A stretch of 64,000 nucleotides of DNA from Bacteroidales bacterium (GTDB lineage: Bacteria > Bacteroidota > Bacteroidia > Bacteroidales > P3). The stretch is from contig JAGCVI010000024.1 of assembly GCA_017962445.1 (NCBI GenBank), positions 1 to 64,000 on the forward strand. The letters run 5' to 3'. Below are positions 1-64,000 of the stretch, piece by piece. The notes below the pieces were generated by a model. It did not search any database. It was not told where the DNA came from and saw only the letters and a program-made list of their open reading frames with translations. Position 1 is the stretch's first letter, and each line of letters opens with the position of its first letter. Made by a program: the position numbers and the translations under genes.

Positions 1-1
1 C

Positions 2-1783
2 GCGCCTCTGCAATGGAACGGACACTCCTTTGCCACCAGCGGCGCCGCCACCGTCACGCTGACCGCAGCGGCATTGCATGGTGTTGACAGCACTCTGACG
101 ATGAACGTCAACATAAACCAGAACACCACACTCATCTGGCACGACACCGTAGTACAGAACAATCTGCCCATAACTGTGGCAGGAATACTGTTCAACGACA
201 GCCATCCCGACACAACGATAATAACGACAAACAGCATAGGTTGCGACAGCATAATCAACTTCAGTCTCCACGTATGGCACAACGTGACGGCGTCGGCCGA
301 CAGCACCCTGTGCGAGAACATGCTGCCGCTGCACTGGAATGGCCAGACCTTCACCTCCGACAGCACTGTCACCGCAAACCTTGCCACTATCGGCATACAC
401 GCCTCACACAGCGAGGACTCAACGCTGACAATGAACATCCATGTGCTGCACAACAGTAGTTACAGCCAAAGCGACACCGTGGTGCAGAACCAACTGCCCA
501 CAGCGCTTGGCGGCTGCACATTCAACCATGCTGTTTCAGACACCTCATGGATTATTCCCAACGCTGTCGGATGCGACAGCCTGCTGCACTACTCGCTGCA
601 CGTGTGGTACAACTACGACATGCACTTCGACAGTACCGTTTGCGACAACCAGCTGCCGGTTACATGGTGCGGGGAAATCTTCGACGCCTCTGATTTCATC
701 AACACAACCTCACTCACTTCGACCAAGACCCAACATCTCACATCCATACATGGTGCCGACAGCACCGTCAGCCTGACACTGCACGTCAACCGCACCTACG
801 AATTCTCCGCAACCGAGAATATCTGTTCCGGCGACACTTCAGTCTATGGTTTTACCTCAGACGGCAATTACGACGTGCTGATGCATACAGTGCACGGATG
901 CGACAGTCTGCTGCACCTCAACGTGGTGGTTAAACCTGTATACCAATTCTATTTCAGCGACACCATCTGCGACAACCAGAATGTGCTCTTCGACAGCCGT
1001 TATGTGAACACGCCCGGCCACCATGAGGTGATGCACAGCACCATAGACGGATGCGACAGCCTGCTGGTGCTCGACCTTCTGGTCAACCCCACCTCCAGCA
1101 CGTTCGACCACGAGCCCGTCTGTAGCGGACTGCCGTTCACATGGCAGAACGGCGTGACCTACTACACATCAACCTATGAGCCTACAATGCTCTTCACCAA
1201 CCGTTACGGATGCGACAGCATACTGCATCTGATACTAGACCTCGACAGCTCGTACAAGGCCAATTATGAACTTCGTCCACAAACGCCGTCGTACACCAAT
1301 CCAGCCATGAGGATTGCCGATATATCGCCTAGTGGCAAACGCCTATGGCTCATCACAACCGCTTTCGGCGACAACATATTCAGCGACACCACGCGGGTGG
1401 TTGAATTCAACTACCCCATGCAGCACGACTCGCTGTTTCTGCTGCTTGTCGGCACGAGCAAAATAGGCTGTATGGACAGCGTCGAGACAATTATCTATGC
1501 CGACCGCGGCATCATATGGCCGCCCAACGCATTCACCCCCGACCTGTCGACCAACAACAGGTTCTTCATCCCTTCAAACGACATGGTCTCCGGCACAGTG
1601 CACATCTACAGCCGACAAGGAGTGCTCATCACCACCTTCGATGCCCTCACCGGCTCATGGGACGGCACCATGCGCGGACATCCATGCCCGCAGGACTCCT
1701 ATGTATGGGTTATTACGTACACCACACGCGCCAAACCAAGAATAGAGCAGCAGGAAAAAGGCACCGTAACCTTGATAAGATAA
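2..1783 (+). CDS. T9SS type B sorting domain surface protein (5'-truncated by window edge)
   Basis: The reading frame is open from the first bases of the window to the TAA at 1781-1783, so the true start lies upstream; the TTG at 74 is not credible as a start. The visible 593 residues consist of repeated modules of roughly 70-80 residues, each carrying a GCDS-[IL]-[IL] or HG-x-DST motif before a strand ending LxV, alternating with a VCDNQLP-x-TW-type segment. The last ~90 residues (PPNAFTPD, then FDALTGSWDGT and SYVW) match the gliding-motility-associated C-terminal domain (TIGR04131 type), which directs export by T9SS and attachment to the cell surface. It is probably an adhesin-like or surface-layer protein; no enzymatic motif is visible. 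The next gene is a paralogue with the same modules and C-terminus, in tandem on the same strand. Confidence 0.85.
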   Translation, partial: APLQWNGHSFATSGAATVTLTAAALHGVDSTLTMNVNINQNTTLIWHDTVVQNNLPITVAGILFNDSHPDTTIITTNSIGCDSIINFSLHVWHNVTASADSTLCENMLPLHWNGQTFTSDSTVTANLATIGIHASHSEDSTLTMNIHVLHNSSYSQSDTVVQNQLPTALGGCTFNHAVSDTSWIIPNAVGCDSLLHYSLHVWYNYDMHFDSTVCDNQLPVTWCGEIFDASDFINTTSLTSTKTQHLTSIHGADSTVSLTLHVNRTYEFSATENICSGDTSVYGFTSDGNYDVLMHTVHGCDSLLHLNVVVKPVYQFYFSDTICDNQNVLFDSRYVNTPGHHEVMHSTIDGCDSLLVLDLLVNPTSSTFDHEPVCSGLPFTWQNGVTYYTSTYEPTMLFTNRYGCDSILHLILDLDSSYKANYELRPQTPSYTNPAMRIADISPSGKRLWLITTAFGDNIFSDTTRVVEFNYPMQHDSLFLLLVGTSKIGCMDSVETIIYADRGIIWPPNAFTPDLSTNNRFFIPSNDMVSGTVHIYSRQGVLITTFDALTGSWDGTMRGHPCPQDSYVWVITYTTRAKPRIEQQEKGTVTLIR

Positions 1784-1815
1784 AGAACAACCATCTATAC
1801 AATAACAGACTCATT

Positions 1816-4749
1816 GTGTTCCGCCTCGCACATATAGTGATTCTACTTTTAGCCTTTGTCGCCACCGGCTATAGTCAGGTAGTGCCCTACAATACGGAGT
1901 CAAACTATATTATGAATCCTGGCGAGGGCGTCATCATCACTCCTCCGCGCGATCCATTCAACTACCTGACCAGCTGTAACGGACGACTTGTAGTCATCTC
2001 AGCCGCCGGAACGCCCATCCACATCACCGGCCAATATGACACTGAGCCTGAATTTGATGTCCTTTCTATATTTGACGGAATCACCCCAGCAGGCGAATTT
2101 TCGGGTCAGGGCTACATAGACCTCTGGATTTATTCCGGCACGGCACAAATCAGGTTCGTTTCTGACCACACATTGGTTTATACTGGCTTTGATCTCATGC
2201 TGCAAGCCTGCCAGACTGGCCTCAGCGAGATTGAGGATGTGACCATCGAAGGTATAACATCCCATTCCGCACACATATCGTGGCACGACTGGTCGATAGC
2301 CGAAGAATGGACTGTTTGCTATGGAACCAACACCATAACCCTCTCTGACACTGTTGTAACGCAGTCGACCAACTTGTTGCTTGACAATCTAGACCCTGGA
2401 CGGCCATACTATTTCAAGATTTTCAACAACAACGAAACCACACCTGACGGCGACCAATGCAAGGCCATCGAATACAAATTCCGCACCGAGTGCGAGACCT
2501 TGCCGCCAAACTGCGTTGAATACGACGATCTCAACTCATGCCACACCATGTGCTACTACGGCAACGTCCTCGACCCCGCATTATTCGTCGGTGTCGTCGA
2601 TTCCGGTTTCAACGACACAAGCCGACATACCGTTATAACCGATACAACGATTCATGATAGAATAGTCAATGAATTACGTGTCGTTCCGTCCGGATTTAAT
2701 TCCTCTGTCAGGCTTGGCAACGCCGATGTCCACTCCCGTGCCGAGCGAATATCATACGAAATCCTTGTTGACACCCTTGAGAGCGACATGCTCATCTTTA
2801 CCTACGCTCCTATACTGCAAGATGGCGGACATCCCGACACCATACAACCCAAAGTGCGGTTCCAATTCAACGATGCCTACCACAACCTCATCAATTCCAC
2901 CTGTACATCGGCAGAATTCGTGGCTGGCGACACAGTCGCCGGGATCTGGAATCACTCTCATGACGTTGACTGGCAGAACTGGTCCAAGGTAGCTCTCGAC
3001 CTCACACCCTATGAAGGACAGACCATCCGTGCAACTATATCGTCGTTCGACTGTGCTCAGGGCGAGCACTTCGGCTACGTCTATTTCGCCTTTATGTGTG
3101 GCAACAAAGTGTTCAATTCCACTGCCTGCGGTGAGACAATAGAAAACACCTTCACCGCACCTGAGGGATTCCGCTATCGATGGTTCCGAAATGATATGCC
3201 TTTAACCACCTTGAGTACGGAGCAATCGCTCCATGTCACCACTCCCGGCATCTACCATTGCGCCCTTTCCTTCCCTTCCGCCGACAACATCTCGTCGTGC
3301 AACATAGTCCTCTCCACCGTCGCCGGGGCACGCTATCCGAAAGCCAATTTCGACTGGTTCTACTACGACACTTCCGGATGCACCGACGTGACCATCCGAC
3401 TTGTCAACAAAAGCCGTATAGCCATAGACATCGGACGAGACAGCGTAACATCCTACCCCTGCGAATCGGCCTCATGGATTGTCGACGACACCTCCTTCTC
3501 GTCCGACTACAACCCGCGTTTCACGCTTCTGCCAGGATACCATACCATAACCCTTATCTCCATGCTTGCCGACGGCGATTGTACCGACACTCTGACACGT
3601 ACCATCTGGCTCAAGGACCCGGCCAACGACACCATCTACCGCACCTTCTGCCAAGGCACACAATATTCGTTCTACGACACGCTGATTTCCGACCCCGGCA
3701 TCTACGTCCGCGACAGCGGCTGCCACCACCGCACGCTGTTCCTTTTCATGAAACCGATGACCGACACATCCATAACGCACTACGTCATCGAGAACGACCT
3801 GCCCTACACCTACGGTCTACACACCTTTACCGACTCGGTCGATGACTTCCTTGTTCGCAGACGTAAACGCAACGGTTGCGACAGCCTGATACACTTCAAC
3901 CTGCATGTTTGGCGCAACACCTACCAGGAGTTTGAGCGGACCGTCTGTGACAACCAGATGCCATACACTTGGTGCGGCGAGACATTCAACAATCCCAACA
4001 CCGTGACACAATACCTCACATCCTCACATGGTGCCGACAGCACAGTGCAGCTAACCCTGCTGGTTCGCCATCCATCCGACTACTATGACACGGCTTATAT
4101 CTGCAACGGACGGCCTTTTACATGGATTGACGGCAAAACCTACTTCGGAGCGACCAACACACCGACCTTTGTGGTTTCCGACTCATCAGGATGCGATTCC
4201 ACATGGCATCTCGCCCTCTATACCACCGACAGTTATTTCCACGCCTCCATAGAAGCAACACCCAACCCCGTGACATATGAAAACAGCTGGGTTACACTCA
4301 ACGATCCATCCGGCAGCCACCATCGCAACTGGTTGTATGGCGACATGACCGACACCGCAAAGACAGTTAATTTCCTTTACCCATTCCCGGAAGACACAGT
4401 CCCCGTCACACTAATTGCATACGACGATATGGGTTGCCCCGACACAGCGTGGGCTGTAATCCGCACCGACGTGGCATCCTTCTGGGTTCCAAACGTCTTT
4501 ACACCGGACGAATCGTCAAACAAGGAATTCTTCATCTCGTCCAACGACATTGTCGAAGCACATGTATGGATATTTAACCGTGCAGGAACACTGATAACAG
4601 ATTTCGACGCCCTGACAGGCTCGTGGGACGGAACCTTCAAAGGCAAGCCCTGCCCGCAGGCTTCATACGTATGGCTGTTGGAATACACAACCAAAGGAAA
4701 ACCCAAGCTGACACAACACGCCAAAGGGACAATTACAATACTGAGATAA
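1816..4749 (+). CDS. T9SS type B sorting domain protein with CUB-like and FN3 domains
   Basis: Secreted surface protein of about 977 residues. The start is uncertain: no ATG precedes the signal peptide, and GTG at 1816 gives VFRLAHIVILLLAFVATGYSQ-like hydrophobic leader; the frame is open further upstream but that part overlaps the preceding gene in another frame. After the leader come a CUB-like beta-sandwich (about residues 22-135, motifs LSIFDG, SGQG, IRFVSD, ending in AC), a fibronectin type III domain (about 140-220, ISWHDW and LDPGRPYYFKIF), a long cysteine-poor middle region, GCDS/GADST repeats near 690-830, and a C-terminal TIGR04131-type sorting domain (VPNVFTPDESS, FDALTGSWDGT). The last part is a clear paralogue of the upstream gene. 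Ligand unknown. A strong bidirectional terminator follows. Confidence 0.85.
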   Translation: MFRLAHIVILLLAFVATGYSQVVPYNTESNYIMNPGEGVIITPPRDPFNYLTSCNGRLVVISAAGTPIHITGQYDTEPEFDVLSIFDGITPAGEFSGQGYIDLWIYSGTAQIRFVSDHTLVYTGFDLMLQACQTGLSEIEDVTIEGITSHSAHISWHDWSIAEEWTVCYGTNTITLSDTVVTQSTNLLLDNLDPGRPYYFKIFNNNETTPDGDQCKAIEYKFRTECETLPPNCVEYDDLNSCHTMCYYGNVLDPALFVGVVDSGFNDTSRHTVITDTTIHDRIVNELRVVPSGFNSSVRLGNADVHSRAERISYEILVDTLESDMLIFTYAPILQDGGHPDTIQPKVRFQFNDAYHNLINSTCTSAEFVAGDTVAGIWNHSHDVDWQNWSKVALDLTPYEGQTIRATISSFDCAQGEHFGYVYFAFMCGNKVFNSTACGETIENTFTAPEGFRYRWFRNDMPLTTLSTEQSLHVTTPGIYHCALSFPSADNISSCNIVLSTVAGARYPKANFDWFYYDTSGCTDVTIRLVNKSRIAIDIGRDSVTSYPCESASWIVDDTSFSSDYNPRFTLLPGYHTITLISMLADGDCTDTLTRTIWLKDPANDTIYRTFCQGTQYSFYDTLISDPGIYVRDSGCHHRTLFLFMKPMTDTSITHYVIENDLPYTYGLHTFTDSVDDFLVRRRKRNGCDSLIHFNLHVWRNTYQEFERTVCDNQMPYTWCGETFNNPNTVTQYLTSSHGADSTVQLTLLVRHPSDYYDTAYICNGRPFTWIDGKTYFGATNTPTFVVSDSSGCDSTWHLALYTTDSYFHASIEATPNPVTYENSWVTLNDPSGSHHRNWLYGDMTDTAKTVNFLYPFPEDTVPVTLIAYDDMGCPDTAWAVIRTDVASFWVPNVFTPDESSNKEFFISSNDIVEAHVWIFNRAGTLITDFDALTGSWDGTFKGKPCPQASYVWLLEYTTKGKPKLTQHAKGTITILR

Positions 4750-4784
4750 AAAAAACACCGCCTCAAATGGGCGGTGTTTTTTTA
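4748..4784. terminator. Bidirectional rho-independent terminator
   Basis: Perfect 8-bp stem ACACCGCC / GGCGGTGT (4755-4762 with 4770-4777) with a short loop, flanked by A8 on the left and T7 on the right, so it can end transcription in both directions. It lies between two convergent genes (stops at 4749 and 4800). Confidence 0.9.
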
Positions 4785-4799
4785 TTCAAGGAATGAATA

Positions 4800-5513
4800 T
4801 TACATTTTAGGAGTAGCGTTCTTAGCTTTCACAGGAATGTAGGATTCGCCTTTGGAAGCCTCGTTGCTGATCTTGACATTGTCAAGGCAGAGGAAGTAGC
4901 AGTCTTCGCTGTTGTGACGGAAAGCGATGCAAACATCCTGGCCCTTGAACTGATCAAGGTTGAATGAGCGGGTAGCAAAGCCCTCAGCAGGCTGTGCAGA
5001 ACCACTGGCAGCTGTGATAATTGCATTGTCAACCTCTTCGCTGCTCAGAGTACCTTGTGAAACGAAGTTACCGTTTTCCATAGTACCAACCATGACATAG
5101 ATGTAGTCAGGATATTCTTTCTGAAAACTTGCAACACTGTAAGTCAGAGAATAGCCACCTGCACCAGGAATATGGATTGTAGGAGTAATCAGGTAGTTAT
5201 CCGAGCTCAGAGGACCAACGTTATTGACAAAAGAAGGAGACACCATGCATTCAGTGCCATCAACACCCTCGGGTGAAGAAAAATAAGTCGTAGAGACTGT
5301 CCAGTTAACACCGTCGCCATCAGCGTCAATCAATGTCCAAGTCTGAGGAAGACCATTGTCAAATGTCTCATCCAAAAGAACAGGATCGCCGGTTTCGCCG
5401 TTGTTTCCGCCACCGCCGCCACCATTGTTTTCTTCGTCATCACCGCAGGCAATGAAAAGGGTGGTTCCAAGAGCTAAAGTAGCCAATGCAAAAATTCTGA
5501 AAACTTTTTTCAT
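4800..5513 (-). CDS. Lipoprotein with cleaved-adhesin-like (MAM-type) domain
   Basis: Predicted exported lipoprotein of 237 residues. The start ATG at 5513 gives a classic signal (MKKVFRIF, then hydrophobic stretch, lipobox ending IAC at Cys23) followed by an acidic and then poly-Gly linker (GDDEE, six Gly), typical of surface-exposed Bacteroidetes lipoproteins. An upstream ATG at 5552 is in frame but would add a meaningless 13-residue extension. The rest resembles the cleaved adhesin/choice-of-anchor family seen in gingipain-type proteins: LLDETFDNGLPQTWTLIDADGDG, a DNYLITP strand and a C-terminal CLDNVKIS strand. Likely carbohydrate or protein binding; the ligand cannot be told. Monocistronic, divergent from the thioredoxin-fold gene at 5882. 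Confidence 0.8.
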   Translation of the reverse strand: MKKVFRIFALATLALGTTLFIACGDDEENNGGGGGGNNGETGDPVLLDETFDNGLPQTWTLIDADGDGVNWTVSTTYFSSPEGVDGTECMVSPSFVNNVGPLSSDNYLITPTIHIPGAGGYSLTYSVASFQKEYPDYIYVMVGTMENGNFVSQGTLSSEEVDNAIITAASGSAQPAEGFATRSFNLDQFKGQDVCIAFRHNSEDCYFLCLDNVKISNEASKGESYIPVKAKNATPKM

Positions 5514-5575
5514 AATGTTGATTTTTAAATGTTTGGTTAATAATAAATTCAATTTGATTATTTCAAAACGATGTG

Positions 5576-5583
5576 CAAATATA
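5576..5583 (-). promoter_or_regulatory. Bacteroidetes -7 box for the 4800-5513 lipoprotein
   Basis: On the minus strand this reads TATATTTG, a match to TAnnTTTG, 63 bp upstream of the start codon. No convincing TTG -33 element is seen at the usual distance. Confidence 0.5.
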
Positions 5584-5798
5584 CACTTTTTTTTTGGAAA
5601 ACAGGAAACATTTTACAGAAAAGAATTGTTTTTATCAACAAATTTGCTGTTAGTAACATTATAAAAAAAAAATAAGTTATACAATAAAATATAGGCAATT
5701 GACTGATTCTATGACAGTACCATTCAAACATTATAACGTCAGGTATTTTAAACTTTATTTAATAAACAACGAACTGCTTCTTATTAAAAAAAATAATG

Positions 5799-5806
5799 TA
5801 TTTTTG
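5799..5806 (+). promoter_or_regulatory. Bacteroidetes -7 box for the 5882 gene
   Basis: TATTTTTG matches the Bacteroidetes -7 consensus TAnnTTTG and would give a transcript with a leader of about 70 nt before the ATG at 5882. The -33 element is weak. Confidence 0.55.
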
Positions 5807-5881
5807 CATTTGGAAAAAGACTCAAATAATTATTAATTAAAAACCGAAGAGCCTGATGGTCAATAACAAGGCAAAAAATAT

Positions 5882-7474
5882 ATGAAGAAAATATTATTAG
5901 TTGCATTGGCACTGACTCTGGGTTTTGCTGCAAACGCCCAGTTTGAAAGTGCAAAAAAAGTCGCCACAAAGGGTGCCAGCAAGGATCTGCCCACATGGAG
6001 CCCAATCCACACACCTTTCAGCTCGAACGACATCTACGGTAACCCCGTCAATGTCGCCGATACGCTTGCCGCCGGCAAGTACATAGTGGTCGACTACTCA
6101 GCCACCTGGTGCGGTCCCTGCTACCGTTTCCACAACTCCAAAGTGCTCGAGGCTATCCACAACCAGATGCCCAATGTGTGCGTCCTCTGGGTTGAGGCCG
6201 ACAACAGCACCACGCTGAACGACATCTACGGCACTGGCAGTAACACCCAGGGCGACTGGACACACTACAGCAACGGCGATTCCGTGTCGTACCGTATCAT
6301 CGACTGCGCATCCTGCGAAAGCATGATTGATCCCACTGGCTATGTGCCTGCCGTTTACTTCGTCACCCCCAGTGGCTATTTCTGCCATATCTACGGTGAA
6401 GATTGGGGCGTTTACATCGACCAGCCCGCTTCCGAGGCTATCTCCAACATCAATAGCCTTATCAACAACGCACCTCAACCTGGCGTAGTTCCAACTATCG
6501 ACATCCAGGGTCCCACCACCGTAATCAACGGCAGCCAGGTGACCTTCACTGCCAACATCGTCAGTGTTGACGCCGTGACCGACATCAGCTGGTCCGCCAC
6601 CGGCAACACCTTCACCACCAGCGGCAGCGGCAACACCTTCACCACCGGTTGGACCACCGACGGCGACTACACCGTAACCCTCACCGTGACCAACACCACC
6701 GGTACCAGCACAAAAACCATCAACGTCCATGTCTTCAGCTGGAACTGGGGCAACACCATGACCTATGGTCCTAGCATTAACGAAGCAAGCGCCGGATTCC
6801 GTTTCAACAGCGGCTCCACCAGCACATGGGGTGCCATGTTCCCCGCTCAGTTCATGACTGGCCGCCAGTACCTGAACAACGTCGAATTCTACGCTATCGG
6901 TACCATGAACTATACCCTCGATGTCTATCAGGGCGGTGAGACTACTCCCGAGACTAAGATTTACACCCGCACAATGAAGGGCAACGGCGAAGGCTGGCAG
7001 ACCATGAACATCAGCGGCGCTCTTCCGCTGGATCAGACCAAGAACCTCTGGATCAGCCTCACAGCTCCTCACGCTGCAGGTTATGTCATGAGCCTGTTTA
7101 TGCAGAATAGCGACTACTACTACAGCGGCGATCCCAATGGATGCTGGGCCAAGAGCAGCAGCGGCTGGACCACAATGGCCGCTATGGGCTATGAAGTGAC
7201 CTGGGCCATCCGTGCCACCACCGGCAACAACCCCAGCGCCGGTATCAACACCATCGGTAACATCGAAATGGACATCTACCCCAACCCGACCACCGGCATC
7301 GTCAACATCGAGGCCGAAGGTCTGCAGAATGTTGAAGTTATCGACATCACCGGCCGCGTCGTCATGACCACCACCGAGAACACTGTCAACATCAGCAACC
7401 TCAGCAACGGCGTCTACATGGTTCGCGTAAGCACCATCAACGGCACCGGCATGCAGAAAGTTGTCAAGAGATAA
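5882..7474 (+). CDS. Thioredoxin-fold, PKD and T9SS type A sorting domain protein
   Basis: Secreted 530-residue protein. A signal peptide (MKKILLVALALTLGFAANAQ) is followed by a thioredoxin-like domain at about residues 55-180 with the redox pair C77-GP-C80 in TWCGPC, then a PKD/Ig-like domain (about 200-285, ending TKTINVHVF), a beta-rich region of unknown family (about 290-430), and a C-terminal type A sorting domain (about 455-530: YPNPTTGIVNIEAEG, VIDITGRVV, GVYMVRV). The last domain predicts T9SS export and surface attachment or release. The retained CxxC suggests a thiol-disulfide role outside the cell, for example on exported cysteine-containing proteins; substrate unknown. It is very rich in G/C-ending codons, which produces a long antisense open frame. 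Followed by its own terminator. Confidence 0.88.
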   Translation: MKKILLVALALTLGFAANAQFESAKKVATKGASKDLPTWSPIHTPFSSNDIYGNPVNVADTLAAGKYIVVDYSATWCGPCYRFHNSKVLEAIHNQMPNVCVLWVEADNSTTLNDIYGTGSNTQGDWTHYSNGDSVSYRIIDCASCESMIDPTGYVPAVYFVTPSGYFCHIYGEDWGVYIDQPASEAISNINSLINNAPQPGVVPTIDIQGPTTVINGSQVTFTANIVSVDAVTDISWSATGNTFTTSGSGNTFTTGWTTDGDYTVTLTVTNTTGTSTKTINVHVFSWNWGNTMTYGPSINEASAGFRFNSGSTSTWGAMFPAQFMTGRQYLNNVEFYAIGTMNYTLDVYQGGETTPETKIYTRTMKGNGEGWQTMNISGALPLDQTKNLWISLTAPHAAGYVMSLFMQNSDYYYSGDPNGCWAKSSSGWTTMAAMGYEVTWAIRATTGNNPSAGINTIGNIEMDIYPNPTTGIVNIEAEGLQNVEVIDITGRVVMTTTENTVNISNLSNGVYMVRVSTINGTGMQKVVKR

Positions 7475-7491
7475 TGACAATCATTCCGAAT

Positions 7492-7525
7492 AAAAAAGCT
7501 CCGAAGATTTCGGAGCTTTTTTTTT
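7492..7525. terminator. Bidirectional rho-independent terminator
   Basis: Perfect 9-bp stem AGCTCCGAA / TTCGGAGCT (7497-7505 with 7509-7517), loop GAT, T9 downstream and A6 upstream. It separates the convergent genes ending at 7474 and 7547. Confidence 0.92.
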
Positions 7526-7546
7526 GTTCTGAGTATTATGGAGGGC

Positions 7547-8554
7547 TCAGGGCTTTAGGTTCTGCTTTATCGCAATCTTTAAGTTGTTAATATAAAACCG
7601 CCGGAACATCGACTGCCCATATATACGGCGGTATTTACGCGCATAGCGCATATAATGCCAACTGCGGAGGGCAACACGCACCACTGCCAATCGGTGCCGC
7701 TCGGGGCAGTGCATGTATATCTTCTCCAAGTCATCAGGCTGCAGTCCTCTCAAATCGTTTTCACCAACATTTATACCAAAAATACGAGCACAATATGCTG
7801 TCATAAGTTCGGCAAAAACCTCGACATCCGTGCCACGCTTCAGCTCATTGAATTTCTTTCGGTCAAAACCTTGCGCTGTTACAAGCATACTCCAGTCGAC
7901 AAGATCACGCAAACGCAAACGATGATGAAAAAAAACGGAGTGATGCTCTATGTGTTTTGCTATGAAGAAAGCCTCCTGTTCAAGCGGCAAATGCTGCAGA
8001 TGCAGGCTGTCGTCCATAGTCACAGGTGTCCAGTCAGGGTCGTCACCGTGATAAAGCAACCAGCGATGCAACTCAAACATCACACCGTCGAACGCAAGAG
8101 AATCATGGCGCGGGTCCTTGCGGTCAATAGGAACAATGTCCTCAAACAGCCGCGACACTCTGTCTGTGTCCACACCTGTAAGGATGTCGTTATCGCCACA
8201 TTCACGGTGCATCGGCTCAGGATACAAACGGCCTATCGAACTACCTTTCACAACCACGGTATCGATGCCTAATTCCTCGTTCACCTTCTCGGCGAAGCAT
8301 GCAAGGACAGTCTCTCTATGGTTGTTGTCGGTCCTTATTGTTTGAGTCATTGAAGCAAAATGGAACAGCACCGACCGCGGCGGTCGCTGTTCTTTAGGAA
8401 GTTTCATTATAGCATCATACGTCAATGCCGTGACAGCCTGCCGCCGCGACTCATCGAAAAGGGCGTTCCATTCCGACTCATCCAACGGTTTTGCAAGCAC
8501 ATCTATCGGGTTTGCACCGCCAAAAAGACTGAATTTCAGCAATTCGCTAATCAC
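7547..8554 (-). CDS. Nucleotidyltransferase-like protein (NTP_transf_5 type)
   Basis: About 335 residues with the layout of the uncharacterised nucleotidyltransferase family PF14907: an N-terminal helix pair (ISELLKFSLFGG), a central VVVKGSSIGRLYPEPMHRECGDNDIL segment in which the G-S and D-x-D-like acidic residues fit a nucleotidyltransferase core, then a helical C-terminus with histidines. I chose the GTG at 8554: it begins exactly where the family similarity begins and is preceded by AGGAGGAAG at good spacing, and it overlaps the stop of the upstream glycosyltransferase by 8 nt. The alternative in-frame start at 8632 would overlap by 86 nt. Family members often sit next to surface-polysaccharide or peptide-modification genes; the substrate here is unknown. 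Translationally coupled to the gene before it. Confidence 0.7.
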   Translation of the reverse strand: MISELLKFSLFGGANPIDVLAKPLDESEWNALFDESRRQAVTALTYDAIMKLPKEQRPPRSVLFHFASMTQTIRTDNNHRETVLACFAEKVNEELGIDTVVVKGSSIGRLYPEPMHRECGDNDILTGVDTDRVSRLFEDIVPIDRKDPRHDSLAFDGVMFELHRWLLYHGDDPDWTPVTMDDSLHLQHLPLEQEAFFIAKHIEHHSVFFHHRLRLRDLVDWSMLVTAQGFDRKKFNELKRGTDVEVFAELMTAYCARIFGINVGENDLRGLQPDDLEKIYMHCPERHRLAVVRVALRSWHYMRYARKYRRIYGQSMFRRFYINNLKIAIKQNLKP

Positions 8555-9506
8555 AATTCTTCCTCCTAAGTTTTCTGCACGCAAACGAAAGCGTACGGCA
8601 TAGCGGTTCTTTGTATAATAGCCATTCGACAATGCTATATGCCTTTGACAATCCCGAGCCTCTCAGTGTCGGTGACAGCACTGCTTCACGATAACATCGC
8701 ATCTGAGGCCATGGGCAGCCCTTTACCGTCAACACACGTAAATAAACATAGCGCAACCGCTGGTAGCAATCACTTCCACGAGTAATATCACCATGACTCT
8801 GCAAGAAGTCTGCAAACGACTTGAAAAAAGCACAGATGTCGGGCACGAAAACAGAACACCTGTCCTCCGACCACATGCCCGAAGTGGACGAATGTCTGTT
8901 GCTATGCCTTATATATGGGCTGATTGTGTCGTTGACATAGATATTTGAGGCCTTCTGCAGCAATAGCAGGACAAAAAGAGCATCCTCAAGAATGGAATGA
9001 TCCGGATAGCGCAACGATGGATTTTCGAGCATTAGACAGCGAGACACAATATAGGTCGTATGGTCAAGATATGCCGTCTGTGGCACAAATAGTTCCGATG
9101 AATTGATTCGACGCGTTGATGAACAATCAACCTTGGTTTGCGGCAGATCACTGCTTTTCGGCGATAATTCAACCATCGCTCCGGTATGCATCAAATCGGC
9201 ATCGTCAGGGAGTGACTTCAATATCTTAAGCAAATCAACAAACACGTCGGTACGCACCTTGTCATCGGCATCGAAGAACCAGACATAACGACCTGAAGCA
9301 ATTTCGACACCGCTGTTACGTGCCATTGCAGCTCCCCTATGCGGGCATCTGACAACCTTTACATTGTCTGCCGTTGGAGCAATAAAATTGTCCGACCCGT
9401 CATCAACAACAACGAATTCAACATCGTCGGCTGTGCCAAACGACGCGATACACTCATTAAGAGTAAACGAATTGTTGTATACTGGTATGATGACAGATAG
9501 TAACAC
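8547..9506 (-). CDS. Family 2 glycosyltransferase
   Basis: GT-A fold transferase of about 319 residues. The N-terminus LLSVIIPVYNNSFTLNECIASF, the VVVDDGS nucleotide-binding motif and the VWFFDADDKV (DxD-type metal/UDP-sugar motif) near residue 80 are characteristic. The start is set at the GTG 9506: the longer frame to 9611 would run back through the transcription terminator of pepD (9525-9557), and family proteins begin at the SVIIPVYN strand. It would transfer a sugar from a nucleotide sugar to a cell-surface glycan at the cytoplasmic face. Co-transcribed with the overlapping nucleotidyltransferase-like gene. Donor and acceptor cannot be predicted. Confidence 0.85.
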   Translation of the reverse strand: MLLSVIIPVYNNSFTLNECIASFGTADDVEFVVVDDGSDNFIAPTADNVKVVRCPHRGAAMARNSGVEIASGRYVWFFDADDKVRTDVFVDLLKILKSLPDDADLMHTGAMVELSPKSSDLPQTKVDCSSTRRINSSELFVPQTAYLDHTTYIVSRCLMLENPSLRYPDHSILEDALFVLLLLQKASNIYVNDTISPYIRHSNRHSSTSGMWSEDRCSVFVPDICAFFKSFADFLQSHGDITRGSDCYQRLRYVYLRVLTVKGCPWPQMRCYREAVLSPTLRGSGLSKAYSIVEWLLYKEPLCRTLSFACRKLRRKNCD

Positions 9507-9524
9507 TATATGGCAGTTGAAACC

Positions 9525-9557
9525 AAAAAAAGGGCTGCGGTTTTCAGGCCGCAACCC
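9525..9557 (-). terminator. Rho-independent terminator of pepD
   Basis: Read on the minus strand: GGGTTGCGG, loop, CCGCAGCCC (9549-9557 with 9532-9540, one T-G pair), then T7. It lies between the pepD stop and the glycosyltransferase start, and shows that the upstream extension of the glycosyltransferase frame is not coding. Confidence 0.88.
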
Positions 9558-9579
9558 AATCTGATTATGAAAAATAATT

Positions 9580-11031
9580 CTATTTCTCAGGAATAGCCTC
9601 CAAAACAGCAATCAGATAGTCGTAGAACTTCTTGCTGCTGGGGATGTTGGCACGCTCGTCCGGGCTGTGGGGGCTCTGCAGCGTCGGGCCAAAGCTGATC
9701 ATATCCATGTCAGGATATTTGCCGCCAAGGAGACCGCACTCCAAACCTGCGTGGATAGCCACCACAGCGGGTTCTTTCTTGTAGAGCTTTTTGTATGTCT
9801 GCTTCATGGTCTTGAGAAGCGGGCTCTTCATATTGGGTTTCCAGCCAGGATATGCGCCGCTGAGCTTGCAGCTGCCGCCAGCCAGCTCGGCGAGGCAGAC
9901 GAGACGTTCGGCAAGGGCTTCCTTGGCAGTGTCGACCGACGAGCGGAGGAGTGCCTGGACAGTGAAATTCTTGCCGGTAGTCTTGACGATAGCAAGATTC
10001 AACGAAGTCTCGACAAGGCCTTCCATATCGCGGCTCATGCGGATAACGCCGTTGGGAGCCACCATCATAAGGTTGATAATCTTTTGGGTGTCGGCATTGC
10101 AGATGACGCTCTGGCTCATGCGCACCTTCTCGTATTTCATAAAGAAGTCGGGCTCGACAGAAGACAGCTCTTTCTTAACCCATCCGGCAACCTTGTCGAA
10201 CTCGGCGAGGATGCACTCGGTGTGCTTCTTCGGGAAAGCAATGACTGCCTCGGCATCGCGCGGTATGGCATTACGCATATTGCCGCCGCTAACGCTTACC
10301 AGACGCAGGCCGCATTCAGCCACCCAACGCAGATGACGGAACATCAGCTTGTTGACATTGGCGCGGCCGGTGTTGATTTCCATGCCGGAGTGACCGCCCT
10401 TCAGTCCACCGAAAGTCACACGATAAGCGCAGTAGTCCTTCGGAGCCTTCTCGGTCTTGTAGGGAATGCTCAAGGTGGCATCGACACCGCCGGCGCAACC
10501 CACATAGAGTTCGCCTTCGGTCTCGGAGTCGAGGTTAAGCAGGAATTCACCCTTCAGCTCACCGGCTTTCAGTCCGAAAGCTCCGGTCATACCAGTTTCC
10601 TCGTCAGTGGTGATAAGGGCTTCGAGCGGGCCGTGCTTGATGGTCTTCGACTCGAAAACAGCCATGATGGCGGCAACGCCGAGGCCGTCGTCGGCACCGA
10701 GAGTGGTGTCGCATGCGTATACCCAATCCTCAACAATCTTGGTCTCGATGGGGTCTTTAAGGAAGTCGTGCTTCTTGCCGGCACGTGCCTGAGGCACCAT
10801 GTCCATGTGAGCCTGCAGAACCACAGGACGGCGTTTCTCCATACCCTTGGTGGCAGGTTTTGTCATGATGACATTGCCGACTTTGTCTACACGGCAGTCA
10901 ATTTTTTTGCTTTTAGCCCATTTTACGAGGAAATCACGCACTGCATCTTCATGTTTCGAAGGACGCGGGCAACGGGTCAGGGAGTAGAAATTGCTCCACA
11001 AAGCTTTTGGTTCGAGATCTTTGATTGTCAT
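9580..11031 (-). CDS. pepD: Aminoacyl-histidine dipeptidase / cytosol nonspecific dipeptidase PepD
   Basis: Cytoplasmic M20-family metallo-dipeptidase of 483 residues, the usual length for PepD, hydrolysing Xaa-His and other dipeptides. Visible motifs are the first metal-binding strand LQAHMDMVPQ (about residues 71-80), GADDGLGVA (about 115-123), TTDEETGMTGA (about 141-151) holding the catalytic acidic pair, and the C-terminal AIHAGLECG metal ligand region. ATG start at 11031 lies about 40 nt downstream of a strong promoter (11077-11107), divergent from the radical SAM gene at 11121. Followed by a clear terminator, so probably monocistronic. Confidence 0.94.
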   Translation of the reverse strand: MTIKDLEPKALWSNFYSLTRCPRPSKHEDAVRDFLVKWAKSKKIDCRVDKVGNVIMTKPATKGMEKRRPVVLQAHMDMVPQARAGKKHDFLKDPIETKIVEDWVYACDTTLGADDGLGVAAIMAVFESKTIKHGPLEALITTDEETGMTGAFGLKAGELKGEFLLNLDSETEGELYVGCAGGVDATLSIPYKTEKAPKDYCAYRVTFGGLKGGHSGMEINTGRANVNKLMFRHLRWVAECGLRLVSVSGGNMRNAIPRDAEAVIAFPKKHTECILAEFDKVAGWVKKELSSVEPDFFMKYEKVRMSQSVICNADTQKIINLMMVAPNGVIRMSRDMEGLVETSLNLAIVKTTGKNFTVQALLRSSVDTAKEALAERLVCLAELAGGSCKLSGAYPGWKPNMKSPLLKTMKQTYKKLYKKEPAVVAIHAGLECGLLGGKYPDMDMISFGPTLQSPHSPDERANIPSSKKFYDYLIAVLEAIPEK

Positions 11032-11076
11032 AATATTACTTGTATTAATTGTTATACATTATTCATTTAGGGACTA

Positions 11077-11107
11077 CAAAAATACTAATTATTTTGAAAG
11101 TGACAAA
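11077..11107 (-). promoter_or_regulatory. Bacteroidetes sigma-A promoter of pepD
   Basis: On the minus strand: TTTG (11107-11104), 19-bp spacer, TATTTTTG (11084-11077). Both elements and the spacing match the TTTG-N19-21-TAnnTTTG promoter. Transcription would begin near 11071. Confidence 0.75.
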
Positions 11108-11120
11108 ATTTTTTTTCCCC

Positions 11121-12032
11121 ATGAGCGTTGATAAAGCGATGGAACACTGCCAGCAATGCCCTCGTAAATGCCAGAGCCTTAAAAGGTTCTGTAATGCCGA
11201 CCCTAAACTGCCGGAAGCGGCGGCGGTATACGCACACCTCGGCGAGGAACCGTCGCTGTCGGGCAAGAAAGGCATCAGCAACATCTTTTTCGCCCATTGC
11301 AACCTGCAGTGCTGCTACTGCCAGAACAATGCAATTTCACGTGCCGTCGTCGCCCCCGAACGCATCACCCTGCGCGGAATAGAAAGCATTATCGATGCAA
11401 CCGCCGAGAGCCTGACACATACAGAAAACATTGTGGGACTTGTCAGTGCAACGCACTACGCCGACCTTGTGCCTGCCATCGTCGAAGGGCTGCACACACG
11501 CGGCCTTTTCCCCACCATCGTGTACAATACCGGCGGATATGAGAGAGTCGAGGTGTTGCAACGATTGGCACCCTACATCGACATCTACCTTCCTGACTTC
11601 AAATACGCCGACCCCGCGTTGGCGCTGCGTTACTCGAAAGCCGCAGACTACCCTGATGTAGCAGGTCGAGCACTGCGCGAGATGTACAACCAAAAAGGGT
11701 CGGCACTGCCAACCGACGACGACGGATTAGCCTTCCGTGGACTGATTGTCAGACATCTCGTTTTACCAGGACAGATAGACAACTCCATCCGTTGCCTCGA
11801 GTGGATTGCCGACAACCTGTCGGTCAACATCCACATCTCGCTCATGGCCCAATACTTTCCACCCGAGGGCATAGACCTGCCTGACCAGTTGGGACGCAGG
11901 CTTCATGCGGACGAATACAGACGTGTTGTGGAAGCCTTCAACGAGTTGGGATTCCATCGCGGATGGGTTCAGTCATGCGACGCAGCCGACAACTACAAAC
12001 CTCATTTCGACAACAAAACAACATTCAAATAA
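11121..12032 (+). CDS. PflX-like radical SAM protein
   Basis: Radical SAM enzyme of 303 residues related to pyruvate formate-lyase activating proteins (COG1313, PflX type). The 4Fe-4S binding motif is C60-x3-C64-x2-C67 in CNLQCCYCQN; an N-terminal cysteine set (CQQCPRKCQ and FC, residues 10-24) is typical of the family. TIM-barrel strands follow (IVGLVSATHYADL, TIVYNTGGYE, DIYLPDFKYA). Start ATG at 11121; the upstream in-frame TTG/ATG region at 11049 runs through the divergent promoter region. Its stop overlaps the ATG of the next gene by one base, so the two are co-translated. No glycyl-radical enzyme is nearby, and the substrate is unknown. Confidence 0.85.
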   Translation: MSVDKAMEHCQQCPRKCQSLKRFCNADPKLPEAAAVYAHLGEEPSLSGKKGISNIFFAHCNLQCCYCQNNAISRAVVAPERITLRGIESIIDATAESLTHTENIVGLVSATHYADLVPAIVEGLHTRGLFPTIVYNTGGYERVEVLQRLAPYIDIYLPDFKYADPALALRYSKAADYPDVAGRALREMYNQKGSALPTDDDGLAFRGLIVRHLVLPGQIDNSIRCLEWIADNLSVNIHISLMAQYFPPEGIDLPDQLGRRLHADEYRRVVEAFNELGFHRGWVQSCDAADNYKPHFDNKTTFK

Positions 12033-12646
12033 TGGCCAAACGAAAAGTATTCTCACTCTCCAACGACGACGTGCTTTCGCCCTACGACGAAATGCTCGAA
12101 AACACCGCTGTGCTCTCGTGGAACACCAGCTATACAGCCTTTTCGTTTGCTTTCTACCTCAACCATCTCTACGGTCTCAATCTGCAACGTCGCGACGACA
12201 TAACCCTCAGCACTATGAAAGAGACAATCATATGCTCTGTGTTTTCGTGCAACGACGGCGTCAACCACCAGTCCTTCTTCCTCATCGAGAACGGCATGAC
12301 AGCAATGCAGAAAGTCCAGAAAATGTCGTACTTCGACAAGACCCTCCTTATTCAGGGACCCGATGCCTTCGAAATAGCCGACGGCATATACAATGACATG
12401 CTGCGTCCGCACTCCAACGCCGTCGATATCATAGGCATGCAGCGCGAAGAGATGCGGCTAGACTTCGTCAACACAGGCATTGTCGAGACAGTGAAGTTTG
12501 ACTTCTCAGACCATAACAACCCGACATCGTCATTGATAAAACCTGGCATACCCGCCAGCAGCAAACAAAAAAAATTCCACGAGTTCCAGAAAGAATACAT
12601 CCAAGGCATCCTTGTGGAAATCGACGACCTGATTGAAGAGGAATAA
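12032..12646 (+). CDS. Conserved hypothetical protein, resembles IPExxxVDY family
   Basis: A 204-residue soluble protein beginning MAKRKVFSLSNDD; the ATG overlaps the stop of the radical SAM gene in TAATG. The W-N-T-S-Y-x-A-F-S-F-A-F-Y-L-N stretch and a following charged segment are reminiscent of the small Bacteroidetes IPExxxVDY family, but the match is weak. There is no signal peptide, membrane segment or catalytic motif that I can recognise. The C-terminal third ends in an acidic tail (VEIDDLIEEE). Coupling to the radical SAM gene is the only functional clue. Confidence 0.7.
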   Translation: MAKRKVFSLSNDDVLSPYDEMLENTAVLSWNTSYTAFSFAFYLNHLYGLNLQRRDDITLSTMKETIICSVFSCNDGVNHQSFFLIENGMTAMQKVQKMSYFDKTLLIQGPDAFEIADGIYNDMLRPHSNAVDIIGMQREEMRLDFVNTGIVETVKFDFSDHNNPTSSLIKPGIPASSKQKKFHEFQKEYIQGILVEIDDLIEEE

Positions 12647-12698
12647 GGACCTCTACGACTTGTTATTTGATATTTGTGTATCAGAAAAACCGCGAATT

Positions 12699-12729
12699 TT
12701 TGCCACTATCAGTTTTTTTTGTACTTTTG
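12699..12729 (+). promoter_or_regulatory. Promoter of the DUF349 gene
   Basis: TTTG (12699-12702), 19-bp spacer, TACTTTTG (12722-12729): a full Bacteroidetes-type promoter. It would give a leader of about 80 nt before the ATG at 12815. Confidence 0.72.
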
Positions 12730-12814
12730 CAGTTCGAATTTGTCGTCACAAATGTCGACAAATATGATTAATCTACTAAATAACAAGTAATTGTAACTCA
12801 AATTTAACGCCACA

Positions 12815-14911
12815 ATGGAAGAACCAAAAGAGATGCAGAACGAGGCAATGGAAACCACGGACACTCAAGCCGCCATTACCGAGAATGTACCCGAAACCCT
12901 GGCAGAACCCTCTGCTGAACCCACACAAGCGGAAGAGTCCACTTCAGAACTCGAGCACACTGAGAACAATCAAACAATGAATGAGCAGCCTGCCGAAACG
13001 GCCGCACCGTTACAAGACAACGAGCCTGCTCCCGAACCCGAGAGTGAAGCTCAACCCAAGGCTGAAACTGTACAGGAAAATGCAGAGTCTCAAACCACTG
13101 AGCCTGCTGCAACACAGGATGAAGAACCCACCGTTGACTACAGCAACCGCACACGTGAAGAATTGGTGGAAGACCTGCGCGAACTGCTTCAAACTCCCGA
13201 CATCACGAGTATCAAGAACCGCGTCGCAGCCCTGAAACTCTCCTTCAACAACGCCGACAAGGAAGCCAAGAAGGCAGCTTTCGACAAATTCATTGAAGAG
13301 GGTGGAAACAAGGACGAATACGAAGGCGGCGACGACGCAATCGCCGAGTCGTTCAAGAAAGAGTATTCAACCTACCGCGAACGCAGACAAAAACATATAG
13401 ACGAAATCGAGGCACAGAAACAGAAAAACCTCGAACAAAAACAGGCCATTCTCGAAGAGCTGCGCAAACTCATCGACAGCGACAACGAGAGCCTTAAACA
13501 AACATACGACGAATTCAACGCCATCCAAGACCGCTGGAAAGCCATCGGCGACGTTCCCCGCACCGAAATCAACGGCCTTTGGCAGAACTACCACTTCCTC
13601 GTGGAGCAATTCTTCGGCAAGGTAAGAATGAATAAGGAACTCATGCTTCTCGACCAGAAAAAGAACCTCGAGAGCAAGACCCTGCTGTGCGAAAAAGCCG
13701 AAGAGCTCATCGTCGAGACCTCAATCACAAAAGCCTTCAAGGAACTTCAAAGCCTCCGTGAACAGTGGCGTGAAATAGGTCCCGTTCCCGTCGAGCAGAA
13801 CGACGAGATTTGGGCTCGTTTCCGCAACGCCGCCAACCAAATAGACGAACGCCGCAAGGAGTTCTACGAACAACGCCACGAGGAGCAGGAGAAGAACCTT
13901 CTCGCCAAACAAGCCCTCGTTGAGAAAGTCAATGAGCTGACCGCCGAGATGCCTACCACCGCCAAAGGATGGAACGAGACATCGGCCGAACTCGACGAAC
14001 TGCTGAAAGTGTGGAAGAGCATCGGTCCCGTGCCAAAAGAACAAAACGAAGAAATCTGGAACACCTTCAAAGGCGGCATTGACCGTTTCTACGCTGAGAA
14101 GAAACAGCATTTCGAATCAGTCAAGGACGAGCAGACCGAGAACTACAACAAGAAAATAGACCTCTGCCTGCAGGCTGAAGCCATAGCAAAACGCGAAGAC
14201 TGGAAGAAAGCCACCGACGAACTGCTGAAACTGCAGGAGGAATGGAAGCATATAGGTCCCGTCAACCGCAAAGTTTCAGAGAAAATCTGGCAGCGTTTCA
14301 GAGGCGCATGCGACGAGTTCTTTAACAAGAAGTCTGAGTACTTCAACGCCCTGCGCGGATCAGAACAGGAGAACCTGCAAAAGAAAGAGGCTATTCTTGC
14401 TGAACTGAAGTCATACTCGTTCGGCGAGAACAAGGATGAGAACCTCGACGCCATCAAGGACTTCCAACGTCGCTGGATGGAGGTGGGCTATGTGCCTATC
14501 GCCGAGAAACAGCGCCTGCAGAAAGAGTTCCGCGACACTATCAACGGTCTGTTCGAACAGCTTAAGATCAGTGCACGCGAAGCTGAAGCCAACGCCTACC
14601 GTGAACGTATACGCAGCGTAGCCGGCAACCGTCAGGCAGCCAACGGCGAACGCGACAACCTGAACGAGCAGATACAAAAGCTGCGCAACGACATCAACCT
14701 GTGGGAAAACAACCTCGGCTTCCTTGCCAGCTCGAAACAAGCCGACCTGCTGAAAGAGGAATTCGAAAAGAAGATGCAAAGCGCACGCCAGCAAATAGCT
14801 CTTCTCGAAGCCAAGCTGAAGATTCTCAACGAGACCGAAAAGGCTGAAAGCCATCCGACCGGCAACGAGACTGCAGCCGACGCACCCGAGACAAAGCAGG
14901 ACGAAAAATAA
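12815..14911 (+). CDS. DUF349 repeat coiled-coil protein
   Basis: Soluble 698-residue protein. The first ~110 residues are low-complexity, rich in Glu, Pro, Ala and Thr. Then come five DUF349 repeats, each marked by W-[KR]-x-[IV]-G-x-V-P near the middle and a W-x-x-[FY]-x-x-x-x-x-x-[FY] end: at about residues 240-275 (WKAIGDVP), 310-345 (WREIGPVP), 395-430 (WKSIGPVP), 470-500 (WKHIGPVN) and 540-575 (WMEVGYVP). The C-terminus is a long coiled coil and another low-complexity tail. DUF349 proteins are widespread in Bacteroidetes and their function is not established; related repeats occur in proteins tied to RNA or ribosome-associated work. It is flanked by a good promoter and a strong terminator, so it stands alone. 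Confidence 0.88.
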   Translation: MEEPKEMQNEAMETTDTQAAITENVPETLAEPSAEPTQAEESTSELEHTENNQTMNEQPAETAAPLQDNEPAPEPESEAQPKAETVQENAESQTTEPAATQDEEPTVDYSNRTREELVEDLRELLQTPDITSIKNRVAALKLSFNNADKEAKKAAFDKFIEEGGNKDEYEGGDDAIAESFKKEYSTYRERRQKHIDEIEAQKQKNLEQKQAILEELRKLIDSDNESLKQTYDEFNAIQDRWKAIGDVPRTEINGLWQNYHFLVEQFFGKVRMNKELMLLDQKKNLESKTLLCEKAEELIVETSITKAFKELQSLREQWREIGPVPVEQNDEIWARFRNAANQIDERRKEFYEQRHEEQEKNLLAKQALVEKVNELTAEMPTTAKGWNETSAELDELLKVWKSIGPVPKEQNEEIWNTFKGGIDRFYAEKKQHFESVKDEQTENYNKKIDLCLQAEAIAKREDWKKATDELLKLQEEWKHIGPVNRKVSEKIWQRFRGACDEFFNKKSEYFNALRGSEQENLQKKEAILAELKSYSFGENKDENLDAIKDFQRRWMEVGYVPIAEKQRLQKEFRDTINGLFEQLKISAREAEANAYRERIRSVAGNRQAANGERDNLNEQIQKLRNDINLWENNLGFLASSKQADLLKEEFEKKMQSARQQIALLEAKLKILNETEKAESHPTGNETAADAPETKQDEK

Positions 14912-14931
14912 ACGACATACCGTCCAATACG

Positions 14932-14970
14932 AATAGGGTGTTCCACATATAAAAGGAACACCCTATTTTT
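14932..14970 (+). terminator. Rho-independent terminator after the DUF349 gene
   Basis: Perfect 13-bp stem AATAGGGTGTTCC / GGAACACCCTATT (14932-14944 with 14955-14967), 10-nt loop, T-rich end. Confidence 0.93.
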
Positions 14971-14983
14971 AACAAAGAGACAA

Positions 14984-15967
14984 ATGAAAATACATAAAAT
15001 CCTTGTCATAAGCATAGCAATCGCACTCTCGTTGGTGTCATGCAAAAAAAGGCATGTCGATGTCAGCATTACGCGTTTCGACGAAATTTTCTTTGAGACA
15101 CCTGCCAACGAGCTAGCTGCCAAGCTGAAAGAATTCCAGGCAGATTTTCCGATAGAGGTGTTAAAAGATTCGCCCGATAACCCACAGTATATGGCCACAC
15201 TTCTTGCGTTCAGAAACGACAGTATTGCGCGCGACATTTACAACATCACACACGAAAAATACAAAGACCTCGGATGGCTTGAAGATGAACTGGGCGACGC
15301 TCTAGGCCTTGCACAAAAAGAATATGACGAAATAGATATAGAGCATTTTTGCACCTATATATACCAGTATCAATTCCCGGAAATAAGTTACAAGGACCGC
15401 ATAATCGTCGAAAGAGAAAAGAAAAGTGTGCTCATAAGCCTTGAAATGTACGCCTTGGACGTGGAGCAATACCAGTACCTCGGTCTGCCTACGTATATGG
15501 CTAACCTCTGCAAAAAAGAATACCTTGCCAGCGACATCATGGCAGAGATAGCTAGACAATACATTGCCAAACCGCAAAACAGAGAGCCAAACCTACTCGA
15601 CCTAATAATAGAAGAAGGAAAGGTTCTCTATTTCCTCGATGAGGTCATGCCAAAGAAAGAAGACCATCTAAAGATACGCTACACACCGGAACAGCTGGAA
15701 TGGTGCAAGAAGAACGAGAAAAACATCTGGACCTACTTCATACAAAACAACATGTTGTACGACAAGGATTTGCTCAAATACCAGAATTTCTATGACGAGG
15801 CCCCGAAGACCAACGCATTCAAGGATTCCGCACCGCGCACAACGCAGTATATCGGCTGGCAAATTGTACGGAGCTACATGAAAAACAACAAAAAATGCGA
15901 CATGAAGGAACTTTTCGAGAATGATGACTCGCAAGGCATTCTCATGGCCTCGAAATACAAACCTTGA
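14984..15967 (+). CDS. GldB-like gliding motility lipoprotein
   Basis: Lipoprotein of 327 residues with lipobox ending SLVSC at Cys20. After the cysteine the sequence VSITRFDEIFFETP, a central YQFPEISYKDRIIV, PTYMANLCKKEYLASDIMAEIARQYI and a C-terminal RTTQYIGWQIVRSYM segment follow the pattern of GldB, a lipoprotein needed for gliding and associated with the T9SS in Flavobacteriia, with homologues in non-gliding Bacteroidales. It probably sits in the envelope and supports T9SS function, which fits the T9SS cargo genes at the start of the window. The next gene, a lipid kinase, follows after 10 nt and is probably in the same operon. Confidence 0.75.
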   Translation: MKIHKILVISIAIALSLVSCKKRHVDVSITRFDEIFFETPANELAAKLKEFQADFPIEVLKDSPDNPQYMATLLAFRNDSIARDIYNITHEKYKDLGWLEDELGDALGLAQKEYDEIDIEHFCTYIYQYQFPEISYKDRIIVEREKKSVLISLEMYALDVEQYQYLGLPTYMANLCKKEYLASDIMAEIARQYIAKPQNREPNLLDLIIEEGKVLYFLDEVMPKKEDHLKIRYTPEQLEWCKKNEKNIWTYFIQNNMLYDKDLLKYQNFYDEAPKTNAFKDSAPRTTQYIGWQIVRSYMKNNKKCDMKELFENDDSQGILMASKYKP

Positions 15968-15977
15968 CACCTGTTCA

Positions 15978-16856
15978 ATGAAACGGAACCTGCTTTTTAT
16001 AGTCAACCCCATCTCTGGCATCGGGAAACAGAAGAAAATCGAGGAGATACTCAAATCAACCATCGATAATAGCCTGATAGACTACACCGTGCGCTACACG
16101 GAACACATCCATCACGGAAACGAACTGGCTAAAGAGGCTGTAGGGCAGGGTTGTTTCGATGCTATAGTTGCCGTGGGTGGCGACGGCAGCGTAAACGATG
16201 TCGTATCCGGCATTGTCGGTAGCGACATGACACTTGGAATCATACCATGCGGCAGCGGCAACGGCCTGGCTCGCAACCTGAAGATTCCACTGACACCCAT
16301 CCATGCCATTGAGATGCTGAACCACTACAAAGTGGCTGAAATCGACACCATCGACCTCAACGGCCGCACTGTGGCCAGCATAGCAGGCATTGGATTCGAC
16401 GCACGTGTTGCACGCCGCATGAAACAGGCAAAAGTGCGTGGCCTGCAGGCTTACGCCAAAATAATTCTGACTGACTATCCAAACTACAAAGAGCATGTCT
16501 ACCAACTGACCATAGACGGCGAGGAAATTGAACGCAAAGCATGGTTCATCAGCTTCGCCAACTCAAACCAGTTTGGATACAACACCGCCATAGCCCCAAT
16601 GGCAAAACTCGACGACGGACTTATTGACGTATGCATCGTCGACCGCATACCTCTACTGCACCTGCCGTTGACAGCTCCACTTATTTACCTTAACCATTTT
16701 GAACTGTCGCAACATGTAGAGATATTCAAGGCCCGTGAGGTTATTGTGCACAACAACACCGAAAGATGGGTCAACATTGACGGCGAAGGCGAGTGCATCG
16801 GCACCGAACTGCACTTCCGCAACTTCAGGAAATCACTGAAAGTTATTGTACCCTGA
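15978..16856 (+). CDS. Diacylglycerol kinase-family lipid kinase
   Basis: Cytoplasmic/membrane-associated lipid kinase of about 292 residues. The DAGK catalytic domain shows IVNPISGIGKQKK at the start, the nucleotide-binding AVGGDGSVNDVVSG (about residues 60-73) and IIPCGSGNGLARNL (about 83-96), which are diagnostic for the DAGK/sphingosine kinase/YegS group. ATG at 15978 fits the family N-terminus; the longer frame to 15921 lies inside gldB. It would phosphorylate a diacylglycerol or other lipid, recycling it into phospholipid synthesis. Exact substrate unclear (DgkB versus YegS-like). Confidence 0.88.
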   Translation: MKRNLLFIVNPISGIGKQKKIEEILKSTIDNSLIDYTVRYTEHIHHGNELAKEAVGQGCFDAIVAVGGDGSVNDVVSGIVGSDMTLGIIPCGSGNGLARNLKIPLTPIHAIEMLNHYKVAEIDTIDLNGRTVASIAGIGFDARVARRMKQAKVRGLQAYAKIILTDYPNYKEHVYQLTIDGEEIERKAWFISFANSNQFGYNTAIAPMAKLDDGLIDVCIVDRIPLLHLPLTAPLIYLNHFELSQHVEIFKAREVIVHNNTERWVNIDGEGECIGTELHFRNFRKSLKVIVP

Positions 16857-16894
16857 TTCTTGAATTGAGGATTCAGAATTCACTATCTGAAAAG

Positions 16895-17224
16895 CTATAC
16901 CCTGTATCCGGCATCGCGAAGCAATGCGGTGACCTTCTCACGGAAGTCGCCCTGGACCATTATCTCACCATCTTTGGCAGCACCGCCGACACCGCATTTT
17001 GTCTTCAGCATCTTGCCAAGAGCGGCCAGGTCATCGTCCGTCCCAACAAATCCAGTGACAAGTGTTACCTGCTTGCCGCCACGCTGCTTACGGTCGAGCG
17101 TAACGCGTAGCTTTTGCCGGTCAGGTGGCAGCGTCTCGACAACAGGCTGCTCGTCTTCGTATGCATATTTGTATTCAGGGTTTGTGGAATAGACCACCCC
17201 TACCCTGTTTTTACTTTTCGACAT
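16895..17224 (-). CDS. yciH: SUI1/YciH-family translation initiation factor-like protein
   Basis: Small basic protein of 109 residues: a variable N-terminal tail followed by the SUI1 fold (LRVTLDRKQRGGKQVTLVTGFVGTDDDLAALGKMLKTKCGVGGAAKDGEIMVQGD pattern, with the KQRGGK and CGVGGA-x-KDG motifs of the eIF1/YciH family). In bacteria such proteins bind the small ribosomal subunit near the decoding site and influence initiation fidelity. It is the last gene of a minus-strand cluster with cell-wall genes, 11 nt after the NlpC/P60 stop. Confidence 0.88.
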   Translation of the reverse strand: MSKSKNRVGVVYSTNPEYKYAYEDEQPVVETLPPDRQKLRVTLDRKQRGGKQVTLVTGFVGTDDDLAALGKMLKTKCGVGGAAKDGEIMVQGDFREKVTALLRDAGYRV

Positions 17225-17235
17225 AAATTTTAGAT

Positions 17236-17859
17236 TTATTTATATTTAGTTGTGACAGCCTTATGACGGCCACCCTTGTAGAAGTGACTCTTCCAATAGT
17301 TGTTCTCAAGGGTACTGATTGAAACCCCGTTGGACGTTGACGAATGAACAAACATGTCATCTTTCAGATAGATTCCAACATGCGAAACTTTGCCATTCGA
17401 ATTGGTGAAGAACACAATGTCGCCTTCGCGAAGGTTTGAGCGGCGCACATCACTGACATCTTTCTGAATGTCGCTGGCTGTACGATGCAGCGTAACGCCA
17501 TAGACCGACTTGAAGACCTCGCCGACGAAGCATGAACAGTCGATACCTTCGGTGCTACATCCTCCATATTGGTATGGCGTGCCAAACCAACTGTCGATGG
17601 CGGCATAGAGCTTGGGATTGTCTTTGTCGTTCATCTCGATGCCGGCACTTCCTGCTGTACCTGAGGGCTTGCCACTGCTTTTTTTGTACATGCGGACAGG
17701 TGTCTCTTTGACAAGTTCGTCGGCATACAGCTGACCTATGATATATTCCTCTTCCTCGAGGTCGGTGCTGAAAAACTTTTTGATTGCCTTGCACGAACTC
17801 ACCGACATCGACAAGACGACAGCGGTAAGGGCGAGGGTTATGATTCTGCGAGATTTCAT
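17236..17859 (-). CDS. NlpC/P60 cell-wall hydrolase lipoprotein
   Basis: Envelope lipoprotein of 207 residues with signal and lipobox ending SVSSC at Cys23. The C-terminal NlpC/P60 domain starts near residue 85 (AAIDSWFGTPYQYGG); the catalytic cysteine is C108 in GIDCSCF and the histidine is H160 in VSHVGIYL, followed by the FVHSS strand with H172. These enzymes cleave the D-Glu/m-DAP peptide linkage in peptidoglycan stems. The second cysteine in DCSCF replaces the usual Gly but does not affect the catalytic Cys. It lies in a minus-strand cluster with FtsB-like and MltD genes, which fits a cell-wall role. Confidence 0.9.
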   Translation of the reverse strand: MKSRRIITLALTAVVLSMSVSSCKAIKKFFSTDLEEEEYIIGQLYADELVKETPVRMYKKSSGKPSGTAGSAGIEMNDKDNPKLYAAIDSWFGTPYQYGGCSTEGIDCSCFVGEVFKSVYGVTLHRTASDIQKDVSDVRRSNLREGDIVFFTNSNGKVSHVGIYLKDDMFVHSSTSNGVSISTLENNYWKSHFYKGGRHKAVTTKYK

Positions 17860-17897
17860 ATTTGCTTGCTTGGTTTCAAAGATGATAAGATACTGCC

Positions 17898-18194
17898 TTA
17901 GTCGCGATTTATCAGAAAGACATCCTCGTCGGCACGTTTCATGTAGTATTCTTCGCGTGCTATGGTCACCATAGTGTCGATGTTGTTCATGTTCACGACC
18001 CTGATGCTGTCACGCCTAATACCCTCGCGCATCGTATCCTTGGCCATTTGAAGCTTTGTCACATCCTTGCGCAGCGAACGCACAACAAGAAGGTTGTTCT
18101 CATCAAGAAACAATATTATAAGCGCGAATACAACGCACGTAATCACGTACTTGTTCTTGATAATCTTCCATACGGCGGTATCCTTGAATTTCAT
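17898..18194 (-). CDS. FtsB/DivIC-like septum formation initiator
   Basis: Ninety-eight residues: a short basic cytoplasmic N-terminus (MKFKDTAVWKIIKNKY), a single membrane segment (about residues 17-32), and a periplasmic coiled coil (LRKDVTKLQMAKDTMREGI) followed by the conserved IAREEYYMKRADEDVFLI, the C-terminal part of the FtsB/DivIC family. It bridges divisome proteins (FtsL/FtsQ equivalents) at the septum. It sits directly between the MltD-like transglycosylase and the NlpC/P60 hydrolase, a common Bacteroidales arrangement of division and wall genes. Confidence 0.87.
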   Translation of the reverse strand: MKFKDTAVWKIIKNKYVITCVVFALIILFLDENNLLVVRSLRKDVTKLQMAKDTMREGIRRDSIRVVNMNNIDTMVTIAREEYYMKRADEDVFLINRD

Positions 18195-18235
18195 TATGAT
18201 TGATTAGAGTTTTATGGTTAAAAAGTCATCCTTTT

Positions 18236-19849
18236 TCATTTCACTTTTAGTTTCTGTCCCACCTGTATCATATCTTTCTTCATGTTGTTCAGTTTTTTTA
18301 TCTGAGCCACGGTGGTGTTGTATTTCTTTGCTATAGAACTCAGGTTCTCACCCTTGCGTACAGTGTGGTAGACAGTCTCCGTTTTTGGTTTGCTTGCTTT
18401 CTTTGTCTCCTTTTTATCTGTTGCCTTTGTCTCTTTTTTCTCTGTTGTTTTCTTTGTCTCAGTCTTGGTTTCGGCTTTTTTATTGGCTGTAGCACTGCTG
18501 TCGGTGGCAGCCATAGTCTTGTCATTCTTCACGCTGTCGGCAACAGATGCGGTACTGTCAACTGTTGAGGTTTTATCTGTTGTCTCTGCTGCTGCAGGGA
18601 GATAAATTTTCAACTTGGTTCCAACTTTCAGAGTGCTTTTCTTGCCCTTGCCGTTCCAGCTGCGCAGGTTACCCACCGACACACCGTATTTCTTGGCAAT
18701 CGAATTAAAAGTATCACCTTTCTTGACCTTATGATAAACGACATTCCCCTGTGAGACATTGATGACCGTGTTTTTGGTTATTGTGTCGTGCGATGCCTTG
18801 TAGATTGAATCCTCGTTATTTATGAAAACCGATGTCTTGTTCGACGGCAGACAGATAGCGTAGGTACGCGTCGAAGCAGGCACTATGTCGGCACGGTACT
18901 GCGGGTTCAGTTGCCGTAGTTGCTCGACAGTTATGCCTGTCAGCTTCTCGACTATGGCGAAATGCACGTCACCATGCAGATGCAACGTGTCGGTGCGAAG
19001 CGGGATCTCGTATTTGCCGGCGGTGAGGCCGTGCTCGTGATAGTAGTTCATCACGTATGTTGCTCCAATATATGCCGGTATATAGCCACGTGTCTCGCGA
19101 GGCAGATACGAATAAATCTGCCAGAAGTTGTTTTTACCGCCCGATCGGGCTATGGCTTTGTTCACATTGCCCGGACCGCAGTTGTAGGCCGCCATGGCAA
19201 GCTGCCAGTCACCATACATCTCATGTAACTTGTGAAGAAACTTTGCCGCCGCCACGGTCGACTTGAAAGGGTCTCGACGCTCATCGACGAGCGAACTGAT
19301 TTCCAAGTCGTAGTCCTTACCGGTAGAATACATGAACTGCCATAATCCGGCGGCACCGGCACGCGATGTGGCCTGTGGGTTGAGAGCCGACTCAACGATA
19401 GTGAGATATTTCAATTCCTCAGGCACACCATAGCGGTCTAGTGTCTCTTCGAAAAACGGGAAATAGTATTCCGTCAGCGAGAGCATCGCATTCAAACGGC
19501 GACTCATAATGCGTACATACAGCTTGATATAGGCACGTACCTCGGAATTATACGTCATCGGCACCACCATGTGCATGTCCTGAAGCCTCTTGATAAAGAC
19601 AGAGTCGGGTATATTGTCGAAGTCGGCATAGGCCTGTGTGGCGCGACGGTCCTGATGGCGCTTGGCCGACTTGAGATATTGCTGCATATAGAACGTATGT
19701 AGCAGGCTGTCGTAGTTGGCAGCGTCAACAATACTGAAATAGTTAGTATCAATGCTTTTGTCGGGCTGCTGTGCCTTGGTTCCCCCAGGATGTAGAAAAG
19801 CGATTAGGAGTACGAAGAAGAATATATGGCGATTGAAGATACAGCGCAT
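18236..19849 (-). CDS. MltD-like lytic transglycosylase with two LysM domains
   Basis: Periplasmic murein-cleaving enzyme of 537 residues. A signal peptide ends near TKAQ (residue 26). The SLT domain covers about residues 130-270: catalytic Glu153 in YLTIVESALNP, then TSRAGAAGLWQFM, and AMAAYNCGPGNVNKAI. Two LysM peptidoglycan-binding domains follow, at about 347-395 (VKKGDTFNSIAKKYGVS) and 490-537 (VRKGENLSSIAKKYNTT), separated by a Lys/Thr/Glu-rich linker. It cleaves the MurNAc-GlcNAc bond with 1,6-anhydro product formation. First gene of the cluster reading FtsB-like, NlpC/P60, YciH. Confidence 0.92.
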   Translation of the reverse strand: MRCIFNRHIFFFVLLIAFLHPGGTKAQQPDKSIDTNYFSIVDAANYDSLLHTFYMQQYLKSAKRHQDRRATQAYADFDNIPDSVFIKRLQDMHMVVPMTYNSEVRAYIKLYVRIMSRRLNAMLSLTEYYFPFFEETLDRYGVPEELKYLTIVESALNPQATSRAGAAGLWQFMYSTGKDYDLEISSLVDERRDPFKSTVAAAKFLHKLHEMYGDWQLAMAAYNCGPGNVNKAIARSGGKNNFWQIYSYLPRETRGYIPAYIGATYVMNYYHEHGLTAGKYEIPLRTDTLHLHGDVHFAIVEKLTGITVEQLRQLNPQYRADIVPASTRTYAICLPSNKTSVFINNEDSIYKASHDTITKNTVINVSQGNVVYHKVKKGDTFNSIAKKYGVSVGNLRSWNGKGKKSTLKVGTKLKIYLPAAAETTDKTSTVDSTASVADSVKNDKTMAATDSSATANKKAETKTETKKTTEKKETKATDKKETKKASKPKTETVYHTVRKGENLSSIAKKYNTTVAQIKKLNNMKKDMIQVGQKLKVK

Positions 19850-20064
19850 GATTACATTTTTGAATTAGTAACTCTAAATCTTTTGATTTAGTATACAGAA
19901 AATGAATTCTCAGAGGAAAAAAGTGGTTAGAACAAAAAAGAAAGAAAAAGTTTTCATAACATAACACGCTGGATGTCAGAATACACAATAAAGTTATCAA
20001 CAAAATGAAATGTTAAAAAAAGGGATACACCTGTATTTAGCGGTCTCATTTGCAAAAAAATTCT

Positions 20065-20072
20065 TAATTTTG
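20065..20072 (+). promoter_or_regulatory. Candidate -7 box for butyrate kinase
   Basis: TAATTTTG matches TAnnTTTG, 37 bp before the ATG at 20110. No TTG lies at the ideal -33 distance (the site reads TTAG), so the promoter may be weak or assisted. Confidence 0.5.
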
Positions 20073-20109
20073 CACTCATCATTTTGGAATAAAAACAATA
20101 AATAAACAT

Positions 20110-21201
20110 ATGAGTACAAAAAGATACACGTTGGTAATCAACCCCGGCGCAACATCAACAAAAGCCGCCATCTACGAAGGAGAAAGCGAAGTTTTCACTG
20201 AAAACCTGAGCCACCCTATCGAGGAGATCCAGAAATTTAAAGAGGTAGCAGACCAGTTCGACTACCGCAAAACCGCAATCCTCGACATGCTCAAGCGTCA
20301 CAACGTGGGCACCGACGAGATTGCCATCGTTATGGGTCGCGGTGGTCTCACACGCCCCTGCGAATCCGGCACCTACGAGGTCAACGACCTGATGAAACAG
20401 GAGTGCCATGACGGCATCCAAGGCAAGCACGCCTGCAACCTTGGTGCTCTGATTTCCGACAGCATCTCGCGTGAAATCGGCCTCGCCCACGCCTATATTG
20501 CAGACCCCGGCATCGTCGACGAGCGTCCCGCTCTGGCCAAAATCAGCGGCCATCCCATTTTCGACCTCGACCCGTCGCGTGAAGGCGTCATCTGGCACTG
20601 CCTCAATCAGAAAATGACCGCCAAGCTTTATGCACGCGAGCTTGGAAAGCATTATGAAGACCTCAATCTCATCATCGCCCACATGGGCGGCGGTGTCAGC
20701 GTCGGCATTCACAACCATGGCAAGGTTGTCGAGGTGAACCGTGCTCTCTGCGGACTTGGTGCCTTCTCTCCCACCCGCGCAGGCAGTATCAATGCCAGCA
20801 AGCTCATTGAAGTGGCATGCAGCGGCAAATACACCGAAGCCGAATTGAAGAAGATGGTCACCGCTGAAGGCGGATTCGTGGCCTACCTCGGCACCAACGA
20901 CGCCTACGAAGTAGAGAAGAAAGCTCTTGCCGGCGACGAGAAATGCAAACTGCTGGTCGATGCCTTCTGCTATCAGGTTTCGCTCGAAATCAGCCGTCTG
21001 GCAGCTGTCGTATGCGGCAAGGTCGATGCTATCCTGCTCACCGGCGGCATCGCATACAGCAAACCTTGGATGGCTGAAATCACAAAGCGTATCGACTGGA
21101 TTGCACCTGTAAAGGTATACAAAGGCGAAAACGAGATGCTCGCCCTCGCCATGTGCGGCAAGGAAATCCTCGACGGTGCAAAAGCCAAAATCTACGCATA
21201 A
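20110..21201 (+). CDS. buk: Butyrate kinase
   Basis: Cytoplasmic acyl kinase of 363 residues, the usual length, converting butyryl phosphate plus ADP to butyrate plus ATP. It belongs to the acetokinase/ASKHA superfamily: N-terminal INPGATSTKAAIY phosphate-binding strand, GRGGLTRPCESGTYEVN, the central IIAHMGGGVSVGIH (about residues 180-193) and GAFSPTRAGSI, and C-terminal ILLTGGIAYS. No phosphotransbutyrylase (ptb) gene is adjacent, unlike the common ptb-buk pair; branched-chain acyl phosphates are also possible substrates. It has its own terminator at 21229-21260. Confidence 0.94.
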   Translation: MSTKRYTLVINPGATSTKAAIYEGESEVFTENLSHPIEEIQKFKEVADQFDYRKTAILDMLKRHNVGTDEIAIVMGRGGLTRPCESGTYEVNDLMKQECHDGIQGKHACNLGALISDSISREIGLAHAYIADPGIVDERPALAKISGHPIFDLDPSREGVIWHCLNQKMTAKLYARELGKHYEDLNLIIAHMGGGVSVGIHNHGKVVEVNRALCGLGAFSPTRAGSINASKLIEVACSGKYTEAELKKMVTAEGGFVAYLGTNDAYEVEKKALAGDEKCKLLVDAFCYQVSLEISRLAAVVCGKVDAILLTGGIAYSKPWMAEITKRIDWIAPVKVYKGENEMLALAMCGKEILDGAKAKIYA

Positions 21202-21228
21202 TCATTACCGTAAGAAAATAATCACTTC

Positions 21229-21260
21229 CCGCATTGGGCCCATGCGCCCAATGCGGTTGT
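21229..21260 (+). terminator. Rho-independent terminator after buk
   Basis: Perfect 11-bp stem CCGCATTGGGC / GCCCAATGCGG (21229-21239 with 21246-21256) followed by TTGTTTT. Confidence 0.85.
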
Positions 21261-21293
21261 TTTAAACAAACAATACAAAACCATTTTTCTAAA

Positions 21294-22145
21294 ATGAAAA
21301 GAATAAGCTTATTTTTATTTGCCCTGGCCTGCGGCTCAGTCGCTATGGCACAGTCGCCCGAAGTCACCATCAAAAGAGGCAAAGCCACTATGGACGAAGC
21401 CTACTATTATCAGCTGAAACAGAGAGCCGACTCCTACAGCGAAATGGAACGCCAGGCCAACGACGCAAAAAAACAGCTTGAAAAGGTTACAAACGAGCTG
21501 AAAAGAAAAGAAGCCGCAGCACAGATCAAGTCTTTCAACGACTCGGCATCTTACGCCATTGGTAAAGACATCGCCACCAGCTGGCAGCAGCAGGACCTCG
21601 GCATCAACCTCGAAATGGTAGCCCAGTCGCTGCTCGACATGGCCCACGGCACTAACAGCTGGACCCGCGAAACGATGACACCTATCCTGCAACGCTTCCA
21701 AAGCAACTTTGAAAAACGTCAGCAGAAAAAACAAGAGGAAATGATGGCCGGCCTGGAGGAAAACAAAACGAAAGGCAAACAGTTCCTCAAGGAGAATGCA
21801 AACAACAAGTCGGTCTACACCACCAAGAGCGGCCTGCAGTACCGTATCCTCAAGAAAGGCAACGGCAAGCACCCCACAAAGAACAGCACCGTCAAGGTTC
21901 ACTATACCGGAACACTGATTGACGGCAAGAAATTCGACAGCAGCGTGGATCGCGGACAGCCCATCGAATTCCCTGTCGGCGCCGTTATCCCCGGCTGGAC
22001 CGAAGCACTTCAGATTATGGATGAGGGCTCGCACTATATGCTATACATCCCCAGCGAACTGGGCTATGGTGACAACCCCGCCGGCGAGATTCCTCCTGGA
22101 TCAACCCTTATCTTCGATGTCGAACTGCTCGAAATCGTGAAATAA
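21294..22145 (+). CDS. Exported FKBP-type peptidyl-prolyl isomerase
   Basis: Periplasmic (or outer-membrane associated) PPIase of 283 residues. The ATG at 21294 gives a proper signal peptide (MKRISLFLFALACGSVAMAQ). The helical N-terminal dimerisation domain (about residues 75-165, SASYAIGKDIATS) and the C-terminal FKBP domain (about 180-283, VHYTGTLIDGKKFDSSVDRG, VIPGWTEALQIMDEG, YIPSELGYG) follow the FkpA/Mip layout. It assists folding of exported proteins by isomerising X-Pro bonds. An additional coiled-coil stretch sits at 35-70. Its TAA directly abuts the GTG of aroC, implying coupling. Confidence 0.92.
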   Translation: MKRISLFLFALACGSVAMAQSPEVTIKRGKATMDEAYYYQLKQRADSYSEMERQANDAKKQLEKVTNELKRKEAAAQIKSFNDSASYAIGKDIATSWQQQDLGINLEMVAQSLLDMAHGTNSWTRETMTPILQRFQSNFEKRQQKKQEEMMAGLEENKTKGKQFLKENANNKSVYTTKSGLQYRILKKGNGKHPTKNSTVKVHYTGTLIDGKKFDSSVDRGQPIEFPVGAVIPGWTEALQIMDEGSHYMLYIPSELGYGDNPAGEIPPGSTLIFDVELLEIVK

Positions 22146-23087
22146 GTGTCTAACACCTTCGGAACACTCTTCAAACTTACAACCTTCGGCGAATCGCACG
22201 GCCCCGCCATCGGTGGCGTTGTTGACGGATGCCCCGCAGGGTTGGAAATTGATTTCGCCATGCTACGCGACGAGATGCAGCGGCGCCACATCGGCGACGC
22301 TGCCACTAGTCGCCGCGAACTCGACGAGGTTGAATTTGTTTCGGGAGTAATCGACGGTGTGACACTCGGAACACCCATTGCATTCATCATCCGCAACAGC
22401 GACATACAAAGCGACGACTACAAGTCATTGTCGACTCTTTTCCGCCCTGGACACGCCGACTACACCTATGAACGCCGCTTCGGTATACGCGACCCTCGTG
22501 GTGGCGGCAGAGCCTCAGGCCGTGAAACAGCAACAAGAGTGGTGGGAGGAGCCATCGCCAAAATGCTGCTTGCCAAATCTGGAATAGCAATCCATGCCAC
22601 ACTGAAAGAATGCACAACCCCACCAAGCGATGACAGCACAGGTGGCATAATAAACTGCATCGTGGACGGCTTGTCGGCCGGATGCGGCGACCCTGTGTTC
22701 GGTAAACTCAACGCACAACTGGCAGCGGCAATGATGAGTATTCCGTCGGCTATTGGCTTTGAGGTGGGTGCTGGATTTGAGGCCGCAAAGATGACAGGTA
22801 GTGAGTTCCGCGACAACTGGAGTGAAGGCTTTACCACATCCACAAACCACTGCGGTGGCATACAAGGCGGCATAAGCAACGGCATGCCTGTGGAATTCAG
22901 AGTGGCATTTCATCCTGCCGTGACCATTCCCAGACCGACAGGATGCATCGACCGTAACGGCACAATCCACGCCATAACGCCTGAAGGACGGCACGACCGC
23001 TGCCACCTGCCGCGCACCGTGGTCGTCGTCGAGGCCATGGCAGCATTGGTTATTGCCGATATGGCATTGATTGATAGAATTATATAG
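22146..23087 (+). CDS. aroC: Chorismate synthase, unusually short
   Basis: Last enzyme of the shikimate trunk, converting 5-enolpyruvylshikimate-3-phosphate to chorismate with reduced FMN. The frame starts at a GTG immediately after the FKBP stop. Conserved motifs are present: FGESHGPAIGG near the N-terminus, RPGHAD with the active-site histidine, GGGRASGRETATR, SNGMPVEFRV and the C-terminal GRHDRCHLPR followed by VEAMAALVIAD. At 313 residues it is about 45 shorter than the usual ~358. The gap lies after GIAIHATLKECTTPP (about residue 160), where normal enzymes carry about 38 extra residues containing a CPDP-type segment before the D-S-x-GG strand. The frame is clean, so this is a compact variant rather than a broken gene. 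Confidence 0.9.
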   Translation: MSNTFGTLFKLTTFGESHGPAIGGVVDGCPAGLEIDFAMLRDEMQRRHIGDAATSRRELDEVEFVSGVIDGVTLGTPIAFIIRNSDIQSDDYKSLSTLFRPGHADYTYERRFGIRDPRGGGRASGRETATRVVGGAIAKMLLAKSGIAIHATLKECTTPPSDDSTGGIINCIVDGLSAGCGDPVFGKLNAQLAAAMMSIPSAIGFEVGAGFEAAKMTGSEFRDNWSEGFTTSTNHCGGIQGGISNGMPVEFRVAFHPAVTIPRPTGCIDRNGTIHAITPEGRHDRCHLPRTVVVVEAMAALVIADMALIDRII

Positions 23088-23132
23088 TATCATTCACATA
23101 CTTTTGTAAGTTTTTCCTCATTTGAACCGGTA

Positions 23133-23969
23133 ATGAAAAAAAGAATAGTAATATTAACCCTCTCGTTCTTGGTGCTGCTCTGCGCGGCATGTGGAAACAA
23201 AGGGAAAAAGACGGAAGACTCAGCCAAGTTTTTTTCCAAGTCGTTCGGGAGTCCCGGCGGTGACTTCACAATCACCGGCAAGCTGCAGAACGCATCCAAT
23301 CTGACACTTTACTTAGAGGAGATGACTCCCGACAACGGAGCACAGTTCATCGACTCGATAAAGTGCGACCAAGACGGAAACTTCAAATATAATGGCAATA
23401 TGCCATACCAGACCTTCTACAACCTGCACAGCAGCGAATACGACTATATCGTGCTGCTTCCCAAGGCCGGAGAGGAGATACGCATCAGCGGCGACACCAA
23501 GAAACTGAACGAGACATACACGGTCAGCGGCTCATACGAATCACAGCTTGTCTGGCAGATATTGCAGCATATCAACAATACAAATCTCGTCATTGCCGAC
23601 ATCGCCCAACAGGACAAATACAATAAAGCCAAACTTAGCGATGAACAATACGAGACGGCTCACAAGCAAACTGATTCCATCTTCCTGATTGAACGAGAAA
23701 AAACCATTATCAACTTCAAGAAGTTCATCAACGACAATCTGGGTTCACTCAGTACGCTATACGCCATCGACGCTCCATTCAATCACGGCTCACGTGTTTT
23801 CTACGCCGAAACCGACCCCGACATGTTCGAGATTGTCCTCGAAGGGCTGCAGTCAACACAACCCGACAACCCGCATGTCCAATACTTCAAGCTGCGTGTC
23901 GACCGCATCCGCAGTGCACGCATGATGGCGCAACAGCAACAGACAGAACCACAGATAATCATCAACTAA
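23133..23969 (+). CDS. DUF4369 lipoprotein
   Basis: Lipoprotein of 278 residues with lipobox ending LLCAAC at Cys20. The first domain after the linker (about residues 45-145: FTITGKLQNASNLTLYLEEM, DSIKCDQDGNFKYNG, YDYIVLLPKAGEEIRISGD) is the DUF4369 beta-sandwich that normally precedes a TlpA/ResA thioredoxin domain in Bacteroidetes. Here the C-terminal half is helical and lacks any CxxC, so the redox domain is absent or replaced. Envelope location is clear; role unknown. The next gene, lpxH, begins 13 nt later and is probably co-transcribed. Confidence 0.82.
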   Translation: MKKRIVILTLSFLVLLCAACGNKGKKTEDSAKFFSKSFGSPGGDFTITGKLQNASNLTLYLEEMTPDNGAQFIDSIKCDQDGNFKYNGNMPYQTFYNLHSSEYDYIVLLPKAGEEIRISGDTKKLNETYTVSGSYESQLVWQILQHINNTNLVIADIAQQDKYNKAKLSDEQYETAHKQTDSIFLIEREKTIINFKKFINDNLGSLSTLYAIDAPFNHGSRVFYAETDPDMFEIVLEGLQSTQPDNPHVQYFKLRVDRIRSARMMAQQQQTEPQIIIN

Positions 23970-23982
23970 ACACACACCATCC

Positions 23983-24738
23983 GTGCGCAACAAGACTTTC
24001 TTCATAACCGACTCACACCTTGGCAGCGGCGATGACTCGCGGCAGCGCGAATGCGATATGGTACAATGGCTTGAACAGATTGAACCCGAAGCTAAAACCA
24101 TCATAATGCTCGGTGACATCTTCGACTTCTGGTTCACCTACCGCCATGCCGTACCGCGCGGATTTGTCAGACTGCTCGGCAAGATGGCGCAGATGGCCGA
24201 CAACGGCGTTGAGTTTCATTTCTTTATCGGCAACCACGACATGTGGCTGTTCGACTATATGGAGAAAGAAATAGGTGTCGCCATGCACGACGCACCAGAG
24301 GAAATGGTCATTGACGGGAAAAGATTCCTGCTTGGCCACGGCGACGGCATGGGCAACCAGGACAGAAGCTACAACTTCCTGAAACGAGTGTTTCGCTGCA
24401 GACTCAACCAGTGGCTCTTCGCCGGCATTCATCCAAATATCGGCTTCCCTATAGCACATAAATGGTCGAATCACAGTCGCAAGAGCCACAGCCGCAAATA
24501 CAACGGCTATCTCGGCGACGACAAAGAGGCGATATTCCAGTATTGCAAACAACGCCAACAGAGAAAAACGGATGCGGGTGAGCAACCATACGACTTCTTC
24601 CTGTTCGGACACCGTCACACCCCCGTGACACGTCCTATAGGTGATGCCCTATACATAAATGTCGGTAACTGGATAGAAAACCGGGACTATGCCGTCTTCG
24701 ACGGCGAGAAATGTGAACTGAAAAGTTTCAGTAAATAA
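23983..24738 (+). CDS. lpxH: UDP-2,3-diacylglucosamine diphosphatase
   Basis: Lipid A biosynthesis enzyme (calcineurin-like metallophosphoesterase) of 251 residues that hydrolyses UDP-2,3-diacylglucosamine to lipid X and UMP. Metal-binding motifs appear in order: TDSHLGSGD (about residues 9-17), MLGDIFDFW (about 45-53), FIGNHDMW (about 80-87), LLGHGDGMG and FLFGHRHTPV (about 205-214). Start is GTG at 23983; no ATG fits. A strong hairpin terminator follows. The closeness of this gene to aroC and FKBP suggests only a loose housekeeping cluster. Confidence 0.9.
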   Translation: MRNKTFFITDSHLGSGDDSRQRECDMVQWLEQIEPEAKTIIMLGDIFDFWFTYRHAVPRGFVRLLGKMAQMADNGVEFHFFIGNHDMWLFDYMEKEIGVAMHDAPEEMVIDGKRFLLGHGDGMGNQDRSYNFLKRVFRCRLNQWLFAGIHPNIGFPIAHKWSNHSRKSHSRKYNGYLGDDKEAIFQYCKQRQQRKTDAGEQPYDFFLFGHRHTPVTRPIGDALYINVGNWIENRDYAVFDGEKCELKSFSK

Positions 24739-24752
24739 TCAGAATCATACAG

Positions 24753-24783
24753 AATCGCAGGCATTTTGCCTGCGATTTTTTTA
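24753..24783 (+). terminator. Rho-independent terminator after lpxH
   Basis: Perfect 11-bp stem AATCGCAGGCA / TGCCTGCGATT (24753-24763 with 24767-24777) and a T-run that continues into the stop codon of the convergent EnvC-like gene. Confidence 0.9.
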
Positions 24784-26091
24784 CCTAAGCCAACTTCTCG
24801 GGTTCTGGCTTTCGGTGCCTTTCCAAAGCTGGAAGCTAAACTCACCGTGGCCGTCACCGTCGGATGCAACCGTACCGATGACCGCACGCGTGCTGACCTG
24901 CTGTCCCTGCTTGACACCGACAGTGGCCAGATTGGCATAGACGGTCATATAATCACCATGACGGATAATGACTCCCATTGTGCCGTTCGGACAGGTGAAT
25001 GTGCGAGTCACCGTTCCCTTGAACACCGCATATACGTTGGTGCCCTGAACAGTGAGAAGGTCGATGCCATTGTTCATATTTTGGCCACCCGACTCATGCG
25101 TATACAAGCCATAGCCACGCGAAATAGAGGTGTAAGCCACCGGCCATGAGAGCTTGCCCTTGTTTGAGGCGAAGTCGTTCGAGAGTGCCGTTTCGGCTGA
25201 AGAGGTCTTGTCTGTGACGGTGTTGGATGCCGTTGTTTTGTTGCCACTGCCTGTCTTGCCGGCTGTGGTTTTATTTGAAGAAGCTGTGCTCGATTTACTC
25301 TTATTGGCCGCGGCCTTCTTGGCTTCGGCGGCCTTCTTAGCCTCGGCGGCTTTGCGAACCTCTTCGTTGATGATATTCTGGATTTGCTGCTGCAGCTTGC
25401 GCTTCTGTGTTTCCTTCTTGCTGAGCTGCTGGGCTAGTTTTTTCTCGTTGGCTTTCGACTTCTGAATAGAAGCTTCCTTCTGTCGATGCTCCTTGTTAAG
25501 CTGATCTCGATGCATTTTTTCCTGATTCCACAGGTCATTTTGTACGTCGCGCTGGCGCTGCAACTCAGCATTGGCTTTCTGCAGTTCCTCTTCACACTGC
25601 TTGATTTCCCTCACTTTGGCAATTCTGCGTTCATTATATTTTTTGAAATATTTGGTGCGTAGCAACGCCTTGTTGTATGAGGGCGTATCAAAAAGCATAA
25701 CCCATTTGTCTAGGTTGTTGTATTCAGCATAAAGTGCACGGATTATTGCGGCATACTCTTTTTTAAGCATCTGGCGGCGCTCCTGAATCAACGATATACT
25801 GTCGCTCTTTTGCAAAATCTGATTGTCAAGATGCGCCAATTGATCTCCGATGTTGTCAATTAGTTTGCTGCGTTCCTTTATTTTCTTTTCGAGCGCGGCC
25901 AGCTGGGTGGCATTGAGTTGGGTGTTCTTTTTTGCCTTGGAAAGATCGTCATTTAGTTTCTTGATTTCTGCTTCAAGCTTAGCTTTCTCTTTTTCAAGCT
26001 GTTTCTTTGACTTAGATTGTCCCATGGCAGGCATCGACAAACATACGGACAGCACAAACAATAGCGGCAGTATATATTTTTTCAGGTGCAT
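24781..26091 (-). CDS. EnvC-like murein hydrolase activator (degenerate M23 domain)
   Basis: Exported 436-residue protein. ATG at 26091 gives a signal peptide (HLKKYILPLLFVLSVCLSMPAMG); the longer frame to 26178 overlaps the pfp terminator. A coiled coil spans about residues 25-260, then a low-complexity Ala/Lys/Ser/Thr linker (260-310), then a LytM/M23 fold (about 325-436). In active M23 enzymes the zinc ligands are H-x3-D and H-x-H; here the first reads NNGIDLL (H to N) and the last reads EFSFQLW (first His lost), while RHGDYMTVYANL is kept. This is the EnvC/NlpD situation: a non-catalytic LytM domain that activates amidases during cell separation. Confidence 0.87.
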   Translation of the reverse strand: MHLKKYILPLLFVLSVCLSMPAMGQSKSKKQLEKEKAKLEAEIKKLNDDLSKAKKNTQLNATQLAALEKKIKERSKLIDNIGDQLAHLDNQILQKSDSISLIQERRQMLKKEYAAIIRALYAEYNNLDKWVMLFDTPSYNKALLRTKYFKKYNERRIAKVREIKQCEEELQKANAELQRQRDVQNDLWNQEKMHRDQLNKEHRQKEASIQKSKANEKKLAQQLSKKETQKRKLQQQIQNIINEEVRKAAEAKKAAEAKKAAANKSKSSTASSNKTTAGKTGSGNKTTASNTVTDKTSSAETALSNDFASNKGKLSWPVAYTSISRGYGLYTHESGGQNMNNGIDLLTVQGTNVYAVFKGTVTRTFTCPNGTMGVIIRHGDYMTVYANLATVGVKQGQQVSTRAVIGTVASDGDGHGEFSFQLWKGTESQNPRSWLR

Positions 26092-26151
26092 ACTTACAGA
26101 TATATTTTTGCAACGTAACGGATTATAACGTTTTTTATTGCATATACCATT

Positions 26152-26186
26152 AAAAAAAGAGGATTGCAAAAACTGCAATCCTCTTT
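26152..26186 (-). terminator. Rho-independent terminator of pfp
   Basis: On the minus strand AAAGAGGATTGCA pairs with TGCAATCCTCTTT (26174-26186 with 26156-26168) around a 5-nt loop, followed by a T-run, 20 nt after the pfp stop. Confidence 0.9.
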
Positions 26187-26207
26187 ATCTAAAACGTTAT
26201 TATTCAA

Positions 26208-27440
26208 CTACCAGTTGAGCATACGTTTGAAGTCGTAAGCCTCCGGGTTAGGTAAGTACTTCTTTGCGGCCTCGTAGTCGGCTGGCGTGATGTAGTCCAT
26301 GATGTCGTTGACATAAGACTGTACCTTGTTGCTGTTGACATTGACCAGACGCGGCGGAATCTTGCCTGTGGCGGGATCCTGAAGGTCTTTCAGATACAAC
26401 GGGCTGACGGCACCCTGATGGTCGCAGTAGACCATGCAGCCGGTGGCACCCTGGTTGAACAAGGTGTGAACACCCATACCCATCAGCGAGCAATAAGTGA
26501 GGTCGAATGCAATCGGCGTATGGCAACGAATCTCGTAGCCAATTTCGACGGGACGCGACTTGACCTTCAGACCCAGCTCCTTGACTTTGCGCTCCAGCAA
26601 GTCGTTGAAGATATGAGCCTTTGACACCTTGCCCAGTTCGGGATGGCCATGCTCGTCATAGCTGAAGTGGATGCCCGACTTGGCAATCTCCTCATCGCTG
26701 AGACTGTGGAACACACCTTCCGAAATCATCGCAGCACCATAATTGATACCCATCATCTTGCGTTTTACGATGCAGGAAATGACCATGTTGACGATTTTCT
26801 CGACGGTGATTTCGCTCTTGTTGAAGAACTCGGGAATAATGACCATCGGATAGTGGCATGCGCCGGCGATGCCGAGAGCCAGATGTCCTGCCGAACGGCC
26901 CATGGCACTGACCACAAACCAGTTCTCGCTGGTGCGGGCATCCTCCATAACAGCGGTGGCAAGCACACAACCCTGTGCCTTGGCACTGTTATATCCAAAT
27001 GTCGGGCTGCTGTTGGGCAACGGAAGGTCGTTGTCGATAGTCTTGGGAACGTGGATGTTGGCAATCGGGTAATGCTTGCTCTCAAGGAACTTGGCAATAC
27101 GGTTGGCCGTAGAAGCGGTATCGTCTCCACCCACCGTAACAAGCAGTTTCACCTCGTTTTCAGTGAAGAACTGGAGATTGAAACGCTTCTCGAAATCCTC
27201 GTCGGTAGGTTTGAAACGGCTCATCTTAAGGATTGAACCACCCTTGTTGAAGATCTCGTCAGCTGTGAGGAAATCGAGATCCTGCATACGCGGTTTGTCA
27301 GTGAACAGAGCCGAGTAGCCGCCATGCAGACCGATGACGCGATAGCCGTCACGAAGGAAAGTTTTGGCCACAGAAGCCACCACGGTATTCATTCCGGGAG
27401 CGGGACCACCGCCCGTCAAAATTGCTATTGATTTTCCCAT
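26208..27440 (-). CDS. pfp: Pyrophosphate-type phosphofructokinase
   Basis: Glycolytic enzyme of 410 residues, phosphorylating fructose-6-phosphate reversibly. The N-terminus AILTGGGPAPGMN holds the phosphate loop. The residue after G104-G105-D106 is Asp107 (GGDDT) rather than the Gly of ATP-dependent enzymes, and VPK133TIDNDL carries the Lys that replaces the ATP-type Gly; together these mark a pyrophosphate-dependent enzyme (EC 2.7.1.90). MGRSAGHLAL and a C-terminal QGATGCMV region are also typical. Such enzymes are the usual PFK in many gut Bacteroidales. It has its own promoter (27494-27524) and terminator, so it is monocistronic. Confidence 0.9.
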   Translation of the reverse strand: MGKSIAILTGGGPAPGMNTVVASVAKTFLRDGYRVIGLHGGYSALFTDKPRMQDLDFLTADEIFNKGGSILKMSRFKPTDEDFEKRFNLQFFTENEVKLLVTVGGDDTASTANRIAKFLESKHYPIANIHVPKTIDNDLPLPNSSPTFGYNSAKAQGCVLATAVMEDARTSENWFVVSAMGRSAGHLALGIAGACHYPMVIIPEFFNKSEITVEKIVNMVISCIVKRKMMGINYGAAMISEGVFHSLSDEEIAKSGIHFSYDEHGHPELGKVSKAHIFNDLLERKVKELGLKVKSRPVEIGYEIRCHTPIAFDLTYCSLMGMGVHTLFNQGATGCMVYCDHQGAVSPLYLKDLQDPATGKIPPRLVNVNSNKVQSYVNDIMDYITPADYEAAKKYLPNPEAYDFKRMLNW

Positions 27441-27493
27441 AATTTATTTTGTTTTAACGATTTTATAATCCTTTTTAACATTCTTTAGAATTG

Positions 27494-27524
27494 CAAATTT
27501 ACTAAAAATTAGTGAATAGACAAA
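27494..27524 (-). promoter_or_regulatory. Bacteroidetes promoter of pfp
   Basis: Minus strand TTTG (27524-27521), 19-bp spacer, TAAATTTG (27501-27494). Consensus elements at consensus distance, giving a leader of about 48 nt. Confidence 0.75.
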
Positions 27525-27547
27525 CAAAAAACTTTTTTTCCTGGCAA

Positions 27548-29005
27548 TCAGCCCTCACTGACAGGGTCGTCACTCCTACGGAATATTTTGTATCCAAGCA
27601 TGGCGACAATAATTGACATCATAGGCGAAATGATATTGAACAGACAATAGGGCAGATAGTCTAACGTGGGGACTTTCAGCACCATCGATTGCGTCATACC
27701 GCATGTGTTCCACGGTATCAGTACCGACGTCACCGTGGCGGAGTCCTCTGTCGAACGGCTCAACAGCCGCCCCTCGAAACCTTTGTCACGATATAGTTTT
27801 TTGAAGATGTTTCCCGTAAGCACTATACTCAGGTACTGGTCGCCGGTCACCATATTGGAGAAAAGGCCAGTACCCACAGTTGTTGACACCAGCGAACGCC
27901 GTCCACTGATGCCCTTGGCCAAAGCAGTCGTGATACTATGCATCATGCCGCTCCCTGTCAGCGAACCGCCAAACGCCGAGGCACAGAATATCAGGAACAC
28001 CGTGCTCAGCATGCCTCGCATTCCGCGTGTCTGCACCAAGCCGTCGAGGGCTTCGTTGCCTGTGTCTATAGACGTACTGCTATAATAAGTTAGCATCATG
28101 CCGCGGAAACTGCTGCCATCGCCGAAACGCGAAACAATATCGGGCTGTACAAAGAGCATAACAACACCCGCCACCAGCGCCGACAGGAAAAGGATTACTG
28201 CCGCGGGCAGACGCATAGCTATGAGCACCGCCGTGAATAGCGGCACCAACAACAGCCATGGACTGATGACAAATGTATTCTGCAATCCTTCGGCAAACGA
28301 CGTGGCCTGCACGTCATTACCCACTGGATGACAAAGGCTCACCACCAGAAAAACTGTCAACGTGATAGCAAAAGAGGGAACCGTGGTGATTAGCATGTAG
28401 CGAATATGCTTGAAAAGCGGCACCTCTCCAACAGACGATGCCAGAACCGTGGTATCGGAAAGAGGCGAAATTTTGTCGCCGAAATAGGCACCAGATATGA
28501 TGGCTCCTGCAGTCCATCCAACAGGGTAGCCGTGCGCAGTCCCAATGCCTATAAGCGCAATACCAACGGTGGCCACGGTAGTCCAAGAACTGCCAGTAAT
28601 GAGCGAAACCAGCGCACATACAAGACATGCAACAAAAAGGAACAGCGACGGCGTGAGCACCTTCATCCCATAGTAAATCATGGTGGGGACAACGCCACTG
28701 ACCATCCAGCTGCCAGAAATGGCACCTATCAAGAAAAGAATCAGAATGGCCGGACCTACAGTCTTGATGTTGTCCACGATGGCGCCATTGACAGAATGCC
28801 ATGGCACTCGATAGCACAACATGGCTATGGCCACAGCTACCCCTGCCGAGAATAGCAACACCGTTTGACTGGCACCGTCAATGGCGTCGGAACCGAACTG
28901 ACGGATGACAAGGATTTGCAACACCACAAGCACTACAAACGGCACAAGAGCCACCGTCCAGTGTATACGCGGAACGCCATTGCCCTGTTTTAAATCCTCA
29001 TTCAT
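27548..29005 (-). CDS. nhaC: Na+/H+ antiporter, NhaC family
   Basis: Inner-membrane antiporter of about 485 residues with 11-12 hydrophobic segments. Family features include VPTMIYYGMKVL, VSLITGSSWTTVATVGIALIGIG, SGAYFGDKISPLSDTTVLAS (the conserved discontinuous-helix acidic region) and a late FSNMVTGDQYLSIVLTGNIF and VLIPWNTCG. The ATG at 29005 (NEDLKQGNGVPRIHW) is the natural start; the frame open to 29197 overlaps the divergent rdgB gene and its promoter. It exchanges Na+ for H+ for pH and sodium balance. Monocistronic, divergent from rdgB. Confidence 0.9.
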   Translation of the reverse strand: MNEDLKQGNGVPRIHWTVALVPFVVLVVLQILVIRQFGSDAIDGASQTVLLFSAGVAVAIAMLCYRVPWHSVNGAIVDNIKTVGPAILILFLIGAISGSWMVSGVVPTMIYYGMKVLTPSLFLFVACLVCALVSLITGSSWTTVATVGIALIGIGTAHGYPVGWTAGAIISGAYFGDKISPLSDTTVLASSVGEVPLFKHIRYMLITTVPSFAITLTVFLVVSLCHPVGNDVQATSFAEGLQNTFVISPWLLLVPLFTAVLIAMRLPAAVILFLSALVAGVVMLFVQPDIVSRFGDGSSFRGMMLTYYSSTSIDTGNEALDGLVQTRGMRGMLSTVFLIFCASAFGGSLTGSGMMHSITTALAKGISGRRSLVSTTVGTGLFSNMVTGDQYLSIVLTGNIFKKLYRDKGFEGRLLSRSTEDSATVTSVLIPWNTCGMTQSMVLKVPTLDYLPYCLFNIISPMMSIIVAMLGYKIFRRSDDPVSEG

Positions 29006-29053
29006 CCTGTCAATCAGATTATTAAATAATAATTTTAAATTGATTTGCAAATA

Positions 29054-29061
29054 CAAATATA
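29054..29061 (-). promoter_or_regulatory. Candidate -7 box for nhaC
   Basis: Minus strand TATATTTG matches TAnnTTTG, 48 bp upstream of the nhaC start. No good -33 element at the standard spacing. Confidence 0.45.
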
Positions 29062-29125
29062 CGAAAGAAAAATGACACTCCCCTACCCTTGCAACCATAA
29101 AAAACAGAAATAAACAGCCTAACTG

Positions 29126-29156
29126 TTGCGGCAACCATAAAAAATGATTATTTTTG
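29126..29156 (+). promoter_or_regulatory. Promoter of rdgB, placed almost on the start codon
   Basis: TTG (29126-29128), 20-bp spacer, TATTTTTG (29149-29156). Transcription should start 4-7 nt after the -7 box, at about 29160-29164, while the ATG is at 29162. The mRNA is therefore predicted to be leaderless or nearly so. Confidence 0.7.
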
Positions 29157-29161
29157 CACAC

Positions 29162-29740
29162 ATGAAAGAATTGATTTTCGCAACCAACAACAAGCACAAA
29201 CTAATGGAAGTCAGCGAAATGCTGAAATCCGTAATTAATATACAAAGCCTGTCTGAGGCAGGTCTTTCCGGCGACATACCCGAAACAGCCGACACGCTCG
29301 AAGGCAACGCGCTGCAGAAAGCCCAATGGGTTTATGAACGGACAGGCAAGGATTGCTTTGCCGACGACACCGGACTGGAAGTCGAAGCCCTGGACGGGCG
29401 GCCTGGAGTCTACTCGGCCCGTTACGCAGGCGAGCACTGCTCGTTCGATGACAACATCAACAAAATGCTCGACGAGATGGAGGGCAAGACCAACCGTCGT
29501 GCATGCTTCCGCACGGTAATCTGTCTTATCGAAGGCGGCAAGCCCCGCTATTTCGAAGGACGTGTGGACGGGGTAATACTTACTGAACGTTATGGGAAAG
29601 AAGGCTTTGGATATGATCCAATATTCATGCCTGACCGCTTTGCCGTCAGCTTCGCCGAGATGCCCCTCGAGGTGAAGAACCACATCAGCCACCGCGGCCG
29701 TGCCGTAGCGAAACTGGTGGATTATCTAAAAAGACTCTAA
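29162..29740 (+). CDS. rdgB: XTP/dITP diphosphatase (RdgB/HAM1)
   Basis: House-cleaning nucleotide pyrophosphatase of 192 residues that removes dITP and XTP. Motifs: ELIFATNNKHKLMEV (substrate-binding S/T-x-N-x-x-K), DTLEGNALQKAQ, CFADDTGLEVEALDGRPGVYSARYAG (catalytic Asp region), GFGYDPIFMPD and the C-terminal NHISHRGRA. The ATG at 29162 is where the family begins; an earlier in-frame ATG at 29144 lies inside the promoter. Length and motifs are complete. Confidence 0.93.
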   Translation: MKELIFATNNKHKLMEVSEMLKSVINIQSLSEAGLSGDIPETADTLEGNALQKAQWVYERTGKDCFADDTGLEVEALDGRPGVYSARYAGEHCSFDDNINKMLDEMEGKTNRRACFRTVICLIEGGKPRYFEGRVDGVILTERYGKEGFGYDPIFMPDRFAVSFAEMPLEVKNHISHRGRAVAKLVDYLKRL

Positions 29741-29825
29741 CAATAACCTGCTGACAAATCATTATTAAATAAGGGCTCCGTTCTATTCTCTGAAAAAGCA
29801 TATCAACAATTCAACAACAATAAAC

Positions 29826-30386
29826 TTGACCTACAAGAAAGTATATCCCACCGAAGTGCTGCAAGGCTTCACCGAATCGTCGATGTTCGTGCTAATGCTT
29901 TACGACCCGATGAAAGACCGCAAAGTGCCTGTCATCATCGGCGAACATGAAGCTGAGATGATAATCATGGAGCAGGAACAACGCCAAGCACGACGCCCCA
30001 TGACCTACCAGCTCATCATATCGCTCATGGAGACCTTCGAACTGACACTCAAACTGGTTAGAATCGACAAGTTTGACGAAGGCATCTTTTACGCCACACT
30101 CGTAGTCAGCGACGGCTTCACCACCAAGGAAATCGACGCTCGTGCCAGCGACGCCGTCGTGCTCGCCATGCACCAATCCGTCGACATCGAGATGGCAGAG
30201 AATGTGCTTGACGAGGCAGGTTTCACACCTCAAAACGACAACATGAACCTAGGCACATCGCTGTCAGGACAGGACACTCTGGAAGAACTCGAGGCTGAGC
30301 TGCACCAGTGCGAAGAGAACGAGGAATATGAACGTGCCGAAGAGATAATGAAGAAGATAAAAGAACTGAAAAAAAGAGGAAAATGA
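29826..30386 (+). CDS. Bifunctional nuclease family protein (DUF151) with UVR motif
   Basis: Soluble 186-residue protein. The DUF151/BFN domain (about residues 5-130) shows VLMLYDPMKDRKVPVIIGEHEAEMI and a DARASDAVVLAM segment typical of the family, which in a few organisms has DNase/RNase activity. The last ~45 residues (LEELEAELHQCEENEEYERAEEIMKKIKELKK) form a UvrB/UvrC-like helical interaction motif. Start is TTG at 29826, directly preceding the conserved N-terminus; no ATG fits. Its stop overlaps the ATG of the purine nucleoside phosphorylase gene (ATGA), so the two form an operon. Confidence 0.85.
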   Translation: MTYKKVYPTEVLQGFTESSMFVLMLYDPMKDRKVPVIIGEHEAEMIIMEQEQRQARRPMTYQLIISLMETFELTLKLVRIDKFDEGIFYATLVVSDGFTTKEIDARASDAVVLAMHQSVDIEMAENVLDEAGFTPQNDNMNLGTSLSGQDTLEELEAELHQCEENEEYERAEEIMKKIKELKKRGK

Positions 30387-31195
30387 CATCACCGCTTATA
30401 TATTTCGACGAAGCTGCCGATTATCTGCGCAGCAAAACCCACTACCGACCGACAACAGGCATAATACTTGGCAGCGGCCTTGGCAAACTTGCCGATACCA
30501 TCGAAAACCCCGACATCATACCCTACAGCGAAATACCGCACTTCAAGACAAGCACTGCCGTAGGGCATAAAGGCAACCTGATTTTTGGAACTCTCAACGG
30601 CCGCGAGGTCGTCGCCATGCAAGGGCGCTTCCACTTCTACGAAGGCTACACCATGCAGGAAGTGACACTGCCAGTACGAGTCATGTCACGGATGGGAGTC
30701 AGCAGACTATTTGTATCAAACGCTGCCGGAGGCATCAATCCGGATTTTAAAGTCGGCGACCTGATGATAATAACCGACCACATCAATTTCATGCCCAACC
30801 CTCTCATCGGCAAGAATATCGAAGAGATGGGAACCCGATTCCCCGACATGACTACAGTCTACAGCCGCACGCTTCGCAAGAAAGCCCATGAGACAGCCCA
30901 CGCCATGGGGCTCACGCTACGCGAAGGCGTATATGTTGCCGAGACTGGCCCAACATACGAAACTCCCGCAGAATACAAGATGTTTCAAATGCTTGGCGGT
31001 GATGCCGTAGGCATGTCGACAGTGCCAGAAGTCATTGTGGCACGCCACTGCGGCATGGAGATTTTCGGCATGAGCGTAATAACGAACTGTGCCAAAGATC
31101 TTGACGACAACACCCTTAACGACGGTGACGATGTGGTCCGTATCGCCAACCTCGCCGCAGACCATATGACGGAGATAATAAAGAAGATTATCTAA
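30383..31195 (+). CDS. punA: Purine nucleoside phosphorylase (inosine/guanosine type)
   Basis: Nucleoside salvage enzyme of 270 residues of the trimeric PNP-I group, splitting inosine, guanosine or xanthosine with phosphate. Motifs: GIILGSGLGKLAD, VGHKGNLIFGTLNGREVVAMQGRFHFYEGY (His and Arg of phosphate binding), VSNAAGGINPDF, the YVAETGPTYETPAE substrate loop with Glu, GMSTVPEVIVARH and MSVITNCAKDL ending in an Asn-type purine contact. ATG overlaps the stop of the upstream DUF151 gene by 4 nt. Followed by a strong terminator. Confidence 0.93.
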   Translation: MTSPLIYFDEAADYLRSKTHYRPTTGIILGSGLGKLADTIENPDIIPYSEIPHFKTSTAVGHKGNLIFGTLNGREVVAMQGRFHFYEGYTMQEVTLPVRVMSRMGVSRLFVSNAAGGINPDFKVGDLMIITDHINFMPNPLIGKNIEEMGTRFPDMTTVYSRTLRKKAHETAHAMGLTLREGVYVAETGPTYETPAEYKMFQMLGGDAVGMSTVPEVIVARHCGMEIFGMSVITNCAKDLDDNTLNDGDDVVRIANLAADHMTEIIKKII

Positions 31196-31225
31196 AGTGA
31201 AATAAAAGCAAGCATCATAAAATAC

Positions 31226-31260
31226 AAAACGGACAATGGGCTATCCATTGTCCGTTTTTA
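31226..31260. terminator. Rho-independent terminator after punA
   Basis: Stem AAAACGGACAATGG / CCATTGTCCGTTTT (31226-31239 with 31245-31258), perfect 14 bp, T-rich end; it may also serve the convergent gene ending at 31290. Confidence 0.9.
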
Positions 31261-31289
31261 CTTTGCTTTAGCAGCCTGTCTGACACTCA

Positions 31290-31760
31290 TTAAAACACAA
31301 CAAATGCCAACAGGACAATTACCGCCAATGTATAAATGATTATTTTGCTGGCAGGTACAGGTTTTATCCTGTCCAAGTCATCGTCTTCGAAACGCCTTTT
31401 GATGCGTTTAGTCGACATGGGTTCTCTCGACTCGACAGGGGTTTCGATTAAATTGCCATTCTCGTCGAAACGCGACACATAGTGGAACTGAGGCCTCTCA
31501 CGTTTCCTGAACAAATCACTGGCTTTCAACTTTTGTTTCTCAGCGCGATCTTTTCTATCCAATTCGCGGACCCTACGCTGGTAGTATGCCAAATCAGCGT
31601 CTGTGCCGGCCGTCGCCTTAACGTATTCATTATCGTCAAGCGGAAGTCCGTTCTCAAGGCAATACTTTGCTTTCAACATTTCCCACTCTTCCTTTTCTGG
31701 GTCATAAAGGCGTGGACTATAGTGGAATTGTCTCGGTTTCGGGGTATAAAACATTGGCAT
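31290..31760 (-). CDS. Conserved Bacteroidales protein with C-terminal membrane anchor
   Basis: Unrecognised family, 156 residues. The sequence is highly charged, with a repeated short motif: P-R-Q-F-H-Y-S-P-R near residue 10 and P-Q-F-H-Y-V-S-R-F near 90, each followed by an acidic stretch. The last ~20 residues (IIIYTLAVIVLLAFVVF) are a single membrane helix, so it is a tail-anchored or C-terminally anchored cytoplasmic protein. The duplicated QFHY motif suggests an internal repeat. Upstream 195 bp contain no clear promoter for it. Confidence 0.7.
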   Translation of the reverse strand: MPMFYTPKPRQFHYSPRLYDPEKEEWEMLKAKYCLENGLPLDDNEYVKATAGTDADLAYYQRRVRELDRKDRAEKQKLKASDLFRKRERPQFHYVSRFDENGNLIETPVESREPMSTKRIKRRFEDDDLDRIKPVPASKIIIYTLAVIVLLAFVVF

Positions 31761-31883
31761 AGCGCAAGAACTATTTTTCAGGTTAACACAAAAATCGGCT
31801 TTTTATTGTGTAACCATGAAAGTTATAACATATTGTTCATAACTTTTTTGTCTCGTGTTTGTATTATTTTGAGATAAAATGAG

Positions 31884-31891
31884 TAATTTTG
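31884..31891 (+). promoter_or_regulatory. Candidate -7 box for the DUF3127 gene
   Basis: TAATTTTG, a TAnnTTTG match, with TTTG at 31858-31861 (22 bp upstream, slightly long). It predicts a leader of about 57 nt. Confidence 0.5.
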
Positions 31892-31954
31892 TTCATTCTT
31901 TCCCGCCGAGGCGAAAGTATGATTTAATTGAAATATAATTAAATAAGATATAAT

Positions 31955-32347
31955 ATGGATATTACTGGAAGATTAATAAAGATTCTGCCCGAAGTGCGTG
32001 GCGAATCTCAGCGCGGTCCCTGGGTAAAAGGCGGTTTTGTCATCGAAACCGACGACACTTTTCCCCGTCAGGTTGCTTTTACTTTGTTTGGCGAAGACCG
32101 TCTTGCAATGGTCAACTCATTGACCATGAACGCACCGGTTGTCGTGACCTTCTCACCCGAATCACGTGAGTACAACGAGCGTTGGTATACCGACCTGCGT
32201 TGCATCCGCGTTTCGGCGGTCGGTGCAACGGCCGCTCCTGCAGCCGCACCAGCAGCGGCACCGCAACCGGCAGCAGCCCCTGCCGCTCCGGCCCCCGAGC
32301 CGTTCGCATCCAAGCCAAGCGACTCGGACGACGACCTGCCGTTCTAA
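31955..32347 (+). CDS. DUF3127 protein with SSB-like acidic tail
   Basis: Small protein of 130 residues. The first ~88 residues (MDITGRLIKILPEVRGESQRGPWVKGGFVIET, FGEDRLAMV, RWYTDLRC) form the DUF3127 domain, an OB-fold-like unit common in Bacteroidetes. It is followed by an Ala/Pro-rich linker and the tip DSDDDLPF. That ending is the hallmark of single-stranded DNA-binding protein tails that recruit repair and replication proteins. A role in ssDNA metabolism is an inference from this architecture. Terminator-like hairpin at 32372-32401. Confidence 0.85.
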   Translation: MDITGRLIKILPEVRGESQRGPWVKGGFVIETDDTFPRQVAFTLFGEDRLAMVNSLTMNAPVVVTFSPESREYNERWYTDLRCIRVSAVGATAAPAAAPAAAPQPAAAPAAPAPEPFASKPSDSDDDLPF

Positions 32348-32371
32348 GAAACAAGTATTCAACACCTAATC

Positions 32372-32401
32372 GGGACGGAGTGAAAACCTTCGTCCCTTTT
32401 T
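32372..32401 (+). terminator. Probable rho-independent terminator after DUF3127 gene
   Basis: Short stem GGGACG / CGTCCC (32372-32377 with 32391-32396) extended by an imperfect pair, followed by T5. The next start codon is 4 nt further on, so read-through is likely in part. Confidence 0.6.
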
Positions 32402-32404
32402 ATT

Positions 32405-32938
32405 ATGGAAAAAAACGAACTCCGCAAAATTGTACGCGCCGCCAAGAAAGAGGTGCCTTTAGAGGAAAAGATACGTCGCTCGCAGCCGATAATGCACAAG
32501 GTCGAGACCCTCGACAAGTTCCGTACTGCAAAAACCGTGCTGTTGTACTGGTCGATGGACGACGAGGTGTATACTCATGATTTTGTAAAGCGCTGGTACA
32601 AAGAGAAAACAATCCTACTCCCCTGCGTTGTTTGCGACGACCTGCTGCTGCGGCAATACACAGGTCCCGAAAGCATGGTTCCCGGACCCCAGTTCGGCAT
32701 CCCCGAGCCTATAGGGCCAGAATTCACTCAGCTCGACAGCATTGATATGATTATAGTCCCCGGGGTGGCATTCGACAAGAAAAACAACAGAATGGGACGC
32801 GGACGCGGTTTTTACGACCGTCTGCTTAAGTCGACACCAAAAGCCTTCAAGGTTGGTGTAGCTTTCAATTTCCAGATGTTTGAAGAAATACCCGTCGAGC
32901 CGTTCGACGTGGCAATGGACGCAGTGTTGACCGAATAG
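32405..32938 (+). CDS. 5-formyltetrahydrofolate cyclo-ligase
   Basis: One-carbon metabolism enzyme of 177 residues converting 5-formyl-THF to 5,10-methenyl-THF with ATP. It shows the YgfA/MTHFS signature: basic N-terminus (LRKIVRAAKKEV), VLLYWSMDDEVYTHDFV, KTILLPCVV, FGIPEP and the nucleotide-binding MIIVPGVAFDKKNNRMGRGRGFYDRLL. Length and motifs are complete. Its stop is one base from the stop of the convergent corA gene, with no terminator between them. Confidence 0.92.
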   Translation: MEKNELRKIVRAAKKEVPLEEKIRRSQPIMHKVETLDKFRTAKTVLLYWSMDDEVYTHDFVKRWYKEKTILLPCVVCDDLLLRQYTGPESMVPGPQFGIPEPIGPEFTQLDSIDMIIVPGVAFDKKNNRMGRGRGFYDRLLKSTPKAFKVGVAFNFQMFEEIPVEPFDVAMDAVLTE

Positions 32939-32939
32939 T

Positions 32940-33869
32940 CTATCGGTTAGTCATCCTCTTGAAATAGAACATCAGCGCTGTGGTTATCAAAGCCATGACA
33001 GCGAGAATAAGCCAGAAAGCAGTAGTGTCGGCTGTGAACGGGAAGTTGACATTCATACCAAACAAACTGGCAACCACCGTCAGCGGAAGCATGATAGTGC
33101 TGAAGTAAGTCAGCACACGCATGATGTCGTTGGTGCGGTTAGTCTGCAATGAGTCGAACGTCTTCGACAGACCCTCAATCAATTCGCCGTAGTCCTCAAC
33201 CAAGTCGTACATCTTCTGGTACTGGTCAAGGATATCGCCCCAGTAGTCTTCCATATCAACCAGTTCCGGGTCAACGAATCCCTTTATACCGCCGCTTTCA
33301 AACATGTGCAGCACACGCAGTTGTGGTTTGAATGAGGTATTCAGAAGAATGACGTTGCGTCGGGTTATCGAAATCAGCTCGATGATGCTACGTGCTTTTT
33401 TATTGAAGATGTCGTAGTTAATCAGGTCCACCTCAGAACCCACACGCAGGATAAGCTGATAAGTTTCCAGCATCAATCGGTCGAGGATAGTATACAGCAG
33501 CAAGTCACTACACGACAGAGCTTTCATCGTATCCTCGTCCTGTTCGGCGAGGTCCTCCCCCATCTCGTCGAAGAGTTTTTTCACCACCCAGTGCGACTTG
33601 CCAATGGTGATGATATAGTCCTTGCCCCAGAAGATTTTAACTTCGCGGATGCGGATGAACTTATTGCCTTTGTCGAAATAAGGGAAGTTGAGAATCAGGA
33701 AGTAGTAATCGTCGTATTCGTCAATCTTAGGGCGTTGGTTGGTACCGCGGCAGTCCTCGATGTCGAGAGGGTGGAAATTGTATTCGTCAAGCAGATAACG
33801 GAAGTCATCTTCGCTCGGATTGGTTATATGTTGCCATTTTAAAGACTTGTATTGAAGAGTCTCAATCAT
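32940..33869 (-). CDS. corA: CorA-family magnesium/cobalt channel
   Basis: Inner-membrane Mg2+ channel of 309 residues. A large cytoplasmic domain (residues 1-245) with a long stalk helix precedes two C-terminal membrane helices (about 250-270 and 280-302). The signature YGMN-type motif appears as SLFGMNVNFP between the helices, the selectivity element of the family. Start ATG at 33869. A TATTTTTG box on the minus strand at 33949-33956 is the likely promoter. No other transport gene is linked. Confidence 0.92.
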   Translation of the reverse strand: MIETLQYKSLKWQHITNPSEDDFRYLLDEYNFHPLDIEDCRGTNQRPKIDEYDDYYFLILNFPYFDKGNKFIRIREVKIFWGKDYIITIGKSHWVVKKLFDEMGEDLAEQDEDTMKALSCSDLLLYTILDRLMLETYQLILRVGSEVDLINYDIFNKKARSIIELISITRRNVILLNTSFKPQLRVLHMFESGGIKGFVDPELVDMEDYWGDILDQYQKMYDLVEDYGELIEGLSKTFDSLQTNRTNDIMRVLTYFSTIMLPLTVVASLFGMNVNFPFTADTTAFWLILAVMALITTALMFYFKRMTNR

Positions 33870-33948
33870 GGTTTCCCCCTTTCTTTTTTAGGCGATCACA
33901 CTGGTGGTCAATATTCTACATTCCTGTTAACAATTTGATATGAAAGTG

Positions 33949-33956
33949 CAAAAATA
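33949..33956 (-). promoter_or_regulatory. Candidate -7 box for corA
   Basis: Minus strand TATTTTTG, 80 bp upstream of the corA start, in a very A-rich region; -33 spacing is poor. Confidence 0.5.
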
Positions 33957-34110
33957 CAAAAAAAATAATACAAAGTAATGATTTGAAGAAAAAAACAAAT
34001 AAAAATAAAAAAATCACGTATTAACCGGAACAGGCGCCAACGTCATTATGAAGCGCCGCACCCTTCACGAACAGTCCAGATTTAGACTGTCTAAGCAAGA
34101 AAGAATAGTA

Positions 34111-34869
34111 TTAACCCTTGTGGTTTCCGCCGAAGATGGAGCCTATCCATTGGCGATTGAGTTTAGCGATGTTCTGGCGTTTGATTTGCTTGGGGCATTC
34201 TGCTTCGCAGGCATAGGTGTTGCTACATCCACCGAAACCGAGTTCATCCATTTTGCATATCATTTTCTGGACCCTCTCCTGCGACTCAATTTGACCTTGG
34301 GGCAACAAAGCCAAATGGGCGACTTTGGCTCCGACAAAGAGCATTGCGCTGGCATTCTTGCATGCCGCCACACAAGCACCGCAGCCTATGCATTCAGCTG
34401 CATCCATTGCCATGTCGGCCATACGCTTCGGCACAGGGATGCTGTTGGCATCGGGCACACCGCCGGTGGTAACGCTGATATAGCCTCCAGCCTGGATAAT
34501 CTTGTCGAAGGCTGAACGGTCTACAACCAAGTCGCAAATGACAGGGAAAGCCTTGGCGCGCCACGGCTCAATCCAGATCTCGTCGCCATCGTCGAACTTG
34601 CGCATGTGCAGCTGGCATGTAGTGACACCGTCATCGTTACCGTGCGGGCGACCGTTGATGTAAAGGCCGCACATACCGCAAATGCCCTCACGGCAGTCGT
34701 TGTCGAAACAAACCGGATGGGCGATGTGGTCGTTAGTAAGCTGTTCATTGAGAATGTCAAGCATCTCAAGGAACGAGCAGTCCGGTGATATATTCTCAAC
34801 CTTGTATGTCTCAAAACGGCCTTTGGCTGTGGCGTTTTCCTGACGCCATATATGGAGTGTGAAATTCAT
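34111..34869 (-). CDS. frdB: Fumarate reductase/succinate dehydrogenase iron-sulfur subunit
   Basis: Electron-transfer subunit of 252 residues. The N-terminal plant-type ferredoxin domain carries the 2Fe-2S cysteines in [18 protein letters not shown] and a later TTCQLH; the C-terminal domain holds [15 protein letters not shown] and a further C-x2[13 protein letters not shown] set for the 4Fe-4S and 3Fe-4S clusters. It links the flavin subunit to the membrane quinone subunit. Third gene of the minus-strand frdC-frdA-frdB operon, the standard Bacteroidetes order. Confidence 0.94.
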
Positions 34870-34920
34870 TGTCTTTTTTATTTTTGTGTGAATAATAACG
34901 CGTACATGTCACAGTTCACA

Positions 34921-36876
34921 TTAATTCTTGTAGTTTCTTGTTGCTATCTTGATATGCTCATAGTTGAGATCCTCTTTGTAGAGCGTCTCCGGCTGTTTAT
35001 GGCCCTGGTATTCCCATGCAGCAACATACATGAAGTTCTCGTCGTCGCGCTTGGTTTCGCCGTCGTCGGTCTGGCTCTCTGTGCGGAAATGGCCACCGCA
35101 CGACTCCTTGCGATGCAAAGCGTCGGTGGTAATCAGACGTGCCAGCTCGAAATAGTCAGCCAGTCGCATAGCCTTCTCCATTTCAGGATTGAAGCTCTCA
35201 ATGTCGCCAGGCACATTCACATGATGCCAGAACTCATCTTCCAGCTCGTCGATCATGGCCTTGGCCTTTGTAAGCCCCTTTTCGTCACGACTCATACCTA
35301 CATATTCCCACATTATGTGACCAAGTTTTTTGTGGTAGTAATCCACAGTCTTATCGCCTTTATTATTCAATAGACGTTCTTCGCGGTCGCGGACAGCCTT
35401 TTCTGCCTCGTCGAATTCAGGAGTGTTGATGGGTATCTTGCCAACAGTGATTTGGTCGGCCAAGTAGTTCTGCAGTGTATATGGCAGCACGAAATAGCCG
35501 TCGGCAAGTCCCTGCATCAGAGCCGATGCGCCAAGGCGGTTGGCACCGTGATCGCTGAAGTTGGCCTCGCCGGCAGCAAAAAGGCCAGGGACGGTAGTCT
35601 GCAACTCATAATCGACCCACAGACCGCCCATGGTGTAGTGCACTGCAGGATAAATCATCATCGGTGTCTCGTAAGGATCTTTGTCAGTGATTTTATGGTA
35701 CATCTGGAAAAGATTGCCGTATTTCTGTTCCACGACATCCCTTCCAAGGCGTTCAATAGCATCTTTGAAGTCAAGGAACACTGCCAGGCCTGTTGGTCCC
35801 ACGCCATAGCCGGCATCGCAGCGTTCCTTGGCGGCACGCGATGCCACGTCGCGAGGCACCAGGTTGCCGAAGGCAGGGTAACGACGTTCAAGGTAGTAGT
35901 CGCGGTCTTCCTCTGCTATGTCAAATGCCGTCTTACGGCCATTGCGGATGGCCTCGGCGTCCTCTTTCTTTTTGGGAACCCAGATGCGGCCGTCGTTGCG
36001 CAGACTTTCGCTCATAAGAGTCAGTTTCGACTGGTAATCGCCATGCACCGGTATACAGGTGGGGTGTATCTGGACATAGCAGGGATTGGCAAACAGCGCA
36101 CCTTTGCGGTGACAAATCCATGCTGCACTGACGTTACTGTTCATGGCGTTGGTCGACAAATAATAGACATTGCCGTAGCCACCTGTGGCGATTACCACAG
36201 CATGAGCAGAATAGCGTTCCAACTTGCCTGTGACCAAATTACGAACAATAATGCCTCGCGCCCGGAGCTTTCCTTCACTGTCATTGACTAGCACCAGTTC
36301 CTCCATCTCACAGCGGGCATGCAGTTTGACAGTACCGCGGTTTATTTCACGGCTCAATGCACCATAGGCACCGAGCAGCAGCTGCTGTCCCGTCTGTCCG
36401 CGGGCGTAGAACGTGCGGCTCACCTGGGCACCGCCAAACGAACGGTTGTCAAGCAGTCCGCTGTAGTCGCGTGCAAAAGGAACACCCTGTGCTACACATT
36501 GGTCAATGATATCGCCGCTGACCTCAGCCAGACGATAGACATTGGCTTCGCGAGCACGGTAGTCGCCGCCCTTTATAGTATCGCGGAACAGACGTTCAAC
36601 GCTGTCGCCGTCGTTCTGGTAGTTTTTGGCTGCATTAATGCCACCCTGAGCAGCGATGCTGTGTGCACGGCGTGGAGAGTCCTGGATACAGAAGGTATCG
36701 ACATTGAAACCAAGCGCACCAAGCGACGCAGCCGCCGACGCACCTGCCAAGCCAGTACCCACAACAATAATGTTGAGCTTACGTTTGTTGGCTGGGTTGA
36801 CGAGTTTTTGGTTTATCTTATAATTGGTCCATTTCTCGCTAAGCGGACCCTGGGGTATTTTAGAGTCTAATTTCAT
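34921..36876 (-). CDS. frdA: Fumarate reductase/succinate dehydrogenase flavoprotein subunit
   Basis: Catalytic FAD subunit of 651 residues facing the cytoplasm. The Rossmann motif [19 protein letters not shown] (about residues 34-52), the histidyl-FAD segment [15 protein letters not shown] (His at about 71), the QIHPTCIPV and active-site PRDVASRAA region, and [12 protein letters not shown] are all present. In anaerobic Bacteroidales this complex reduces fumarate to succinate with quinol, a main energy-conserving step. Between frdC and frdB in the operon. Confidence 0.95.
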
Positions 36877-36922
36877 TTTCTAAGGTCTTTAAAGTCATTA
36901 TGGTCTTTAGGTCGCAGTGGTT

Positions 36923-37906
36923 TTACAATACCAATAGAACCCCCAACGGCACTATGGCAAATCCTACGCAAATAACCCAACAATAAATGATTGCCAGTAC
37001 TTCGATGATACGAGAATACTTGTAGTGGTTCAGGCCGAATGTCTGGAAAGCCGACTCGAAGCCGTGGCGGACATGTATGCCAACAAGGGCGATGAACAGC
37101 AGATAACACAGCACTACATGCCAAACACTGAATTTCTGTCGAGCCATATTATAGAAGTCGGGTTCGAATTCGGCTTCAGGGAAAAATTGCTCCATTTCTT
37201 CTTTCTGCGATGCATCTATTTTGCGCAGCCATTTATGGTCACTACTTATACGGTCACTGTCGAGCGATTTGGTGATATACCAAGCCGTATGGACTGCTGC
37301 AGCGAGTTGTGCATTGTTTTCCACCTCTTTCTTCAGCTCGTCAGGCACCGACATTTCAGACAGCATTCCTTCATTGTCCGATTCCGTAGCCTCGAAATAC
37401 CACATGAATGCATCAAGTGTCCCCTGGTCAGCCTTCATCAACTCATTTTCAAGCTCCTTGGTCTTTGACAGCTCTTCAGTCTTGACCATGTAAGTGCCCT
37501 TCACAATATTAACCTTGACAAAGAAAAAATCGTAGAAGTGGAACAGTAAACACACCAATATCAGACTGCCTGTAATCATAGCAAGCTTGCTGCCCGGAGC
37601 CGTCTTTGTCCTGTTCGGACGGTGGTACGGCACCGGACGATTGCGACGGTTTGTGTACCAAAGATATGATGCTAGACACATATGCAGTAAAAGGCTGCCT
37701 AGCAATATCAGTTCCATAATCTTGACAAAGATGTTGGTACCCATAAAATGACAGAAAGCACTATAGGCATTGCCACCATCGTTGTAAAGGATGAATAGGT
37801 TTGCTGTCATATGGAACAGCAGAAAAAGCAACAGAAAAGAGCCAAGAATGGCTACAAGCAGTTTTTTTGTTATTGAACTGAGTTTTATCAGTTTGTCGTT
37901 ATTCAT
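36923..37906 (-). CDS. frdC: Fumarate reductase/succinate dehydrogenase cytochrome b subunit with long loop insert
   Basis: Membrane anchor of 327 residues carrying heme b and the quinone site. Five membrane helices lie at about 16-40, 60-84, 108-131, 258-279 and 300-326. Candidate heme histidines are H32, H75, H123 and H278. Normal Bacteroidetes homologues are about 230 residues; the extra length sits between helix 3 and helix 4, about residues 136-250, a charged helical stretch (TEELSKTKELENELM, VPDELKKEVENNAQ, SQKEEMEQFFPEAE). By the helix count this loop is on the periplasmic side. First gene of the operon; a -7 box lies at 37936-37943. Confidence 0.9.
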   Translation of the reverse strand: MNNDKLIKLSSITKKLLVAILGSFLLLFLLFHMTANLFILYNDGGNAYSAFCHFMGTNIFVKIMELILLGSLLLHMCLASYLWYTNRRNRPVPYHRPNRTKTAPGSKLAMITGSLILVCLLFHFYDFFFVKVNIVKGTYMVKTEELSKTKELENELMKADQGTLDAFMWYFEATESDNEGMLSEMSVPDELKKEVENNAQLAAAVHTAWYITKSLDSDRISSDHKWLRKIDASQKEEMEQFFPEAEFEPDFYNMARQKFSVWHVVLCYLLFIALVGIHVRHGFESAFQTFGLNHYKYSRIIEVLAIIYCWVICVGFAIVPLGVLLVL

Positions 37907-37935
37907 TTATATTTGTTTTATACGTTTTCCAATTG

Positions 37936-37943
37936 CAAAAATA
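37936..37943 (-). promoter_or_regulatory. Candidate -7 box for the frdCAB operon
   Basis: Minus strand TATTTTTG, 30 bp before the frdC start. No clear -33 TTG at standard distance. Confidence 0.5.
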
Positions 37944-37962
37944 GATATAATTTCAATATCTT

Positions 37963-40197
37963 CTAACGAGTAAATTTGTGGATGTCGAGTTCATCGGGCG
38001 AAACGAACCACACAACATCGTCAGTCATGAACTTTGTATACGAACGCGGATTGAGAATCTGCTGACCGGCACGTTCAATGGCAATAATCATAGCGTTGTA
38101 GTGCTGGCTGAACTTCGACTCGGATATTGTCAATCCAAGGAAAGGGCTGCCGTCGTTGACAACCAGACGGTAGATATTCAATTCGTTGTCGCTGTGGTCG
38201 TGAATAAGCATGTCGGGCTCCACATCAAGCACTGTACGCAGATGGCTTATCTGGTCCTCGTTGCCCATCACCGACAGACGGTCGCCCGGCATGACCAATG
38301 TGTCTTTCGACGGAAGGTCGTGGACAATGCCTGCACGTTCGATTGAGACGACGTTGACCCCATAGTCCTCCCTGAAGTTGGTTTCCATCAGTTTGCGGCC
38401 CGCGAAAGGAGAATACTGTGTTACGGGTATTCGCTCAAGATAGAAGTTGTTCTCGAGAAGTGTAGGTATCTTGAACGACTGTTGTGCCTGCCGTGAGTTA
38501 AAGTTGGAGATAAACTGGTCCTCGATACGTTGATAGAACGAAATGGTTTTTCTCGAAAACACAACCATAAGTGCAATAAATATGACAAGTATTATCAGGA
38601 AACCAACAGCGAGATGAATGTATTGGCCAATAACAAGCCCAATGAAAAAGAGGGCAAGAAAGTAGCGCAGCAACAACACAGGTATCACTACTGCCTGACT
38701 GTATTCCTTCGACTCCAACAACATGCGGATTTTCTGTCTGTTAACGTTACGCACTGCAACAGCCCAAACAAAGGGTGTGATGGCCAGCAGTGTAATAACC
38801 AGACCAATGAGATTGCCCACAAACAACGGCTCTCCAAATTCGTCAACAAAAAAGCTGTTAAGGAACGGTTTCAGCAATGTGTATGAGAGTAGGATGATAG
38901 CAGTATTAATGACACCATATATAAGTATCGAAGAGAACTGTTTTTTCAGAAACAGCCTCACCGACACCTTCTGGCTGGTCTGCTTGGCGGAATTGCTGTA
39001 TTTTTCAAGAGCTTCCTTGAGTCGTACTGGGAGTTTCGGTTCGACGAATGAAAAGAACGGATTTGCCGCCTTGATCATATATGGCGTAACAAAGGTGGTC
39101 ACAATGGAGACTGAAACGATAATAGGATATATGTCAGAATTGATGACACCAAACGACAGGCCAAGTCCGGCGATAATAAACGAGAACTCACCAATCTGAC
39201 AGAAGCAGAAACCACATTGTACGGCGGAACGCAAGGGTTTGCCCGACAATATTACTCCCAGGGTAGCCGAAGAAGATTTGAAGATGATCACCGCAGCAGC
39301 AATGACAAGTATCGGCACAAGGTATTCGACCAAAATCTCCGGGTCGACCAACATGCCGACCGAGACAAAAAAGACTGCACCGAAAAGGTTCTTCAAAGGT
39401 GTAATAACACGGTGGATTACATCTGCCTCAATGGTTTCAGCAAGGATGGCACCCATCACAAAAGCACCTAGAGCGGTCGAAAAGCCCACATAAGAGGCAA
39501 AGACCACCATCATGAAACACAGGCCGACGGCAACCACACACAGAGTCTCCTCGGTCATGTAGCGACGCATCCAACGCAGAAATGTAGGGATCAAGAATAT
39601 ACCGAAAATAAACCACACTATCAAGAAGAATACCAACTTGACCAAACTAAGTGCAAGCTCACCGCCATCAAAGTTCCTGCTGACCGAGATAGTGGAGAGC
39701 AACACCAATAAAAGCACAGCAATAAGGTCTTCGACGACAAGCACTGCTGTGACTGATGAAGTGAATTTCTGCTGTTTTAGTTTCAGGTCGTCGAACGATT
39801 TGATGATGATGGTTGTCGACGAGATGGAAAGCATACAGCCAAGGAAGATGCAGTCCATAGAATCCCATCCAAGTATTCGACCCAGACTTGAACCGATAAG
39901 GAACATAATAGCCAACTCCGTCAGCGCCGTTATAGCACCTGTCGCACCGACCTTCTTCAGCTTTTTGATGCTGAATTCAAGTCCGAGTGCGAACATAAGG
40001 AACACGATGCCGATATCACTCCACACATGCACATTGGCGGCATCCTTGACAGCGGGGAACCATGGAAAATAAGGGCCTATGAAGAAACCGGCAACGATAT
40101 ATCCAAGTACAAGAGGCTGCTTGAGCCATTTGAACACAACAGTGATGACTCCGGCGGTGACAAGTATTATTGCTAAATCAAGAAAGAGTGGCGGCAT
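37963..40197 (-). CDS. CPA2-family cation:proton antiporter with two RCK_C domains
   Basis: Inner-membrane antiporter of 744 residues. The Na+/H+ exchanger domain (about 1-395) has GYIVAGFFIGPYFPW, IGIVFLMFALGLEFS, SSTTIIIKSFDD, VLVVEDLIAVLLLVLL and GFSTALGAFVMGAILAET, as in KefB/C and CPA2 proteins. A second membrane block (about 430-555) links to two cytoplasmic TrkA-C/RCK_C domains, one at about 600-660 (DYGVNVVSIERAG, VMPGDRLSVMG) and one at about 675-744 (NAMIIAIERAG, DDVVWFVSPDEL). There is no TrkA-N NAD-binding domain. Probably K+ or Na+ efflux gated by a small ligand. Promoter at 40227-40259. Confidence 0.9.
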   Translation of the reverse strand: MPPLFLDLAIILVTAGVITVVFKWLKQPLVLGYIVAGFFIGPYFPWFPAVKDAANVHVWSDIGIVFLMFALGLEFSIKKLKKVGATGAITALTELAIMFLIGSSLGRILGWDSMDCIFLGCMLSISSTTIIIKSFDDLKLKQQKFTSSVTAVLVVEDLIAVLLLVLLSTISVSRNFDGGELALSLVKLVFFLIVWFIFGIFLIPTFLRWMRRYMTEETLCVVAVGLCFMMVVFASYVGFSTALGAFVMGAILAETIEADVIHRVITPLKNLFGAVFFVSVGMLVDPEILVEYLVPILVIAAAVIIFKSSSATLGVILSGKPLRSAVQCGFCFCQIGEFSFIIAGLGLSFGVINSDIYPIIVSVSIVTTFVTPYMIKAANPFFSFVEPKLPVRLKEALEKYSNSAKQTSQKVSVRLFLKKQFSSILIYGVINTAIILLSYTLLKPFLNSFFVDEFGEPLFVGNLIGLVITLLAITPFVWAVAVRNVNRQKIRMLLESKEYSQAVVIPVLLLRYFLALFFIGLVIGQYIHLAVGFLIILVIFIALMVVFSRKTISFYQRIEDQFISNFNSRQAQQSFKIPTLLENNFYLERIPVTQYSPFAGRKLMETNFREDYGVNVVSIERAGIVHDLPSKDTLVMPGDRLSVMGNEDQISHLRTVLDVEPDMLIHDHSDNELNIYRLVVNDGSPFLGLTISESKFSQHYNAMIIAIERAGQQILNPRSYTKFMTDDVVWFVSPDELDIHKFTR

Positions 40198-40226
40198 AGC
40201 AGAAATTGGGCTTTCAAAAAGATTTG

Positions 40227-40259
40227 CAAAAATACGATTTTTTCGGGACTTTAAGCAAA
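40227..40259 (-). promoter_or_regulatory. Promoter of the CPA2 antiporter gene
   Basis: Minus strand TTTG (40259-40256), 21-bp spacer, TATTTTTG (40234-40227). Confidence 0.68.
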
Positions 40260-40276
40260 GTTTTCATAATTTTCTT

Positions 40277-40284
40277 TATTTTTG
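40277..40284 (+). promoter_or_regulatory. Candidate -7 box for the 40345 operon
   Basis: TATTTTTG, 60 bp before the ATG at 40345 and back to back with the divergent antiporter promoter. Confidence 0.5.
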
Positions 40285-40344
40285 CAAAAAAATAATAAAG
40301 AGATTCAAATATTAATAAATTGAAATAGTGAACAATCAACCATC

Positions 40345-41070
40345 ATGAAAAAACAAGACTGGATATTGATTCTTTGCGTCGTCGCGGTGCTGGCACCGTT
40401 TTTCATTCCGGCGACAGGGTTCTTCGACTGGTTCTGCAACAGCACAAAGGCGCACCCCTACATCATGGCCTTCTTCAAGTTTGCCATCCTTGCCACACTG
40501 GGCGAGTGTCTGGCACTGCGCATCCGCAAGGGTGTTTACAATGAAAAAGGCTTCGGCGTTGCACCACGCATGATAGTGTGGGGTTTCCTCGGCATGGCAA
40601 TAGCAATGTCGATGGTCATCTTCAAGAGTGGCGTGCCGGTATTCCTTGGCTCGGTGGCAGACGCTCTGACGGGCAACAACGGCCATGCCGCAGTATATGC
40701 CGCCGTATTCAATGCCGAAAATTTCACGCTTGCCAAGCTCGGCATCGCCTTCGCTGTCAGCGTGCTGATGAACAGCATCTTCGCTCCCGTGATGATGACT
40801 TTCCACAAGTGTACCGACATACACATCACCGACAACGGCGGCACCATCCGTGGACTTCTGCGCCCCATGAAGATGCGCGAGATAATGAGCAAGAAGGTGA
40901 ACTGGGATGTTCAGTGGAACCTCGTCATCAAGAAGACCATCCCTCTCTTTTGGTTCCCAATGCATACCATCACTTTCATCTTGGACCAAACGTTCCAGGT
41001 TCTCTTCGCAGCACTGCTGGGCGTTGCGCTGGGTCTGATATTAGCTCTCGCCGGAGGAAGCAAGAAATGA
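40345..41070 (+). CDS. Conserved integral membrane protein, function unknown
   Basis: I do not recognise a named family with confidence. The 241 residues include about five hydrophobic segments (roughly 6-24, 38-58, 72-95, 128-150 and 205-236). Conserved-looking blocks are ILATLGECLALRIRKGVY, GVAPRMIVWGFLGMAIAMSM, an extended cytoplasmic loop with RGLLRPMKMREIM, and PLFWFPMHTITFIL followed by a small-residue-rich last helix. The overall shape recalls Mpv17/PMP22-like proteins of Bacteroidetes but this is a guess. Its TGA overlaps the ATG of the downstream barrel gene (ATGA), so the two are coupled. Confidence 0.8.
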   Translation: MKKQDWILILCVVAVLAPFFIPATGFFDWFCNSTKAHPYIMAFFKFAILATLGECLALRIRKGVYNEKGFGVAPRMIVWGFLGMAIAMSMVIFKSGVPVFLGSVADALTGNNGHAAVYAAVFNAENFTLAKLGIAFAVSVLMNSIFAPVMMTFHKCTDIHITDNGGTIRGLLRPMKMREIMSKKVNWDVQWNLVIKKTIPLFWFPMHTITFILDQTFQVLFAALLGVALGLILALAGGSKK

Positions 41071-42296
41071 AAAAGATAGTAATAAGTCTTATAGGGCTTA
41101 TAGGGCTTATAGGTCCTATACAGGCTCAATTTTCCCTTGACTGGCACGGCTTCGTCAACCCTCACTACTATGCCGACAGTCGCAGCGTGGTGGGTGGACG
41201 TGAGGACATGATGCTCTTCTACCCCAAGCCTGTTCTGCTCGACAGCCTTGGCAACGACATCAACGACGGCTGGCAAGCCGACATGCTGGCCATCACTGCC
41301 CGCCTGAACCTCCTCATCACCGGCCCCGATATGCTTGGAGCCAAGACCTCCGCATATATCGAGGGCGACTTCACGGGGAGCACCAACGCCACCATCAATA
41401 ACCTGCGCCTGCGACATGCCTACATTGTCCTGCGTTGGAATCGCTGGGTGGTAGATGATCTGTATGAGACCCGTCACATGCTGATTGCGGGCCAGTACTG
41501 GTATCCCATGGTTGTCCACGAAATAATGCCCATGACCAACCCGCTCAATATGGGCGCCCCATTCCACTGCTATGCCCGCCAACCACAGATACGCTACACT
41601 TATTCCCTCGGTCATTGGGAAGCGGTTGCTGTGACAAGTTGGCAACTCGACAATATGAGCCAGGGACTCCTAAACGGCACTCCAACCAGCAGCACTCAGT
41701 TTGCCCGCCACAGCATGGTGCCGGAGCTGACGGCACAACTGCGCTACCGCACGGGTGGTCTATTCATCGGAGCGGCCGTCAACGCCAAAACCATCCAGCC
41801 CATCGTGAACACCACAGGAATGGCCTCGAATCAGCCGTTGCGCACATCGATGACCTACTCGGTCTTCGGCAGCCTGAAAGCCGGTCCAGTCACTTTCAAG
41901 GCTCAGACATTGCTCAATAACAGCCTTTACGAAGGATGCTCGCTGGGCGGCTACCTGATGTACACCAGTGTGGCAGGTAACGACGTGATGTTCCGCGACT
42001 GGACTTTCAACACCGTATGGCTCGACGTGGAGCGCAACCGCGGCCATTGGCGTCCAGGCCTCTTTATGGGCTATGCCCAGAAGCAAGATGAAGGCCCTGT
42101 GCTGGCCATATACGGACCGCCAACGGTATTCGGGCGAGGCTATGACCTAGACTATCTGTGGCGCATACAGCCCCGCCTCACCTATACCACTGAAAAAGGG
42201 CTCTCCTTCACCGGCGAGGCTGAATACACCTACGCTGGCTACAACACCCCCGTCGGGAACCTTCGTTTGTCACTAAGTATGGTCTATGCTTTCTAA
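41067..42296 (+). CDS. Outer-membrane beta-barrel protein
   Basis: A 409-residue exported protein whose start ATG overlaps the preceding stop. The signal peptide contains a perfect in-frame 9-bp tandem repeat (41088-41114) encoding Leu-Ile-Gly three times. The mature part (FSLDWHGFVNPHYYADSRSVVGGRED) is a succession of amphipathic strands ending in F (LSLSMVYAF), typical of a 16-18-strand porin-like barrel. The aromatic C-terminal residue fits Bam insertion. No substrate can be predicted. The 3' end overlaps the start of the PHP phosphatase gene by 11 nt. Confidence 0.82.
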   Translation: MKKIVISLIGLIGLIGPIQAQFSLDWHGFVNPHYYADSRSVVGGREDMMLFYPKPVLLDSLGNDINDGWQADMLAITARLNLLITGPDMLGAKTSAYIEGDFTGSTNATINNLRLRHAYIVLRWNRWVVDDLYETRHMLIAGQYWYPMVVHEIMPMTNPLNMGAPFHCYARQPQIRYTYSLGHWEAVAVTSWQLDNMSQGLLNGTPTSSTQFARHSMVPELTAQLRYRTGGLFIGAAVNAKTIQPIVNTTGMASNQPLRTSMTYSVFGSLKAGPVTFKAQTLLNNSLYEGCSLGGYLMYTSVAGNDVMFRDWTFNTVWLDVERNRGHWRPGLFMGYAQKQDEGPVLAIYGPPTVFGRGYDLDYLWRIQPRLTYTTEKGLSFTGEAEYTYAGYNTPVGNLRLSLSMVYAF

Positions 42297-43158
42297 CTAC
42301 CACACACACTCCCATTACTGCGACGGCCGCGGCGAACTGCGCGAATACGTCGAATACGCCCTTGCCCACGGCTTCTCGGCCCTGGGATTCTCCGGACACG
42401 GTCCCCTGCCCTACGACAACAAGTTTTCAATCAAGCAGGAACAATATCTTGACTACTGCAATGAAGTGCGCGCCATGAAGGCCGAATACGAAGGACGCAT
42501 TGAGATTTTGCTTGGCCTCGAGATGGACTACATTCCTGGCATTCAAGAGGATTTCACACCGCTAATCGAAAAAGGCGGACTGGAATACAGCATCGGCAGC
42601 GTACACCTGGTGACACATCCCGACCACGTGGAAGCCCTCCGCAACAGCCTGCTACACAATGACAACAATTCGCAATCAATCATGCCTCACCTCTGGTATA
42701 TCGACGGAGGCAACCCTGCACACTACGACAATGGCTTGAACGAGCTCTTCCATGGCGACATACGCTACGCCGTGCGCACCTTCTTCCACCAAACCAACGC
42801 AATGATTGAGCGTAACAGGCCTACAATTGTTGGGCATTTCGACAAGGTGGTGATGCACAACCGCGAAAGGTTTTTCAGTTATCAGGACAAGTGGTTCCAA
42901 GAGCTTCTGCACGAAACAATTGCACTGATACGCGAAACAGGCTGCATCTGCGAAATCAACACCCGGGGCATCTACAAAGGACGGCACACCGATTTCTATC
43001 CGGCTCGCGATACCATACGATATATGAACACTCTCGGCATCCCTGTCATAGTCGGTACCGATGCCCACGCCCCTGCCGACCTCGACCGGTTCGAAGGAGC
43101 ATACGAGTTCCTGTCCGAAATCGGATACCGCAATATTGTAAAAAAGTTAAGTGTTTAA
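42286..43158 (+). CDS. PHP-family histidinol-phosphatase-like protein
   Basis: Cytoplasmic metal-dependent phosphoesterase of 290 residues, HisK/HisJ type. PHP motifs: NYHTHSHYCDGRGELREYVEYALAHGF (motif I metal ligands), FSGHGPLP (II), GLEMDYIPG and YSIGSVH (III region), IVGHFDK, and the final IVGTDAHAPADLDRF (IV). Members of this family carry out the penultimate step of histidine synthesis, but no other his gene is nearby, so another phosphoester is possible. The ATG overlaps the barrel gene by 11 nt. Confidence 0.87.
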   Translation: MLSNYHTHSHYCDGRGELREYVEYALAHGFSALGFSGHGPLPYDNKFSIKQEQYLDYCNEVRAMKAEYEGRIEILLGLEMDYIPGIQEDFTPLIEKGGLEYSIGSVHLVTHPDHVEALRNSLLHNDNNSQSIMPHLWYIDGGNPAHYDNGLNELFHGDIRYAVRTFFHQTNAMIERNRPTIVGHFDKVVMHNRERFFSYQDKWFQELLHETIALIRETGCICEINTRGIYKGRHTDFYPARDTIRYMNTLGIPVIVGTDAHAPADLDRFEGAYEFLSEIGYRNIVKKLSV

Positions 43159-43178
43159 ACATTAGTTTTTTAAGTAAG

Positions 43179-44060
43179 ATGAAAGGTGGAAAGAAAATAT
43201 TATTCCTGATAATTGCCATTGCATTAATATGCTGCAGCTGCTCAGGCTCACATAAGAACAAAGGCAAGACCGACGAATATACCGACGACTACAACCGTAC
43301 TGTCCAGGTGCCTAAAGCTCCACAACGGGTTGTGTCGCTGTCGCCGGCAGTAACCGAGATTATTTTTGCCATCGGTGCCGACAACCTGCTGGTGGGACGC
43401 ACCGAATTCTGCATGTATCCCCCTGAGGCTTCAGGAATTGAGGATATCGGTGGCATAAGCAACCTGAACATCGAAAAGGTTCTTTCCGTCAACCCTGACT
43501 TGATTATCGGTGGCTCAATGATTCCACAGAAGACAGTGAAGAAAATCGAGGACCTCGGTGTCAGCATAGCCTTCGTAACAGAAAAAAAACACTTTGAAGG
43601 CCTGTACGAGAATATCGAGAAGATAGGGCAACTGGTGGGACAAAAGGCCCAAGCCGACAGCCTTGTCAGAGCGTTGAGGAATGAGGTCAAAGCCCTTGGC
43701 ACTGCCGACGGCACCAAGACCAAATCAGTCTACTACGTTGTCGGATTCGGCAGCGGCGGCGACTTCACAGCCGGTGGCGACACCTTCATCAACGACATCA
43801 TCAATATGGCCGGTGGCCGCAACATAGCCAGCGACAGCAAAGGCTGGACCTTCAGCAAGGAAGCTCTTATACAGGCCGATCCTGATTTCATACTCATTCG
43901 CGCCGAGGACAGCGCCACGTTCTGCCGCACCTCACCTTACAACCAGCTGAGCGCCGTGAAAAACGGCAACACCATTGCCCTTGAGGATGGAATTCTCGAT
44001 CTGCAAGTACCTCGTAATATTGAACTTATAAAGCGACTGCGCGAACGTTTCAATAAATAA
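43179..44060 (+). CDS. ABC transporter substrate-binding lipoprotein (BtuF/FepB-like)
   Basis: Lipoprotein of 293 residues (hydrophobic leader ending LICCSC, then a Lys-rich linker). The body is a cluster-9/helical-backbone binding protein: DDYNRTVQVPKAPQRVVSLSPAVTEIIFAIGADNLLVGRT, VLSVNPDLIIGG, and GGDTFINDIINMAGGRNIASDSKGW followed by a final VPRNIELIKRLRE. These proteins deliver cobalamin, heme or Fe-siderophore to a BtuCD-type importer. No permease or ATPase gene is adjacent on either side, so it works with a distant transporter. ATG at 43179; the longer frame lies inside the upstream gene. Confidence 0.88.
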   Translation: MKGGKKILFLIIAIALICCSCSGSHKNKGKTDEYTDDYNRTVQVPKAPQRVVSLSPAVTEIIFAIGADNLLVGRTEFCMYPPEASGIEDIGGISNLNIEKVLSVNPDLIIGGSMIPQKTVKKIEDLGVSIAFVTEKKHFEGLYENIEKIGQLVGQKAQADSLVRALRNEVKALGTADGTKTKSVYYVVGFGSGGDFTAGGDTFINDIINMAGGRNIASDSKGWTFSKEALIQADPDFILIRAEDSATFCRTSPYNQLSAVKNGNTIALEDGILDLQVPRNIELIKRLRERFNK

Positions 44061-44119
44061 TCACCTCTGATTGTAAGTTTTTGTCACCAAAAGGTACAAA
44101 TTGGGAAAATGAAAACATC

Positions 44120-44572
44120 ATGAAAAGACTTCTTTCAATAATTTGTTTCAGCGTTCTGCTGTTGGCGACGGCAAAAGCCCAGAGCGATAGCAATTTGGTT
44201 ATCCACAAATTGGACAAAACTCAATACATAATTATTTCACCATCTGATTTATACATTGACAGCCTTATCCGCGACATTGCCGGTGACGAAGAGGAGATGG
44301 ATAATTTCTACGTTGCCATGGACGATTTGGGATATTACCTCTACCTGTGCGACACTTTGCTGAGGCAGCAAGGCACACAGCCTTTATTTTCCGACTCTGA
44401 CAGCCGCATATTTCTTGCCGACGAACAACAATGGCTGAGTATGCCAAGCAGGGGCTTCTCAGGAGTGCTTGTCTATCAGCCTGACGGCAGTTACGGCCTT
44501 TTCCCCTTGCTTGAGTTCATTGGCACACTGACCACCTTTGACGAAGAGACGAAACAAGATGGTCTTGAATAA
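44120..44572 (+). CDS. Small exported protein, function unknown
   Basis: A 150-residue protein with a signal peptide (MKRLLSIICFSVLLLATAKAQ). The mature part is acidic, with DLYIDSLIRDIAGDEEEMDNFYVAMDDLGYYLYLCD and one cysteine; I recognise no family. The ATG at 44120 is preferred over an earlier in-frame start at 44081, which would place unrelated residues before the signal. It follows the BtuF-like gene by about 60 nt and may be co-transcribed. Confidence 0.7.
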   Translation: MKRLLSIICFSVLLLATAKAQSDSNLVIHKLDKTQYIIISPSDLYIDSLIRDIAGDEEEMDNFYVAMDDLGYYLYLCDTLLRQQGTQPLFSDSDSRIFLADEQQWLSMPSRGFSGVLVYQPDGSYGLFPLLEFIGTLTTFDEETKQDGLE

Positions 44573-44624
44573 GTTTAAAGGGTATTAGTTGTCGACTGAG
44601 TCTACATCTTTACTAAAAAAACAT

Positions 44625-44655
44625 TTTGCCAATCGAGAAAAAGTGAGTATTTTTG
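44625..44655 (+). promoter_or_regulatory. Promoter of the 44681 lipoprotein gene
   Basis: TTTG (44625-44628), 19-bp spacer, TATTTTTG (44648-44655), giving a leader of only about 20 nt. Confidence 0.75.
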
Positions 44656-44680
44656 CAACGAATTTCAAATACTAAAACCC

Positions 44681-45217
44681 ATGAAAGAAAAGAAAGAAAA
44701 ACTGCGCAGGCACGGATGGAAGAGCCGTTTCGCCCGATTGGCGGCAATGCTGACAGTTTGTTTCAATGCGATGACCACGTCGCTTGTGACAGTGGGCGCA
44801 ACGGTAGGTGTCGGTGCCGTGGCAGCGGCTGTGATATTGGTAACTGCAAGCTGTCAAAAGGAACAGCCAGAACCAATCCAAAAACATAATGTAGAATTGA
44901 CATATGGACTAGATCCAGATTCTCAATGGCAAAATATTTCGATGGATACATTATATAAATATAACGCCGATCCAAAGGTTGATACTATATTTATGGTTCC
45001 AGAACATTATAATCAATGGGAAACATTCAATGCTAATCAGTTACGTTATTGTATTAATAGATTACGTCCACGTCATAATATAAATCCAAACAAAATCTTC
45101 GGCAAAGGGGATTTAATGTTGGACTACTACTCTGTGGATGAAAATCCGGAAATAGTTCGTTTCTTTGCGGATACATTACGTTATAACGTGACATTTTATA
45201 ACAATAAATCCAGATAA
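44681..45217 (+). CDS. Orphan lipoprotein-like gene with GC-rich leader and AT-rich body
   Basis: A 178-residue protein with an unusually long basic N-terminus (KEKKEKLRRHGWKSRFAR), a hydrophobic segment (about 32-54, rich in Val, Gly and Ala) and a cysteine at 58 (VTASCQKE) that may be lipidated. The body (about 65-178) has no family I recognise. The DNA changes at about position 44880: before it the sequence has the G/C-rich codon use of the neighbours, after it the codons are strongly A/T-ending. This suggests a body acquired from elsewhere joined to a resident leader. It has its own strong promoter and two terminators follow. Confidence 0.72.
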   Translation: MKEKKEKLRRHGWKSRFARLAAMLTVCFNAMTTSLVTVGATVGVGAVAAAVILVTASCQKEQPEPIQKHNVELTYGLDPDSQWQNISMDTLYKYNADPKVDTIFMVPEHYNQWETFNANQLRYCINRLRPRHNINPNKIFGKGDLMLDYYSVDENPEIVRFFADTLRYNVTFYNNKSR

Positions 45218-45235
45218 TAATCTGGGCAGAAAAAG

Positions 45236-45260
45236 AGACGGGGTATTCCCGTCTTTTTTA
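45236..45260 (+). terminator. Rho-independent terminator after 44681 gene
   Basis: Stem AGACGGG / CCCGTCT (45236-45242 with 45248-45254), loop GTATT, T-run downstream. Confidence 0.88.
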
Positions 45261-45302
45261 TTCCTTTGTCATCCTGAGTCAGATAAAATCCAAATAAATC
45301 AT

Positions 45303-45328
45303 AAGCGGCCTTTCGGCTGCTTTTTTTA
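45303..45328 (+). terminator. Second hairpin terminator upstream of panD
   Basis: Stem AGCGGCC / GGCTGCT with one G-T pair around a TTTC loop, then T7. It lies about 50 nt after the first terminator and just before the panD promoter, insulating that operon. Confidence 0.75.
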
Positions 45329-45349
45329 TATAGGAATCAAAAAAAATTG

Positions 45350-45357
45350 TAATTTTG
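45350..45357 (+). promoter_or_regulatory. -7 box of the panD operon
   Basis: TAATTTTG lies 15 bp before the panD ATG, so the leader would be only about 5-12 nt. No clear -33 TTG. Confidence 0.55.
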
Positions 45358-45372
45358 CAAAAATTTTCGCTC

Positions 45373-45717
45373 ATGTTTATTGAAGTCTTAAAGTCTAAAA
45401 TACATAGAGTTACTGTAACCGAAGCCAATCTCGACTATATCGGTAGTATCACAATTGACGCCGATATGCTTGAAGCTGCCAATATGATTGAAAACGAACG
45501 CGTGGACATTTACAACATAACCAACGGCGAACGCTTTTCGACGTATATCATTAAAGGCGAGGCTGGTAGCGGAGTAATAGGAATAAACGGTGCCGCTGCT
45601 CACAAGGCTGGTGTGGGGGATCTGCTAATCATAGCTTCATACGCATCGATGGATTTTGAAGAAGCCAAGAATTGGCACCCCACCGTCATCTTTCCCAAAG
45701 ACAACCACCTGCAATGA
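45373..45717 (+). CDS. panD: Aspartate 1-decarboxylase
   Basis: Pyruvoyl enzyme of 114 residues making beta-alanine for pantothenate and CoA. The proenzyme cleavage site is G24-S25 in YIGSITID, and the N-terminal [20 protein letters not shown] is diagnostic. The ATG at 45373 matches the family start; a TTG at 45355 in frame falls on the -7 box. Its stop overlaps the next ATG (ATGA), so panD leads an operon with the LPG-synthase-like and heptose-phosphate adenylyltransferase genes. Confidence 0.95.
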
Positions 45718-46721
45718 AAAAACGGCTGGGAGACATACTTAAGTTTGTTGTATTCCTCGGCATAGGAATTTTTTTCATCTACTGGTTTCTGTTGAAGCTG
45801 GACAAGAGCGAACGCGACGCCATCTGGGCATCGTTCCTTTCGGCGAAATGGGGATGGGTGGCTCTCGTCATGCTATCAAGTATAGTGGCACATTTTGTGC
45901 GAGCCCTGCGTTGGCGACTGCTTTTCAAGCCCATAGGGCATAATCCAAGCATCAACCACACTTTCGGCGCTGTCATGGTGACATACCTTGCCAACCTGGC
46001 TTTTCCCCGGCTGGGTGAGGTGATGCGCTGTGCAATGCTGCGCACCAGCGACAAGATTCCTATGGAGAAATCGATAGGAACGGTTGTGACCGAACGCCTG
46101 TTCGACACGCTGATGTTCGTTCTGATAGTCACCCTCGGCGTGCTGCTGATGTTCAGCAGCGTGAAGGATTTCCTTTACGACGCTCTATCGCAGAAATTCA
46201 GCTCGCTGCCTACTCTGGCAGGCATAGCAGCAGGCGGTGTTGTCCTGCTTGTTGTGCTGTTAATCCTGTACAAAGTATTCCACGAAAAGCTGGAACAGTT
46301 CAAGCTCTACCGCAAGGTGGCCGATATGGTGCGCGGATGTTTCGACGGAGTGAAGAGTATACTGCATCTGGGGCCGAAACCGACAGTGCTGTTCATCGTA
46401 TACAGTCTGATAATCTACTTCCTCTACATTGCAGGCGGATGGATAATACTCCAGGCTTTCGCCGACACAGCAGGCATGGGTATGCAGCCGGCATTCGTGA
46501 TATACCTCTTCGGCTCGGTGGGCATGATGATTTCGCAGGGAGGACTGGGTGCTTTTCCTGTGCTTGTATGGCAAGCCCTGGCCCTCTACGGCATCAGCGA
46601 ATCGACAGGACTGGCATGCGGATGGATGCTGTGGAGCGCACAACAGGCAATCGTCATCGTCGTAGGTCTGGCCTATCAAGTCTATTTCTCACTGCTCAAG
46701 AAAAAGAACACAGAGGCATGA
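45714..46721 (+). CDS. Lysylphosphatidylglycerol synthase-like membrane protein (UPF0104 type)
   Basis: Polytopic inner-membrane protein of 335 residues with about 8 hydrophobic segments. Conserved features of the LPG_synthase_TM/AglD family: [61 protein letters not shown], and the late [18 protein letters not shown]. These proteins are thought to be flippases or synthase-domain membrane parts; the lysyl-transferase domain is not present here. It starts within the panD stop and ends within the hldE-type start, both by ATGA overlaps. Confidence 0.86.
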
Positions 46722-47212
46722 ATTACCATGATAACATAAAAGCGAAGATTGTATCGCTCGACACGCTGTGCGAACGGCTGTCGACCCTGCGCAGCGCAGC
46801 ACAGAAGCCCGTGGTGGTCTTCACCAACGGATGTTTCGACCTTGTACATCGCGGACATGTCGACTACCTGAGCCGCGCCCGCGACCTTGGCGACATTCTT
46901 ATTGTTGGGCTGAACAGCGACAGTTCAGTGCAACGGCTGAAGGGCCCGTCGCGTCCAGTGTCAAACGAGGCGAGCCGTGCCGAAGTGCTTGCAGCATTCG
47001 TATTTGTCGACTATGTGGTCGTCTTCGATGAGGACACTCCTCTGAAGCTTATTGAGGCCGTATGTCCCGACATACTGGTAAAGGGCGGCGACTATGACCG
47101 CAGCACTGTCGTTGGAGCAGACTTTGTAGAGGCTCACGGCGGACGGCTTGAACTTCTAAGCCTTGTCCCAGGCGAGTCGACAACACGGCTGGTAAACAAG
47201 ATGAAAGAATAA
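46718..47212 (+). CDS. rfaE2: D-glycero-beta-D-manno-heptose 1-phosphate adenylyltransferase
   Basis: Cytidylyltransferase-fold enzyme of 164 residues, the separate second half of HldE, attaching AMP to heptose-1-phosphate for LPS core synthesis. Motifs: VFTNGCFDLVHRGHVDYLSRARDLGD (HxGH-type nucleotide site), GLNSDSSVQRLKGPSRPV and CPDILVKGGDYDRSTVVGAD. ATG at 46718 overlaps the preceding stop. In operon with panD and the membrane protein; the PorT-like gene follows 16 nt later. Confidence 0.92.
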   Translation: MNYHDNIKAKIVSLDTLCERLSTLRSAAQKPVVVFTNGCFDLVHRGHVDYLSRARDLGDILIVGLNSDSSVQRLKGPSRPVSNEASRAEVLAAFVFVDYVVVFDEDTPLKLIEAVCPDILVKGGDYDRSTVVGADFVEAHGGRLELLSLVPGESTTRLVNKMKE

Positions 47213-47228
47213 AAAAGACAATAACGAA

Positions 47229-47876
47229 ATGAAAGTCACAAGAATAATAGCATTGATTGTCGTTCTCTTGGCTGTGTCATCGACAGCTCAGGCTCAGCAT
47301 CGCAAGAAAAGCAATAACAGCCGCCAGTTTGACTTTGAATTGCGAGGCGGTCTGAATTTCTGCCAGATTGACGGCGACGGCTCTGGCAGTTACGACAAGC
47401 TGGGCTTCCACGGGGGACTGAACACCTCGTTCCCGATATCGGACAACGAACACCTGCGCTTCGTGGTGGAACTGGGCGTAACCCAGAAGGGCTCACATAT
47501 TCTGACCAACGCAATGGACCGCACAATATCGCTGCTTTATGTCGAGGTGCCGCTGATGATAGCCTACGACATGCTATACAAACAACAGTTGCGTGTCGGC
47601 GTGGGTCTGGCTCCCGCCATCCTGGCCAAAGCCAACGTAACAACCGACGGCTCGTATGACCAGTTGCAGTCTGAAAACTACAAACGTTTCGACGCAATTC
47701 CCGTATGCGTAAGCCTACGCTACCGCATAACAGACCATATCGGTGCCGACGTAAGATACTACAACTCGATGCTGAACACCGCAAAGGAAAACGGCACAGG
47801 CACCTACCGCATTGTGCGCAGCAACAAAGGCCAGTTCAACCGCTTGCTACAGGCAGGCCTGACGATAAATTTCTGA
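47229..47876 (+). CDS. PorT-family outer-membrane beta-barrel protein
   Basis: Exported 215-residue protein: signal peptide (about residues 1-22, ending AQAQ), a basic linker, then the outer-membrane barrel of the PorT/OmpW-like family (FELRGGLNFCQIDGDGSGSYDKLGFHGGLNTSFPI, GVTQKGSH, VEVPLMIAYDML, RVGVGLAPAI, DHIGADVRYYNS, final LTINF). PorT in Porphyromonas is needed for T9SS function, but many small barrels share the fold, so the T9SS link is only suggested. In line with the panD operon by spacing. Confidence 0.82.
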   Translation: MKVTRIIALIVVLLAVSSTAQAQHRKKSNNSRQFDFELRGGLNFCQIDGDGSGSYDKLGFHGGLNTSFPISDNEHLRFVVELGVTQKGSHILTNAMDRTISLLYVEVPLMIAYDMLYKQQLRVGVGLAPAILAKANVTTDGSYDQLQSENYKRFDAIPVCVSLRYRITDHIGADVRYYNSMLNTAKENGTGTYRIVRSNKGQFNRLLQAGLTINF

Positions 47877-47910
47877 AAATAACCCTTTATCATATAAAAA
47901 AATCACAACA

Positions 47911-48837
47911 ATGACTCATACGCGCTGTTTAATTATCGGTTCCGGCCCCGCAGGCTATACGGCAGGCATCTACACTGGTCGTGCAGACCTCAAACCGCTT
48001 CTCTACGAAGGCATACAGCCCGGCGGCCAGCTTACAATAACCACCGAGATTGAGAATTTCCCCGGATATCCCGAAGGCATTTCCGGCACCGACATGATGG
48101 CGGACCTCCGCAAGCAGGCTGTCAGATTCGGCACCGAGATTCGCCAAGGAGCAATTGAAAACATTGACCTTTCGAAACGCCCGTTCATCGCCACCGACGA
48201 CAAAGGACAGCAAGTGGAAGCCGAGACAGTCATCATTGCCACCGGTGCTTCGGCACGCTGGCTGGGTCTCGACAGCGAGAAGAAATTCTACGGCCAAGGA
48301 GTGTCGGCTTGCGCCACCTGCGACGGATTCTTCTACAAGAACCTCGATGTCGCCGTGGTCGGCGGAGGAGACACTGCCTGCGAAGAAGCAGCCTATCTGG
48401 CAACCTTGTGCAACAAGGTGTACCAGATTGTACGTCGCGACGAGCTCCGCGCATCGAAAGCCATGCAACACCGCGTCCTCACCAACCCCAAAATAGAGAT
48501 GGTGTGGAATAGCGTCACTCAGGAAATCATAGGAAATGACATGGACGGCGTGATAGGTGCCGACGTGAAGAACGTGAAGACTGGCGAAATACGCCGACTT
48601 GACATCGCCGGTTTCTTCGTTGCCATTGGACACCAGCCAAACACTGCGTTCCTCAACGGACAACTGGAACTCGACGAAGCCGGATATATCAAAGTAAAGA
48701 ACCCGAGCAGCGCCACCAGTGTGGAAGGCGTATTCGCCGCCGGCGACGTTTGCGACCCCAACTACCGACAGGCTTGTGTGGCTGCCGCCAAGGGTTGCGT
48801 GGCCGGCATCGACGTGGAGCGTTTCCTGCATCAATAA
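47911..48837 (+). CDS. trxB: Thioredoxin reductase
   Basis: FAD/NADPH oxidoreductase of 308 residues that reduces thioredoxin. FAD-binding GSGPAGYTAGIYTGRA and GGQLTITTEIENFPGYPEGI, redox-active C134-AT-C137 (CATCDGFFYKN), NADPH-binding VVGGGDTACEEAAYLA, and the final GVFAAGDVCDPNYRQACVAAAKG are complete. Length is normal. The putative porin gene starts 15 nt later and is probably on the same transcript. Confidence 0.95.
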   Translation: MTHTRCLIIGSGPAGYTAGIYTGRADLKPLLYEGIQPGGQLTITTEIENFPGYPEGISGTDMMADLRKQAVRFGTEIRQGAIENIDLSKRPFIATDDKGQQVEAETVIIATGASARWLGLDSEKKFYGQGVSACATCDGFFYKNLDVAVVGGGDTACEEAAYLATLCNKVYQIVRRDELRASKAMQHRVLTNPKIEMVWNSVTQEIIGNDMDGVIGADVKNVKTGEIRRLDIAGFFVAIGHQPNTAFLNGQLELDEAGYIKVKNPSSATSVEGVFAAGDVCDPNYRQACVAAAKGCVAGIDVERFLHQ

Positions 48838-48852
48838 AAGCTGAGTGTCGGT

Positions 48853-51045
48853 ATGGCGAGAGTAAAGTCCATTGTCACATTTGCCCTGCTGATGGCAGCA
48901 GGGATTGGTGTGTGGCAACCTCTATGCGCCCAATCGAACCGCAGCAACCAAAACAACCCCTACAATCTGATAACCGGCGAGGAAGAACCCGACACAACAC
49001 AGAACAAAGAACCCGAGGGCATCATCTACGACACTGGCGAAGAGCCCGACTCCGTGATGCCTGGTTATGTGTTCCGCTTCGATCCGCTGATACGCGATGT
49101 AAAAATACGACAACTCTCCCACCCTACACTCGACCCGACAGGAGTGCAGCTGTCCAACCCCGAGAATGTTTTCGACGGCAATTACTATCTTGACCGCGGC
49201 GAGCTTGGACTTACACACCTTTCGCTTTACCCCTTCGCTGAGGAAACCAAATATCTGTTTGGTCGCCACGCCTTTTGGATGCCTCTCACACGCCATCTGC
49301 AAGCCGATGCCAACCCTGTCTACAGACAGACGCTTCACCGCAATAGATTTTTCCAGACACAGAAACCCTACACCTTGCTGAAATACGGCAGTTCGCTGAA
49401 CAAGGACTATCAGATAAAGGTAGAACACACCCAGAACATTATGCCGCGCTGGAACTTTGCTTTTCTCTACGACCTTGTCAGCCGCGACGGCCAATACACC
49501 AACAGCGAAGTAACCAACCACATTCTCGACATAACCACCAACTACTACTCTGCCGATGCTCGCTACCAGATTCAAGCAGCATTGAGTTTCAACCGTCTGC
49601 GTCAACAAGAGAACGGTGGAGTGCAGAACGACACCACCTGCTGGGACTACAGCCGTCTGGCCGGAGTGCCTGTCAACATGTATGCCGCCCAGAACCAATG
49701 GCGCGACCTTGAACTGACCGTACACCAGACATTCAACACCGTGCGGCAGTTCCCATACCAACGACCTGTTGTAGAAAAGATTAGAGACACCGTCAGCATC
49801 GACACCGGCTATGCAAGAGCAGAGTCATACAACGACAGTGACAGTATAATACGCGTTTACAATTACAATATCATTACTTACGACAGCATTGTGGCCTACG
49901 ACACAATCCTGCCACACCAGCCACATGTGTACAATACAGGCGTCTTCGGTCTGGACATTCACTTCGGCAAACACCGCCGTATTTTCAGCGACAACCAAAC
50001 CGACAGCTGGTTCTACAACAATGCGACTCTCGACACAACATTCTACTACGATTCGACTGCTCACTACAAATTTGATGCTGAGCTATATTGGACCAACGAT
50101 GCCTATATGACACACCGCTGGCGCAACCCGATGGTGCTGATGATTGGCGTGAGACCTGAATACAACCGACTCCAGTTTGTGGGCAGCAATCGCAGCGAAT
50201 TTTCTGTAAGTCCCTTTGCCAGAATCAAATTCGACTTCGGGAAAGTCTGTCTGAGTGCCGCCGCTGAAGAGGTGACCGGCGACGAACGCAACGGCGACTA
50301 CCGCCTCTTCGGAAACGCCAACCTGAACATGGGAAGCCACTCCCTCAGCGCCGCACTGCTCAGCGAGGCACAGTCGCCCGACCTGATGTACTACCATAAC
50401 GAGGGTGTCTTCGCATGGGATTACAACAACTTCGACAAAGTAAAGCGCCAACAGGCTGCCATTGAATACAATTACCAGCGGCCCGACAGCGTGAAGAGCC
50501 TGCTATGCAACATCAATGCCTGTGCAAGTGCCAGCCTGATTACCGACAACATCTGGATAAGCGACAATATGCAGCCGACACAGGGCAATGCTACAGGAAT
50601 GCTTATGCAAGCCAGCGTTATGTCGCACCTGCAATTCGGATGGTTCAATATCCAACTTCAGGAGATGATTCAAAACAGCAGCGACGATGATATAGTCCGC
50701 GTACCGCTATTTGCAAGCAAAAACAGTCTCTATGCCGACCTGCATCTGTTCCATCGCGCGCTGCACATGCAGGTGGGCTGCGACCTCCGTTATCATACAA
50801 AATACTATGCCGACGGATGGAATCCCGTGCTCGGTGCATTCTACCGCCAGAACGACGTGAAGGTGGGCAACTATCTTGTAGCCGATTTATGGATCAATAT
50901 GCAGATCAAGCGGGCAAGCATTTACCTGAAGGCTTCACATCTCAACGCACCAATAGAACAGAACCCCTCATATTTCAGCCTGCCACACTACCCGATGGAA
51001 GGTTTCGGCCTCTACTGGGGTGTGACCTGGAAGTTCTTTAATTAA
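48853..51045 (+). CDS. Putative porin (Porin_10-type outer-membrane protein)
   Basis: Exported 730-residue protein: signal peptide ending QPLCAQ (residue 26), an acidic Asn/Glu/Pro-rich linker, then RFDPLIRDVKIRQLSHPTLDPTGVQLSNPENVF and a long series of alternating strands with aromatic girdles. Motifs such as YTLLKYGSSLNKDYQIKVEHTQNIMPRWNFAFLYDLVSRDGQY and the final YWGVTWKFFN match the Bacteroidetes putative-porin family (PF14121). It probably forms a large trimeric or monomeric outer-membrane channel. Substrate unknown. Confidence 0.87.
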   Translation: MARVKSIVTFALLMAAGIGVWQPLCAQSNRSNQNNPYNLITGEEEPDTTQNKEPEGIIYDTGEEPDSVMPGYVFRFDPLIRDVKIRQLSHPTLDPTGVQLSNPENVFDGNYYLDRGELGLTHLSLYPFAEETKYLFGRHAFWMPLTRHLQADANPVYRQTLHRNRFFQTQKPYTLLKYGSSLNKDYQIKVEHTQNIMPRWNFAFLYDLVSRDGQYTNSEVTNHILDITTNYYSADARYQIQAALSFNRLRQQENGGVQNDTTCWDYSRLAGVPVNMYAAQNQWRDLELTVHQTFNTVRQFPYQRPVVEKIRDTVSIDTGYARAESYNDSDSIIRVYNYNIITYDSIVAYDTILPHQPHVYNTGVFGLDIHFGKHRRIFSDNQTDSWFYNNATLDTTFYYDSTAHYKFDAELYWTNDAYMTHRWRNPMVLMIGVRPEYNRLQFVGSNRSEFSVSPFARIKFDFGKVCLSAAAEEVTGDERNGDYRLFGNANLNMGSHSLSAALLSEAQSPDLMYYHNEGVFAWDYNNFDKVKRQQAAIEYNYQRPDSVKSLLCNINACASASLITDNIWISDNMQPTQGNATGMLMQASVMSHLQFGWFNIQLQEMIQNSSDDDIVRVPLFASKNSLYADLHLFHRALHMQVGCDLRYHTKYYADGWNPVLGAFYRQNDVKVGNYLVADLWINMQIKRASIYLKASHLNAPIEQNPSYFSLPHYPMEGFGLYWGVTWKFFN

Positions 51046-51091
51046 GAATGTTAAGAGATAATCTCAATTCCCAATAATATTACCACTGATA

Positions 51092-51547
51092 ATGAAACCA
51101 TATAGATTATTCATTCTTTTGCTGGCATGCGTCTCGTTTCTGCCGGCATTCGCACAGACAAAACCCGGCGACGAGATATGCGGCAAATACAGCGTAACGT
51201 CGCCCAACAGCAACAACACCGCCAAGATAGAGGTATATCGCGCAAAGGACGGCACCTATCAAGCCAAATTCATCTGGACAAGCGCCAGCAACCCTGACGG
51301 CAGCCCACTGAAAGACGTAAACAACGAAGACCCAGCCAAACGCAACAGACCCATCATCGGCATGGTTACTATATGGGGACTGAAATACGTCGACGGCGAG
51401 TATGTAGGCGGCAGCATCTACGACCCCGTCAGTGGCAAGGTCTACGGAATCAAAGGCAAGAAGGCCAAAAACGGCAAGGACATGGATGTTCGTTATTTCT
51501 GGAAACGTCCGGCACTTGGCCGCGATGTGGTTTGGAAAAGGATATAA
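51092..51547 (+). CDS. DUF2147 exported protein
   Basis: Small secreted or periplasmic protein of 151 residues with signal peptide (MKPYRLFILLLACVSFLPAFAQ). The DUF2147 pattern is clear: GDEICGKYSV near the start, KIEVYRAKDGTYQAKFIW, WGLKYVDGEYVGGSIYDPVSGKVY, and the terminal RPALGRDVVWKR. Function of the family is not established. sdaA begins 3 nt after its stop, so the two are in one operon. Confidence 0.88.
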   Translation: MKPYRLFILLLACVSFLPAFAQTKPGDEICGKYSVTSPNSNNTAKIEVYRAKDGTYQAKFIWTSASNPDGSPLKDVNNEDPAKRNRPIIGMVTIWGLKYVDGEYVGGSIYDPVSGKVYGIKGKKAKNGKDMDVRYFWKRPALGRDVVWKRI

Positions 51548-51550
51548 TCA

Positions 51551-52747
51551 ATGGAATCAATAAAACTCATCTTAAAAAAAGGCTACGGACCGTCAAGCAG
51601 CCATACTATGGGGCCGCACAGGGCCGCAACTATTTTCCGTCAACGTACCCCTAAGGCTGCAAAATACAGAGTAACCCTCTATGGAAGTCTTGCTGCGACA
51701 GGGAAAGGGCACAGGACCGATGTCGCCATACAGGTGGCTCTGCAATCTGTGCCCGTTGAATTTGTGTGGCGCGCCGACATAGTGCCCGAATTCCATACAA
51801 ACGGCATGCTTTTCGAAGCCCTTGACAGCAATGGCGGTGTCACCGACAGCTGGAAAATATACAGTGTCGGCGGTGGTCTGCTTGCCAACGAGGAATCGCG
51901 CGAAGAGGCCAAACCCGTTTACGAACTGTCGCACATCACCGACATACTGAAATACATAGAAAAAGAAGGACTCACCTTCTGGGAGTATGTCGAGATGCAC
52001 GAAGATGACGACATCTGGGAGTACCTTCAGGAGATGTGGCAGACCATGCAGCAAACCATAGAGGACGGCCTTTCTGCCGAGGGTGTCATTCCTGGCGGTC
52101 TGCACCTGAGAAGCAAAGCCCGGCAGTATTATGTCAGAGCATCGAGCTACAAAGCATCGCTGCAGGGACGCTGCCTGGTGATAGCCTATGCACTAGCCAC
52201 CAGCGAACGTAACGCAGTGGGAAGCCCTATCGTGACAGCCCCTACATGCGGAGCGTCGGGCGTTCTCCCGGCAGTCCTCTATCACTTGAAGAAAAACCAT
52301 GGTTTCAACGACAGAGACATAATCCGGGCAATGGCAACAGCTGCACTGTTCGCCAACGTCATCAAGACCAACGCCTCGATTTCCGGCGCCGAAGTCGGCT
52401 GTCAGGGAGAGGTGGGGAGCGCATGCGTGATGGCCGCTGTGGCTGCCAACCAGCTGTTCGGCGGAAGCCCCCAACAGATTGAATATGCAGCCGAAATGGC
52501 CATGGAACACAATCTCGGTTTGACTTGCGACCCGCTCTGCGGACTGGTGCAGATTCCCTGCATTGAACGCAATGCAATGGCCGCCCTTAGGGCTTTGGAC
52601 ATCAACATGTATGCCATGATGAGCGACGGAAAGCACATCATCACTTTCGATAAGGTGGTGGAAACAATGAAAAAAACCGGGAAGGACCTTCCTAGTCTAT
52701 ACAAGGAGACCTCGCTTGGCGGTCTGGCCCTGCTGGCCAACGAATAG
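51551..52747 (+). CDS. sdaA: L-serine ammonia-lyase (iron-sulfur type)
   Basis: Single-chain Fe-S serine dehydratase of 398 residues, turning L-serine into pyruvate and ammonia. The beta-domain part (PSSSHTMGPHRAA, residues 13-26) and the alpha-domain (VTAPTCGASGVLPAVLYHL, KTNASISGAEVGCQGEVGSACVMAA, LTCDPLCGLVQIPCIERNA) hold the conserved cluster-binding cysteines. Convergent with the radical SAM gene 12 bp downstream; no terminator visible between them. Confidence 0.93.
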   Translation: MESIKLILKKGYGPSSSHTMGPHRAATIFRQRTPKAAKYRVTLYGSLAATGKGHRTDVAIQVALQSVPVEFVWRADIVPEFHTNGMLFEALDSNGGVTDSWKIYSVGGGLLANEESREEAKPVYELSHITDILKYIEKEGLTFWEYVEMHEDDDIWEYLQEMWQTMQQTIEDGLSAEGVIPGGLHLRSKARQYYVRASSYKASLQGRCLVIAYALATSERNAVGSPIVTAPTCGASGVLPAVLYHLKKNHGFNDRDIIRAMATAALFANVIKTNASISGAEVGCQGEVGSACVMAAVAANQLFGGSPQQIEYAAEMAMEHNLGLTCDPLCGLVQIPCIERNAMAALRALDINMYAMMSDGKHIITFDKVVETMKKTGKDLPSLYKETSLGGLALLANE

Positions 52748-52759
52748 TATTTCGGGAAC

Positions 52760-54535
52760 CTATCTCTTGATTTTCTTGAACCACTTCTCGGCAGGAATGT
52801 CGAGGGCTGTGCCGTTCATATAGTTGTATGTGGCAGTATACAACACTTTGCCAACAGCGTCGAGATTGTAATCAAAACGAGCTTCGAATGGTATCTCATT
52901 GTTGCAGAATGGGTTCTCTCCCACTCTGCCCAGATGACCCGCCCCATAGTTCTGAGGGTTGCAGCCCGACGCACTGTGTACCGTCATTGCGTATCGGTGC
53001 CAGAATGCCGATTGAACAATTCCTTCATCAAACATGCGGCGGACATTTTCCAGCGCTCCGATAGTCTCCTGCAGAGTTTCCGTTGGAAAACCATACATAA
53101 GGTATGTGTGCACCATGATGCCGGCATCGCGCATATTCCTCGCGGACTCCACTACCTGACGTACAGTGACACCCTTGTTCATTAGTTTCAACAGACGGTC
53201 GGATGCAACCTCAAGGCCGCCACTGACAGCTATGCATCCCGCGTCGCTCATCAGCTTGCACAATTCCGCGTCATACGCCTTCTCGAAACGAATATTGCCC
53301 CAGAAAGAGACCTGCAGCCCGCGTCGCAGAATTTCCTCGCAGACCTTTCTCAACAACTGCGGCGGTATGGCCTCGTCCACGAAATGGAATCCGCTCCCGC
53401 CCGTCTGCTCCTTTATCCGCTCCATCCTATCGACCACCGTGGCCGCCTGAGGAGCATCATAACGCCTTATGTAATCCAACGATGTGTCGCAAAAGGCACA
53501 CTTGGCCCAGTAGCAGCCATGGGCCATCATCAGCTTGTTCCACCTACCACACGACCATAAACGCTGCATCGGGTTGGACATGTCGGCCAGTGAAAGGTAG
53601 CGGTCCAGCGGCAGCCCGCTGAAATCAGGCACGGGAAGAGTATCGTTATCCGTCTGAGTGGGCATGTCGGACGACGTGTCGTCTATCCACACCACCTCAC
53701 CGTTCATCCTCTTGTAGGTACGCAACAGCCTCTCTTCCGACAGTTCGCCGTCGAAGTATTGCATCAGTCTGTATAGTGGCAGTTCGCCGTCGTCCAAGGT
53801 CACATAGTCCACATAGTCGAATAGCCGTGCTTCACGCAGGCTGCGCCATTCAGTGTTCGGAAACCCGCCTCCCATGCAGACCGTTATGCCCGGATGCTGG
53901 CGCTTGATGTACTCTCCGCAGCGCAGCGCAGGAAGCAGACAGCCCGGAAACGGCACCGTGAAGGCCACAACGTCGACATCCGTAATGTGTTTTTCAAGCA
54001 AACGAAGCATCAGATCTTCTATCGGCGACGGCGGCTGACGCAACGCCGACTCTATCTCGTCGAAACTCTCAGCATACGTACATACATGTTCAGCATAGCG
54101 AATCAAGTCAAAATGAGGGTCAACATGCTGGCGGAGCATGTCGGCTATATCCTCCATGTATAGTGTGGCTATGTATCGCGCCCTGTCGTCAGTACCCGAA
54201 GTACCGAAACACCACTCGAGATCAGTGATGTCGCTGAAACGCCCGCCTTCAGGCAGCATGGTGCGCGACGCAATACGCGCAGCAATCGTGGGGTCCTCTC
54301 CTCGCAGCCAACTCATCACCGCATCCACCGTTGCCACATACTCCTTAGCATTCGGGAATCCATTGGGTAATACCGAAGCAAGAAAACGGGAAGAGTACAC
54401 ATTATTTATCAGCTCTATGCCCAAATCGACCTGAGCCGTCGCATAGCCCCTGCTGTCCAGAAAGGCCTTCAGCTGTGTCGTTGCCGGATAAGGCGTGTTG
54501 AGCTGTGTCAGAGGCGGTGTTACAAGCAGTATCAT
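52760..54535 (-). CDS. B12-binding-type radical SAM protein with CX4CX2C motif
   Basis: Radical SAM enzyme of 591 residues. The N-terminal ~280 residues have a cobalamin-binding-like Rossmann domain (PPLTQLNTPYPATTQLKAFLDSRGY; VVAFTVPFPGCLLPALRCGEYIKRQHPGITVCMGGGFPN). The radical SAM core begins near 335, with cluster cysteines C341, C346 and C349 in GCYWAKCAFC, so the spacing is CX4CX2C rather than CX3CX2C. Then FVDEAIPPQLLRKVCEEIL, SGGLEVASDRLLKLMNKG and YLMYGFPTETLQET follow the usual barrel order. No substrate is known. ATG overlaps the stop of the upstream barrel gene (ATGA). Confidence 0.85.
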   Translation of the reverse strand: MILLVTPPLTQLNTPYPATTQLKAFLDSRGYATAQVDLGIELINNVYSSRFLASVLPNGFPNAKEYVATVDAVMSWLRGEDPTIAARIASRTMLPEGGRFSDITDLEWCFGTSGTDDRARYIATLYMEDIADMLRQHVDPHFDLIRYAEHVCTYAESFDEIESALRQPPSPIEDLMLRLLEKHITDVDVVAFTVPFPGCLLPALRCGEYIKRQHPGITVCMGGGFPNTEWRSLREARLFDYVDYVTLDDGELPLYRLMQYFDGELSEERLLRTYKRMNGEVVWIDDTSSDMPTQTDNDTLPVPDFSGLPLDRYLSLADMSNPMQRLWSCGRWNKLMMAHGCYWAKCAFCDTSLDYIRRYDAPQAATVVDRMERIKEQTGGSGFHFVDEAIPPQLLRKVCEEILRRGLQVSFWGNIRFEKAYDAELCKLMSDAGCIAVSGGLEVASDRLLKLMNKGVTVRQVVESARNMRDAGIMVHTYLMYGFPTETLQETIGALENVRRMFDEGIVQSAFWHRYAMTVHSASGCNPQNYGAGHLGRVGENPFCNNEIPFEARFDYNLDAVGKVLYTATYNYMNGTALDIPAEKWFKKIKR

Positions 54536-55620
54536 TTGAAACTGTTTTTACCGAACGAATAACTGTAACCTGCCACTATCATTGCCATACCCACTGAGAA
54601 CGTCGACTGTTCTATCTCGACATGCGCAAAACGGGGCGGTGTAAGTATATAGCGGGCCTCAAGGAATATCTCGTCACGGTTGTCGGGTCGGAAAACAAAC
54701 TGCAAGCCCGCATCCGACGAAATCAGGAAGTTCGTCTGGTCGTCAAGACGCGATACAACACCCGTACTAATGTACGGCCGCGCCGTGAAGCGCGTGTATG
54801 CCCTCTCTGGATACAGGATTCCGGAGATGTCAAGCATGAGGTCTCCCCTCACGTTGTAGTACGAGAAGAGTTCCTCGCTGCTCCTTGCATACAGTCCCGA
54901 AACACCCATGCGGATAAGGCATGCAGTGTTTATCCTCTTCCCGAAATTGAACTCTATTATCGGTGACAACAATCCCAAACGGTCACTGAACGAGCCGATA
55001 CCCTTATAGTTGAATGAGCAGCCGCCCAGTCCGACCTGGAAAAACCAATCGTAGGCCATCCCCCGCGTCTCGAAACGCGACCGGCTCCGTGTCGGGTTGT
55101 AGTTGATGTCGTATACCGCACCAAATGTGAGCACAGTATTGGCAGACATCCTCGTGTTGTGGTCAAAGTCCGACGGATGCACGATTGCCTTTAATTCCCC
55201 GAACAGTCGCCAATCGCCAACCAGTCGTCTATCTAGGCCCACTCCTGCAACTGCACAAAAGTCGTTGTCTCCACTCATGGTGTGCACAAAGCCAACACCA
55301 GCAAGACAATAGCTGCGCCATGCCCGGCTCCGGTTCACACCCCTAAGCGATGTTACCGGATCGAACAAGTAATCAATATGGCCGTAGTAATAAGGCTGCG
55401 CCTCGTCAACCCCTTTAGCAAACTGTGGTGAAAACTGCATACGTACACCAGCGGTCGAGACAAGCCACTTGCCATAGGTCACCTCAAATCCAAAGCCCAT
55501 GTTAGCGCCAGCATCGTTGAGATAGCAATCACCGCCAACGCCGAACGAGACGAAGTTGTTGTAGAAGAGCGAATGCAACTGCGCCTCCACCTGCAAAGGA
55601 TGCAGAAGGAGGTGCAGCAA
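54532..55620 (-). CDS. Outer-membrane beta-barrel protein; 5' end damaged (TAA at codon 2 of the natural frame)
   Basis: Barrel protein of about 362 residues from the TTG at 55620, ending YSYSFGKNSFK, with many alternating strands (GVGGDCYLNDAGANMGFGFEVTYGKW, FNYKGIGSFSDRLGLLSPIIEFNFGKR). Starting at 55620 leaves only a poor signal (LHLLLHPLQVEAQ). The same frame is open upstream to a TAA at 55659-55657, directly preceded by an ATG at 55662-55660. If that TAA were AAA, the product would begin MKTFIKAFWITGIVLLHLLL, a perfect signal peptide. The gene thus seems to have lost its normal second codon by one substitution, or the assembly has an error there. Coupled by ATGA to the radical SAM gene. 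Confidence 0.75.
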   Translation of the reverse strand: MLHLLLHPLQVEAQLHSLFYNNFVSFGVGGDCYLNDAGANMGFGFEVTYGKWLVSTAGVRMQFSPQFAKGVDEAQPYYYGHIDYLFDPVTSLRGVNRSRAWRSYCLAGVGFVHTMSGDNDFCAVAGVGLDRRLVGDWRLFGELKAIVHPSDFDHNTRMSANTVLTFGAVYDINYNPTRSRSRFETRGMAYDWFFQVGLGGCSFNYKGIGSFSDRLGLLSPIIEFNFGKRINTACLIRMGVSGLYARSSEELFSYYNVRGDLMLDISGILYPERAYTRFTARPYISTGVVSRLDDQTNFLISSDAGLQFVFRPDNRDEIFLEARYILTPPRFAHVEIEQSTFSVGMAMIVAGYSYSFGKNSFK

Positions 55621-55722
55621 TACAATTCCGGTTATCCAAAACGCTTTGATAAAGGTTTACATTTTAAGAGTTCACTTATTGACAGAGTGATAGGTGTTGG
55701 TGATGCCAGTTGAAGTCTAATT

Positions 55723-57078
55723 TCACTTCACCTTTTCACCAAACTCCTTTATCGTCACCTTCTCAGCCTCGGGCTTCAGCTGTTCCTTGAAGAGCGCATA
55801 GGTATTCTGCGCATACAGACGATCTACAATCTGCTGAACGTTCTGTCTGTCTTTAGCAATGGTGCGTGCCGACTGTTCGAGGCGTGTCTCTCTAGCCTTC
55901 TCGTCCTCACCATCCTTCAGTGTGTCGTTCTTGCGGAGTATGTCCTTCACATAGTCCACAATATCATTCTCAGTCGGCTCAATGGTTTTGATTTTGTTCA
56001 GAGCACCGTCCACAAACTCCCATTTCAGCGACGGGAGATACTTCTCTGCCCAGTCTGCCTCCAGCGACTCAGCCGTCATACCATTATCGTCACGGCTAAG
56101 GATCCAGCGTTTCAGGAATGCTTCCGGAATCGGGGCGTCGAAGTTGTCGATAAGCTGCTTGCGGACTTCGTTTACATAGAGCACCTCAGCCTGCTCGTTG
56201 TAGCCTTTTTCGAGTTCTTTGCCGAGCATTTTACGGAACGCAGCGACATCCTTCACCTCGTCGTTGGGGAAGACCTTGGCGAAGAGATCAGCGTTCACCT
56301 CGTGGGGAGTGATGTGCGAGCAGCCGCTGAGAGTCAGCTGGACGTCAGACTTGAACTTTTTGGCGGCAGCGGTATCGAGATGGAAATGCTTCTCGATGTC
56401 CGAAGCGGTAAAAGCCTTAGCTGCGTTGAAGACGACCTTGTCCTCAGCCTTCTTGCCCACGAAGAGAGGCATGTTTTCCTCCTGGTTTTTCATACCTTTG
56501 AGATCGAACGAGACGAAAGTGCTCACGCCACCATCCTTGACGTTGCCTTGCTTGTCCAATTCCTCAGCCTTACCGTAGACATAGTCACCCTCGCCGACCG
56601 TTTCGGGGGTTTCGAAGGAGCCGTAACGCTGGCAGATTTCATCCAGCTGCTTGTCGATATCTTTAGGGTTGACCTTAATCTGGTAGAGTTTGGCGTCGAC
56701 CTTGTTCCAAGCCAGTTCCACTTTCGGGGACAGAGCAGCGTCGAAGAAGAAGGTGAAGTTCTTGCCAGATTCGAAATCAATTTTACCGGTTTTTTCATCG
56801 TTAGATAGAGGGCTGCCGATGATGTCGAGTTTCTCATCGTCCAAATATTTGTACAGAGACTCACCGAGCAGAGCCTGCACCTCGTCAGCGACGACGGTGC
56901 TGTGATACATTTTGTTGATGAGGCCCATGGGAGCCATACCTTTGCGGAAGCCGGGGACGGTAGCTTTTTTCTGATATTCTTTTAATTTTTTTGCAACATT
57001 CTCAGAATAGTCATTTTCGACGATATCCACCTTGAGGAGGAGGTCCAATTCGCCCAAATTTTCTCTTGAAATATTCAT
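55723..57078 (-). CDS. tig: Trigger factor
   Basis: Ribosome-associated chaperone of 451 residues. The N-terminal ribosome-binding part (NISRENLGELDLLLKVDIVENDYSENVAKKLKEYQKKATVPGFRKGMAPMGLINKMY, with the GFRKG-x-x-P signature at about 43-50), a divergent middle PPIase-like domain (about 150-245) and a helical C-terminal domain (about 260-451) match Bacteroidetes trigger factors, which are poorly conserved in the middle. It binds nascent chains at the exit tunnel. A TATCTTTG -7 box lies at 57133-57140. The AT-rich leader ends in an unusual G-rich stretch further upstream. Confidence 0.92.
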   Translation of the reverse strand: MNISRENLGELDLLLKVDIVENDYSENVAKKLKEYQKKATVPGFRKGMAPMGLINKMYHSTVVADEVQALLGESLYKYLDDEKLDIIGSPLSNDEKTGKIDFESGKNFTFFFDAALSPKVELAWNKVDAKLYQIKVNPKDIDKQLDEICQRYGSFETPETVGEGDYVYGKAEELDKQGNVKDGGVSTFVSFDLKGMKNQEENMPLFVGKKAEDKVVFNAAKAFTASDIEKHFHLDTAAAKKFKSDVQLTLSGCSHITPHEVNADLFAKVFPNDEVKDVAAFRKMLGKELEKGYNEQAEVLYVNEVRKQLIDNFDAPIPEAFLKRWILSRDDNGMTAESLEADWAEKYLPSLKWEFVDGALNKIKTIEPTENDIVDYVKDILRKNDTLKDGEDEKARETRLEQSARTIAKDRQNVQQIVDRLYAQNTYALFKEQLKPEAEKVTIKEFGEKVK

Positions 57079-57132
57079 CTTATTAGTTTAATTTATTGAT
57101 TTTTAATATTATTATTCAATCGAAACAATTTG

Positions 57133-57140
57133 CAAAGATA
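57133..57140 (-). promoter_or_regulatory. -7 box of tig
   Basis: Minus strand TATCTTTG matches TAnnTTTG, 55 bp upstream of the tig start. -33 not clear. Confidence 0.5.
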
Positions 57141-57212
57141 TTATTTTTTTTTGAAAAAAAGAACTTTTTGTAATTGAATATATAAAATAATACCACTTCC
57201 TTAGGTTGAGGG

Positions 57213-57323
57213 ATGGGAGAAAGAGGCCATGGAAGAGGTTTTCGAGGACGAGCCAGGGGTAATTATGCGGGTGATGTTAAGCGCACCGACGGGGGGGGAA
57301 AAAGGAAATATGGGGACGGTTGA
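57213..57323 (+). other. Arg/Gly-rich micro-ORF candidate
   Basis: Between tig and the DUF4249-like gene, both of which read minus, an ATG at 57213 opens a 36-codon plus-strand frame. It encodes an Arg/Gly-rich peptide (RGHGRGFRGRARG near the start, later DGGGKRKYGDG). The frame crosses a G8 run at 57291-57298 that could slip. No promoter of the TAnnTTTG type is seen before it. It may be a chance frame in a G-rich spacer; translation is not shown. Confidence 0.25.
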
Positions 57324-57339
57324 TCAGCTTTGCGGAGGT

Positions 57340-58392
57340 TCAGAAGCCGACGTGGAGCTCCTTGAGTTTTTTGACATAGTCGCTGACGGCTGAGATGGGG
57401 GTACCGATCCGGAACGATATGTGATGTCGACGTGCGGCAAAAACTCCTAAACCGCCGTTTATATTGGTATAGGTAAACGGCTCTTGCGACAATGCGCCAG
57501 CAGGGTTGCCTGCATAGATGTACGCGGCAAGGTCCTCGGTACAGCAGTAAATGAATACATCCACAGTGTCGATGATATTCTTGTTGCAGGTGTCATTGCC
57601 TATCGCGTTTTTTATTGTCGACAGGAAGTAGTTCTGGTCCAGATAGGTGGTGTAGCTGCTGTTGCGCATATTGCTCTTGACCGTATTGCAAGGAATGTCG
57701 ATATGGTGTGGGGTTATGGTGGTGTCCCACGGGCTGTTGTTACGGTTGATGATGAAATCGCGGTAGTGGAAGCGTATCATAGGCTGGTACTGACGTGCAT
57801 TGCGAAGTGCAGACCACGTTATCTCGCAGGTCTTGCTACCTGCCGTGCCTCCAAACTGGAACAATGTTACATTATTGGGCTTATGGAGGCTCATAGTACC
57901 CTTGATGAGTGTGGTTTCTGCCCAGGCTATAGTATCACCACTGTTGTTATCCACAACTTTGAGACAATAAAGATACGACGTGTCAAGCTGTCCGGCCGTT
58001 GGACAGAAAAAGACAGGCTGCATCGTGTTGTAGAACGGTCCTTCCTCTTTGTTAACAATCTCTGTATATGTAAAATTGTAGATTTTGCGAGGACTGTCAC
58101 CATAACGTTGAGGAATGCCCTGTTCGTCACTCCACATGCGCCATTCTTCCATAAGAACCGATATTTCCCCTTGGGGATAATAGATTGAATCGGCCATCGT
58201 GGCGTATTGCGTATGATCGCCATCGCCGAGGAAACAGCGCTGCACGCGGACATATGTCGTGTCGTCGTCCTGGTCAAGGACACAATAAACAACAGGGATA
58301 TTCTTCCACTCGGCATTGGGAGAGAACTCGACATCGCACGAGGCGAACATTGCGAGAATCGGAATCAGTAGTATTGGTTTGAAATGTTTCAA
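57340..58392 (-). CDS. DUF4249-like lipoprotein
   Basis: Envelope lipoprotein of 350 residues with lipobox ending AMFASC at Cys19. Beta-rich body with VVYCVLDQDDDTTYVRVQRCFLGDGD, EGPFYNTMQP, YLYCLKVVDNNSGDTIAWAETTLI, and a final NINGGLGVFAARRHHISFRIG, which resembles the DUF4249 family often found next to SusC-like transporters in Bacteroidetes; no SusC is present here. Start is TTG at 58392, the only start that gives a signal peptide. Directly upstream is a 16-bp-period repeat array (58394-58472). Function unknown. Confidence 0.78.
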   Translation of the reverse strand: MKHFKPILLIPILAMFASCDVEFSPNAEWKNIPVVYCVLDQDDDTTYVRVQRCFLGDGDHTQYATMADSIYYPQGEISVLMEEWRMWSDEQGIPQRYGDSPRKIYNFTYTEIVNKEEGPFYNTMQPVFFCPTAGQLDTSYLYCLKVVDNNSGDTIAWAETTLIKGTMSLHKPNNVTLFQFGGTAGSKTCEITWSALRNARQYQPMIRFHYRDFIINRNNSPWDTTITPHHIDIPCNTVKSNMRNSSYTTYLDQNYFLSTIKNAIGNDTCNKNIIDTVDVFIYCCTEDLAAYIYAGNPAGALSQEPFTYTNINGGLGVFAARRHHISFRIGTPISAVSDYVKKLKELHVGF

Positions 58393-58393
58393 G

Positions 58394-58472
58394 GTTGATA
58401 GGGTTATTTGTTGATAGGGTGATACGTTGATATGTTGAAAAGTTGATATGGTTATTTAATGATAAGTTGATA
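58394..58472. repeat. Degenerate 16-bp-period tandem repeat array
   Basis: GTTGATA recurs at 58394, 58410, 58426 and 58442 with exact 16-bp spacing, and again at 58466 (24 bp). Between copies the spacer varies (GGGTTATTT, GGGTGATAC, TGTTGAAAA, TGGTTATTT), itself hinting at an 8-bp sub-repeat. It ends 2 bp from the TTG start of the DUF4249-like gene, so it occupies the 5' untranslated/promoter region of that gene. Confidence 0.75.
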
Positions 58473-58578
58473 TGGGAAATTCTATAGAAGATTAACTTCT
58501 TTTTTTTTACTTCCTATTGTTACACTTTATTATTTCATCATTACTATAATTATTTACGAGTTATGCAGCGATCAAAAG

Positions 58579-59292
58579 TCAAACATTTTCGTTTACAATA
58601 TCATTGATAATCACAGATGCACAGATGCATCCAAAAAGCGGAGGGAGATAAGAGATGGTGCCAATAGTGGTGCGTTTGTTCTCGGAAGGGTCCTCAACCA
58701 CTGCATGTTCAGCAACTTTCTCGGTTGAGAAGACAACTTTGATGCCGTCATTGATGTTCATGCGGTGCAGCCGTTTCCGTACCACAGCAGCGAGAGGGCA
58801 AGTATGGCTCTTGGATATGTCGGCAACAGTTACGGCGAGGGGGTCGAGCTTGCCGGCACTGCCCATGGAACTGACAACGGGGATATTCATGGTTCGTGCA
58901 TGGTAGAGTAGAAACACTTTGGGCGATAGCGTGTCGATAGCGTCAGCAACATAGCTAAAAGTGTCCGACTGAAGCAGCTCCATGGTGGCCTCGTCCCTCA
59001 AGAACTGATCAACAACTCTCACCTGACAGTCCGGATTGATATCGGCAAAACGCTGCCTGAAGAGCTCTGTCTTCGGCATGCCGACAGTGGAATGGAGCGC
59101 TATCACTTGCCTGTTGATATTCGACTCCGAAACACTGTCATGGTCCACAATGGTCAGCTTACCCACACCTGCACGGCAGAGCATCTCGGCTGTATAGCCG
59201 CCCACACCTCCCAAACCCACAACAAGGACATGGGCATCCTTCAGACGTTGCAGTCCTTCCGGTTTTAGGAGAAGTTGTGTGCGCGTGAACAT
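58579..59292 (-). CDS. tcdA: tRNA threonylcarbamoyladenosine dehydratase
   Basis: E1-like ATP-dependent enzyme of 237 residues that cyclises t6A37 of tRNA to ct6A. The adenylation fold is plain: VLVVGLGGVGGYTAEMLCRAGVGKLTIVDHDSVSESNINRQVIAL (Rossmann P-loop, R of the N-x-x-R-Q motif) and YVADAIDTLSPKVFLLYHA. GTISYLPPLFGCICASVIINDI at the end is typical of TcdA/CsdL. It starts 8 nt after the stop of the GH2-fold gene and is probably carried on that transcript, though functionally unrelated. Confidence 0.9.
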   Translation of the reverse strand: MFTRTQLLLKPEGLQRLKDAHVLVVGLGGVGGYTAEMLCRAGVGKLTIVDHDSVSESNINRQVIALHSTVGMPKTELFRQRFADINPDCQVRVVDQFLRDEATMELLQSDTFSYVADAIDTLSPKVFLLYHARTMNIPVVSSMGSAGKLDPLAVTVADISKSHTCPLAAVVRKRLHRMNINDGIKVVFSTEKVAEHAVVEDPSENKRTTIGTISYLPPLFGCICASVIINDIVNENV

Positions 59293-59300
59293 CGTATATC

Positions 59301-62300
59301 TTACTTAATCACTTCGTTGAGCTGTATTTCGTCAACCATTATCCAGGGGCGGAGTCCTTTGGCTTTATGCCATGTGGGAATGCGTCCCATATTGGTGGCA
59401 ACGAGACGTACATACTTGACTTCCGGCTTGTTGACATCAATTGTGACGGTGACAAGCTGCGGTTTGTTCATCGACTCTTCCTCAGGTGCGTATTTCAACT
59501 TGGCAGCGATGGCCGGAGAATAATTCACGCCGTCGGACGAGACGAACGCCTGCACTGCAATGGGTGCAAAAGCCCATGCATCAGGGACATGTGCAAAGTT
59601 GACCACCACCTGCTGGAGTTCGATGGGTTTGCTAAGTTCAAGGACAACATTAAGGTCGTTGCCAGAGAAACCAAGCCAGCCTCGCGATAATTCGCTGATG
59701 TCGCCGTTCTCGCCATCAAAAAGAATAGTCTCCTGGTTGTAGTTGTAAGGAGTATTGGACTTATTGACAAACGACGCATTGACAATATAGTCAAAATTGA
59801 AGCGTTTGACAGCTGTGAATGAAGGCGTTGAACCATTCTTGAAAACCTTTGCCTTCACATAGGTCGAGTTTTCAATCACGAAAGGTTTCTTGTAAAGAGG
59901 TGACTTGAGATCCGGAGTGCTGCCGTCAAGAGTGTAATGAATCTCTGACTTGGGAGTCGAAGAAGAGAGAGTAATAGTCATCGGGCGGTCAAAACGCTCA
60001 AGACTCTTGGTGATTACGGGCATTGGAAGCACACTGGATACGATCTCGGGGTACTGCACACGGCAGAAATCATAGGGGTTGTACTCATCCAGATTATAGG
60101 CGCGCATGTGCATACGGAAGTGGTAGCTGCGGGCATCAACCAGGTTGTTGTCGGATACATGGGTACCGGCAAGGGCACTTCCTACAGCAGCCTGACGGTA
60201 GTCGACATTGAAAGTCCAGAAGTCCTGTTCTTTGAGAGAGCCGCTGCCTGTTGATTCTGAAAGCTGCAAATCGGTATAGGGGTAGATACTGAAATTGAAG
60301 TTGGTATCGAGCAAGTCGACATAGAAACCGATATTGCCATTCTCGACAGAGACCCAACGGACACCTGCACGGTTGCCGCTTTCCTGAGGTTTGTCATACT
60401 TGAAGAACATAGAATTTGCGGCACGTTTGTAAGTACCCGCAACACCTGAGGAGCGGCGGTCGCTATAGGTCTCCTTGTCAAGACCAAACCAACGCACTGT
60501 GTCAAACTGTCTGGAGAGGCACATCTGCATACCGACTTTGGGAAGGGTTTTAACCTGTTCGGTAGCGACTATCTCGTTGTCAATAAGGACATCACCGGTA
60601 TAGAGGACTGCTATTGACTGTTTTACGTCGAAGAGCACATTGCCCGATGCGTCGGTGTAGCGCAACATGGCGTCGATACCTACAGTGTAGGCATCAATCT
60701 GGCGGTAGTTGGTGGCCACAACTGTTCGGCGCATATTGTCCGGAGCGATGTTTTGCCAGAGACGGAGAGCGTTCTTGTCGACGCGATCGTTGTCGGTCGG
60801 AGCACGCCAGAAGTTGACCTGTGGAGATGAAAGCAGCAGGTCGCGGTCGTGGAACTTATAAGCCACAATCTCAGCCATGTTGAGGTCATACCATAATTCA
60901 ATATTGTCATTGAAAAGCTGTATCACGCCATTATCCTCGTTGGTATTGGCCTTTGTAACAAATAATTCCTCGCGATCGTAGTCGCTCAGTTTCTCCTTCT
61001 TTATTTCCTTCATCGGAAGAGGGAACTCCACCACACCAAGCTCAGTGCCTTTAGGAACGGCCTCAGTGTCCTTGCGCTGACGTACAGTGAAGCGGATGAA
61101 GAGTTCCTCGCCGGCATAAAGGGTAAGTGCCGGAATTTTGAGCTTGAAGTTCTTGGACTCGCCAGGTTTAAGCGATACAGACACCTCACCTTCTATAATG
61201 CGGTTCTTAAGATTGGAGAAAATGGTGTATTCCAATATGTAGTCGTTCAGAGTGAGGAACGAAAGGTAGTTCGTAACGTTGAACTCAGCGGCATCGGGGC
61301 TGATAGCCATAAGCTGCACGTCGAACGGACGATAGATGTTGCGGAGCTCGGAGAGATATGGCATCGGTCTACCATCGTCGGTGACCAGACCAGGCAGACG
61401 AATGTCGGAATGGGTGGCGACATCATAGCAATCTGCAAAGTTCCAATAGGTTGCGAAACCGCCCTGCAACGAACTGTGACGACGTACCAACTGCCACATA
61501 GGCTCAAGGTTACCATATGAATTGCCCTTGGCCGAACCAAATGCCGACAGAATCAACGGACGAGGCTGCTGCTTGGCCGCGAAGAGTTTGAGGTCGTCAT
61601 AGTCAAGATAAGCAGGAGCGACAGCATCGGTATTATCGGAATAGCCGGCACCCGGGAAAAGGACTGGACGCGATTTGTCTTTCTGCTTAAGAGCCCGATA
61701 GGTCTGTTCCATACAGATTCCGTTGTCGACACCGTCGCCAAGCGACCAGGCTATTACGGAAGGATGGTTTTTAAATCGCTCGTACATATTCTGGACACGC
61801 GATATAAACATATTGATATAAGCCTTGTCGGTTGCGACAGCCTTAGAGGTTGCCGAGAAAGGCTGAATATTGGCGTCGCAAATGACATAGAGGCCGTACT
61901 CGTCGCAAAGCTGATAGAACAACGGTGAAGCCGGAGAATACAGAGCCGTACGCACAGCGTTGATGTTGTACTGCTTCATTAGTTTCAAATCGTTCCGAAT
62001 CTGCGATTCAGAAGGAATACCGTCCTTTTCGTTGGAAAAGAACGAATAGACTGTTCCCCGCAATGTTACCGGCATACCATTGACTTTGAGCAGACCATCC
62101 TTGACCTCTACGGTGCGAAATCCGAAACGACTGCCGACGGTCTCAATGAGTTCCATTTTCTTGTCGCGCAGACGGACAACCATGGTATACATGTTAGGTG
62201 TTTCGGCAGACCATGACAAGATACCTCCGAATGTGCGATCAAACTTAATCTCAAGTTCGTTCTTTTTGTCAAACACTACCCAACGACCCATCTTGTCAAG

Positions 62301-63161
62301 CTGGTGGCCTTTGGTGTCCCACAGCTCGACTTCGACATAGTACTGTCCTTTCTTGCTCTCATTGAAAATATTGAGTTTTGTAAGAAACGAACCTGTAGAG
62401 CTAGCAGCGTCATAGTCGGCTGTGATTTGCATATCAAGCACATTCACCATAGGCTTGAGCACAATGAACACGTCGGAGGTGATTCCATTGTAATTACGGG
62501 CATAGTTTGATTCAAGCATAGAGCCGTCAGAGACGCTGACCACCTGAACCACGATATTGTTGGTCTTTCCGTAACGAAGATGTTTGGTAAGTTCGAATTC
62601 ACTGATATCCCGTGAATCCTCACTGTATCCGACATATTCCTGGTTTACCCAAATATAGTAGGCTGATTTGGCCTGAAGATTGAGAAAAGCCTTATAACCC
62701 TTCCATGTCTTAGGCACATTAAACTCCTTGTAATAGGTTGCCACATAATTATTTGAACTCGGCATCTCGACAGCGCTCTTTACCTGCGGAGCCGAAACCG
62801 TCTTGCTGCCGTCAGACCATCGAGCGGAAGGGACCACGACAGTAGGCCATCCTGCAGCGGAGAAGTCTTTCTGCTCCATGTTTGTAGGACGGTTGGCGAA
62901 ACCCTTTTTAAGATCCATGTGCCATTCGCCGTTAAGACTGACATAATACGGTGAATGTGCATAGTCATTTTTTTCAATTGCATTCTCGTTGGCGTAGGGA
63001 ACAACATTGGCACGGGGATAGAGCTTGTGCTGCTCGAATATCTCGACATCGTTCCATTCGTCCTGAACGATAGCCTCGGCGTTTTTGCCTTTTTTATTCT
63101 GTGCATTGACTGCACAACACGTAAAGAGGGCAATGACTATTATGAGGAGTTTTTTTTCCAT
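59301..63161 (-). CDS. LacZ-like GH2-fold protein lacking all catalytic residues, with chitobiase-C-like and discoidin-like domains
   Basis: Exported 1286-residue protein (signal peptide MEKKLLIIVIALFTCCAVNAQ). Domains in order: GH2 jelly-roll (about 65-240), Ig-like GH2 domain (about 245-360), TIM barrel (about 365-660), Ig-like DUF4981-type domain (about 665-775), LacZ C-terminal supersandwich (about 780-1045, NFWRAPTDND at 783), chitobiase/HEX C-terminal-like module (about 1055-1125, IHYTLDGSTPD) and an F5/8 type C-like module (about 1130-1286). Aligned by eye to E. coli LacZ, the acid/base Glu461 position is Gly477 (WSLGDG for WSLGNE), nucleophile Glu537 is Ala540 (ILSAFG for ILCEYA), Mg ligands Glu416 and His418 are Gln433 and Phe435, and His391 is Leu407. 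It cannot hydrolyse glycosides by the GH2 mechanism. No T9SS tail. Operon with the barrel gene upstream and tcdA downstream. Confidence 0.9.
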   Translation of the reverse strand: MEKKLLIIVIALFTCCAVNAQNKKGKNAEAIVQDEWNDVEIFEQHKLYPRANVVPYANENAIEKNDYAHSPYYVSLNGEWHMDLKKGFANRPTNMEQKDFSAAGWPTVVVPSARWSDGSKTVSAPQVKSAVEMPSSNNYVATYYKEFNVPKTWKGYKAFLNLQAKSAYYIWVNQEYVGYSEDSRDISEFELTKHLRYGKTNNIVVQVVSVSDGSMLESNYARNYNGITSDVFIVLKPMVNVLDMQITADYDAASSTGSFLTKLNIFNESKKGQYYVEVELWDTKGHQLDKMGRWVVFDKKNELEIKFDRTFGGILSWSAETPNMYTMVVRLRDKKMELIETVGSRFGFRTVEVKDGLLKVNGMPVTLRGTVYSFFSNEKDGIPSESQIRNDLKLMKQYNINAVRTALYSPASPLFYQLCDEYGLYVICDANIQPFSATSKAVATDKAYINMFISRVQNMYERFKNHPSVIAWSLGDGVDNGICMEQTYRALKQKDKSRPVLFPGAGYSDNTDAVAPAYLDYDDLKLFAAKQQPRPLILSAFGSAKGNSYGNLEPMWQLVRRHSSLQGGFATYWNFADCYDVATHSDIRLPGLVTDDGRPMPYLSELRNIYRPFDVQLMAISPDAAEFNVTNYLSFLTLNDYILEYTIFSNLKNRIIEGEVSVSLKPGESKNFKLKIPALTLYAGEELFIRFTVRQRKDTEAVPKGTELGVVEFPLPMKEIKKEKLSDYDREELFVTKANTNEDNGVIQLFNDNIELWYDLNMAEIVAYKFHDRDLLLSSPQVNFWRAPTDNDRVDKNALRLWQNIAPDNMRRTVVATNYRQIDAYTVGIDAMLRYTDASGNVLFDVKQSIAVLYTGDVLIDNEIVATEQVKTLPKVGMQMCLSRQFDTVRWFGLDKETYSDRRSSGVAGTYKRAANSMFFKYDKPQESGNRAGVRWVSVENGNIGFYVDLLDTNFNFSIYPYTDLQLSESTGSGSLKEQDFWTFNVDYRQAAVGSALAGTHVSDNNLVDARSYHFRMHMRAYNLDEYNPYDFCRVQYPEIVSSVLPMPVITKSLERFDRPMTITLSSSTPKSEIHYTLDGSTPDLKSPLYKKPFVIENSTYVKAKVFKNGSTPSFTAVKRFNFDYIVNASFVNKSNTPYNYNQETILFDGENGDISELSRGWLGFSGNDLNVVLELSKPIELQQVVVNFAHVPDAWAFAPIAVQAFVSSDGVNYSPAIAAKLKYAPEEESMNKPQLVTVTIDVNKPEVKYVRLVATNMGRIPTWHKAKGLRPWIMVDEIQLNEVIK

Positions 63162-63180
63162 GTTTGATTTAACTTATCTG

Positions 63181-63822
63181 TTAGAAATTGACACCCAGTC
63201 CGCACTTGAAATGATGATATAGTTCGGACATGCGGGTAGCAGCAACGGAGTTGAATCCACGCTCCACGCTGTTGTTATGGATCATTTGGTAGCCCAGGTA
63301 AAAGTTGAGGGCAATTTTCTGGCTGATTGCAAAACGCAAGCCACCTTCGAGACCCATTGTGATTCCTCCTTCGTCAATACGAGTGTAGTCGTCGATAGCA
63401 TTCTTCGACCCGAAGGGGATGCTATAGCCAAGTTGAAACGACGAGAAAGGTGTGAGCCTGCTACGCATGTAATGGCTACGGAATTCAAGGAATACCGGAA
63501 TCTGAGAGAATGAGCCATCAGGGTCGTTAAGATACGAGAAGCCTATACCCAAGGCCGTTTCCTTGCGGAACTGCCAACCTACGATGGCAGTTATACCACT
63601 CAAGGTGTATTTGTCAACGGCATAAACCACATCGCCGGTACTTGGATTCATATACTGGCCTGACTCATTCTTAAAAGAAGTCATAAAACTATAGTCTACA
63701 ATACCATAGAAGCCATAATATTTGAATTCGACATGCGGAGGGGTCAACAGCGGAGGCTGTTCTGCTTTGGAGCAAACCACAACAGCCATCAGAACAAGAA
63801 ACAAGAATGATTTCTTCATCAA
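63181..63822 (-). CDS. Small outer-membrane beta-barrel protein
   Basis: Exported 213-residue protein with signal peptide (MMKKSFLFLVLMAVVVCSKA). The mature chain alternates short amphipathic strands (FKYYGFYGIVDYSFM, YTLSGITAIVGWQFRKETALGIGFSYL, LTPFSSFQLGYSIPFG, GGITMGLEGGLRFAISQKIALNFYLGYQM) and ends in FKCGLGVNF, typical of an 8-strand outer-membrane barrel. The GH2-fold gene starts 19 nt downstream, so the two are likely co-transcribed. No family name can be given beyond an OmpA/PorT-like barrel. Confidence 0.85.
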   Translation of the reverse strand: MMKKSFLFLVLMAVVVCSKAEQPPLLTPPHVEFKYYGFYGIVDYSFMTSFKNESGQYMNPSTGDVVYAVDKYTLSGITAIVGWQFRKETALGIGFSYLNDPDGSFSQIPVFLEFRSHYMRSRLTPFSSFQLGYSIPFGSKNAIDDYTRIDEGGITMGLEGGLRFAISQKIALNFYLGYQMIHNNSVERGFNSVAATRMSELYHHFKCGLGVNF

Positions 63823-63860
63823 AATGATTGGTTAGACGTTTTTTCTGGTTAAAATGTTGG

Positions 63861-63896
63861 AAAAAGGACGGGGATGAATAATAGCCGTCCCCGTCC
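63861..63896 (-). terminator. Rho-independent terminator of the 3'-truncated gene
   Basis: Minus strand GGACGGGG pairs with CCCCGTCC (63889-63896 with 63866-63873), followed by T5. It separates the CoA-transferase-like gene from the barrel/GH2-fold/tcdA operon. Confidence 0.85.
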
Positions 63897-63910
63897 ATGT
63901 AATTATAGTC

Positions 63911-64000
63911 CTACTTTATCTCTTTGAGGTTGGGAGACACTATCAGCGTAGCCTCGGTAGCAGCCTGTACATCAGCAACGGTGAATTCAGGGTTGATTTC
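63911..64000 (-). CDS. C-terminal end of a probable CoA-transferase subunit B (truncated by window edge)
   Basis: The last 29 codons of a minus-strand gene: EINPEFTVADVQAATEATLI, then VSPNLKEIK and stop TAG (63913-63911). The pattern P-x-F-T-V-x-x-V-x-x-A-T-x-A-x-L-I-V is that of the C-terminus of the beta subunit of 3-oxoacid or acetate/butyrate CoA-transferases. A CoA-transferase would fit with butyrate kinase elsewhere in the window, but the identification rests on a short tail. Followed by a terminator. Confidence 0.55.
   Translation of the reverse strand, partial: EINPEFTVADVQAATEATLIVSPNLKEIK

Follow-up and report, generated by a model that had tools for sequence, protein, structure and literature searches.

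A LacZ-like gene and its surroundings

The window, that is, the whole 64,000-nucleotide stretch of a Bacteroidales contig that was analysed, carries a long LacZ-like gene on its reverse strand, here called pseudo-LacZ (Table 1). The first-pass annotation had described an uninterrupted GH2 frame, and this holds: the 1286 codons contain no internal stop, and Pfam places Glyco_hydro_2_N, Glyco_hydro_2, Glyco_hydro_2_C, LacZ_4, Bgal_small_N and CHB_HEX_C_1 in that order on the protein. Its homology to the GH2/LacZ fold extends over five LacZ domains, with a TIM barrel flanked by beta-sandwich domains. Structure prediction gives a confident fold, with the F5/8-type-C part lying outside the folded portion of the model. 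The best match among the NCBI LacZ equivalog models is NF052611, at 558.9 bits against a cut-off of 999 and hence below threshold; the same model matches 24 of the 24 members of set A1 at E up to 1e-5.

Table 1. Genes, domains and key codons at the pseudo-LacZ locus (positions in the window)
Feature	Position	Strand	Remarks
DUF4249-like lipoprotein gene	57340..58392	-	Downstream; sub-cut-off Pfam match; also in genera without pseudo-LacZ
ThiF/TcdA-like gene	58579..59292	-	8 bases downstream; neighbour, not thought part of the system
Pseudo-LacZ CDS	59301..63161	-	1286 aa + stop; GH2/LacZ scaffold intact, catalytic residues replaced
F5/8-type-C (discoidin/CBM32-like) region	59304..59807	-	Residues 1119-1286; resembles beta-hexosaminidase 6q63 C-terminus
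CHB_HEX_C_1	59820..59993	-	Residues 1057-1114; family's most conserved module
Bgal_small_N	60108..60908	-	Residues 752-1018; Pfam match
LacZ_4	61014..61283	-	Residues 627-716; Pfam match
Vestigial TIM barrel	61326..62111	-	Residues 351-612
Ala540 codon	61542..61544	-	Nucleophile Glu537 position; phmmer, MAFFT and hhalign alignments
Gly504 codon	61650..61652	-	Adjoins a lost Glu; Gly in 81/88; Arg in 34/40 active LacZs
Asp479 codon	61725..61727	-	Two residues past the lost acid/base
Gly477 codon	61731..61733	-	Acid/base Glu461 position; Glu in 0/119 family sequences
Pro434 codon	61860..61862	-	Adjoins lost Glu416 position; Pro in 117/119; Ser in 36/40 active LacZs
Glyco_hydro_2 Ig-like domain	62115..62441	-	Residues 241-349; constraint gained
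Glyco_hydro_2_N	62457..62939	-	Residues 75-235; greatest loss of constraint among domains
Sec-type signal peptide (predicted)	63102..63161	-	About residues 1-20 (...AVNA/Q); no clear lipobox
Small outer-membrane beta-barrel gene	63181..63819	-	212 aa, signal peptide; 19 bases upstream of pseudo-LacZ; likely partner

The neighbours of pseudo-LacZ are housekeeping-type genes, and no sugar-uptake genes were recognised beside it. A promoter scan returned 24 promoter-like sites against 15.8 in shuffled sequences (sd 4.6), and terminator-like sites showed no excess over shuffles. The cell-surface location proposed at first pass was not borne out. A Sec-type signal pattern recurs across the family, just 3 of the 88 members show a lipobox-like pattern, and the Por_Secre_tail signal, with 31 matches above cut-off in the same genome, is absent from pseudo-LacZ. 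Because of this combination, the periplasm is at least as likely a location.

Loss of the catalytic residues

Compared with the LacZ-type GH2 beta-galactosidases of B. thetaiotaomicron (3dec, 3bga) and E. coli (1dp0), pseudo-LacZ has other residues in place of the acid/base and the nucleophile, and also of the Mg ligands and most of the sugar contacts. The specific substitutions reported earlier were confirmed with identical outcome by phmmer (against 3dec, 3bga and 6sd0) and by MAFFT (against E. coli LacZ): Gly477, Ala540, Gln433 and Phe435 in place of the Mg ligands Glu416 and His418, Leu407, and the segment YSFFS. Profile-profile alignment with hhalign concurs at both catalytic Glu positions, and no alternative alignment among those of phmmer (same three structures), MAFFT and hhalign places a Glu in the active site. 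The broader statement that every catalytic and metal residue had been replaced is nearly right: 14 of the 15 E. coli positions compared by MAFFT are changed or gapped, but the equivalent of Tyr503 is retained as Tyr518. Judged by its residues, the protein cannot work by the GH2 mechanism. The nucleophile is called invariant across GH2 subfamilies in a 2025 GH2 survey (PMC12243196).

The same losses recur throughout the clade. Two sequence sets were used. The first comprises 88 sequences, 80 from the window's genus (g1) and 8 from its sister genera (g4 and g11), and leaves out L135 (broken frame, genome G077), L025, L026, L258, L260 and later-fetched loci; the second comprises 119, of which 110 come from 109 g1 genomes (G070 has two copies) and 9 from the sister genera. 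At column 433, the Glu416 position, Glu is found in 0 of the 119 sequences, one of which is gapped there. The nucleophile column 540 divides the group, with Glu in 1/110 sequences of the window's genus and 9/9 of the sister genera. Over 11 catalytic-shell columns and 88 family members the active residue is retained in 2.3% of cells, column 503 having been included post hoc once its loss had been seen; the control, 110 other columns invariant in 40 active LacZs, gave 64.5% retention. Both catalytic Glu residues are present in all 74 non-family loci read, 20 of them drawn from as many of the 211 matching order-level genomes and 54 forming the non-family part of the best 80 matches in a scan of the genome collection. 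This count leaves aside two frames, in L166 and L245, whose match is confined to the C-terminal module. L100, which belongs to the 40 active LacZs, has itself lost the Mg ligands.

Distribution, constraint and the upstream barrel

Pseudo-LacZ was found in 120 genomes that each represent a different species, with identities of 32-76%, and an entire group of uncultured bacteria from rumen and gut has it as a standard gene. G096 was matched in the genome search and is not among the sequences read; counting stronger matches only, no copy was identified in G010, G030, G049, G051, G055, G059, G061, G062, G068 or G106 (64-89% complete). A plasmid search returned 1749 matching records, every one below 60% identity, and a viral-contig scan with the C-terminal module gave weak matches only. 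A role in mobile elements or defence was rejected, PHROGs giving no match and PADLOC matching a single model, a beta-galactosidase fusion, over 163 residues.

The frame is intact in all genomes read except two, G077 with one in-frame stop and G107 with the gene in three pieces. The dN/dS ratio, from mutually non-independent pairs, is about 0.08 and low across all domains. A domain-wise comparison with the active LacZ set, likewise using non-independent pairs and with an active set that spans a wider taxonomy than the pseudo-LacZ set, indicated that constraint has moved to the non-catalytic modules. By these measures the catalytic loss is shared by related bacteria and selection keeps the gene. 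Clade-wide loss, low dN/dS, intact frames and shifted constraint together support the first-pass proposal of selection for a non-catalytic role. It is unlikely in the extreme that the gene is a decaying pseudogene whose frame is still unbroken: the two broken copies fit that account, but the dN/dS refutes it for the clade, and the spread over so many diverged species, the new near-invariant residues and the confident predicted fold all speak against it. A glycosidase homologue without catalytic residues that is maintained by selection, pseudo-LacZ is a pseudoglycosidase.

New conserved residues (Pro434, Asp/Glu479 and Gly504) stand next to or near lost catalytic positions, and the lining of the vestigial pocket varies freely among members. 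A conserved sugar pocket at the old active site was considered and rejected; because the pocket itself varies, such a site is not indicated.

Chitobiase-C and discoidin modules often bind carbohydrate. The C-terminal part of beta-hexosaminidase 6q63 has the same pair, there attached to a hexosaminidase, and a profile of 54 family members matches it at E 4.6e-31, which identifies an F5/8-type-C domain of the CBM32/discoidin kind by homology. Pfam finds F5_F8_type_C (PF00754) in 12 of 24 family members and not in the window's own protein. To describe these modules as added, as was done at first, is misleading. The C-terminal module is extra relative to 3dec, 3bga and 1dp0, but some Bacteroidales LacZs have it too, active relatives among them; it appears to have been inherited and later to have become the more constrained part.

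The gene upstream encodes an 8-stranded transmembrane barrel with a signal peptide, with only 10-16% sequence identity to the small outer-membrane barrels NspA (1p4t), PagL (2erv) and OmpA (1qjp). The window's barrel has no Pfam match; among 53 relatives, 36 match PF13505 with E values no higher than 0.1. The earlier suggestion that it is a partner of pseudo-LacZ stands in part. A barrel match lies upstream of pseudo-LacZ in 80/81 loci of the window's genus, and its orthologues are almost confined to genomes with pseudo-LacZ; 57 other order-level genomes have weaker relatives of it, scoring up to 73 bits. Against this, the sister genera carry the barrel on another contig, behind the lysine-aminomutase genes, following kamE and a CoA-transferase gene in 9/9 loci read. 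Despite that position, a partnership with lysine degradation was rejected. The aminomutase alpha subunit (PF09043) is present in 170/190 family genomes, some of them from genera that lack the barrel, and G032, G035, G038 and G083 (94, 74, 80 and 93% complete) lack PF09043 yet keep barrel and pseudo-LacZ; because each occurs without the other, pseudo-LacZ is the better match for the barrel. The matching distribution can also reflect one common origin, since the three genera are related. Distance correlations with pseudo-LacZ, with trigger factor as control, gave a partial r of 0.74 for the DUF4249-like protein and 0.57 for the barrel (CoA-transferase control, 0.13) and do not single the barrel out. 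The DUF4249-like gene, despite the highest value, was rejected as a specific partner since it occurs in genera without pseudo-LacZ.

A probable non-cutting role in the cell envelope

Because the cutting machinery is gone and the shape has been preserved by selection, pseudo-LacZ very probably has a different function in the cell envelope, one that involves no cutting. The reading we favour, and consider probable, is that a duplicated secreted LacZ lost catalysis stepwise and became a non-catalytic envelope protein with the barrel as its likely partner. The ancestor would already have borne the C-terminal chitobiase-C/discoidin module. The acid/base would have been lost first, in the common ancestor of the three genera, and the nucleophile next, in the window's genus, the protein surviving in binding or scaffolding. 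Its TIM barrel may now be a re-tooled, rigid core; the working surfaces, for a glycan or an envelope partner, would be the beta-sandwich and C-terminal modules, and the outer-membrane barrel a likely partner or dock. A bolder version, possible but doubtful, makes the two proteins a dedicated two-protein envelope complex, core to the group, with the rim of the former active site (Pro434, Asp/Glu479, Gly504) re-tooled into a new binding site.

It is unlikely, though worth weighing, that pseudo-LacZ instead has a housekeeping task in the envelope with no link to sugars, such as that of a periplasmic chaperone or assembly scaffold, with the barrel a bystander by shared ancestry. Its near-universal presence in the genus among housekeeping-type neighbours, the missing sugar-uptake genes and surface-export tail, the unconserved sugar pocket and correlations that do not favour the barrel all fit. 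What counts against it is that the most conserved part is a module of an often carbohydrate-binding kind, and that the barrel's distribution follows pseudo-LacZ rather than kam.

It seems improbable that the protein has stayed an enzyme by way of a changed chemistry. Residue 479, Asp or Glu in 117/119 members and Gly in 40/40 active LacZs, could serve as acid/base and, in the sister genera, form a shifted pair with the Glu540 that all nine retain; but the nucleophile is gone in 109/110 sequences of the window's genus, the sister genera too have lost the Mg ligands and the residues that contact the sugar, and the pocket lining is freely variable, unlike an active site.

It is very improbable, too, that pseudo-LacZ serves an active LacZ paralogue as a regulatory or structural subunit, for instance in a mixed oligomer. 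The genome to which the window belongs and others of its genus do also encode an active LacZ, and in leaf beetles, according to PMC6549527, inactive GH28 proteins take part in the same pathway as the active ones they are related to. Pseudo-LacZ shares just 27-33% identity with its same-genome paralogue, however, and is the sole Glyco_hydro_2_C match in G031, G033, G038 and G184 (94, 93, 80 and 97% complete); genomes without an active partner largely refute this as a general role.

Among known pseudoglycosidases, Klotho belongs to GH1. Like Klotho, YKL-39 (GH18) and CyRPA (GH33), as portrayed in PMC7828330, pseudo-LacZ keeps a glycosidase fold without catalytic residues, very probably for another function; unlike those proteins, which come from animals and a protozoan and from other families, it is bacterial, GH2, over 1200 aa long and clade-wide. 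The leaf-beetle GH28 proteins are likewise glycosidase-family pseudoenzymes and matter for fitness, but, as PMC6549527 describes them, they act beside active relatives, whereas some pseudo-LacZ genomes have no other GH2-barrel match. Our literature search, confined to open-licence papers, found no GH2 pseudoenzyme family.

In about 120 uncultured rumen and gut species, then, this gene strongly matches NCBI beta-galactosidase models (the window's protein falls below their cut-offs), and automatic annotation may for that reason ascribe to them an ability to cut sugars which this protein does not have. The family also holds a graded series, from active LacZ, through proteins that have lost the acid/base and kept the nucleophile, to proteins that have lost both and gained new conserved residues, and this series lets one test how an enzyme scaffold turns into a non-enzyme.

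Catalytic positions and their loss across the clade

In E. coli LacZ, Glu461 is the acid/base, Glu537 the nucleophile, and Glu416 and His418 are Mg ligands. The segment SLGDGVDNG of the LacZ-like protein (pseudo-LacZ) was paired with LacZ SLGNE..., and ILSAFGSAKGN was placed opposite the nucleophile segment, by phmmer, by MAFFT with E. coli LacZ and by profile-profile hhalign. Since the three methods agree, Gly477 stands in the place of Glu461 and Ala540 in that of Glu537. The MAFFT alignment, in which the residue letters of the E. coli positions were confirmed, also gave Gln433 for Glu416, Phe435 for His418 and Leu407 for His391. The first-pass annotation had every catalytic residue replaced; these five substitutions are real, but "every" slightly overstates the case because the Tyr503 equivalent is still Tyr. 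Pseudo-LacZ is nearly certainly non-catalytic as a GH2 enzyme.

Within the genome family of the window (190 genomes, 12 genera), pseudo-LacZ was found in 110 of the 120 genomes of g1, the genus to which the window belongs, and in all genomes of two sister genera, g4 (6/6, one with a fragment only and another with the gene split over two contigs) and g11 (4/4). Both catalytic positions were examined in 119 sequences, 110 from g1 and nine from g4 and g11. The same loss proved clade-wide: the acid/base Glu is gone from 119/119, and the nucleophile Glu from 109 of the 110 g1 sequences, versus its presence in 9/9 from the sister genera. Both Glu residues are intact in 17/17 other LacZs examined from the family and in 74/74 loci from beyond the family, of which 20 are order-level loci and 54 stood among the best 80 matches of a genome-collection scan. 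In L100, a g1 LacZ from the active clade, both Glu remain but the equivalents of His540 and Trp568 are gone along with the Mg ligands; this may be another, independent case of decay under way.

Pseudo-LacZ forms a single, fully supported branch (34 pseudo and 34 active rows), recovered also with bootstrap (20 and 16 rows) and after dropping the TIM-barrel columns (26 and 19 rows). On the TIM-free tree the acid/base position changes once and the nucleophile twice, the second time at L082, the sole g1 sequence with Glu there; the acid/base was thus likely lost first, on the stem, and the nucleophile afterwards, on the g1 branch.

At least 25 members occur among the matches listed from the named genome collection, all uncultured Bacteroidales or Bacteroidetes, many with rumen or hind-gut sources in their titles. 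One carrier is bacterium P3, currently Candidatus Hemicellulosilyticus sp. P3 at NCBI. That genus name originates with Solden et al. 2017, whose title concerns the rumen family BS11, and the whole pseudo-LacZ-bearing group may be BS11. One genome (G070, 6% contamination) carries two copies from different subclades (L081, L093), each with its own barrel; given the contamination, the assembly may be a mixed bin.

Selection and the shift of constraint

Median pairwise dN/dS of pseudo-LacZ is 0.082 (25 pairs, dS < 2), and every domain lies within 0.075-0.109 (15 pairs pooled). For comparison, trigger factor gave 0.058 (8 pairs), the barrel 0.096 (14), the DUF4249-like neighbour 0.209 (11) and the CoA-transferase 0.006 (9). 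These ratios agree with the selection first proposed, and pseudo-LacZ is maintained by it. The gene is broken in two g1 genomes, by one in-frame stop in G077 (L026, L135) and into three pieces in G107 (L256, L291), possibly through sequencing error.

Domain conservation was compared between 148 active pairs and 1746 pseudo pairs matched for Bgal_small divergence (30-40% identity), the active set being taxonomically broader. The two catalytic domains, the most conserved parts of active LacZs, score lower in pseudo-LacZ (GH2_N 0.316 vs 0.524; TIM 0.460 vs 0.594), whereas the Ig-like (0.459 vs 0.305), LacZ_4 (0.414 vs 0.224), chitobiase-C (0.551 vs 0.33, the latter from few pairs) and discoidin (0.489 vs 0.303) parts score higher. 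The active residue is retained in 2.3% of cells in the 11 catalytic-shell columns vs 64.5% for 110 other columns invariant in active LacZs, so the shell is not merely drifting with the rest. Exactly three columns switched from one strong residue to another (≥0.9 in 88 pseudo, ≥0.8 in 40 active sequences): Ser to Pro434, Gly to Asp479 and Arg to Gly504, each at most two residues from a lost shell column; 0.8 on both sides adds columns 250, 415 and 444. The switches suggest that the rim of the barrel was re-tooled, although their cause could also be purely structural.

Neighbouring genes

Coordinates of the genes discussed
Feature	Location	Strand
Pseudo-LacZ	59301..63161, window	-
Outer-membrane barrel	63181..63819, window	-
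CoA-transferase	63911..64000, window	
Active-clade LacZ, L100 (G041:C111)	~4465-7647, locus	-

The small barrel has many near-invariant polar residues (His29, Glu31, Gln83, Arg85, Asp99, Gln106, Glu112, Arg114, His116), which gives the impression of conservation beyond the needs of a simple anchor. In the nine sister-genus loci examined (L246-L254), the gene immediately after the barrel encodes 619-622 aa; the one product tested is a sulfatase-family protein (PF00884). Past the CoA-transferase, lysine 5,6-aminomutase genes lie on G000:C8 beyond the window; with the aminomutase in 170/190 genomes of the family, the breakdown of lysine seems to be a core trait of these bacteria.

Novelty, export and proposed function

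Pseudoglycosidases are a known kind, including YKL-39, Klotho and CyRPA (PMC7828330) and beetle GH28 proteins (PMC6549527). A 2025 study that sorts GH2 enzymes into 23 subfamilies describes the nucleophile as an invariant Glu (PMC12243196), and the words "inactive" and "pseudo" are absent from the 2016 GH2 architecture paper (PMC5145203). No GH2 pseudoenzyme family was found in the open-licence literature searched; we therefore regard as new the clade-wide bacterial GH2 case, with an intermediate stage preserved in sister genera.

A crude Sec-type signal peptide pattern was matched by 72/88 members; 13 of the remaining 16 have one by eye and three have doubtful starts. Pseudo-LacZ is therefore exported. 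A lipobox-like pattern occurs in 3/88. No Por_Secre_tail was found on pseudo-LacZ, though the window's genome has 35 matches to this sorting signal, 31 above cut-off, and therefore probably makes heavy use of type 9 secretion.

A general role as subunit of an active LacZ is ruled out, since pseudo-LacZ is the sole Glyco_hydro_2_C match in 4/11 genomes checked (G031, G033, G038, G184). The best-supported reading is a non-catalytic envelope protein that would serve in binding or scaffolding, perhaps of a ligand or within a complex. Its putative working parts are the beta-sandwich and C-terminal modules, and its likely partner is the outer-membrane barrel.
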